From Gammaproteobacteria bacterium (lineage in GTDB: Bacteria > Pseudomonadota > Gammaproteobacteria > Steroidobacterales > Steroidobacteraceae): 32,637 nucleotides of DNA. Location: contig RFOD01000024.1 of assembly GCA_009926865.1 (NCBI GenBank), positions 1-32,637 on the forward strand, read 5' to 3'. The notes beneath the pieces are model-generated. The model was not told where the DNA came from, did not search any database, and saw only the letters and a list, made by a program, of their open reading frames with translations. The position numbers and the translations under genes are program-made. The stretch's first letter is position 1. Every line of letters begins with the position of its first letter. Of the stretch, positions 1-32,637 are shown one piece after another.

Positions 1-713
1 ACGCCCTTACCGAGCTGAGTGGTCACAAAGGGAATCTTGGTCTTATCAATGAATTGCAGCAGCATGCGACGGGTCATGGTGCGGTTCGCCCCGGCGCCAA
101 TCACAAGGAGAGGCGCTCGCGCTTGCTCAAGGCGGGCTACAGCTGCACGAATCGCTTTTTCTTCGGGCACAGGTCGTCGCACGACACTACGAGCGAGCGG
201 CTGCGCACTCACTTCTTCGGCTGCGATATCTTCAGGCAACTCAAGATGAGCCGCGCCAGGCTTCTCCTCTTCAGCCAACCGAAACGCCTCACGCACTCGC
301 GAAGGGATATTTTCGCCCGAGGCGATCTGATGAGTGTATTTCGTGATGGGTCGCATCATGTCGACCACATCTAAAATTTGGAACCGTCCTTGCTTCGATT
401 TTTTGATCGGCTTTTGACCTGTGATCATCACCATCGGCATGCCACCGAGTTGGGCGTAGGCTGCTGCGGTCACAAAGTTGGTGGCACCCGGGCCTAAGGT
501 CGCCAGACACACGCCCGCTTTACCGGTATGTCGGCCATACGTGGAGGCCATGAAGCCCGCACCCTGTTCATGTCGAGTCAGGATCAACTTGATCTTTTTG
601 GAGCGCGAGAGGCTATCGAGAAAATCGAGATTTTCCTCACCTGGCACACCAAACACGTACTCCACGCCCTCCTGCTCAAGGCAGGCAATCATCACATCCG
701 ATGCTCGACTCAT
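1..713 (-). CDS. Thiamine-diphosphate-dependent enzyme, acetolactate synthase large-subunit-like (3' end outside window)
   Basis: I translated this by hand; only the first 237 codons lie in the window and the gene runs off the left edge. The N-terminus has the ThDP-enzyme pattern VFGVPGEEN, then the conserved glutamate in RHEQGAGFMA (about residue 49) that activates the ThDP aminopyrimidine ring, then GPGATN and ITGQKPIKKSKQGRFQ, which is typical of acetolactate synthases (AlsS/IlvB group). Family role: condensing two pyruvates, or pyruvate and 2-oxobutyrate, to acetohydroxy acids in the cytoplasm. The ATG at 713 follows a run of seven G residues with good Shine-Dalgarno spacing. No small regulatory subunit is visible. 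Because the C-terminal cofactor domain is missing, a related ThDP enzyme such as a glyoxylate carboligase or oxo-acid decarboxylase cannot be fully excluded. It is divergent from the channel gene at 825. Confidence 0.85.
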   Translation of the reverse strand, partial: MSRASDVMIACLEQEGVEYVFGVPGEENLDFLDSLSRSKKIKLILTRHEQGAGFMASTYGRHTGKAGVCLATLGPGATNFVTAAAYAQLGGMPMVMITGQKPIKKSKQGRFQILDVVDMMRPITKYTHQIASGENIPSRVREAFRLAEEEKPGAAHLELPEDIAAEEVSAQPLARSVVRRPVPEEKAIRAAVARLEQARAPLLVIGAGANRTMTRRMLLQFIDKTKIPFVTTQLGKG

Positions 714-824
714 ATATCCCCCCCCGACTCACAGGCCGCAAAACGTCAAATTCTTGTCGTTCGGCAGTATCAGTGCGTACTCTAGTGCGGTCAAGGCAAG
801 GACAAACGACGTAAAATAACGGTC

Positions 825-2092
825 ATGAATTTTATCGATCGCTTACATACCGAGATCTTGAGCTGGGGCCTGCCAGAATGGGCCGATTCGCTGCTTGCCT
901 TGGCGATTTTGTTGCTCGCGGCGTCACTCGCGGATCGGGTGACGCGGCGAGGATTATTACAGTTCATCCGTAGGACGGTCCTCGCGACTCCCAATCGCTT
1001 CGAGGAAGCGCTACTCGATATGGGCGTAATTAGTCGTATCGCGCATGTGGTACCCGCCTTGGTGATCTATCTCGGCATCCCGCAAGTACCGGGACTCGCA
1101 GAATCGATCGTCACCGTGACGCGCAATGTCGCAAGCGCCTACATGATTTTGACTATTGCGTTAGCAGCCGGCGCTTTGCTCGGTGCGATCGACAATGTCT
1201 ACGAAAGACTCGACCCTGAGCGGGCAAGACAAAAGCCGATTAAAGGCTATTTGCAGCTGATCAAAATCATTGTCTATATCGTCGCAATTATTCTTGGCAT
1301 TGCCGTACTTATTGATCGCTCACCGCTGCTCTTGCTCTCCGGGCTCGGCGCCATGACGGCCGTCGTGATGCTCGTCTTCAAAGATACGATCTTGTCATTT
1401 GTGGCGGCGGTGCAGCTCTCGAGCAACGATATGCTGCGAGAGTCGGCGATTGGCTCGAAATGCCTTCGCTCAATGCCGATGGCGATGTCATCGATATCGC
1501 GTTGCATACCGTCAAGGTCCAAAACTGGGATAAGACCATCACCACGATCCCGACCTGGCGCCTGATCAACGAACCTTTCAAAAATTGGCGCGGGATGAGC
1601 GAGTCGGGTGGGCGACGTATCAAGCGTTCACTCTATATCGATCAAACATCCGTACGATTTCTGACCGAGGAGGAACGCCAGCGTTTACGACGGTTTGCGC
1701 TGATTGATGACTACCTCGAGCGCAAGCGAGCGCAACTTGAAGCCTATAATGAAGTGCTGCTGAGTGAGGGTAAGGATCCCGTCAACACTCGCCGCGTGAC
1801 CAATCTCGGCACGTTCCGCGCTTATATCGCCGAATATCTACGTGCCCATCCCGGTGTCCATCAGGGCATGACTTTGATGGTGCGCCAGCTACAACCGGGC
1901 GCCACGGGTCTACCGCTTGAAATCTACTGCTTCACCAATACCACTGAATGGGTGGCTTACGAGGGTATCCAGGCCGATATCTTTGACCATCTCTACGCGA
2001 TCGTGCGTGAGTTTGATCTTCGGGTATTCCAAGAGCCGACCGGACAAGATCTACGCGCTTGGCGCGCAGAGTCTGTTAAGCCTGAGGCTTGA
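825..2092 (+). pseudogene. ybdG: MscM/YbdG-type mechanosensitive channel, interrupted by a frameshift
   Basis: Two overlapping reading frames together encode one YbdG-like MscS-family protein of about 421 residues; E. coli YbdG has 415. The first (825-1565) carries several N-terminal membrane segments and the start of the MscS core, ending in-family at QLSSNDMLR. The second continues from about 1442 with VGDWLEMPSLNADGD, then TVKVQNWDKTITTIPTW, the KNWRGMSESGGRRIKRS block and the C-terminal domain ending near 2092. Family knowledge: inner-membrane tension-gated channel that gives minor osmotic protection. The frame break falls at 1437-1444, where CGAGAGTCGGC appears in place of the expected CGAGTCGGC, as if the dinucleotide GA were duplicated. 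Downstream of the break the sequence is well conserved, so the lesion is either recent or a sequencing error. Its 3' end overlaps the convergent methyltransferase gene by 17 bases. Confidence 0.85.
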
Positions 2093-3311
2093 TGCCGGAA
2101 ATCATGTACCACACCACATGCACAGGCCCCGGTGTGCTCGTGAAACGCGGTATCGCGGTGGGGTCTGCCTGACGGACCGAAGGTTGATAACCCGCACAGA
2201 CCTCCGCAAACCCTGCTTGCGCAGCGAGACCCGCAAAATCAGTTTTTTGCGCGCCGATCCAAAAAGGCTCGTTGTTGTGCACGGATTCGAACCAGCCGCG
2301 CACCCGATTCCACGCTGACGCATCGAAACGCAAAGGCACCTCGAGATGAATCATCACGCCACCGGGGCGTAATAAGCGCCAACACTCTCGCATGATTGCA
2401 GGCGCCGCTTTCGCAGAGGTCTCATGTAGCACAGCGGAAGAGACCACCATATCGAAATAACCATCGGCGAAATCAGTGCGTTCCGCACTTTGCTGAGAGT
2501 AGTGAATTGAGACGCCGAGCGACGCAGAGCGCGCTCGTGCATAACGCAGTAGCGCCGCACCCACATCGACCCCGTGCACCTCGGCATGCGGAAAATTTTG
2601 CGCCAAGGCGACGGTGCTATGTCCCACCGTACACCCCAAATCGAGAATCCGCTTCGGCGGGTTTTCGGCGTTCATTGACTCAAAACGATCAAAGAAATGC
2701 TGCGCAATCGTGTGCCCGCGTAGATCGTTCATGGCGCCGCCATTGCGCCCCATGTGATAGAGCGCAGCCGCTTTATCAAAGATCGCGCCCTGACGCAGAT
2801 CGCCCTCACCTTGATCGGCGTGGTAGCCACCGGGCATGCGATGGATATCGACCGCCGTCAAGTAACGAGGGGCTTTGAACTCAGGATTAATCCGCACTGA
2901 GCCGAGCGCGGCGTTTGCCGCCTCAATCCGCTGCAACTCAGGCAAAGAGTGATCGACGCTCTCGGTCACACTCCGCCACATTTCATCCTGTGCCGCGACC
3001 ATCAAGGTTTGCCAAGCTCGATAGGCGGGAACGGTACCGAGATTTTTCTCAAGCTCACGATACTCCGTGGCCGCATCACGCCCCGACTGCGCCATTTGCG
3101 GGGCCACCTTCTCATCAATGAGCGTGCGCCATCGCGGTTCGAGCTGGCGCATCAGAAAATTCTTGAACGCCACGACGTGCGCGTGACGGGCTGCCTCATC
3201 ATGTCGGGTAAACGGCATCATGGGGTGCGCCCGTGAAGGATCGCCCGCTTGCGTCACGCTCAAATCTGTCGCGAATTCTGTCTTCGGCATCGTTTTTGGC
3301 ATCGTGCTCAT
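2076..3311 (-). CDS. Class I SAM-dependent methyltransferase
   Basis: The 411-residue product has a C-terminal Rossmann-type methyltransferase fold. Motif I is LDLGCTVG (residues 223-230, where most relatives have GCGxG), motif II is VHGVDV (245-250), and FDMVVSSAVLHE followed by RLLRPGG are the usual motif IV/post-IV elements. The roughly 200 N-terminal residues are helical-looking and not recognised; they may hold the substrate-specific part. The substrate is unknown. The ATG at 3311 overlaps the preceding gene's stop as ATGA and has a GAGGTG site five bases upstream. It is the last gene of an operon with the 125-residue protein and the sugar-type symporter, suggesting methylation of a compound linked to that transporter, which is inference. 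There is no signal peptide, so it is presumably cytoplasmic. Confidence 0.85.
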   Translation of the reverse strand: MSTMPKTMPKTEFATDLSVTQAGDPSRAHPMMPFTRHDEAARHAHVVAFKNFLMRQLEPRWRTLIDEKVAPQMAQSGRDAATEYRELEKNLGTVPAYRAWQTLMVAAQDEMWRSVTESVDHSLPELQRIEAANAALGSVRINPEFKAPRYLTAVDIHRMPGGYHADQGEGDLRQGAIFDKAAALYHMGRNGGAMNDLRGHTIAQHFFDRFESMNAENPPKRILDLGCTVGHSTVALAQNFPHAEVHGVDVGAALLRYARARSASLGVSIHYSQQSAERTDFADGYFDMVVSSAVLHETSAKAAPAIMRECWRLLRPGGVMIHLEVPLRFDASAWNRVRGWFESVHNNEPFWIGAQKTDFAGLAAQAGFAEVCAGYQPSVRQADPTAIPRFTSTPGPVHVVWYMISGIKPQA

Positions 3312-3685
3312 GAATCACCTCGCTGTGAATCCTGCCACAAGGCGCGAATTCGCTGCTCATCCTGCAAGAGCCCATCGGCATCCTCAACCACACTGTGCAT
3401 CACGCGGGCGATTAAGGCTTCACCCTCGGCGATACGCTCAGCGACGACCTCAGGCGAAGGGACATGCGACTCCACCGAGAGGGGTGTCGGCGCGTGTCCC
3501 GCTTCAGCGAGGCGCTCATGGGTATCGAGTCGCGTACGGAGCACGTTCACCTCTTCAGTCAACGCGGCCACCATCCGCAGCAGCATGGCGATATCAGGCT
3601 GTGAGCCATGAATGCGAGCCGTCGCGCCCGGTTCAAAAATGAGTCCTTCACTCTCAGGGCTGGAGTCGTTTCGGTCGGTCGTCAT
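3308..3685 (-). CDS. Uncharacterised 125-residue protein of the symporter-methyltransferase operon
   Basis: I do not recognise this protein. I chose the ATG at 3685 because it overlaps the symporter stop as ATGA; the upstream extension of the frame only repeats symporter DNA in another frame. The stop at 3308 again forms an ATGA overlap with the methyltransferase start, so all three genes should be translationally coupled. The product is acidic, with a probable coiled coil at about residues 35-60 (MLLRMVAALTEEVNVLRTRL), a proline/serine-rich linker, and a second helical stretch at about 82-120 containing AERIAEGEALIARVMHSV. There is no membrane segment or signal peptide. A small adaptor or accessory subunit for one of its two neighbours is possible but unproven. 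Confidence 0.7.
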   Translation of the reverse strand: MTTDRNDSSPESEGLIFEPGATARIHGSQPDIAMLLRMVAALTEEVNVLRTRLDTHERLAEAGHAPTPLSVESHVPSPEVVAERIAEGEALIARVMHSVVEDADGLLQDEQRIRALWQDSQRGDS

Positions 3686-5028
3686 AGCGATCTCGGTACG
3701 CCGGAGCCCGTCGTCGCCAAGGATTGCTCGGTGAGACGATAAAAATATATGGGGATCAGCGAAAGTCCAAAATAGAGCGCGGGCAGAAACGCGGCGCTGT
3801 ATCGAATGCCATCGACGGCCTCGATGGTTTGCACCTGCGCGGCCGACTGAAAGCCGAACCACGCGTAGCCGAGACCCAGCAGCGTCGGCGCAAAACTCGC
3901 CGCGACTTTCTCCACAATACTGTAGAGCCCCGCGAAGACGCCCTCTCGGCGAACGCCATTCAAGCGATAGTCATACTCGATGGTATCGGGCAGCATCGAC
4001 TGGCCCATCAATAAAATGCCACTGAGTGCAAACCCTTTGAAGGCCGCACGCAAGGCAAATATCCAAAATGCCTCGTCCGGGCCTGCGAGCAGCCAACTGA
4101 GTGACACAAAAACCAATACTAGGGTCGAAAGCATGTAGGTCTGGCGCTTTTCCAAGATCTCAGTGACGCGTGTCCAAATCGGGATCGTAAGCGTCTGCAC
4201 GATGAAAGCGATCACCGTGTAATACAACATCCAGGCGCCGGGATTTTCTTTGTCGAGGACATACCGGATCACAAAAATCGTCATCGCCGTGATGGTGAAT
4301 AAACCAAAAAGCTGCGTGAATTTCGCGCCTAACAGCGCAAGAAACGGTCGGTTCGCAAGCCCTGTCCGTAGCTGCTCACCAAAGCTCATTGACGATCGCT
4401 CAACGCTTAGTTGTCGTCCGCCTGCAGTGCCAAAAAATGGCCAGGCCATAAAGATAAAGACCCCGGCCGCAACGAATAAACTCATGCGCGCATAGCCTTC
4501 GGCACCCCCGCCGAGTATTTCCGCCAAGCGTTGCGCCCCGGTGCCCAATACCGTCCCGATGCCGATAAAAAGCACACGCCAACGAAACATCCGCGTTCGC
4601 GCCTTGTAATCCTCTTCGAGCTCAGAGGGCATCGCCATATAGGGCACGTTGAAGATAGTGTAGCCCGTCCCCACCACCGCGAGCGATAAGGTGATCAACA
4701 CCAAAGAATCGCCAACTGGGGTGAGTGCGCTCGTAAAATAGGCCAGTAATCCCAGAGCAGACACCGCGCCACCCAGGATGAGATACGGCCGACGACGCCC
4801 CCAACGCGAACGAGTCCGATCACTGATCAGACCCATCAAAGGATTGGCAACCCAATCCCAAAGCTTCGCGACGAAGAGTAAGAGCGACGCGGTCGCGATT
4901 GGCACCGAGAGCACTGACGTCAGATAGTAAAGCTGCAAGGCCGCGAAACTATTCAGCAACAGTGCCGCCCCTAAGGTGCCGACTCCCCAGCCCACGTGCA
5001 CCCGGCCCGACTTAGTGGATGTTGACAT
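3682..5028 (-). CDS. MFS transporter of the GPH (MelB-like) cation symporter type
   Basis: This is a 448-residue integral membrane protein with about 12 hydrophobic segments. The signature NPLMGLISDRTRSRWGRRRP in the loop after the second segment is characteristic of glycoside-pentoside-hexuronide:cation symporters, which bring sugars or sugar-like compounds across the inner membrane with Na+ or H+. A second conserved feature, MLPDTIEYDYRLNGVRREG in the C-terminal half, also fits this family. The substrate cannot be read from the sequence. The ATG at 5028 follows AAGGGGG with seven-base spacing. It is the first gene of a three-gene operon and is divergent from the DUF1838 gene, with a 124-base shared upstream region. 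Confidence 0.9.
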   Translation of the reverse strand: MSTSTKSGRVHVGWGVGTLGAALLLNSFAALQLYYLTSVLSVPIATASLLLFVAKLWDWVANPLMGLISDRTRSRWGRRRPYLILGGAVSALGLLAYFTSALTPVGDSLVLITLSLAVVGTGYTIFNVPYMAMPSELEEDYKARTRMFRWRVLFIGIGTVLGTGAQRLAEILGGGAEGYARMSLFVAAGVFIFMAWPFFGTAGGRQLSVERSSMSFGEQLRTGLANRPFLALLGAKFTQLFGLFTITAMTIFVIRYVLDKENPGAWMLYYTVIAFIVQTLTIPIWTRVTEILEKRQTYMLSTLVLVFVSLSWLLAGPDEAFWIFALRAAFKGFALSGILLMGQSMLPDTIEYDYRLNGVRREGVFAGLYSIVEKVAASFAPTLLGLGYAWFGFQSAAQVQTIEAVDGIRYSAAFLPALYFGLSLIPIYFYRLTEQSLATTGSGVPRSL

Positions 5029-5152
5029 GCCATACCCCCTTGTTATGGGTTATAGCCGAATCTGGTCACGCGTGCGTATCGGACTCGATCAGAATATGCG
5101 AAGGCGTTAGCCTGACGGTCTTTCAGAGGTTTGTTGCAGGGGGGGTCGAACC

Positions 5153-6016
5153 ATGATTACGCGACGTCATGCCATGGGTTGGGGAGCGATGGCTTTAGGC
5201 ACTGCAAGCTTAAGTGCAGCGAGCCTTCGTACGGCGACTGCCGGCACCACCCCTGCAGCGGATTTTACCGACCCCGTGCTCGCTCTGCGCACCCACGTGA
5301 AGATGGTCGGGAGCCTTGGTCGTGAAGTGATCTGTTCTTTCATGCGGTTAAACATTTATGCCGATCTTGGGGAAGGTAACTTCGTCCCCTTTTTCACCAT
5401 GAATAATATTTTGGTGGACTACTGGGAACCCAAAGAAGACAACCATCATGAGATGCGAAAATTCGAGGTCGGTTTCTACACGCGTTATGACAGCCATGAA
5501 ATCCTCGAAGAATTTGATAACCCGCTAACAGAGCAGCGCGTCCCCATCCACGTATTCAAGCTCGGTCCCGTGCCGAGGCTTTATACCCCGGACGGTGTCA
5601 TGGCGATGGGCTATACGCCGAAACTCCTACCGATCGAGGTCATTGGCGATCGCGTCTTTCTCGCGACCGAATCCATCGAGAGCCGTCCAGATATGGTGCG
5701 ACCCGGTGAAACCAACTACACCAATTCTTTTATGACATTTTCAGCGCCGTTAGCCCAAGTACTCGATCCCAACGTGCTGTCGGCGGATGTTCACCTGCAG
5801 TTGCAGAACAAAAATCGCTGGCAGCCGTGGATGGGCCTCGAAGGGCGCCCGGGTGGCACGGTCGCACGGGGTTTTGGCGGCAAGGTGAAAGATCTCGATG
5901 CGCTACCTGACAGCGTCAAACAAGGCGCTCGGCGACTTGTCCCTGAAATCTTTGATACTGCGAACTGGACGGAGTTTCTCTTCGAGGACAGTGAGTATCT
6001 GAAATCCAAAAGCTAG
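5153..6016 (+). CDS. DUF1838 family protein with Tat-type signal peptide
   Basis: The 287-residue product begins with TRRHAMGWGAMALG followed by a small-residue hydrophobic stretch ending near residue 31, which looks like a twin-arginine export signal. The remainder matches my recollection of the DUF1838 family in length and in blocks such as NNILVDYWEPKEDN, FEVGFYTRYD and YTNSFMTFSAPL. Its function is not established; the family is often seen in marine gamma- and alphaproteobacteria. Tat export suggests it folds before secretion, possibly with a cofactor. The start follows seven G residues with seven-base spacing. The stop TAG shares the palindrome CTAG with the stop of the convergent small gene at 6013. 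Confidence 0.8.
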   Translation: MITRRHAMGWGAMALGTASLSAASLRTATAGTTPAADFTDPVLALRTHVKMVGSLGREVICSFMRLNIYADLGEGNFVPFFTMNNILVDYWEPKEDNHHEMRKFEVGFYTRYDSHEILEEFDNPLTEQRVPIHVFKLGPVPRLYTPDGVMAMGYTPKLLPIEVIGDRVFLATESIESRPDMVRPGETNYTNSFMTFSAPLAQVLDPNVLSADVHLQLQNKNRWQPWMGLEGRPGGTVARGFGGKVKDLDALPDSVKQGARRLVPEIFDTANWTEFLFEDSEYLKSKS

Positions 6017-6246
6017 CGCTCATCGCGCCAATGACGCCAGAGCTTATAGGCGAAGAGGACTGATACTAGTGCAACGATGGCGTAGGGCACCGAGTAGCGA
6101 TCAACGCCCCCCACCCATGCGTTAAATAGTTCTGGCTGAAAGCGCCAGAACGCTAAGACCGATACCACCAAAAAAATATGGATACGGGCGATTGCACAGA
6201 CGCGACAGGGTGGACGATCTTTGCGTTGACCAAATAAGCCAAACAT
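6013..6246 (-). CDS. Small two-TM membrane protein with a CxxC motif
   Basis: I do not recognise this 77-residue protein. It has a basic N-terminus, a PPCRVCAIAR motif (Cys at about 14 and 17) just before the first hydrophobic segment (about 22-35), and a second hydrophobic segment (about 53-68) ending in a basic tail KLWRHWRDER. The cysteine pair could bind a metal or form a disulfide, or be incidental. AAGGTC stands at suitable distance upstream of the ATG at 6246. It lies ten bases downstream of the DUF1566-like gene on the same strand, so the two are probably co-transcribed. Its stop overlaps that of the DUF1838 gene. Confidence 0.6.
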   Translation of the reverse strand: MFGLFGQRKDRPPCRVCAIARIHIFLVVSVLAFWRFQPELFNAWVGGVDRYSVPYAIVALVSVLFAYKLWRHWRDER

Positions 6247-6256
6247 CTGCGTGACC

Positions 6257-6859
6257 TTATCGTGGAGCAGCGGGACGAGGGGCCGGCGGCGATGACGCCG
6301 CGGGCGGCGGGAAATTCTGCACCAGTCGCACGTAACGGACCATCATGGGTGCATTACGCCCAAAGGTATACCCGGTATAAAAATTAACCGTCCAGTAGCG
6401 CCCCACAGACCAACGATTTTTCGAGTCGGTCCAATAGGGTGCCGCCGTTGTCCGCGGAAACAAACGCGCGTCGATCTTCGGGGGCTCACAATCTTCGCAA
6501 ACGAGTCTCTCGAGTTCATCGAGCGTGGGCAGACGCCATTGGCCACCGAGCTCTACGCGTGCCATCGCAGCGGCCGAACGCGCCTCATCTAACGTCAGCA
6601 TTATGGCCTCGCCCATACAGGTAAAACCATTCCACACTTGGCCGACCGAACAACGTAACCACTCGACCCCGTTGTCCCGATCCCGGATGGTAAATTGTCG
6701 CAACTGGGTAGGTGTCGCCGGCTCCGCCGAGCGCGCGGCCGAAGACGCCGAGCCTTGGGCACTCACAGGGACAGACGCGCTCGCTATCACCGCCAGCAGC
6801 GTCAGGCTGAATAACGCGTGGAAAATGGCGCTGCATCTCGACATCTTCATTACGAACAT
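6257..6859 (-). CDS. Secreted DUF1566 (Lcl C-terminal)-like protein
   Basis: The product is about 200 residues from the ATG at 6859, which I prefer because GGTGG lies eight bases upstream; ATGs at 6850 and 6844 are alternatives. A signal peptide with hydrophobic core ALFSLTLLAVIASAS and a probable cut after VSA precedes the mature part. That part has the DUF1566 layout: RDRDNGVEWLRCSVGQVWNG, TLDEARSAAA, GQWRLPTLDELERLV, APYWTDS and a C-terminal VRYVRLVQ. The family is found in exported or surface proteins and has no defined activity. A proline/alanine-rich tail ends the protein. Four cysteines suggest disulfides outside the cytoplasm. It is divergent from pomA, but nothing in the sequence ties it to the motor. 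Confidence 0.75.
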   Translation of the reverse strand: MFVMKMSRCSAIFHALFSLTLLAVIASASVPVSAQGSASSAARSAEPATPTQLRQFTIRDRDNGVEWLRCSVGQVWNGFTCMGEAIMLTLDEARSAAAMARVELGGQWRLPTLDELERLVCEDCEPPKIDARLFPRTTAAPYWTDSKNRWSVGRYWTVNFYTGYTFGRNAPMMVRYVRLVQNFPPPAASSPPAPRPAAPR

Positions 6860-6990
6860 AGATTTGTCCACCATGCGGACGATCAAAAATCGATAACTCA
6901 GTATAACGAAACGCTTTTTGCTGTCGACTTGGTTCCGCACAGAGGATAATCCTTCCAGTTTGAACTATTTCCTGGGGCGGCTCACAGACC

Positions 6991-7758
6991 ATGGATATTG
7001 CAACGTTAATCGGCCTCGTCGGCGCGTCGGGTCTTATCATCTGGGCGATGGGCTCGGCCGGCAATTTGGGCGCGTTTGTCGATGTTCCTTCGCTCATCAT
7101 CGTCGTCGGTGGCACCATCGCCGTCATCCTCTCACGGCACACCATGGCTGAGTTCATTGGGCATTTGACCGGTGCTGTGAAAGCGTTCATGCCTAAATCA
7201 CAACCGCTTGAGCCGCTCGTAGAAATGTTTCCTGAACTCGGTACCCTCGCCCGACGCGAGGGTATGTTGGCACTCGAACCCAAAGCGGCTGAAGCGAGTG
7301 AACGATTTTTGAAGCAAGGCTTAATGATGCTGGTCGATGGCACCGATGAGGCCAAGCTCTCGAGCCGACTACGCACCGAGATGGATGCCATGGATCGCCG
7401 GCACGGAGCAATCATCGCGGCTTGGCAGGGCTGGATCGACGTTGCCCCCGCTATGGGTATGATCGGCACCTTGGTGGGTCTCGTGCAGATGCTCGGTAAT
7501 ATGTCCGATCCGAAGTCGATCGGTCCCGCGATGGCGGTTGCATTGCTGACCACACTCTATGGCGCGTTCATCGCTAACGTGATCGCCGGCCCCATTACCA
7601 ACAAATTAAAGCTATACCACGCAGAAGAGATGATTTATCGCGAGGCTGTGCTAACGGGTCTACAAGGCATTGCTCGCGGTGATAATCCGCGCGTCATCGG
7701 CGATGGAATCTTGGCACTGCTACCGCCTGCCGTGCAGGCGAAGCTCGTCAAGGCCTAA
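6991..7758 (+). CDS. pomA: Flagellar motor stator subunit PomA/MotA
   Basis: At 255 residues with four membrane segments this is a MotA/PomA stator protein, the cytoplasmic-torque part of the ion channel that drives the flagellum. The N-terminus MDIATLIGLVGA and overall length resemble sodium-type PomA rather than E. coli MotA (295). The cytoplasmic loop keeps the charged torque region as TLARREGMLALE. The third segment carries the conserved proline (WIDVAPAMGMIGTLVGLVQML region) and the fourth is AVALLTTLYGAFIANVIAGPI. The start has GGGGCGG ten bases upstream. The partner pomB follows after 41 bases. Sodium coupling is inferred from family resemblance only. Confidence 0.93.
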   Translation: MDIATLIGLVGASGLIIWAMGSAGNLGAFVDVPSLIIVVGGTIAVILSRHTMAEFIGHLTGAVKAFMPKSQPLEPLVEMFPELGTLARREGMLALEPKAAEASERFLKQGLMMLVDGTDEAKLSSRLRTEMDAMDRRHGAIIAAWQGWIDVAPAMGMIGTLVGLVQMLGNMSDPKSIGPAMAVALLTTLYGAFIANVIAGPITNKLKLYHAEEMIYREAVLTGLQGIARGDNPRVIGDGILALLPPAVQAKLVKA

Positions 7759-7799
7759 GGCGCTGTAGCGTATCCGCGTAAGTGAGGCGTGACTAGGTA

Positions 7800-9194
7800 A
7801 TGGCGGCAAGTAGCGAAGCGGTGGCAGAAGAGCTTGAGCCCGGTGCCGAAGAGGCGCCGCCGGCGCCGCCGCCTGCGGCTGATCCACCCAAAGAAAAAAA
7901 ATGCCCTGAGTGTGTGCCGGGTGCCCCGATGTGGATGGCAACCTTCTCGGACATGGCGACGCTGCTGCTGTGCTTTTTCGTGCTGATTCTGTCGTTCGCT
8001 GAGATGAACGTTCCGAAGTTCAAGCAAATCTCCGGCAGCATGAAAAACTCTTTTGGTGTGCAGCGCGAAGTACCGGTCGTCGAGCAACCCAAGGGCACGA
8101 CGATCCTCACCCTCAATTTCTCACCCTCCCCCACTGTGGCGTTGGTCGACAACCTTAAACAAGAAACCACCGACACGACCAAACAGGATATCGAGGTTCG
8201 CGAAAAAGACGCCGATATGACGACCGATCAAGTCTTTGAGGCTGCAGGACGCAAGCCGCAAGATACCGATCGACCGGGCGGTCAGGGTGCGAGCGGACAA
8301 GCTGACGGTCAAGGTCAAAGCCCGGGGCAACAGGGCCAAGGGCAAGGTCAAAGTCAGGCGCAGGGTCAAAGTCAGGGCGAAGGCTCGGGCGCACCGGAAC
8401 AGATCGAACAGGATGCCGCTGCGATCCGTCAGGCGCTCGCGACGCAAGTGGCGATGGGTCAAGTTGAAGTGAAGGCGACCAGCACCCGAGTCACCGTGCA
8501 ATTTCAAAACGATCCTAATGCACCAGCGGCAGAACGCATGGTCGCAGCACAAGCGGTCGCGAGTGGGATGCGTAAGCTCAGCGATATCACACCGCAGCTC
8601 TCAAGCGAAGTGGCCGTCACAGGCGCGACGAGCACCTTATTGGCAGCGGTCGAAAGTGCGACGGGCGCCGCTCAAAATCCACCCACTGGCGGCGGTCAGA
8701 CGGGCACTTCCGGCGGTGGTACGCCGGGTTCGACCAATGAAAAACGAGACCAAACTGCCGAAACGCTCGAGAAAGCATTCGCCGGCGAGATTAAAGATGG
8801 CTTGATCTCAGTGGAGCGCAAGGACGGCGCAGTGGTCGTTAAGATTGGCTCCGGTGGCGCGTTTGCCAGTGGTGACGCCACTCTCACGCCTCTTGCAGTC
8901 AATTTAATCGATAAGATCGGTGAAGTCGCCCAACAAAATGACGCCAAGATCGTGATCGGTGGTCACACCGATAACGTCCCGATCAGCACGGTGCGCTATC
9001 GTGACAACTGGGACTTATCGGCTGCCCGAGCCGTCTCGGTAGTGCGAGAGCTCGTTGCTAAACGCGGCTTTAGTCCGACGCAGATTCAGGCGCAAGGGTT
9101 TGCAGATACGCAGCCTCTCGCACCCAATGATTCAGCACCTAACCGTGCACTGAATCGCCGTATTGAAATCGAAGTACAACTGCCAAAGAGCTGA
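7800..9194 (+). CDS. pomB: Flagellar motor stator subunit PomB/MotB, unusually long
   Basis: The single TM segment has the essential ion-binding aspartate (D51 in ATFSDMATLLLCFFVLILSF), preceded by a CPECVPG pair and followed by the plug/linker block KFKQISGSMKNSFGVQ, all as in Vibrio PomB. The OmpA-like peptidoglycan-binding domain ends the protein, with GGHTDNVP, NWDLSAARA and LNRRIEIEV (about residues 383-460). At 464 residues it is about 150 longer than Vibrio PomB. The extra length is a QG/SG-rich low-complexity stretch (about 159-197) and a region (about 205-285) that looks like a degenerate copy of the C-terminal domain. It anchors the stator to the cell wall around the rotor. The Shine-Dalgarno (AGG at close range) is weak. 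Confidence 0.92.
   Translation: MAASSEAVAEELEPGAEEAPPAPPPAADPPKEKKCPECVPGAPMWMATFSDMATLLLCFFVLILSFAEMNVPKFKQISGSMKNSFGVQREVPVVEQPKGTTILTLNFSPSPTVALVDNLKQETTDTTKQDIEVREKDADMTTDQVFEAAGRKPQDTDRPGGQGASGQADGQGQSPGQQGQGQGQSQAQGQSQGEGSGAPEQIEQDAAAIRQALATQVAMGQVEVKATSTRVTVQFQNDPNAPAAERMVAAQAVASGMRKLSDITPQLSSEVAVTGATSTLLAAVESATGAAQNPPTGGGQTGTSGGGTPGSTNEKRDQTAETLEKAFAGEIKDGLISVERKDGAVVVKIGSGGAFASGDATLTPLAVNLIDKIGEVAQQNDAKIVIGGHTDNVPISTVRYRDNWDLSAARAVSVVRELVAKRGFSPTQIQAQGFADTQPLAPNDSAPNRALNRRIEIEVQLPKS
8276..8395 (+). repeat. QG/SG-rich low-complexity coding repeat in pomB
   Basis: The DNA is dominated by CAGGGTCAA / CAAGGTCAA-like units encoding Gln-Gly-Gln-Ser runs (residues about 159-197). Degenerate repetition like this makes length variation by slippage likely. 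It lies in the periplasmic linker between the plug and the cell-wall-binding domain. Confidence 0.7.
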
Positions 9195-9200
9195 TGCCGC

Positions 9201-9602
9201 GTGGTTCAAGTCCTGACCTATACCGAGGGCCGTGTCTCTGTCGCACTCATTCCCGATCGTTTACGCGCCCTACTGGCTGAAGATCTGGATGTCCAGCGCA
9301 GTAAAGTCGCCGTTATCGGCGATTATTTGCCGGTCGGTCTTAAGATGTCTGAGTTGGCACCGGACGCGCTCATCGACCGCCTGACACTGCTGGCACTGCC
9401 CTCACATGCAGGGCGCGAAGAATTTCTAGTTCGCTTCCAACGCGGGCGCGCGGTATGGATGGTGCTTGTCTTCGGTGCTGAACATTTCTTTGATTTTGAT
9501 CGTCGCTATATACAACCATTTCTCGCAAGCTTGCGCGCAAGTACGGCAACCAATGAACTAGCCGAATCGATACTCCCCTCGCTCAAACCTCCAGCGCATT
9601 GA
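9201..9602 (+). CDS. Uncharacterised 133-residue protein downstream of pomB
   Basis: I do not recognise this protein. It begins at a GTG six bases after the pomB stop, and no suitable ATG is available in frame near this point. The product is soluble in appearance, with no signal or membrane segment; it contains KVAVIGDYLPVGLKMSEL and a hydrophobic strand AVWMVLVFGAEHFF. Close spacing on the same strand indicates co-transcription with pomAB, so a role in stator assembly or regulation is possible, but this is inference from position. It is convergent with the ion-channel-like gene at 9644. Confidence 0.65.
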   Translation: MVQVLTYTEGRVSVALIPDRLRALLAEDLDVQRSKVAVIGDYLPVGLKMSELAPDALIDRLTLLALPSHAGREEFLVRFQRGRAVWMVLVFGAEHFFDFDRRYIQPFLASLRASTATNELAESILPSLKPPAH

Positions 9603-9643
9603 GACTCGTATCCTGTCAATAGCGTCTCTGTTGACCGCCGTGC

Positions 9644-10786
9644 TTAGGTCTTCATGATCCGAGCATTGAAGATAGTCGCGTACTGATCAATGGCGAAATC
9701 CATATCCTGAATAATGGCGAGCAAGCCATAGAATACGAAGATAACGACGACTTGGATCACCAGCCCGACGACGCCAGGCGCCGCAAGCATGACAAGCACA
9801 AAATAGAGATTGGCCAGTAACTTCATCCAATCATAGAAGGCGGGTGGGAACGTCAGTTCTGCACGTACCAAAAAGGCACTCATGCGCTGGACGAGTACAG
9901 AGTGGAACACCACATCCATGCTCGGGCGGCTTTTAGTGACGGCACGAACTTCATCAAACATTTGGACAGTACGGGCCTTGATCTTTTCATAACTCGACTC
10001 TGCGTTGAGATAGCGATCCATCTCTTCACGCCACGGATCGAACATCTGCTTACGCATCGGCTCGCTGACCGTATCACCAAACAGATCCCGAATATCGCGC
10101 TCAAAGGCATCGACTGAATCGAGTGCAGCACGATGTCGCTCAGTAATATCTTCGCGCTTGCGATTTACCATGCCGAAGGTAATCGCCATCGAAATACCAA
10201 ACGCTGAGCCCACCGCGGTGACCGCCATTAACAACAACGGTCCATCGAGAAAGTCGTGGACATCAAACCCGAAAAGTGGCTCAAAAAGCTGCACAAAGAC
10301 GCGAATCCCTAAGTGTACCGCCACAGTACCAAAGACAAGGGTGAATACCGATACACCCAGAATCTCAATTAAGAGATTCCCCATACGTAGTAGCTTCAGC
10401 ACCCGAAGCAAGCGAAAGAGTCGCAGAAGGGTAAACACGAGGACGTTCTCTGGGTGTACGTCCCAGCCGAGCGCCATGACCACCACCATGGCCGACGGTA
10501 CGATCGCTAAGCCATCGCCCAGCAAAAATAGCTGGCCACGCCAATCCGTTAACCGGGTGGAGATGAGACGAAGAATAAAGTCCGTCGAAAACGCGATGAA
10601 CAGAAACGACTCCACGGCGATGACGATGGCGCTATCGTGGGTGTAGTACTTGGGGTACTCCTCCATGAGGAACATGAAAAAGATCGACCCAAAAATAGTC
10701 GCAATCATGAAGCCCATGTATCCCTTTGCGAGCGGAGTACTCGGCCGATTCAGTTGTTCGTTTAGGGAAGCAAAACGCGTAGACAT
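9644..10786 (-). CDS. Voltage-sensor-domain membrane protein (ion-transporter-like) with unusual C-terminal half
   Basis: This is a 380-residue membrane protein. The N-terminal 140 residues look like a voltage-sensor domain: S1 about 24-42, S2 about 53-72, S3 about 87-106, and S4 with positive residues at every third place (R122, R125, R128, K131, R134). Two further hydrophobic segments follow (about 141-168 and 182-206), where a pore would be expected, but no TxGYG-like filter is visible. After a long soluble helical region (about 208-315) there is another hydrophobic pair (about 318-365), which faintly recalls bestrophin-like DUF4239 proteins. It could be a channel with an atypical pore, a voltage-dependent proton pathway, or a sensor. 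The ATG at 10786 begins MSTRFASLNEQ. It is not obviously co-transcribed with the ClC gene, 95 bases upstream. Confidence 0.7.
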   Translation of the reverse strand: MSTRFASLNEQLNRPSTPLAKGYMGFMIATIFGSIFFMFLMEEYPKYYTHDSAIVIAVESFLFIAFSTDFILRLISTRLTDWRGQLFLLGDGLAIVPSAMVVVMALGWDVHPENVLVFTLLRLFRLLRVLKLLRMGNLLIEILGVSVFTLVFGTVAVHLGIRVFVQLFEPLFGFDVHDFLDGPLLLMAVTAVGSAFGISMAITFGMVNRKREDITERHRAALDSVDAFERDIRDLFGDTVSEPMRKQMFDPWREEMDRYLNAESSYEKIKARTVQMFDEVRAVTKSRPSMDVVFHSVLVQRMSAFLVRAELTFPPAFYDWMKLLANLYFVLVMLAAPGVVGLVIQVVVIFVFYGLLAIIQDMDFAIDQYATIFNARIMKT

Positions 10787-10881
10787 GACTCAGTCCTGCC
10801 GCAATGCGGCGCTAAAGGGCCAGAAGATAGGAAATTGACTTATCGCCCACGATGCGGTGAGCAGAACGGAACTCGTTCGGG

Positions 10882-12201
10882 TTATTTCTTTGTTTGCTCT
10901 ATCTTGATATTCGCCAACGGATCGAGCAAGCGCTTGAAGAGCACTTCGTAAAGACTCTCTCGCATGATCAAGCTCGCTGCGCCCGTCCCCAGTAAGGCGG
11001 CGACTAAGAAATGCGTCAGCAAGCCATAAAGTCCTGTGAGCTCGGCGATCAATACGGCACAGGTCACCGGTGCGCGAATCACACCCGACATGAAAGCCGC
11101 CATCCCAATCGCAACTAGAGCCTGTCGATGTGTTTCGAGTGCAAAGAATACGGCGAAATCGTTGCCAAATCCGGCCCCCGCCGCGAGCGACGGCGTGAGA
11201 ATGCCCGCTGGGATGCCGCTCGCGAACGTCAGCGTCATCGATAAGGTTTTGATCAGCCCGACTGAAGTGGTTTGATCGAACTCGCCTGCCGCATTGAGTA
11301 AGGCCGCGCTCGTATCGTTGCCGCTGCCCATCGATAAGCCGGCTGTCCAAATCCCAAAAATCGCCAAAACCAGTCCGATCGCAGCCGCCAAAAATGCGCC
11401 CTCTAGCGGTGTCCGTGTGACCGGCAAAAGTCGCGGAAGCCCAATCACCATCGCCCAGCCCATCACGCCCGCGACGAGCCCGCAGAGCACCGTGACCCCG
11501 ATCCCCGCCCACAACGGCGGCCAAGTCTCGCCAACTTGCTCGAGAGCAAAGAAGGGGACGTGGTGACCTAAGGCCCAGACACAGAGAAAGGAGACGAGAA
11601 TGGGTAACAAGAGAAATCCGTGCGAACGCAGCTTGCGCCCAGCTGATAAATCTTCGAACGCGTAGAGGACCGCTGCCACCGGTGTAGAGAATGCCGCTGC
11701 GAGACCCGTTGCAGCGCCCGCGGTCACGATCATGCGCGGCGACACTCGCATGCGGGGTACCCAGCGCGCGCACCAAGCGCTCATCAAAGAAGCGCCGATT
11801 TGAATCGCAGGCCCCTCGCGTCCAACGGTGCCGCCGGCCGCCATCGCGGTCACGACTGCCACGCCCTTGAAGAGCGATTTGAGGGGTGACAGTAAAAAAT
11901 TGCCGGCGTAGTCGCGAGTACGACGCGTCGAGCGAATCACGCCAAGCACCTGCGGAATACCGCTGCCGCCCGCAAACGGGGCGTAACGCAAGGTCAAATA
12001 GCGGATCACTCCGAAGGTGATCGGAGTGATCAGCAAAAACACCCATGGTGACAGCCCGAACAGAAATGCGCGGATCTCCGTCGCCGCTTTCTCGCCTGCG
12101 TCGAACCCCAGCATGAACACCGCAACCACCACTCCGCCCAAAGAGAGCAGAGTCCAGTCGAGCGCCCGTCGCCATTTGGCGGTGGATGCGGGTCGTCCCA
12201 T
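10882..12201 (-). CDS. ClC-family chloride channel/transporter
   Basis: The 439-residue product has the ClC anion-pathway motifs in order: GSGIPQV, GREGPAIQ with the gating glutamate, and ASGIPAGILTP, plus a late LYEVL tyrosine matching the central-gate Tyr of E. coli ClcA. The helices number as expected for a bare ClC without CBS domains. The gating Glu is kept, but the internal proton glutamate of ClcA (second E of its IIEEMRP block) seems replaced by Asp (AFEDLS), so whether it is a Cl-/H+ exchanger or a channel is unclear. I chose ATG 12201, which has GGAA upstream; an in-frame TTG at 12222 would add seven residues. A 7-bp inverted repeat (12227-12250) sits just upstream. Confidence 0.9.
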   Translation of the reverse strand: MGRPASTAKWRRALDWTLLSLGGVVVAVFMLGFDAGEKAATEIRAFLFGLSPWVFLLITPITFGVIRYLTLRYAPFAGGSGIPQVLGVIRSTRRTRDYAGNFLLSPLKSLFKGVAVVTAMAAGGTVGREGPAIQIGASLMSAWCARWVPRMRVSPRMIVTAGAATGLAAAFSTPVAAVLYAFEDLSAGRKLRSHGFLLLPILVSFLCVWALGHHVPFFALEQVGETWPPLWAGIGVTVLCGLVAGVMGWAMVIGLPRLLPVTRTPLEGAFLAAAIGLVLAIFGIWTAGLSMGSGNDTSAALLNAAGEFDQTTSVGLIKTLSMTLTFASGIPAGILTPSLAAGAGFGNDFAVFFALETHRQALVAIGMAAFMSGVIRAPVTCAVLIAELTGLYGLLTHFLVAALLGTGAASLIMRESLYEVLFKRLLDPLANIKIEQTKK

Positions 12202-12226
12202 CAGCTTGTTCCAGTCTTCCAAGGCA

Positions 12227-12250
12227 GGTAAGGCAAGCCTAAACCTTACC
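12227..12250. repeat. Inverted repeat upstream of the ClC gene
   Basis: GGTAAGG (12227-12233) and CCTTACC (12244-12250) form a perfect 7-bp stem with a ten-base loop. There is no T-run on either side, so it is not a clear intrinsic terminator. It lies between the 243-residue gene and the ClC gene on the same strand, and could be an operator, an mRNA hairpin near the ClC start, or chance. Confidence 0.4.
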
Positions 12251-12289
12251 AGCTTTCCGATCCATTACGGACCCAAATCGACGAAAACC

Positions 12290-13021
12290 TCAGAGCTTGT
12301 AGATCGTATCGGCCACTCTGTGTTGATTCGCATCGATTTTTTCGCGCAGCGCCATGATTTCCGAGCGCTGGCTTTCCAGCCGATCATTCAGCGAGGTCAG
12401 CGCATCATTCTCACCCGTTGCGGCTGCAAACCGTGACATCAGACTCTCGCGGTTACCCTGCGCGCGCTCTCGCACCGCAGCAATCAGCTCGAGGTTCTGA
12501 TTGACGCGCTCGGTGTTCGCCTCGCTGGTGGCTGCTTGCATCTGAGTCGCGAGCTCACCATCAAAGTATTCGGCGTTGAGATCGGCTGCATCGTCACAAT
12601 GTTCCACCATCTTATCGATGATGTTCGCAAATGAGGTCGCAGCCTGCTTCATGGCTTGCATCGCTTCGATCATCTTGTCGCTTGCATCAATGAGCTCACG
12701 GTTCATCGCAGAGCGATGATTCAGATATTCAATCCGACTCCGATTGGTCATCGAGGTTTTAAACACGGTCTGCTCGGGCGTCGCCGGCTCCAAGGCTTCC
12801 AAAATCGCAAATCGATTACGGTAGACGTCGTCCGTCATCCGCATCACGAGTTCACGGTTGCTGGTGGAGGCCAGATGATACAAGCGGGTGGCGTCCGTCA
12901 GGTTTTCGTCAGCCCGACCGCGTGCCATTGACACGAGACCCACGTTGTATTGGACGAAAGCTTCTGCGTCAAAAATCAAACGCCGGTTTCGTTGGGCCCG
13001 GTTCTTCAGTTCGTCACTCAT
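12290..13021 (-). CDS. Uncharacterised 243-residue helical protein of the DUF1538-PII operon
   Basis: I do not recognise this protein. It has no signal peptide or membrane segment and appears almost entirely helical, with coiled-coil-like stretches near 113-140 and 205-235. Asn-Arg pairs recur, usually followed by hydrophobic residues (residues 7-8, 12-13, 55-56, 69-70, 93-94, 107-108, 190-191), three of them as NREL or NRES, suggesting an internal repeat. The ATG at 13021 overlaps the end of the upstream PII-like gene by eight bases, so it is part of that operon. Position suggests an effector or scaffold for the PII-like proteins or the DUF1538 membrane protein; the sequence itself does not show which. 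Confidence 0.75.
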   Translation of the reverse strand: MSDELKNRAQRNRRLIFDAEAFVQYNVGLVSMARGRADENLTDATRLYHLASTSNRELVMRMTDDVYRNRFAILEALEPATPEQTVFKTSMTNRSRIEYLNHRSAMNRELIDASDKMIEAMQAMKQAATSFANIIDKMVEHCDDAADLNAEYFDGELATQMQAATSEANTERVNQNLELIAAVRERAQGNRESLMSRFAAATGENDALTSLNDRLESQRSEIMALREKIDANQHRVADTIYKL

Positions 13022-13376
13022 GGATCACGGGCAACATCAGTCGTGACGAACGAGTAAGTCGATTGACATTGATCATCCCCACCCCAGGCTCATTCAGCTT
13101 GAAGTCGTGGTAGATCATGGAATAGATGTAGTCAGCCTGGTCGGCTGACACCACGGCATGTAGCACTTCCGTGCGCGGAATCTCGGGCAAGTTACCCGCC
13201 TCGGAGGCGCGCCCGATGGGCTTACCCCGAACCGAGTAAAAATACGCCTCATTGATCCCGCGGCGATACAACTCCTCCATGATGGCCTCGGCACCGCCTT
13301 GGTACATCACACAGGTCAAAAGCCGCGTGTAATCAATCTTTGGCACATCGGCCGCTGTTGTCTCAGTGGTACTCAT
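13014..13376 (-). CDS. PII-like signalling protein (second copy, divergent)
   Basis: The 120-residue protein has the PII/GlnB-like ferredoxin fold pattern: strand LLTCVMYQGGAEAIMEELYRRGI, a middle loop region, then RTEVLHAVVSADQADYIYSMIYHDFKLNEPGVGMINVNRL. The T-loop is short and lacks the uridylylated tyrosine of GlnB/GlnK. Proteins of this kind bind small nucleotides and gate a partner, often a membrane transporter encoded next door. Here the partner would be the DUF1538 protein. The ATG at 13376 has AGGGGG upstream. It is 20 bases after the first PII-like gene and overlaps the following gene by eight bases. Confidence 0.78.
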   Translation of the reverse strand: MSTTETTAADVPKIDYTRLLTCVMYQGGAEAIMEELYRRGINEAYFYSVRGKPIGRASEAGNLPEIPRTEVLHAVVSADQADYIYSMIYHDFKLNEPGVGMINVNRLTRSSRLMLPVIHE

Positions 13377-13396
13377 GGAGACCCCCTAAGATCCGC

Positions 13397-13750
13397 TCAG
13401 GCCCGATCGGCAAGATTGGGCGGGATGTAGGTGGCCGCTTGTAGCAGCGGCGTCACGTACAGATAACCCATCCCCGGCGTATCGAGTCGGCCGATGATGA
13501 ATACCCGCTCAAAAATCCGATCGACCTGATCGTTCGGCACCATAAAGCTGATAATTTCGCGCTCGACGTCGACGGCGACACCGAGCAAGCCCATGCGCTC
13601 ACGCACACCGGTCCCCACCCCCATGTGTACGGTGGCGCCTTGGACGCCCAGATCGAGCAGGGCGGTATTGATCGTGTCCGCCATGCCCTTCTGGATGACG
13701 CAGGTCATCAGCGACACATCGATCAGGTTTGTCATTCTACGCTTGGCCAT
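13397..13750 (-). CDS. PII-like signalling protein (first copy)
   Basis: The 117-residue protein matches the PII-like pattern well: LMTCVIQKGMADTINTALLDLGV, a glycine-rich loop HMGVGTGVRERMGLLGVAV, then EREIISFMVPNDQVDRIFERVF and a C-terminal PGMGYLYVTPL. The GxGxRERxGLLGxAV block is common in PII relatives encoded beside DUF1538 genes, as far as I recall. It has no GlnB-type T-loop tyrosine motif. The ATG at 13750 has GGGAGA at proper spacing. It lies 46 bases downstream of the DUF1538 gene on the same strand. It is only weakly similar to the second PII-like protein, so they probably have different ligands or form a heteromer. Confidence 0.82.
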   Translation of the reverse strand: MAKRRMTNLIDVSLMTCVIQKGMADTINTALLDLGVQGATVHMGVGTGVRERMGLLGVAVDVEREIISFMVPNDQVDRIFERVFIIGRLDTPGMGYLYVTPLLQAATYIPPNLADRA

Positions 13751-13796
13751 GAAGGTCTCCCGGCGCTTTTTCTTTGAAAGGAGTGCGAGTCACAAA

Positions 13797-15557
13797 TTAG
13801 GCGGCTTCGCCCGAGGCAGCAGCGAGCTCTTTTTTGGTCTTCCACTGAACGTAGACACCCAAACTGAGCACCGCCACGATCGGCGCGATGGAGGCGGCGG
13901 CGAGAATGCCAAAGCCTTCCAAGGCGCCCACCGCTTCACCAAATCCAAGACCCATCGCAAGCACGAGCGGCACGGTCACAGGGCCCGTGGTGACGCCCGC
14001 GCTATCCCACCCGACGTTGACGAATTCTTCGGTTGAGAGATAGGTCAGAATGATCGCTGCGAGATATCCCGGCACTAGGATGTATAGCAAGTTGAAATCA
14101 AAGATCAGCTTGCAGACACCGAGCATGATTCCGGTCGACACCCCGATCGCAACCGAATACATCAGCATGGATTTTTTGAAGGCACCGTTCGTCAGGTTCT
14201 GTACCGTCAAACCAAGCGCATTGAGTGCAGGCTCGGCCATCGTCGCGCTGTAACCTAAGAACCAGGCAAATGCTGCGGCTAAGAAAATGCCGAGCGCTGC
14301 AGGATAAAGCGGTGCCTCTGGCATGGCTTCGATCCCAACGAACGCGCCAGGAATCAAGGAGCCCGTTTGAGCGCCAAGTGCCGCCAAGCCATAGGTCAGG
14401 CCGACGTTAAACACGCACATACCCACCACCGCGAGGAACAGTCCCCACACGATGATGAAGGCATTCGGTAACTTCTCGCGGAGGATGCCAAAGAGCACGA
14501 CCATCAAGAAAATGACCAAGGGTACGATGGCCTGTACGCCGAGCTTCACTTCGACGCCCGGTGACACTTCGTACCACTGCGGCGTCGACACCGCGGCAGC
14601 CGCTGCGCTCTTGGCCGCGACTTCTGCGAGGATCATGTCCACTGGCACCGTGAACTTCCAAAAGATCGCAAGCGCCAACACCGCCATGATTGGGAACAGT
14701 GACGCCAAGGTCACGATACCGAACCCCGATAACTGTGATTCACCCTTACCACCGGAGTTCGCAACACCGATACCGAGTGCGAGCACCAAAGGCACGGTCA
14801 CGGGACCGGTGGTCACGGCACCGCAGTCCCACGCCAGACCGACGACCGTTTTGAGATCCTGATCGAGCGAGCAGAACGCCGTCAGTAACACCACAGGTAG
14901 GAGGGTCAAATAAATAAGGGGCTTTAAGCTCCAATCGTACAAAAAGCGCACCGTCCCAAGGACCGCCGCGATACCGACGCCAATCCCCACCACCAGCACG
15001 GTTGAGCCCGCGCGATCATTGAGCATGGTGTAGAGATAGGGCGCTTTCTCGGGGTCCACGATTTGACCTGCGACCTGCAGGGTACCGATCGCAGGCTCCG
15101 CGTAGGTCACGCCGATACCCAGCAATAAAGCGATCGTCAACACGCCCGGTAAGGGCAATTTGCGTGGCAAATTACTACCGATAATGTCGCCGAAGGGCAT
15201 CAAACCGAGCTTGAGGCCTTCCATGAAAATCATCAGGCCCACCATGACGGCCAGCAGACCCGCGCCAATCAGGGTGGCGTCGGCGACGCTACGCTGCAGG
15301 ACGAGCCACTGAAACAAAGCGAGGAATACCGCAAGCGGAATCACCGCTCGCGCCTGTTCCATAAATCGAACGCTGAGATAGGGCTGTAAGAGGTTGACGA
15401 TGTCGCCGCCCGACATCTGTAACTTCTCAGGTTTACGCGGGATTTCGCGCCCCTCGGCGTCGAGTTGAGGCTTGGGTACCAGCTTCTCGTAGCCAATGGA
15501 GGTCGTGTCTACGGTGACCTTTTGCAGGTATTCACCGAAACGGATGTTTCTTGCCAC
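13797..15557 (-). CDS. DUF1538 domain membrane protein, two internal repeats
   Basis: This is a 586-residue polytopic membrane protein whose two halves are homologous. Each half contains the DUF1538 hallmark: CGAVTTGPVTVPLVLALGIG in the first and SAGVTTGPVTVPLVLAMGLG in the second, each followed by GFGI and a hydrophobic segment beginning with small residues and PI. Such inverted or tandem duplications are typical of secondary transporters; the substrate is not known. The N-terminal ~45 residues are soluble. The start is a GTG at 15557 preceded by GGGGGG, with no closer ATG. It leads an operon with two PII-like proteins and a helical protein. Regulation of transport by PII-type nucleotide sensing is the natural inference. 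Confidence 0.88.
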   Translation of the reverse strand: MARNIRFGEYLQKVTVDTTSIGYEKLVPKPQLDAEGREIPRKPEKLQMSGGDIVNLLQPYLSVRFMEQARAVIPLAVFLALFQWLVLQRSVADATLIGAGLLAVMVGLMIFMEGLKLGLMPFGDIIGSNLPRKLPLPGVLTIALLLGIGVTYAEPAIGTLQVAGQIVDPEKAPYLYTMLNDRAGSTVLVVGIGVGIAAVLGTVRFLYDWSLKPLIYLTLLPVVLLTAFCSLDQDLKTVVGLAWDCGAVTTGPVTVPLVLALGIGVANSGGKGESQLSGFGIVTLASLFPIMAVLALAIFWKFTVPVDMILAEVAAKSAAAAAVSTPQWYEVSPGVEVKLGVQAIVPLVIFLMVVLFGILREKLPNAFIIVWGLFLAVVGMCVFNVGLTYGLAALGAQTGSLIPGAFVGIEAMPEAPLYPAALGIFLAAAFAWFLGYSATMAEPALNALGLTVQNLTNGAFKKSMLMYSVAIGVSTGIMLGVCKLIFDFNLLYILVPGYLAAIILTYLSTEEFVNVGWDSAGVTTGPVTVPLVLAMGLGFGEAVGALEGFGILAAASIAPIVAVLSLGVYVQWKTKKELAAASGEAA

Positions 15558-15766
15558 GAACCCCCCTGATTAATGAATATTATTAAAAGTTTTTGTTTAG
15601 CTCCTATAGGAGATATCAAATCCGGTTGACATGCGCAAGAGGTACAGGCCATTGACAGCGGGCTGTCATCGCCCATTCATGTGACAATCCAGCCGTTTTC
15701 TTGAGATCAGCGGCTTCTAACACGTCTTCTTGGGAGAACTCGGGTGCATCGCCGCCCGAGGGCGCG
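15558..15766 (-). promoter_or_regulatory. Upstream region of the DUF1538 operon with a 12-bp palindrome
   Basis: The 209 bases between fliA and the DUF1538 gene contain an A/T-rich stretch (15567-15600) unlike the surrounding GC-rich DNA and a perfect palindrome CTCCTATAGGAG at 15601-15612. An operator overlapping a sigma-70-type promoter is plausible; the -10-like TAATAT on the minus strand has no strong -35 element. No intrinsic terminator for the fliA operon is clear here. Confidence 0.4.
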
Positions 15767-16492
15767 TCAATCGACCTCAGGCTCCATCGCTGAACGCAAT
15801 TTTTTTGCAACCGCTGAGAGAATTTGGCTGGCTCGAGACTCGCTGATCGAGAGTACGGCACCAATTTCCTTTAGTGTCATTTCTTCATCGTAATAGAGCG
15901 CCAAGATGAGCCGCTCGCGCTCTTTTAGCCCGCCGATGGCTGCGCGCAGCTCGCGGACCTGCGACTCCTCGTCGACTAACTGATCGGGTGTCGGCGCGTC
16001 GCTCGCAAATTCAATTTCTTCCAAGGTCGTCGAGAGCGCTAAGCCTTGATTGCGCGCGCGCAGCGTATGGTAGCGCTCGACATCTAACCCCAGCGCATCG
16101 GCGATCTGACGATGACTGGCCGGAGAGCCCGTTTCATTAACGATTTTTTCTTCGGCTTCGCGCGCCTGCACTGCCAATTTCACTGTGCTGCGCGGCGCCC
16201 AGGCTGCACGTCGGATTTCATCGAGCATCGCACCGCGAATGCGCAACTTGGCAAAGGTTTCAAAATCATTGCCGCGCTCAGGGTCGTAGGACTCTAGCGC
16301 TTCTAGGAGCCCCACTATCCCCGCCTGAATCAAATCAGACTGCTCGATCGCTGCCGGTAAACGCGAGTGGAAATGTGAAGCGACTCGTTTCACCAAGCCC
16401 AAGTGCTGCGAGACATCTGGGCGAACCTCGCCCGCGCCCGCGCTGCCCGTGCAGCCGGCGATCGTCTCGTAGGAAGATGAGGCTCGAATCAT
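15767..16492 (-). CDS. fliA: Flagellar sigma factor FliA (sigma-28)
   Basis: The 241-residue protein is a group 3 sigma factor. Region 2 reads DLIQAGIVGLLEALESYDPERGNDFETFAKLRIRGAMLDEIR (given in part: core SYDPERGNDFETFAKLRIRG), region 3 has HRQIADALG, and region 4 ends with the helix-turn-helix TLKEIGAVLSISESRASQI. It directs RNA polymerase to late flagellar and chemotaxis promoters. The ATG at 16492 overlaps the flhG stop as ATGA, so translation is coupled. It is the last gene of the flhA-flhF-flhG-fliA operon. Unlike in Pseudomonas and Vibrio, no cheY/cheZ genes follow. Confidence 0.95.
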   Translation of the reverse strand: MIRASSSYETIAGCTGSAGAGEVRPDVSQHLGLVKRVASHFHSRLPAAIEQSDLIQAGIVGLLEALESYDPERGNDFETFAKLRIRGAMLDEIRRAAWAPRSTVKLAVQAREAEEKIVNETGSPASHRQIADALGLDVERYHTLRARNQGLALSTTLEEIEFASDAPTPDQLVDEESQVRELRAAIGGLKERERLILALYYDEEMTLKEIGAVLSISESRASQILSAVAKKLRSAMEPEVD

Positions 16493-17307
16493 GACGCAGT
16501 CACCTTGCCGAGCTTCAGCCGATCAATCAAAAAGTCCCAGGACTCACTCTGTAGCGGCAGACTCTCCAGACGCAAACTGATTTGTCGAATGGCCGTCATC
16601 GCAGGGCAAATTTCCGAGACATCCATCAATAATTTTCGCTGACGGGCCGCTTGCGCCACCGTCTCGTCATACGGTATCGCCCCGGCCATCTCGAGCGGTA
16701 AGCCCATGAACTTACGACAGACATCGTCCAAGCGCTGGAAGATCGTTTCTGAGCGCCGCAGGTTATTGCCACCGTTGATGACGATCTCAAATTTTTGAAA
16801 GTTAAAATCCAGATGCATGACTTTGATCAGCCCGTAGGCATCCGCTAAAGACGCAGGCTCATCTTGCGCCACGACCACGAGCACATCCGCTAATCGCGCG
16901 AGCGTCGTGACCTGCGAGCCAATCCCAGCACCGGTATCAATGATGAGGTAGTCGGGTACTGGATCGACTTCATCAAAACCGCGTAGTACACCCGCGATCG
17001 CGACCGCATCGAGCTCCGCAATTTCGCGTTGACCCGAGGCGCCGGGGACGATGCGTAGTCCTCGTGGACCTTCCAACAAGATATCGCGCAAAGCTTGACG
17101 ACCCGCGACCACATCTGCGAGATCAAACTCGGGTTTCAAACCCAACAGCACATGCACATTGGCGAGACCCAGATCTCCGTCAAACAACACTACCTGCTTG
17201 CCGCGCGAGGCAAGCGAGGCCGCTAGCTGCAAGCTCAAAAAAGTCTTGCCTACGCCGCCTTTGCCGCTCGAAACGGCGATGATGCGAGTGGTGTGCTTGG
17301 CGTCCAT
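16489..17307 (-). CDS. flhG: Flagellar number regulator FlhG (FleN), MinD-like ATPase
   Basis: At 272 residues this matches FlhG/FleN. The deviant Walker A motif SGKGGVGKT is at residues 14-22, switch I-like DGDLGLANVHVLLGL at 43-57, and Walker B is YLIIDTGAGIG. The protein is a MinD-family ATPase that restrains flagellar number, acting with FlhF and on the sigma-54 activator FleQ in pseudomonads and vibrios. The ATG at 17307 comes ten bases after flhF and has GGAG upstream at long spacing. The stop overlaps fliA. Confidence 0.94.
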   Translation of the reverse strand: MDAKHTTRIIAVSSGKGGVGKTFLSLQLAASLASRGKQVVLFDGDLGLANVHVLLGLKPEFDLADVVAGRQALRDILLEGPRGLRIVPGASGQREIAELDAVAIAGVLRGFDEVDPVPDYLIIDTGAGIGSQVTTLARLADVLVVVAQDEPASLADAYGLIKVMHLDFNFQKFEIVINGGNNLRRSETIFQRLDDVCRKFMGLPLEMAGAIPYDETVAQAARQRKLLMDVSEICPAMTAIRQISLRLESLPLQSESWDFLIDRLKLGKVTAS

Positions 17308-17317
17308 GATCAGCGGG

Positions 17318-18442
17318 TCACTCCGTGAGCGGCGGGATATCGTGCAAAGATAACTGAATCAGGTGTGAAAGGTCGCGCTCAAGTGTCGCATTGTCCGGTA
17401 ACTCGATGGCCGCCTGAGGGTCCGCTGAAGCGGAGACACCGCAGAGTGGGACTTTGAGTTCCGCGAGCAGACTCAGTAAACCGAGCGGCAACTGCATCGG
17501 GTCCCAGTGACTGATTAAGACACCCTCAGCGGCTGTGTCCTTCAACCAGCGCGCGGCGGCGTTACGCGACACAGTGGCGGATAAGCACAGTAGCACCGCG
17601 CGATCCGCCGACCATTTCCTCCACTCACCTTGGGCGATCTCCCCCTGGACAATCTCCCCCGTCACCGTGACGCCACTGCCATCAAGTACAGGCGCCTGAC
17701 GCGCAGCCTCGCCCCATCGCGCTTCAAGACCGGCTTCATCGGCGAGGGCAAAAAAACGTTCGCGGGCGCCGGCTCGACGATCCCGTACGCTGCCAATGAC
17801 ACTGCCCGTTTGCGCGTAACGCTGTGCGAGCTGCACGGCGAGCGTGGTCTTACCCGAACCCGGCGGTCCCACGAGCAATACGGGCCGTCCCTCGCAACGT
17901 GACATCACAGACTGAGGGGACAAATCCTTCATGAGGGTAGCCGCCATGGCCGCGCTCTCCTCGCCCTCTTCCAATAAGCGATGCGCATAGCTTGCCGAGA
18001 CGCCCTGCTCAAGCAGAGCAAAAATACTGTCGGGGGTCGCCCGAGACACCGTGCCCGAGGCGGCCAAACGTCGCTCTAAAGCCTGCAATTCTTTGCGGAT
18101 CGTGCGAACTAAGGCCTCGCCGTCGTCCGCTGAAGGTCGCTCGCTTGGCGCGACGGCTGCAGGTTTCGCGGTGACCGCTGCAGGAGCACGTGTGGCCGAT
18201 GGGGTCATCGAGGGCGGAGTCACGACGATCTCTTCGCGCAATATGGAATCAAAGTCCGGTAATGCACTCGTAGAGCGCACACTCGCTGACCGAATGATCT
18301 GTGACTCATCCACGCCCACCAACAATTCGGTCATCTCACCGACCTGATGAGTCGAAAGCAAAATTGCATCGCGTCCAAAGCGCTCTTTGGTCTGCTCACT
18401 GGCTTCTGCGAAACTACCGGCCACAATTCTTTCAATCTTCAT
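17318..18442 (-). CDS. flhF: Divergent FlhF, SRP-type GTPase homologue
   Basis: The 374-residue protein has the FlhF N-terminus (MKIERIVAGSFAEASEQTKE), an Ala/Pro-rich linker (about 75-110), a basic helical domain and an NG-like domain with the P-loop GPPGSGKT at 192-199. In typical FlhF the P-loop is followed by DTYRIGA, DTAG and TKLDE. Here I see only DRRAGARERF (221-230), no DTAG, and SHWDP (311-315) in place of TKLDE. So GTP specificity or hydrolysis may be altered or lost. FlhF marks the pole for flagellar assembly and works with FlhG. The start has GAGGAA five bases upstream. It lies between flhA and flhG, which supports the assignment. Confidence 0.88.
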   Translation of the reverse strand: MKIERIVAGSFAEASEQTKERFGRDAILLSTHQVGEMTELLVGVDESQIIRSASVRSTSALPDFDSILREEIVVTPPSMTPSATRAPAAVTAKPAAVAPSERPSADDGEALVRTIRKELQALERRLAASGTVSRATPDSIFALLEQGVSASYAHRLLEEGEESAAMAATLMKDLSPQSVMSRCEGRPVLLVGPPGSGKTTLAVQLAQRYAQTGSVIGSVRDRRAGARERFFALADEAGLEARWGEAARQAPVLDGSGVTVTGEIVQGEIAQGEWRKWSADRAVLLCLSATVSRNAAARWLKDTAAEGVLISHWDPMQLPLGLLSLLAELKVPLCGVSASADPQAAIELPDNATLERDLSHLIQLSLHDIPPLTE

Positions 18443-18464
18443 GACGATTCCTCAATCTTTGATG

Positions 18465-20582
18465 TCAGGCAGCATTCTGGCGCAACTGCACCGTCACACT
18501 ACGATTGACCCTCAAATTCAACTCTTCAGGCAGCTCGGCGTAGGACAACACGGCCAGTCCCGGTACCCGAGGGCGCAAAATGCGTGATAACCAAGGTCGC
18601 AGCGTCGGTGAGGTCACGAGAACCGCAGGTCGATCCGCGTTCATTTCTTCCTGCGCAGCGCTGTTCACGGAGCGCAGCAACCCTTCGGCCAACTCTGGCT
18701 CGATCGGCACATTCCCGCCCTGGCGACGAGACACCGTGCCATGCAGAACCTGCTCAAGTTCTGGAGCCAAGGTCATCACCCCAAGCTCCTCACCGTTCGG
18801 AATGAACTGCTGCACGATCATGCGTCCGAGTGCAATGCGGGCGATCCCAGTTAACTCATCCACGTCATCGACTTTTTCAACGAGCGGCGCCAACGCTGAG
18901 AGCACACCACGCATGTCGCGGATCGCGACGCCCTCGGCCAAAAGACTCTGCAGAATTTGCGAGAGCTTGCCGATCGGTAATTTTTTGGGTACCAAATCTT
19001 CGACCAGCTTCGGTGACGTCTCTGCAAGCTTATCGACCAATTGTTGAGTCTCATCGTGTCCCAGTAAGAGATGACATTGATCCATCAACACCTTGTTCAA
19101 ATGTGTGGCAATCGTGGTGCTCGCGTCGACGACCGTATAGCCGAGTGATCGTGCGTAATCGCGTTGCGCTGGATCAATCCACACCGCGTCCAGACCGAAG
19201 GTCGGATCTTTGGTCGCGAGCCCATCGAGCTCGCCGTGTACCATGCCGCTATGAATCGCTAGCTCGCGGGCAGGCTTCACCATACCGCGGCCGATCACGA
19301 CGCCGTTGATCAAAATTTGATAGCCCTCAGGGCGTAGATCCAAGTTATCGCGGATATGCACCTGCGGGATCAAAAATCCAAGCTCATGAGTGAGTTTCTT
19401 ACGCACCCCGCGTACGCGCGTCACGAGCGATCCGGCTTGCTGCGCATCAATCAGCGCGACGAGCGCGTAGCCGACTTCTAGCCCAATCCGATCAGCTTGC
19501 TGCACATCCCCCCAAGTTAACTCACGCGGGGCCTGTGGCTCTTCGGCTTCGCTTTGCGCGATGGCCGCTGCCTCTTTTTCCCGATGTTGACTGAGCATAT
19601 AAGCCCCCGCAGCCGTGACCGCGGCGAGCGCAAGAAACGCCAAATGTGGCATCCCCGGAATGACGCCAAGTAGCGCCAAGATACACGCAGCTAACCACCA
19701 CGCCTCAGCATTATTAAACTGGCTCGCGGTTTGCTCATTCAGCGTCTCTTCACCCGATACACGGGTCACGATGATCGCAGTCGCGACGCTCAATAAGAGC
19801 GCTGGCACCTGCGCGACAAGACCATCACCGACGGAGAGTAAAGCGTAGCGCTCAAGCGACACGCCAACGCTCATGTCATGCTGCAACGCCCCCACTAGCG
19901 TGCCGCCAACGATATTGATCAATAAAATCAAGAGACCGGCAATCGCATCGCCTCGCACGAACTTGCTGGCACCATCCATCGAGCCATAGAAATCCGCCTC
20001 AGAGGAGATTTCTTTGCGCCGTGCGCGCGCCTGATCTTGGGTAATAAGGCCGGCTGCCAGATCCGCATCCACCGCCATTTGCTTACCCGGCATGGCATCC
20101 AAGGTGAAGCGCGCGGTCACTTCCGACACGCGACCCGCACCTTTCGTCACCACCACAAAGTTGATGATCACCAAGATCGCGAACACCACGATTCCGACGA
20201 TGTAGTTACCGCCGACCAAGACCGAACCGAAGGCTTCGATGACCTTGCCCGCTGCATCCGTACCCTCATGACCTGCCGAGAGCACGATGCGGGTCGAGGC
20301 CACATTGAGGGCCAGACGTAGCAAGGTCGCAAAGAGGAGCACCGTTGGGAACACCGAGAACGATAGCGGCCGAGCGGCCGCGATCGATAGGAAGATGATG
20401 ACCAGAGAGAGTGAGATGTTGAACGCGAACAGTAAGTCCAGCATCAACACCGGCATCGGCAGGATCAGCATGCCGAGGAGCAGCAAGAAACCGACCGGGA
20501 TGGCGAGCGCCTGCAGCGGGATTTTTTCACCCCACTGTCGGATGTTCGACGGCAAGTTGGTCGATATCGTAGAAATATTCAT
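18465..20582 (-). CDS. flhA: Flagellar export apparatus protein FlhA
   Basis: The 705-residue length matches FlhA (692 in E. coli). There are about eight N-terminal TM segments and the FHIPEP-type cytoplasmic loop (GAGRVSEVTARFTLDAMPGKQMAVDADL region; core RFTLDAMPGKQMAVDADL), which couples export to the proton force. The C-terminal cytoplasmic domain includes VGYALVALID, GFLIPQVHIRDN and TVVDASTTIATHLN, which binds chaperone-substrate complexes. FlhA is the major export gate protein. The ATG at 20582 has no good Shine-Dalgarno (TTATAA precedes it). A sigma-54-type promoter lies about 70 bases upstream. Confidence 0.97.
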   Translation of the reverse strand: MNISTISTNLPSNIRQWGEKIPLQALAIPVGFLLLLGMLILPMPVLMLDLLFAFNISLSLVIIFLSIAAARPLSFSVFPTVLLFATLLRLALNVASTRIVLSAGHEGTDAAGKVIEAFGSVLVGGNYIVGIVVFAILVIINFVVVTKGAGRVSEVTARFTLDAMPGKQMAVDADLAAGLITQDQARARRKEISSEADFYGSMDGASKFVRGDAIAGLLILLINIVGGTLVGALQHDMSVGVSLERYALLSVGDGLVAQVPALLLSVATAIIVTRVSGEETLNEQTASQFNNAEAWWLAACILALLGVIPGMPHLAFLALAAVTAAGAYMLSQHREKEAAAIAQSEAEEPQAPRELTWGDVQQADRIGLEVGYALVALIDAQQAGSLVTRVRGVRKKLTHELGFLIPQVHIRDNLDLRPEGYQILINGVVIGRGMVKPARELAIHSGMVHGELDGLATKDPTFGLDAVWIDPAQRDYARSLGYTVVDASTTIATHLNKVLMDQCHLLLGHDETQQLVDKLAETSPKLVEDLVPKKLPIGKLSQILQSLLAEGVAIRDMRGVLSALAPLVEKVDDVDELTGIARIALGRMIVQQFIPNGEELGVMTLAPELEQVLHGTVSRRQGGNVPIEPELAEGLLRSVNSAAQEEMNADRPAVLVTSPTLRPWLSRILRPRVPGLAVLSYAELPEELNLRVNRSVTVQLRQNAA

Positions 20583-20588
20583 TTATAA

Positions 20589-20602
20589 TTCAAGCACTTG
20601 AA
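20589..20602. repeat. Inverted repeat in the flhA leader
   Basis: TTCAAG and CTTGAA flank a two-base centre, ending only six bases from the flhA start. It may be an operator or an mRNA hairpin affecting flhA translation, or chance. Confidence 0.35.
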
Positions 20603-20652
20603 GTTTTCACTATCTCGATCCGACACGTCTATCGGATTGCTAGGAGGGAGAC

Positions 20653-20668
20653 TGCAAGGCTCATGCCA
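20653..20668 (-). promoter_or_regulatory. Sigma-54 promoter for the flhA operon
   Basis: On the minus strand TGGCATGAGCCTTGCA fits the sigma-54 consensus TGGCACG-N4-TTGCA with one mismatch and exact GG/GC spacing. The start of transcription would fall near 20643, giving a leader of about 60 bases. Sigma-54 control of flhA by FleQ-type activators is established in polar flagellates such as Pseudomonas and Vibrio. The activator gene is not in this window. Confidence 0.75.
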
Positions 20669-20742
20669 GCGAAGATCCGACAGCGAGTGCGCTTTAATTT
20701 GATGGGGCCGTTCGAGATCTCGTCCACGTCGGCGCGGGAACG

Positions 20743-20769
20743 TAAAGTCCACTCATCTGGCGTCGACTT
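20743..20769 (+). promoter_or_regulatory. Possible sigma-28 promoter for the FlgP/FlgT-like pair
   Basis: TAAAGTCC, then 11 bases, then GTCGACTT resembles the E. coli FliA consensus TAAAGTTT-N11-GCCGATAA: six of eight and four of eight matches with exact spacing. The site lies about 40 bases before the ATG at 20810. The -10 part is weak. Confidence 0.4.
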
Positions 20770-20809
20770 ACCTTTCGATGCTTCTGCTCTGACCCTGGGA
20801 AACACATTC

Positions 20810-21403
20810 ATGATGAAAACGATCACTCGCTTCGCCGCACTCTCGGTCGGCTTGCTCCTGACCACGGGTTGCGCACAGCTCTCGATGGAGCAGCGCCCCC
20901 TGCGCGTCGCGACACCCGTCGAGCGTACTGGTGAGATGCTCGCGTTCGACATGGAGCGCTACCCGAGCTTTCATCCCCTGCGCCGTGCCGCCGAGGCGGC
21001 CGCGCAAAGTGATACGCGAGACATCGAGGAGGCCGAGCGCCGCGACGCACTCAGCATGCGAGATCCGGCACCCCTACTCGATCAGGACTTGATTGCGATT
21101 GGCTATGCTTCGATTACCGCGCAACGCTCCAGCGACGCGGCGCAACAAAGATTGATGGCCGCGCGCGCCTCTCGACTGGATGCCTATCGCAATTTAGCGG
21201 AGCAGGTGTATGGACTCACCGTCCTCGCCGAAACCTCTGTCAACAATGATTTGCTCCGCGATGACCGACTGCGCGCGCAACTGATGGGATTTATCAGCGG
21301 CGCAGAACTCGTCGCGATGGAGCCACTCGGTAATGACACCTACCAAACCACCCTGAGGCTCTCAGCCGCACAAGTGGCCAGCTTGCGCGCACAGGTGCGC
21401 TGA
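20810..21403 (+). CDS. FlgP/LPP20-like outer-membrane lipoprotein
   Basis: The product is 197 residues from ATG 20810 (GGGA upstream). The signal peptide ends in a lipobox-like LTTGC, so it is probably a lipoprotein. The C-terminal half AARASRLDAYRNLAEQVYGL, TSVNNDLLRDDRLRAQLMGFISGAE and the final TYQTTLRLSAAQV match the LPP20/FlgP fold pattern. FlgP in Vibrio and Campylobacter forms an outer-membrane-associated disc of the flagellar motor. The one-base overlap with the following FlgT-like gene (TGATG) shows translational coupling. Being inside a flagellar region supports the motor role. Confidence 0.75.
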   Translation: MMKTITRFAALSVGLLLTTGCAQLSMEQRPLRVATPVERTGEMLAFDMERYPSFHPLRRAAEAAAQSDTRDIEEAERRDALSMRDPAPLLDQDLIAIGYASITAQRSSDAAQQRLMAARASRLDAYRNLAEQVYGLTVLAETSVNNDLLRDDRLRAQLMGFISGAELVAMEPLGNDTYQTTLRLSAAQVASLRAQVR

Positions 21404-22323
21404 TGCGAGCCTCGCGATCAACCGTATCCGCCGCAGCGGTGGCGACGGCGCTCGCCGGTTTGAGCTTATCGGCACCCGCGACCGCTCAACTCGGTCCAAT
21501 GGACCTTGAGCGTTTGCAAAGCTGTCTAGATCGCGCAGGCTTTGGCCAGCGCGAGTGGAGCGCTAACGAGTTACGACAAAATACGGCCAGCTGTCTACGT
21601 GGTGCCTTTGCGTCGCCCGCCTGCCCCGCCCCGCACTTTAGCCGGGGTTTATCTGTCGCACTGACGATCGGGGAGCCCCATCCCACCTGGAGCTCCAATG
21701 ATCGCGCGCGCTTAGCGGATCAGTTACCACGCTGGATTGATGATGTGGTGCAACAGCATCCACGTATTCACGGGTCTGCCCACTCGCGTTCGGTGGAGCC
21801 CCTATCGCTCGATGTCCAGCTGCGCTACGCAGGCTCCGGTTGGTCACAACGCGATCTTGATGACTGGGTTCGACAGCCTCGCTCGTTAGAGTTGTCGCTG
21901 CGTGTACGCGAGACCTCAAGCGGTACCGTCAAAGATATCCGCGACCTCAAATTATCATTCCCCCCGCGGTTGCGAGCGCGAGATACCGACACGGCCGGCG
22001 CGCGTTGGATGCTCGAGCTAGAGCAAGGCGTTCGCACGGCTACCCAAGAAATGCTTGATACCCTCGGCTGTGAACCCGATGTGCTCACCGTCCAGCCGGC
22101 GACGCGCGAGGGTCTTGCCGTCAGTTTTGGGGACTTAAGGCTGCGAGCCAATCAGGGCGAATTTCAAGTCGTGCTGATTCCTGCAGATGGCCAGCTCCCC
22201 GCCGCGCTATGGCCTGAGGCCCGTGTCACTGCAGCGGGCCAAACGACAGGTCAGCTCGCCATCCTGAACGGTGGCGATGAAGAACTGTGTCAGCGCCAAG
22301 CCTGCGTTGCGATTCCGCGCTGA
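21403..22323 (+). CDS. Secreted protein, possible FlgT-like flagellar ring component
   Basis: The 306-residue product has an N-terminal signal peptide (hydrophobic AAAVATALAGLSLSAPA, probable cut after ATA) and six cysteines in the mature part. Internal segments RLADQLPRWIDDVVQQHPRI and LSLRVRETSSGTVKDIRDLKL look like the strand-rich domains of FlgT, the Vibrio H-ring protein, but the identity is low enough that I rely mainly on position next to the FlgP-like gene. A C-terminal SH3-like domain is possible (FQVVLIPADG ... VTAAGQTTGQLAIL). The start overlaps the upstream stop by one base. Confidence 0.6.
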   Translation: MRASRSTVSAAAVATALAGLSLSAPATAQLGPMDLERLQSCLDRAGFGQREWSANELRQNTASCLRGAFASPACPAPHFSRGLSVALTIGEPHPTWSSNDRARLADQLPRWIDDVVQQHPRIHGSAHSRSVEPLSLDVQLRYAGSGWSQRDLDDWVRQPRSLELSLRVRETSSGTVKDIRDLKLSFPPRLRARDTDTAGARWMLELEQGVRTATQEMLDTLGCEPDVLTVQPATREGLAVSFGDLRLRANQGEFQVVLIPADGQLPAALWPEARVTAAGQTTGQLAILNGGDEELCQRQACVAIPR

Positions 22324-22352
22324 CGAGTCACTGACGCTAACCGATCACTCAC

Positions 22353-22382
22353 GGTGACATGTGGTGACATGTGGCGACCTGT
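22353..22382 (+). repeat. Three tandem 10-bp repeats
   Basis: GGTGACATGT occurs twice in direct succession (22353-22372) and a third, imperfect copy GGCGACCTGT follows. They lie in the 77-base gap between two convergent genes. Confidence 0.8.
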
Positions 22383-22400
22383 GTCCGCGCGCAACCGCAC

Positions 22401-23327
22401 TCACTCCCCATCGCGCCGAAACACGGGCATACCTGGCTCCAACGCCGCGGAGTTGCGCTCGAGCGAAGCCCGTAACGCCGCGACCTCCTGCTTCAGCGCA
22501 CCGACTTCAGCGAGTGTCGTTCGCATATCTTTGGCTTGTGCATCAGATAAGACTGCCGTGGTACGGGTGCTCGAGGCGGCTGGTCGCGCCTTGAGCAGTG
22601 CGAGCGTTTCGCTGAGTTGCCCCTCGAGCTTGCTCAAACGCTGATCGAACGTGCCCATTTGCGCGGCTTGCTCATCACGCGCTTTGGCGTTAGCCGCTGC
22701 GACTCGCCCCCCTTCACCACTGACCGAACGAAAGAGATCTTGCAAACGCTTGGCCTCGATTTCCTGCATCACCGCACGATCCGCCTTGATCTGCTCACGC
22801 AGGGTGACGATGGCGCGTTGGGTCGTATCCTCTGCGATATTCTCGAATTTCCGTAATTCCTCACCAAACATTTCGAGTGACTTGAGGGCCTTGTTCACTT
22901 CCTCTAACTGCGCGGCCTGCTTAAGGACCACTGCCTGAAGCTCATCGCTCTTACTCGTGACATTGGTCGATACGATCGCAACGACCACGGCCATCACCAC
23001 ACCGACGCTCAACATGATCGCGCCAAAGATGGCGGGGGCATTACGTACGGCTTTGACGGCCGATTCGTTTGCCTCGACCACTGTGCTCAGCTTCGCGATC
23101 GCATCGCTCGCGCTCTGCGCGCTGTCGTTCGCCGCATCGGCGGCATCGAGCACCAAAGAGGTCAGCGTCGCCAGTGGGTTTTCACCGGGTGAATCGTCGG
23201 CCTCTGGGGTCTCTGCTGCAGACCCTTCTGTCTCGACAGCTGATGACTCCGCTTCCGAAGCGGTCTCAACCGGCGCCTCTTGCTCTGTCGTGCCCTCAGT
23301 CACGGCAGTCTTGTCATTCTCGCTCAT
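22401..23327 (-). CDS. Uncharacterised membrane-anchored coiled-coil protein
   Basis: I do not recognise this 308-residue protein. It has a very acidic, Glu/Ala/Ser/Thr-rich N-terminus (about 1-50), an amphipathic segment, one TM segment (about 98-120, AIFGAIMLSVGVVMAVVVAI) and a long C-terminal coiled coil (about 125-300) with heptad-like stretches such as ALKSLEMFGEELRKFENIAE and QRLSKLEGQLSETLALLKA. The layout recalls inner-membrane scaffold proteins. It lies 41 bases downstream of the repeat protein gene on the same strand, so the two probably work together. It ends facing the FlgT-like gene. Location in the flagellar cluster hints at a motor or polar-scaffold role, without direct evidence. 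Confidence 0.75.
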   Translation of the reverse strand: MSENDKTAVTEGTTEQEAPVETASEAESSAVETEGSAAETPEADDSPGENPLATLTSLVLDAADAANDSAQSASDAIAKLSTVVEANESAVKAVRNAPAIFGAIMLSVGVVMAVVVAIVSTNVTSKSDELQAVVLKQAAQLEEVNKALKSLEMFGEELRKFENIAEDTTQRAIVTLREQIKADRAVMQEIEAKRLQDLFRSVSGEGGRVAAANAKARDEQAAQMGTFDQRLSKLEGQLSETLALLKARPAASSTRTTAVLSDAQAKDMRTTLAEVGALKQEVAALRASLERNSAALEPGMPVFRRDGE

Positions 23328-23368
23328 CTTCCCTTACCTCTTACCTCCACCGCTGCAATCCGGTGGCC

Positions 23369-24025
23369 TTAATTTTTGACGTTTCGACGTAGTCCACGGG
23401 TCCTTGCCATCGTGGCCTCAATGCGTTTTCGAAGTGCATCGTCCACGGTCAAGGATTCATTGATCTTTGCTACTTTGGCGAGCATAGCCTCGGCTTCTCG
23501 CATTTTTTGATCGACCTCAGCCTGTCGCTGTTCAATACTTTGGCGCATTTCCTCTACCTGCTCCATCGACTCCCGCAGCTCTTCCATCTGCGACTCAACG
23601 GGATCGCCTTGCGGCACCTCGGGCTCCGCACCAATGTGTACGCTATTCGCGCCAGGCTCATCGGTCGGCCCGATATAAACGCCCCCATCGGGCCCCGCTT
23701 GAGCGGGACCCACGTAGACTCCTCCCTGCCCTGCCGCCTGCTCGGGCCCCACATAAACGCCGCCATCGGCGGCTTTTTGCTCAGGACCGATGTATCGACC
23801 GTCAACTGGAGCCGGTTGATCGCCACGCTCGACCGCCTTACTGGAGACTGCCGAGTTGGCAAACTTGCTCATCTTTTGCGGCGCAATATCCTGCGACTTG
23901 AAGACGCCCGAGCCGTCTTTGCGGGTAGCCGTGCCCGAAGCAGCGGGACCTGGCGTAGCCGAGCTCGGCGCAGCCGAGCCTGGTTCGCTGGACTGGGGTT
24001 TATCAGTAGAGGTCTCTTCGCTCAT
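23369..24025 (-). CDS. Uncharacterised protein with five 13-residue repeats
   Basis: I do not recognise this protein (218 residues from ATG 24025; a GTG at 24031 would add two and has a closer AGGAA). The N-terminal 60 residues are Ser/Pro/Ala-rich and disordered-looking. Five repeats of exactly 13 residues follow (about residues 75-139), with consensus DGGVYVGPEQAAG; the aromatic position is Tyr at 78, 91, 104 and 117, and His at 130. A charged coiled coil (about 142-190: MEELRESMEQVEEMRQSIEQ) and a basic tail RTRGLRRNVKN complete it. There is no signal or TM segment. The order disordered-repeat-coil suggests a multivalent binding or scaffolding protein. Confidence 0.78.
   Translation of the reverse strand: MSEETSTDKPQSSEPGSAAPSSATPGPAASGTATRKDGSGVFKSQDIAPQKMSKFANSAVSSKAVERGDQPAPVDGRYIGPEQKAADGGVYVGPEQAAGQGGVYVGPAQAGPDGGVYIGPTDEPGANSVHIGAEPEVPQGDPVESQMEELRESMEQVEEMRQSIEQRQAEVDQKMREAEAMLAKVAKINESLTVDDALRKRIEATMARTRGLRRNVKN
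23609..23803 (-). repeat. Five 39-bp coding repeats
   Basis: The stretch encodes five 13-residue copies in exact register with consensus DGGVYVGPEQAAG. The central copies are the most similar and the outer ones have diverged, as in an expanded then degenerating tandem array. Confidence 0.85.
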
Positions 24026-24058
24026 GGGCACTCTTTCCTATCCAAATTGACAATCTGA

Positions 24059-24079
24059 CTTTGATTTATATGATCAAAG
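24059..24079. repeat. AT-rich inverted repeat before the repeat-protein gene
   Basis: CTTTGAT (24059-24065) and ATCAAAG (24073-24079) form a perfect 7-bp inverted repeat with a seven-base centre, in the 73-base gap upstream of the repeat-protein gene. A TATAAAT -10-like sequence overlaps it on the minus strand, so an internal promoter with an operator is possible. Confidence 0.4.
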
Positions 24080-24098
24080 AATTTACCGAAAATCGGGC

Positions 24099-24830
24099 TC
24101 ATTGCTTTTGGCTCTTATCGCGCTCTTGCGCTAACTGCATAAGAATGTCAGCAAGTTCGCGATTATTGGCGGGCGGACGACGAGGGGCCGAACGCTTAGC
24201 GGGCTCGGGTGCTGCTACAGCAGGCGGGGACAGCGCTACCGGCGTGGATTGCTTAGCCAGTGCAGGCGCCGCTACGGGTGTCTCGCCGCGATGGACTCCC
24301 GCCTGCATCGCCTCGCGTCGAAGTACCACGCTCGATGCGCTTTCAAAGCGATCAAAACCGACCGAAAAATCCACCAGCCATACCGCCGCCTGTGGGGCTA
24401 AGTGACAGAGCGTTGGGTGATCAAGCGGCGCCGCATTCGTTTGCGCGAGCACCACTAACTGAAACGCGCTCCCGCGTAGCGCTGAGGCGAGACGCCGCAA
24501 GGCTAAAATTTCGCTCTCCCCTGCGCTCTCGGCGCGCTCGACGATCAGCATCCGATAGCCATCGCCAGGCCGCGTGGATGTCAGCTCATCGATGGGAACG
24601 TCTTGCATCAACCGATTGACGGCCTGCAGCATCGCCTCGGGACTCGCCGGTTGATGAAACTCAATACGCCCCTGCGACCCTCGTAAGCGACGTACAAGGT
24701 GTACCGTGATCCGTGATAACTCTTCGGCGGACTGCGCGCAAACGATGAGCGCTTCGGGTGGCGTGTCCTGTACAAAACTGACCACGTCCTCTAAGGCCGC
24801 ATCGCCGCTAAATAGTACCTGCGAACTCAT
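24099..24830 (-). CDS. Uncharacterised protein coupled to flhB, possible degenerate ATPase fold
   Basis: I do not recognise this 243-residue protein. Its start overlaps the flhB stop as ATGA, so it is translated with flhB. The first 175 residues have an alternating strand/helix pattern: PPEALIVCAQSAEEL, then YRMLIVERAES (92-102), which looks like a Walker-B-type strand, then RGSAFQLVVLAQTNA and a WLVDFSVGFDRF strand. No Walker A motif is visible, so it may be an ATPase-like fold without nucleotide binding, similar in feel to the ExeA/AAA group. A Pro/Ala-rich linker (about 183-222) ends in a helical tail NRELADILMQLAQERDKSQ. A role in export or in placing the next two proteins is speculation. 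Confidence 0.72.
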   Translation of the reverse strand: MSSQVLFSGDAALEDVVSFVQDTPPEALIVCAQSAEELSRITVHLVRRLRGSQGRIEFHQPASPEAMLQAVNRLMQDVPIDELTSTRPGDGYRMLIVERAESAGESEILALRRLASALRGSAFQLVVLAQTNAAPLDHPTLCHLAPQAAVWLVDFSVGFDRFESASSVVLRREAMQAGVHRGETPVAAPALAKQSTPVALSPPAVAAPEPAKRSAPRRPPANNRELADILMQLAQERDKSQKQ

Positions 24831-25982
24831 GCTCTACCTCCTCGCGCGAGCTCGGATTGACCGTTTTCATCAAAGCGGAATTCCGGCGGCACATCGGGCG
24901 CCTCAAACTCAGGCCGCGTAAGATCCGGCGCCAAGGCGCTCATTCGATAGACATACGCCAAGACGGCCGCGACAGGCCGATAGAGTCCCTCTGGAATCAT
25001 GTCATCCAAATCTGTCGTGTAGTAAAGCGCGCGCGCCAAAGCAGGGGCTTCGATCCGTGGCACACCTGCGGTTTCGCCTCTTTCTTTGATCGCACGAGCA
25101 ATTTCACCACGGCCCTTCGCCAACACCACCGGCGCGCCGTTCGACATCTCATCATGTCGGAGCGCGACCGCAAACTCGGTGGGGTTGACAATAATGACGT
25201 CGGCTTCTTTGACGTTGTCCATCATACGCGCGCGACTCCGTTCGCGCTGCTTACGACGGATCTGCTGTTTAACTTCGGGACGCCCTTCGATGTCCTTCAT
25301 TTCGTCGCGAACTTCTTGCTTAGTCATACGCAGCCGTCGCAGATACGACCACTTTTGATACGGGACATCCAAGAACGAAATAGCCGCCACTGCAATCGAT
25401 ACTAAAGTGAATACCAATAACGCAATCGATGCGCCGGTATTGACCATAGGCTCAAGCGCAAAGCGCGCCGAGGCGATGAGCTCATCTCGCCGCTCCCAGA
25501 GCACTAAGCTCAACACGATTGCAATGGCAAAGAATTTCAGCAGATTACGCAGTAAACCCATCAAAGCCTGAGTGCCGAACATCCGCTTTAAGCCATTCAG
25601 CGGATTGAGCTTCGACAACTTGGGCGCTGCCGCTTTAGCGGACACATTAAAGCCCCCATTGAAAATGGGCGCGACCAAGGCAAGTACAAACGCCAGCAGC
25701 AGTAGCCACTTAACGCCATTCAAACCCTCAAGCCACATTGAACCGAACCAACTGGGTGTCGCCGATCGTTCCCTGATCGAAAGTCAGGCTCCGAGCCACC
25801 ATGGCCTTGAGTGCCCCGATCAAAGATCCGCCCGCGAGCAACATCAGTACACACAGACCCACCACAACAAACGCGCCGCCAAAGTCGGGCGATCGCGGTA
25901 ATTCACCCCGCTCTCGCGCTTGCTCTAATTTACGCGCGGTGGGTTCTTCGGTTTTTTCTTGGCCGTCTTCGTTCTCTGCCAT
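24827..25982 (-). pseudogene. flhB: Flagellar export switch protein FlhB, interrupted by a +1 frameshift
   Basis: Residues 1-84 (25982-25728) start MAENEDGQEKTEEPTARKLEQ as FlhB does, through the first TM segment, then run into a TGA. The rest (25738-24827 frame) gives WLEGLNGVKWLLLLAFVLAL, FNVSAKAAAPKLSKLNPLNG and the cytoplasmic domain. Joining the frames gives roughly 385 residues, normal for FlhB. The change of frame must lie between 25783 and 25731, because the second frame has a stop at 25784-25786; removing one base near GGCGACACCC gives GDPSWFGSMW, which reads well. The autocleavage motif is NPTE (25175-25186) instead of NPTH. FlhB sets export specificity together with FliK. Whether the break is real or a sequencing error cannot be decided here. 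Confidence 0.9.
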
Positions 25983-25985
25983 GAC

Positions 25986-26762
25986 TCACCCGAATCCCAA
26001 CAAGCGCCGTGCGAGGTAACTCTCCGCTTGCTCCCACAAATCCACGATTCGCTCGCTCATCGCCGGCAAGAGAACAAATAGCAATGCGAACCCGACCAAC
26101 AAGGCGATGGCAAACCCCACAGCAAACACATTCAGCGAGGGGGTGGCTCGCGAGAGCGCGCCCACCCCAACGTTGACCGCGAGTAAAGCGAGCAGTAACG
26201 GCGCTGCTAATAAGGCAGCCCCCGTAAAGACAATGCTCGAAAACTGGATCAGCTGCTCTAAATCGAGCACGCTAAACGAGCCGGGTGGCAGCTCGCGCAA
26301 GCTCTCGACGAGCATCCCGACAACCAGCACATGACCGCCGGTTGTCAAAAAAATCAAGAGCGCGAGCACATTAAAAAATTGAGACAAAACCGGCGTGGAG
26401 CCGATTGTGGGATCGAAAGACTGCGCAAAGCCAATGCCCAAGGAGAGTGAGATTTGCTCACCAGCCACCACAACTGCCGCGAGCACGAATTGCAGAATGA
26501 GCCCCATCGACACCCCGATCAAGGCTTCGTTAATGACCAAAATAAGGTTGGGCTGGGGAAAGCTCGTCGTCGCAGGCGCGTTCAGGTCAGGCACGAACGG
26601 TAAGACGAGAATGCATAAAACGAGCGCATAGACAATTCGTACGCGTACGTTGGAGATCACCTGTGGGAAGAGCGGGGCAGCCAAAAAAAACGCTGTCAAC
26701 CGAGTTAAGGGTAACAGCAACGCTTCGAGCCATCCCAGGGTGAGTACACCAAGCTCTAGCAT
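25986..26762 (-). CDS. fliR: Flagellar export apparatus protein FliR
   Basis: At 258 residues, with six hydrophobic segments, this is FliR: the N-terminal block RLTAFFLAAPLFPQ, the middle EALIGVSMGLILQFVLAAVVVAGEQIS and GIGFAQSFDPTIGSTPVLSQFF are characteristic. It forms the export gate core with FliP and FliQ in the inner membrane. It starts two bases after fliQ and ends three bases before flhB, the conserved order. Confidence 0.96.
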   Translation of the reverse strand: MLELGVLTLGWLEALLLPLTRLTAFFLAAPLFPQVISNVRVRIVYALVLCILVLPFVPDLNAPATTSFPQPNLILVINEALIGVSMGLILQFVLAAVVVAGEQISLSLGIGFAQSFDPTIGSTPVLSQFFNVLALLIFLTTGGHVLVVGMLVESLRELPPGSFSVLDLEQLIQFSSIVFTGAALLAAPLLLALLAVNVGVGALSRATPSLNVFAVGFAIALLVGFALLFVLLPAMSERIVDLWEQAESYLARRLLGFG

Positions 26763-26764
26763 GC

Positions 26765-27034
26765 CTATCCCCCGAGATCCGGGATCCGCTCAAAAACTCG
26801 ACGAGTAAAATCGACGAGATACTGAAGCTGCCAACTCCCTAGCAAGGCGATCAATAAAGTCACGACGACGAGCTTTGGCAAAAAACTCAAAGTCATTTCG
26901 TTGATAGAGGTAGCCGCCTGGAAAATACCGACGGCCACGCCGACGATGAGTACCGCAATCAGAATGGGCCCTGCGATCAGCGCACCGGTCCACATGGCCT
27001 CCGTCGCTAAATCGACAACCTCTAGCTCGTTCAC
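26765..27034 (-). CDS. fliQ: Flagellar export apparatus protein FliQ
   Basis: The 89-residue, two-TM protein carries [31 protein letters not shown] (core [19 protein letters not shown]) and PKLVVV, the FliQ signature. It forms the helical export-gate ring with FliP and FliR. It starts with GTG overlapping the fliP stop as GTGA, indicating coupled translation; the GTG is preceded by no strong Shine-Dalgarno of its own. Confidence 0.96.
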
Positions 27035-27792
27035 GGTAGCGGCGCTCCAAAGCTCGCCGCCAGCGAGCCCACGATCAGCGCCCAGCCATCGACGAGCACG
27101 AAAAGGAGAAACTTGAAGGGCAAACTAATGACGATCGGCGAAACCATCATCATACCCATGGACATGAGCACACTCGCCACGATGAGATCAATGATGAGAA
27201 AAGGGATATAGATCAAAAAACCGATCGTGAAGGCGGTGCGTAATTCACTCGTCAAAAACGAAGGCAACAACACCGTCAAGGGCGTATCCAGAGGGGCTGC
27301 GACGGGCTCCATTTGCCCAAGATCCATAAAGAGTTTGAGATCAGACTCGCGGGTCTGCGCGAGCATGAATTTTTTCATCGGTACGATCGCCTCTTGTACC
27401 GCCTGCTCAAAAGGAATCCGCTCTTCGACATACGGGTCGAGCGCAACACGTTGCACTTCCTGGAAGGTCGGCGCCATGATGAACATCGTCAAAAATAACG
27501 CCAAGCCAACCAAGATCTGGTTAGGTGGCGTTTGCGGAGCGCCGATCGCTTGGCGTAACAAAGACAGGACGATGATGACACGCGTAAACGCGGTCATCGA
27601 AAGAACGATCGCCGGCAGCAGGGTCAGCAGCGTAATGAGACCCAAGGTCTGCAACGTCAAACTATAAGATTGCCCTCCCCCAGCAGCGGGGGTAGTGCGT
27701 AAAATTTCGACAGCGGCATCCTGCGAGAACGCAACCGGCATCACCGCCAGTGCGATCCCGGTTAAAGCCGCCCACCACGCGACACGACGCAT
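27031..27792 (-). CDS. fliP: Flagellar export apparatus protein FliP
   Basis: The 253-residue protein has a cleavable signal peptide ([20 protein letters not shown] region, probable cut after FSQ) and then the FliP domain: [24 protein letters not shown] (core [14 protein letters not shown]), [27 protein letters not shown] and the MGMMMVSP loop. It assembles as a pentamer in the export gate. It begins one base after the fliO stop. Confidence 0.97.
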
Positions 27793-28098
27793 TCAGTCCC
27801 CCTGTGACGCTTTGGGCGTCGACTCACCCACCGTGACAGACTCATCAGCACTGCGAGATGCATCCACCGGCGACACCGCCAAGCGCGTAATCGAATGCGC
27901 GGTCACCCCAAGCAGCACGTCTTCACCCCCAAAGCGCACGACCAACAAACGCTCACGAGTCCCAATATTTTGGGTGGCGATCACACGAATACCTGCACTC
28001 TTGACCCCAACCAAATTCATTCGCCGCAGCCACCAAATCGCCCCCACTAAGAGCGCAGTAACAAAGAGTACGGCGATGATGTAACGGGCAGGATCCAT
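27793..28098 (-). CDS. fliO: Flagellar assembly protein FliO
   Basis: This is a short 101-residue protein with one N-terminal TM segment (about 6-26) and a small cytoplasmic domain containing IRVIATQNIGTRERLLVVRFGGEDVLLGVT, in part RERLLVVRFGGEDVLLGVT, typical of FliO. It stabilises FliP during assembly of the gate. The Ser/Thr-rich tail is not conserved. It lies between fliN and fliP, as expected. Confidence 0.9.
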   Translation of the reverse strand: MDPARYIIAVLFVTALLVGAIWWLRRMNLVGVKSAGIRVIATQNIGTRERLLVVRFGGEDVLLGVTAHSITRLAVSPVDASRSADESVTVGESTPKASQGD

Positions 28099-28111
28099 CT
28101 AATCTCGACCT

Positions 28112-28420
28112 TTACAGATGCTTGACGCGATCTTCGGGATCCACGACTTGCGTCAGACGGATGCCATAACGGTCGTTGACCAGAACCACTTCGCCGCGGG
28201 CGATCACCGTGTTGTTAACGCACACATCGAGCGGTTCACCGGCCACGCGATCGAGCTCGACCACACTCCCCTGGCCCAGTCGCAGCAGATCTCGAATGCG
28301 TAGCGAAGACCGACCCACTTCCACCGAAATATTAACGGCGACATTTTGGATCAGATCGAGCTGCACATCGGCTGAAGCGCCATCAGCTTTCCCCAGTGTG
28401 GCTCGCGTTGGTTCATTCAT
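28112..28420 (-). CDS. fliN: Flagellar motor switch protein FliN
   Basis: The 102-residue product is a SpoA-domain protein. Diagnostic stretches are LIQNVAVNISVEVGRSSLRIRDLL, in part NVAVNISVEVGRSSLRI, then GSVVELDRVAGEPLDVCVNN and IARGEVVLVNDRYGIRLTQV. FliN forms the bottom of the C-ring with FliM and binds the export ATPase complex through FliH. The start at 28420 follows fliM after 29 bases with a TTAGGAG-like site. Confidence 0.97.
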   Translation of the reverse strand: MNEPTRATLGKADGASADVQLDLIQNVAVNISVEVGRSSLRIRDLLRLGQGSVVELDRVAGEPLDVCVNNTVIARGEVVLVNDRYGIRLTQVVDPEDRVKHL

Positions 28421-28449
28421 GACGGTCTAACTCCTAATTAGGCGAAAGC

Positions 28450-29538
28450 TCAACCGGCTTTCGACATCAAAAAACCACTATCTTCTTCATCATCACTGTC
28501 GAGCACGATGTCCTCGCCCATGTCGAGATCCGCATCGCTATCGCTGGCGATCGGATCAATGACCTGAGTGATCCGCACAGCCATGTTGTTGTCGACTGAG
28601 CCGTATTCAGCGTTATATAAGTGATTAGATTGCACCAATACTTTGACGTCTTCGGGCGGCTTGAACCACAAGGTATCACCCGGAGTGATGGACGCAAGAT
28701 CGAGCGCCGACACGCGTAATTGCGCAAGCTGAACGATTAACTCCAGCTCAGCATCTTCCACAGCATCTTTGAGCTGCGCACTCCAGCGAGCGGCGAGCTT
28801 TTCATCGCGCTCTCCAGATTGCAGGCGCCCTCGTAACAAGAGTCGAATCGGCTTGAGTGCCGAAAAAGGGTACATGATCGTGAGCTGACCGCGCACGCCC
28901 ATGCCGAGTTCAAGTTCAAAACGACTGACGACGACCGTCTCGCGCTCTTCACCCACCTGCGCGAACGCGGGATTAATCTCGCGACTCACGTATTCAGGAT
29001 TCAAACTATAAACCGGCTGCCAAGCTTCTTTGAGATCGGTGAAGATGGAATCCAGTAACAATTGAATGATGCGCTCTTCGGTGGGAGTAAACACACGCGA
29101 GGCAGGCGGATTGGTGAGACCCTCACCACTTCCCCCAAAGAAACTATCCACGGCACCGTAAACGACTGAGGGCTCAAGCGTCACGAGGCCATAACCGCGC
29201 AAGGGCGGAAAGCGCACGATATTGACGTTACAAGGGGATGGGACGCTTTGGATGTATTCACCAAAGGTTGTCACCGTGTACGGCACCACGCTGATTTTGA
29301 CTCCCTGACGAAGCAAATTCAGCATGCTGGTACGCAACTGCCGCGCGAAGCGATCATTGATCATTTCGAGTGCGGCGAGCTGCCCTCGCGACACGGTATC
29401 GGTTGCGACCAAGCTGTAGGGCTTCACCGCGGTATCCGCGTCGCCCTGCGCGGCGGACGTATCGACGTCGCCGCGCTGCATCCCCTCAACTAACGCGTCG
29501 ATTTCGTCACTCGAGAGCAGTTGTTTCTGACCGGACAT
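28450..29538 (-). CDS. fliM: Flagellar motor switch protein FliM
   Basis: At 362 residues this has the N-terminal CheY-P binding motif LSSDEIDALVEGM, the middle domain (QLRTSMLNLLRQGVKISV; GYGLVTLEPSVVYGAVDSFFGG, given in part as LEPSVVYGAVDSFFGG) and a C-terminal SpoA domain VSALDLASITPGDTLWF. It binds CheY-P and sets rotation direction. About 20 extra acidic residues (DADLDMGEDIVLDSDDEED) end the protein, a longer acidic tail than in E. coli FliM. It lies between fliL and fliN. Confidence 0.97.
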   Translation of the reverse strand: MSGQKQLLSSDEIDALVEGMQRGDVDTSAAQGDADTAVKPYSLVATDTVSRGQLAALEMINDRFARQLRTSMLNLLRQGVKISVVPYTVTTFGEYIQSVPSPCNVNIVRFPPLRGYGLVTLEPSVVYGAVDSFFGGSGEGLTNPPASRVFTPTEERIIQLLLDSIFTDLKEAWQPVYSLNPEYVSREINPAFAQVGEERETVVVSRFELELGMGVRGQLTIMYPFSALKPIRLLLRGRLQSGERDEKLAARWSAQLKDAVEDAELELIVQLAQLRVSALDLASITPGDTLWFKPPEDVKVLVQSNHLYNAEYGSVDNNMAVRITQVIDPIASDSDADLDMGEDIVLDSDDEEDSGFLMSKAG

Positions 29539-29547
29539 GCTGCTGCC

Positions 29548-30147
29548 TTATTGAAAGACGAAGTGAGTGAACATGACTTCTTCGATACCGCCGAAGTCTT
29601 CGTTACGGATGAGAACATCATTCATGGCATCGCGTAGCGCAGCGGCCACCCGAGTACGGCCTTCGATCGAAGTGAGCTCTTCCTCACCATAAAAAGCCAT
29701 TGTCTGGATGATGGAAGCCTCGATCGCGATCTGGTGCTTGGCCACCCGCTCAACAATCTGCTCGCCATAAAACGTTTTGAAGGCGATACGGAACTGCACA
29801 AAACGACGGCTATTGGGCACATTGAGGGTAAAGTCACGCTCCACGGGGCTGTAGGTCGCCTCGAAACGCTGGTCGGCGGGAATTTCCTTGGTTTCGAGCT
29901 GAGGACCGTCGGGAACCGCCGTCGCAGCAGCCAGCTCTTCTGCCGCTTTTGCGGCCTCAATTTCCTCAGGCGTGGGCTTCGGATCAAAGAACCCCGTCAA
30001 AAATAGGGTCGCACCGACGGAACCGCCGATTAGGACCAAAGCGCCCGCAAAGATGATGAGGATCATAATCAATGGGGATTTTTTCTTTGGCGCACCCTCT
30101 TCGCCTGCTTCACCCTCTGCCGGTTTTTTGTCGTCTTTGTCTGCCAT
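29548..30147 (-). CDS. fliL: Flagellar basal-body-associated protein FliL
   Basis: The 199-residue product has a charged cytoplasmic N-terminus (KDDKKPAEGEAGEEGAPKKK), one TM segment (about 25-52), a linker rich in Glu/Ala, and the periplasmic FliL domain with YSPVERDFTLNVPNSRRFVQ and a C-terminal TRVAAALRDAMNDVLIRNE. FliL rings surround and stabilise stator units, here presumably PomAB. The start follows fliK after 43 bases with AGGAAG upstream. Confidence 0.95.
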   Translation of the reverse strand: MADKDDKKPAEGEAGEEGAPKKKSPLIMILIIFAGALVLIGGSVGATLFLTGFFDPKPTPEEIEAAKAAEELAAATAVPDGPQLETKEIPADQRFEATYSPVERDFTLNVPNSRRFVQFRIAFKTFYGEQIVERVAKHQIAIEASIIQTMAFYGEEELTSIEGRTRVAAALRDAMNDVLIRNEDFGGIEEVMFTHFVFQ

Positions 30148-30190
30148 GTCAGTCTTCCTATTTGCTCAAACGGTTCTGGCCGCCAGCGGC

Positions 30191-31984
30191 TCAGACGTAA
30201 AGATCAATTCCACGCTCGTGATCGAGCCCTTGCGGGACGACGCCAGCGCCGAGCTCGCGATCATCGAGTCCCTGCTTGCGCGCTGCTCCGTACGCACCAC
30301 GACTCACCTCACCCTGCGCAAAGTGCTGCTGTGCGGCGGCATCACGTCCGGCGGAATCAGCGAGCGACCAGCCACTCAATTGGTAACCCGCAGCTTCGAG
30401 CGTATCGCGCAGACGCGGCATTCCAGCGTCGAGCAAGGCGCGTACCTCTGGGTTCATCACCGCTAAGGTGGCACGCACATCAGCGCCATCAATTTCGAGA
30501 GCGATATCGAGTGGACCTAAATTTTGTGGATCCAGTTGTAGCGAGACAGTCCAACGCTCCGCACGCATCTGCTGAATCAAACGTTGACCCACCTGCTCTG
30601 CAAATTGCTCAACCCGGGTGTCGTAATCGAGCGTATTGGCGGGCAAGGGCAACGGACGACCCAAGACCGTCGCAGGATCCAGAATATTCAAAGATCCTGC
30701 TGGGGCACCCACGGTACTCGTGTTGATCCATGCGCCCGTCGTGGTTACCGAAGGGGCAGGCGCTTCACTCTGTTGGCGCAAACTACTGGCGCTCAGTGAC
30801 AGCCAAGTGTCAGAGCTTAAAGGTGCGGGTAACACTTCTCCCAAAGATTCGACATCGATCGACTCTGGGAGTATCGAGGACTCAACCTGTATCGCCTTGA
30901 TCGACGCGGAGATTTCTTTGCTGCCGAGCGACTCCTTGCGTGCGAGCCCGTCTTTACCGAACAGGCCCACCGAGGGCAGGATCGCCACACTCGCGCTCGG
31001 GCCATTCGCAAGTGTATTCGACGTCTCGATGGCACTCGGCATGGCTGCACGCGTCGCCTCCGCAACGGGCGTCGACGAAGTGCGCGTGGACACGGCTTCC
31101 GGCGCCCGAAAAGCCTCGATTCCCAAAGGTTTGAACGCAGACTCTGGCGGACCGCTGCGAGCGCTCGCCGCGCGCCAGCGTAAGACGTCCTCATCAGCGA
31201 GCGGACTCTCGGCGCCCGGCTGCGCAACGAATTCGGACTCGCCGTCAGGCTGACTCAGAGACGATTCGGCAACGGTCGAGTCGGTCAGCGGTGCTAACGC
31301 GTTAACGTTACCCGGCGGGTTCGCGCGTGGATTCAGGGTGGGCAAGATCTGGCCGTTCACCGCCGAAGCACCCGACAAGGCGCCGAGTCCTGCGCGCTCG
31401 GGGGCGGTGCCCTGCCGCGAAGCGCCATCCACCCCGTTCAGATCGTCGGTGTGGGCGACGAGCCCAGCTGTCGGCAACCCGATCGAGGGCAGTTCCTCCG
31501 ACGGGAGCCCAGCTGTCGCTACGGTCTCGCCCGAATCGCCCTCGGAGGCTAGATGGAGATCAGCCGCTGCCGCGGTCGTTTCACGCAATAAGAGTTGCGC
31601 CAAGGACCGATCGATGCCCAGGTCGACCGCAAACTCTTCCAAAGCGGCATCTGACACCCAGGGTGCACGCACCACCTTCCCATCAACCATCGCGCCCCAC
31701 CAGGCGCCCTCACCGGCGCCTGAGTCACCGATAAGCGGCAGATCCTCCGGCAATGCCGGCAAATTCTTGCCGGTCAGGTCACTCTGATCCCCGGTCGCCG
31801 CAGCGCGTAATCGCGCTGCCCATGGCTCCATTTTGGAACTCTGGGACGGCGCATATTGTTCCATTATGGATACAAAAAGCGCCGCATTAGCGGCATTAGT
31901 CTTATTATCAAGACTTTCTGCGCTGGTATTTTGGGTCGGACCCTGGATTCCAGTGGTTAAAAAAATGGACTCTGGCGCGCTCAT
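30191..31984 (-). CDS. fliK: Flagellar hook-length control protein FliK
   Basis: This is a long FliK at 597 residues (405 in E. coli). The N-terminal about 470 residues are low complexity, rich in Ala, Ser, Pro and acidic residues, as in FliK rulers. The C-terminal Flg_hook domain begins near 480 with LQLDPQNLGPLDIALEID, followed by ATLAVMNPEVRALLDAGMPR and LRDTLEAAGYQLSGWSL. The last 60 residues form a basic/glutamine-rich tail. FliK measures the hook and triggers the FlhB substrate switch, relevant here because FlhB has a changed cleavage motif. The gap to fliJ is 49 bases. Confidence 0.9.
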   Translation of the reverse strand: MSAPESIFLTTGIQGPTQNTSAESLDNKTNAANAALFVSIMEQYAPSQSSKMEPWAARLRAAATGDQSDLTGKNLPALPEDLPLIGDSGAGEGAWWGAMVDGKVVRAPWVSDAALEEFAVDLGIDRSLAQLLLRETTAAAADLHLASEGDSGETVATAGLPSEELPSIGLPTAGLVAHTDDLNGVDGASRQGTAPERAGLGALSGASAVNGQILPTLNPRANPPGNVNALAPLTDSTVAESSLSQPDGESEFVAQPGAESPLADEDVLRWRAASARSGPPESAFKPLGIEAFRAPEAVSTRTSSTPVAEATRAAMPSAIETSNTLANGPSASVAILPSVGLFGKDGLARKESLGSKEISASIKAIQVESSILPESIDVESLGEVLPAPLSSDTWLSLSASSLRQQSEAPAPSVTTTGAWINTSTVGAPAGSLNILDPATVLGRPLPLPANTLDYDTRVEQFAEQVGQRLIQQMRAERWTVSLQLDPQNLGPLDIALEIDGADVRATLAVMNPEVRALLDAGMPRLRDTLEAAGYQLSGWSLADSAGRDAAAQQHFAQGEVSRGAYGAARKQGLDDRELGAGVVPQGLDHERGIDLYV

Positions 31985-32033
31985 GGTGTGTTGACAGCTC
32001 GGCTATTTCGTTCGATGCCAATCTGTTCTGCAA

Positions 32034-32495
32034 CTAGGATGCCAAATCCGTGCGCTCAGCGGGGCGCCAAAGCGCTTCGAGCTCTCGCTGTTCGCGTCTA
32101 GCCACATCCCGCCTGACCTCCGCTGCTGCTTTATCAGCAATCATATTTAAGGCCTTCGCAAAGCCACGCTTCTTCGCCACCTCTTCGGCAGCCGCTTCTA
32201 CCAAAAACTCCGCCTGCGCAACTTTACGCTCCTGCTCGACCGACAACTGCGCCAACCAGTTCGAGAAATCGCGCGTCTGTCGCCAGGCGAGCACATGGCG
32301 AACCTGCGCCTCGCGCTCGATTGAGAGCGCGGCGTAATCCTGACAGTAATCGGCCACCGCACTCAAGCGCTGCTGCTCGGCGCGTAATGTCGCCAAGCGG
32401 GCCGCCCAACCTGCCTCAGCCACCCGCGCAAACGTATCACCGACCTTGGCAATACGGCCCATGCGCATCGCGCGTCGACGGGACCGGTCACTCAT
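32034..32495 (-). CDS. fliJ: Flagellar export chaperone-like protein FliJ
   Basis: At 153 residues, entirely helical and charged, this is FliJ by position after fliI and by its coiled-coil pattern: RLATLRAEQQRLSAVADYCQ and QLSVEQERKVAQAEFLVEAA, with a basic beginning MSDRSRRRAMRMGRIAKV. FliJ acts as the central stalk of the FliI ATPase ring. Its ATG overlaps the fliI stop as ATGA. Confidence 0.85.
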   Translation of the reverse strand: MSDRSRRRAMRMGRIAKVGDTFARVAEAGWAARLATLRAEQQRLSAVADYCQDYAALSIEREAQVRHVLAWRQTRDFSNWLAQLSVEQERKVAQAEFLVEAAAEEVAKKRGFAKALNMIADKAAAEVRRDVARREQRELEALWRPAERTDLAS

Positions 32496-32637
32496 TTCAT
32501 GACCACTGACAACTGATTAAAGGCTTGCCCCAAGGTGACTTGCTCATCGAGATCTTGCATCAAAAAATCTCGCATCGCCGTGCGTCGACGAATCGCCTCA
32601 TCGAGCTCAGAATCTGCGCCCTCACGATACGCGCCCA
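32492..32637 (-). CDS. fliI: Flagellum-specific ATP synthase FliI (C-terminal end only)
   Basis: The gene enters from the right edge; only the last 48 codons are visible, translated by hand: GAYREGADSELDEAIRRR, then MRDFLMQDLDEQVTLGQAF and a terminal LSVVMK. GAY(R/x)xGxDxxLDxAI is the conserved C-terminal motif of FliI and related export ATPases. FliI powers the early step of flagellar export and is regulated by FliH. The stop at 32492 overlaps the fliJ start. Confidence 0.9.
   Translation of the reverse strand, partial: GAYREGADSELDEAIRRRTAMRDFLMQDLDEQVTLGQAFNQLSVVMK

Follow-up and report, generated by a model that had tools for sequence, protein, structure and literature searches.

A fused DUF1538 protein encoded with two divergent PII-like proteins and a clade-specific helical protein: a candidate PII-gated antiporter

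Why would one membrane protein be encoded together with two different PII-like proteins and a further helical protein? The question is raised by four genes in the window, by which we mean the whole 32,637-nucleotide stretch of Steroidobacteraceae DNA analysed here. A first-pass annotation had described them as one operon (12290–15557) holding a duplicated DUF1538 protein, two PII-like proteins and a 243-residue protein, and all four open reading frames are present on the minus strand (Table 1). Uptake of ammonium and of bicarbonate provides known cases of transporters under PII control. A PII–DUF1538 link, if true, would extend such control to salt and pH balance and would give the DUF1538 family a regulatory logic.

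The operon and its membrane protein

From the coordinates of the reading frames, the four genes are separated by 46 bp (DUF1538–PIIa) and 20 bp (PIIa–PIIb) or overlap by 8 bp (PIIb/HEL), so a single operon is likely. A scan for promoters and terminators gave signal at chance level or lower. The same-strand run, which the first-pass annotation had not followed beyond HEL, goes on into a ClC-family gene after 67 bp and an Ion_trans gene after a further 95 bp. The ClC gene is probably a continuation of the operon. In the related locus L046, a ClC homologue (50% identical) follows HEL and is itself followed by a homologue of the Ion_trans protein (63% identical), relatives of which occur in L046–L049. 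On the other side, a sigma-70-family factor gene lies 209 bp upstream of the DUF1538 gene; its name, fliA, comes from the first-pass annotation, which nevertheless held that the set does not look flagellar. This holds up: HEL-bearing relatives adjoin ion-transport genes, and the set was found in 0 of 10 fliA loci of congeners, some of which end soon after fliA.

Table 1 Features of the DUF1538–PII–HEL locus and its same-strand continuation.
Feature	Position	Strand	Length and basis
DUF1538 protein: fused double-DUF1538, UmpA–UmpB-like, membrane	13797..15557	-	586 aa, GTG start; PF07556 in two stretches
PIIa: first PII-like protein	13397..13750	-	117 aa; Pfam P-II match
PIIb: second PII-like protein, divergent	13014..13376	-	120 aa; hhalign to PIIa, PII structure matches
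HEL: predicted rod made of three long helices, accessory limited to one clade	12290..13021	-	243 aa; no significant family
ClC-family chloride channel or H+/Cl- exchanger	10882..12222	-	446 aa; Pfam Voltage_CLC, 4.8e-59
Voltage-sensor / ion-channel-like membrane protein	9644..10786	-	380 aa; Pfam Ion_trans, 4.9e-8

The DUF1538 protein matched PF07556 in Pfam well above the cut-off (338.2 bits versus 22.6, 1.9e-101). The NCBIfam models of UmpA and UmpB, like PF07556, match its two halves, at scores below the equivalog cut-offs (UmpA, NF041627, 184 bits versus 490; UmpB, NF041628, 158.8 bits versus 500), and the sequence and its conserved columns place one copy of the motif WD(C/S)(G/A)(A/G)VTTGPVTVPLVL in each half. 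Whereas UmpAB is a hetero-dimer made by two separate genes, both halves here lie in a single gene of 586 codons. A single-chain AlphaFold2 model (pLDDT 82.8, pTM 0.81) gave 0 matches at E <= 0.001 in a fold search of the PDB (best 6gwh, 0.055); the model was not matched to an SbtA/AmtB-type carrier fold, the absent PDB match being weak evidence.

Pfam describes the DUF1538 family as of 'unknown function', and the first-pass annotation had considered the substrate not described. The latter view does not stand, as UmpAB, the DUF1538 pair of Halomonas zhaodongensis, is reported to exchange Na+(Li+,K+) for H+ as an antiporter of two components (PMC5484666). Because the window protein carries two DUF1538 halves, we infer the same Na+(Li+,K+)/H+ antiport for it by analogy. 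In that study umpA and umpB, ORF3–4 of a 4.2-kb cloned fragment carrying ORF1 to ORF4, were sufficient in E. coli KNabc (PMC5484666); PII is therefore not needed for transport. The main text of the paper mentions neither PII nor P-II (PMC5484666), and our literature search found no published link between DUF1538 or UmpAB and PII.

PII-like proteins beside DUF1538

Profile searches, proposed by the first-pass annotation, placed the DUF1538 protein and PIIa above their cut-offs, PIIa passing Pfam P-II narrowly (26.1 bits versus 25, 1.1e-5); PIIb alone matched nothing in Pfam or NCBIfam. A PIIa profile of 32 sequences also matched solved PII structures (best 1.3e-7). Profile–profile comparison by hhalign joined PIIb to PIIa (99.5%, E 5.5e-23) at 22% identity, in line with the earlier statement that the two differ strongly, and a 21-sequence PIIb profile matched PII structures in the PDB (best 9p1x_H, 1.7e-5). 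Judged by these profile matches, PIIb is probably a PII relative despite the missing family match. The PDB labels 9p1x only as 'P-II family nitrogen regulatory protein'.

The source genome holds three further P-II matches elsewhere, all stronger than PIIa, which marks PIIa as a separate paralogue. When the PIIa profile was aligned with PII structures, Gln39 of PII corresponded to an invariant Arg50, Lys90 to Ile in PIIa relatives and to Tyr96 in the window's PIIa, and Lys85 to Thr; the T-loop was about 5 residues shorter, and the GxxGxTV core preceding it was kept. PIIa thus lacks both Gln39 and Lys90, residues of the ATP/2-oxoglutarate site in canonical GlnB/GlnK. The CGPxGC R-loop motif is absent from the PIIa and PIIb sequences.

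The 80 best of 106 relatives, chosen by likeness to the window's DUF1538 protein, were examined for neighbours, and every locus with enough sequence (77/77) has PIIa and PIIb after DUF1538; many of these are near-copies from marine alphas, so that the count equals far fewer independent events. The first-pass proposal of a conserved unit of a transporter and two distinct PII-like proteins is borne out. Of the 30 DUF1538 loci that scored best at class level, 29 also have a PII gene after DUF1538, the single miss ending at a contig edge. A PII gene is likewise present in 13/13 longer DUF1538 regions, nine of which come from genomes outside the class-level set. All five annotated plasmid loci examined list DUF1538 and then a 'P-II family nitrogen regulator'. 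The second PII gene is typical of the fused DUF1538 type, and most two-gene UmpAB loci carry a single PII. In the loci examined, the linkage of PII to DUF1538 is near-constant, and the literature search turned up no earlier account of it; the antiporter family itself was already described.

Longer chains take the place of the PII genes in some relatives. Tandem two-PII chains after DUF1538 are clear in 4/5 clostridial loci and weak in the fifth, and in nine genomes a long DUF1538 protein is followed by a larger PII protein of 384–508 aa. In triple-PII chains the third domain matches weakly, and with an independent profile of UmpAB-type PII, domain 2 alone is recognized clearly. Such chains in the PII gene's place suggest mixed PII oligomers, which PIIa and PIIb may likewise form; in these natural chains, each position is open to separate study. 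A 233-aa PII reading frame in L090 was rejected as a fusion, as its start lies too far upstream and the locus has separate PIIa and PIIb genes.

HEL and the neighbouring genes

HEL matched nothing significantly in Pfam, NCBIfam or PHROGs. A phasin assignment (PF05597) was rejected at 14.7 bits and E 0.034, below the cut-off of 28.8, and an internal repeat was not supported (z at most 1.8). The single-chain AlphaFold2 model (pLDDT 94.2) consists of helices 3–76, 82–153 and 166–242. Foldseek returned 257 PDB matches at E <= 10 and none at E <= 0.001, and the 50 of 257 listed were mostly coiled coils and helical bundles.

In the first-pass annotation, the 243-aa protein counted as one of four components expected to be conserved together. 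Besides the window, HEL is present in 16 of the 68 loci with room and missing in 52, within one clade only; it is a clade-specific addition and not a conserved fourth part of the DUF1538–PII unit. Absence from most DUF1538 loci, named at the outset as what would speak against a system, therefore applies to the HEL gene but not to the second PII gene, which is present in the fused type. A 243-aa neighbour in L115, nitroreductase-like by eye, was removed from the HEL set. No relative was found in phages and viral contigs, and the order of G195, covered by two genomes, was uninformative. Is HEL then a passenger unrelated to the transporter and spread by mobility? We consider this rather unlikely, even though relatives are rare (1/274, 1/246 and 1/378 genomes searched, the window's own genome each time) and a plasmid of Octadecabacter carries a full-length orphan relative flanked by IS6 transposases. 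HEL directly follows PIIb in 16/16 genome-contig relatives while identity to the window's HEL falls to 34%, which indicates retention there over long divergence, and its invariant residues gather toward both ends of the rod.

K+ or Cl- transport genes lie within 6 kb in 16/16 HEL loci, partly on the other strand, and in 0/23 comparison loci, which are fewer and shorter (194 kb versus 1.13 Mb). ClC, K+ channels, Trk or CPA1 were found near 23/92 loci, with queries picked after inspection of the same loci; in L090, TrkA and TrkH share the gene run. Of 20 neighbour proteins scanned, nine gave no family match or only unrelated ones (two of L116; one each of L117, L075, L082, L092, L115, L089 and L105), that of L064 had a weak N_methyl match only, and L165, a 10-base locus, was left out. 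With such neighbours, and with PII proteins in general having many targets, PIIa and PIIb might act not on DUF1538 but on the adjacent K+/Cl- channels, a CPA1 antiporter or a cytosolic enzyme. We find this improbable: the neighbours vary by lineage, whereas PII beside DUF1538 is kept throughout the sets above (77/77, 29/30 and 13/13), Clostridia included. Least credible of all is classical nitrogen control, in which the PII pair would sense ATP and 2-oxoglutarate and gate the carrier, which would transport a nitrogen compound in this lineage. The Pfam match of PIIa and its retained core would fit, but the replaced residues and shortened T-loop do not; the genes found near HEL loci concern ion transport (among queries that did not include nitrogen genes), and the three stronger P-II matches of the genome are located elsewhere.

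A putative PII-gated antiporter and known systems

Class III cyclases lie near 25/92 loci, cNMP proteins near 20/92, and CBS pairs near UmpAB-type PII genes. No cyclase was found near HEL loci, so the cyclic-nucleotide argument draws on the relatives.

The reading that we favour, with moderate confidence, is a cation/proton antiporter whose gate is a PII hetero-oligomer responsive to adenine nucleotides, HEL being a rod limited to one clade; it builds on the observed gene order, homologies, conservation, single-clade occurrence of HEL in the cassette and fused PII architectures. The DUF1538 protein would be an UmpAB-type antiporter with fused halves, forming the core of an ion-homeostasis cassette. 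PIIa and PIIb would assemble into a mixed trimer or hexamer on its cytoplasmic face, where ligand binding would alter antiporter activity; docking and gating are proposed after GlnK–AmtB and SbtB–SbtA. The ligand might most plausibly be an adenine nucleotide (AMP, ATP, cAMP or c-di-AMP), a tentative choice made because cyclases, cNMP and CBS proteins lie near some relatives and PIIa is without the canonical ATP/2-oxoglutarate residues. HEL would be a cytosolic three-helix rod, gained once in one lineage, that perhaps holds the PII complex in place or connects it with the adjacent K+/Cl- transport proteins. A bolder generalization, which we regard as doubtful, is that all DUF1538 antiporters are PII-gated exchangers whose sensor, a programmed hetero-oligomer encoded by two genes or built as a two-domain chain or a single-chain pseudo-trimer of three domains, reads adenine (cyclic) nucleotides; energy or cAMP state would thus set Na+/K+/H+ exchange, with the HEL rod linking the sensor to K+ and Cl- channels in one lineage. 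The E. coli KNabc assay through which UmpAB was discovered would give a direct test of the PII–antiporter link.

Among known systems, UmpAB shares the two homologous DUF1538 halves, but the window protein is fused in one chain, scores far under the UmpA and UmpB cut-offs and is followed by PIIa, PIIb and HEL. In GlnK–AmtB, a PII protein is paired with, and gates, a membrane transporter; the pairing recurs here and gating may do so by analogy, but GlnK–AmtB joins an ammonium channel to a canonical PII, and the window another carrier to PII without the canonical ligand residues. NifI1–NifI2, the paired PII-like proteins of nitrogenase, are likewise two different PII-like proteins from adjacent genes, and act together, but their target is an enzyme and not a carrier. 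SbtA–SbtB resembles the locus in having a carrier gene and then a PII-like gene, in an Arg at the T-loop base and, as a model, in adenine-nucleotide sensing (PMC8352866, PMC10117731); it differs in that the DUF1538 model matched no PDB entry at E <= 0.001 and that the window encodes two different PIIs, without the CGPxGC R-loop motif. Finally, E. coli GlnB and GlnK are described as forming heterotrimers, with different PII proteins in one trimer (PMC5448240). Mixing of this kind is what we propose for PIIa and PIIb; but GlnB and GlnK are closely alike nitrogen-control paralogues, whereas the locus encodes two strongly diverged PIIs with a carrier, and its relatives have fused chains.

The DUF1538 cassette and its PII-like proteins

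The DUF1538 gene, two PII-like genes (PIIa and PIIb) and a gene for a 243-aa helical protein (HEL) lie on the minus strand of the window, at the place given in the first-pass annotation. Despite the lack of a family match, PIIb is by profile comparison a PII relative of PIIa: hhalign pairs the two at 99.5% (E 5.5e-23, 22% identity), and the PIIb profile matches solved PII structures. The 2.32-Mb genome (103 contigs) has a single DUF1538 gene and a single HEL gene, with three more P-II matches elsewhere, all stronger.

Features of the DUF1538 cassette and its surroundings in the window
Feature	Position	Strand	Remark
Sigma-70-family factor	16492-15767	-	fliA according to the first-pass annotation
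DUF1538 protein, 586 aa	15557-13797	-	PF07556 twice, 1.9e-101
PIIa	13750-13397	-	Pfam P-II, barely over cut-off
PIIb	13376-13014	-	PII relative by hhalign and by profile against solved structures; no significant family match (Pfam, NCBIfam)
HEL	13021-12290	-	no significant family match (Pfam, NCBIfam)
ClC	12222-10882	-	in the gene run after HEL
Ion_trans protein	10786-9644	-	in the gene run after ClC

Scanning genome contigs with the 586-aa protein as query, we obtained 106 relatives and kept the best 80 (84-54% identity), whose titles point mainly to Alpha-, Beta- and Gammaproteobacteria, with Bdellovibrionales and Nitrospinaceae besides. Among these best 80, PIIa follows DUF1538 in 77, the sequence of the other three stopping 1-152 bp past DUF1538, and PIIb follows PIIa in 77 of 77. 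The short PIIb of an alpha-like group was recovered by a profile built without its members (E about 1e-3 or better), and hhalign between the two PIIb types gave 98.1%. The observation of the first-pass annotation is real; its PII part is more general than had been thought, and HEL is less general (16 of 68 loci). At one locus (L041:5332-6607) a shortened DUF1538 is joined in frame to the terminal part of a PIIa-like protein, a junction that is either a deletion or an assembly fault.

In the class sample, DUF1538 was found in 90 of 274 genomes. Among the 30 loci with the best scores, most of them two-gene UmpAB, a PII gene lies downstream in 29; the sole exception, L016, stops at a contig edge. 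All 13 longer DUF1538 regions (4 from genomes among the 30 best loci, 9 from others) have a PII gene in the same short run, upstream in L162 and with an opposite-strand ORF listed between it and the DUF1538 run in L156. Beside the PII gene, nine of the 13 (L152-L155, L159-L162, L164) have a 130-140-aa protein read as a CBS pair from sequence, confirmed by Pfam in 4/4 tested. On plasmids, DUF1538 relatives occur in nine records; of the seven inspected, all five with annotation name a 'P-II family nitrogen regulator' next to DUF1538, and the two without annotation there still have PII ORFs. The DUF1538–PII pairing is therefore already visible in public annotation, and our literature search found no paper discussing it.

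In nine genomes of the class, a long DUF1538 protein is directly followed by one PII-matching chain of 384-508 aa that has two or three PII-like domains in tandem (L043, L044, L045, L166-L171). At the domain level, checked for seven of the nine, the PIIa profile matched domain 2 strongly in 7/7 (4e-19 to 6e-26), domain 1 in 7/7 (8e-5 or better) and a third region in 6/7 (from 1e-6 to a non-significant 0.22); an independent UmpAB-type PII profile clearly matched domain 2 only. At clostridial plasmid loci, the protein after the DUF1538 fusion (L178, L180, L181, L182, L183) has two PII-like stretches, clear in four of five; in the fifth, Vescimonas, the first is not significant. PII proteins are trimers, which, together with the existence of chains with different PII domains, suggests that PIIa and PIIb assemble into a common oligomer. 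E. coli GlnB and GlnK offer a known case of mixed PII trimers (PMC5448240). Among the papers listed, judged by title and the opening of the abstract, we recognised no tandem PII chain.

Structure and distribution of HEL

The AlphaFold2 model of HEL (17 sequences, pLDDT 94.2) consists of three long helices, each 72-77 residues in length, with short turns at the two junctions. Stacked as a three-helix hairpin, they would have their invariant residues concentrated toward both rod ends (15/81 in the lowest two height bins, 5/78 in the middle two and 19/84 in the top two, with heights computed from residue numbers under that assumed stacking rather than from coordinates).

HEL directly follows PIIb in 16 loci, 68 of the 80 having room for it. 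A quick tree built from 88 DUF1538 proteins places the 16 HEL-bearing loci, together with the window, in one supported clade of 19. One gain of HEL suffices for this distribution, because both members without it (L050 and L072) stop at contig ends; the programme, scoring both as lacking, counted three changes. L034, the immediate sister, stops at a contig end as well, and the next sisters, L064 and L065 (Bdellovibrionales), are without HEL. L050 is titled a Bordetella parapertussis MAG, yet its DUF1538 protein groups with uncultured Burkholderiales MAGs, making the species label doubtful. Searches for HEL found only the window's own genome, with the single sequence (1/274 class genomes) and with the alignment (1/246 order and 1/378 phylum genomes). 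Outside the cassette, an Octadecabacter arcticus plasmid (L176:8992-9705) carries a full-length relative (231 columns aligned, 27% identity), an orphan hypothetical protein flanked by IS6 transposases. Being rare, confined within the cassette to a single clade, and present outside it as this orphan, HEL is neither a general part of DUF1538 systems nor strictly tied to them.

Origin and genomic neighbours

The cassette was likely gained horizontally. DUF1538 was found in none of five same-genus genomes of the order sample, three same-family genomes carry an ordinary, distant type, and the cassette is absent at 10/10 congener fliA loci, where some stretches stop close to fliA. The closest DUF1538 proteins in the tree are those of L046 and Burkholderiales MAGs. 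In the window, a block (6257-9602) of MotA/ExbB-like (6991-7758), MotB/OmpA-like (7800-9194) and, on the opposite strand, Lcl_C (6257-6940) genes adjoins the cassette; L046 has homologues of the block beside its cassette too, but on the other side.

Using as queries 14 neighbour proteins chosen after the loci had been seen, we found within 6 kb of 92 loci (L034-L125) a class III cyclase in 25, a cNMP-binding protein in 20, a K+ channel in 13, ClC in 10, a CPA1 antiporter in 8, Trk in 6 and the 380-aa channel-like protein in 4. Each of the 16 HEL loci has one or more genes for K+ or Cl- transport in that range, solely on the other strand in L052, L053 and L062. The same queries had no match at ten congener fliA loci or in 13 UmpAB-type regions (194 kb in total versus 1.13 Mb). 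Pfam assigned neighbour representatives to Ion_trans, Voltage_CLC, TrkA, TrkH, Na_H_Exchanger with cNMP_binding, CHASE2-cyclase and GAF-PAS-cyclase; other large neighbour proteins scanned were unrelated. In L090, DUF1538, PIIa, PIIb, TrkA, TrkH, UmpA, UmpB and PII run in a single direction, and in the clostridial P. acidaminophilum a ClC exchanger lies on the other strand immediately past DUF1538 and PII. Alphaproteobacterial DUF1538–PII loci (L085:316-3610 and relatives) carry upstream genes for a CHASE2-cyclase and for small cNMP-binding proteins, one or two per locus.

Transporter identity, probable ligand and known systems

The DUF1538 transporter is not an unknown but UmpAB-related: the NCBIfam UmpA model matches the first half of the 586-aa protein and UmpB the second, both below equivalog cut-offs. 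Its AlphaFold2 fold is fairly confident (pLDDT 82.8, pTM 0.81), and a comparison with the PDB returned nothing at E <= 0.001 (best 0.055). In Halomonas zhaodongensis, UmpAB works as a Na+(Li+,K+)/H+ antiporter that is hetero-dimeric and depends on pH, and umpA and umpB suffice when co-expressed in E. coli KNabc; the main text of the paper describing it (PMC5484666) contains neither PII nor P-II. In PMC7221264, which mentions DUF1538, the letters PII occur only within an amino-acid motif. DUF1538 also appears in a table of Pfam families chosen as important for growth-pH prediction (PMC13255231) and is mentioned in PMC5996927 and PMC6055358, neither of which surfaced as naming two of PII, DUF1538, UmpA and PF07556. 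In two papers on cable bacteria, UmpAB is named a likely salt adaptation and the word PII is absent.

Aligned by profile with solved PII chains, PIIa has Arg50, invariant in 32 sequences, at the place of Gln39, Ile (Tyr in the window) at that of Lys90, both of them ligand residues in canonical PII proteins, and a T-loop about 5 residues shorter. Its match to SbtB is weak (6mm2_A, E 0.61, profile 13-51 to chain 6-44) and would place Arg50 at chain residue 43 if the stretch is ungapped; in Synechocystis SbtB, nucleotide phosphates are bound by an R43xxR46 motif (PMC10117731). Our best guess for the PII ligand is an adenine nucleotide, because cyclases, cNMP and CBS proteins lie near part of the relatives; the step is weak because the scan found cyclases only outside the HEL lineage. 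The cassette belongs to neither AmtB–GlnK nor SbtA–SbtB, but by analogy with both it probably works like a PII-gated carrier.
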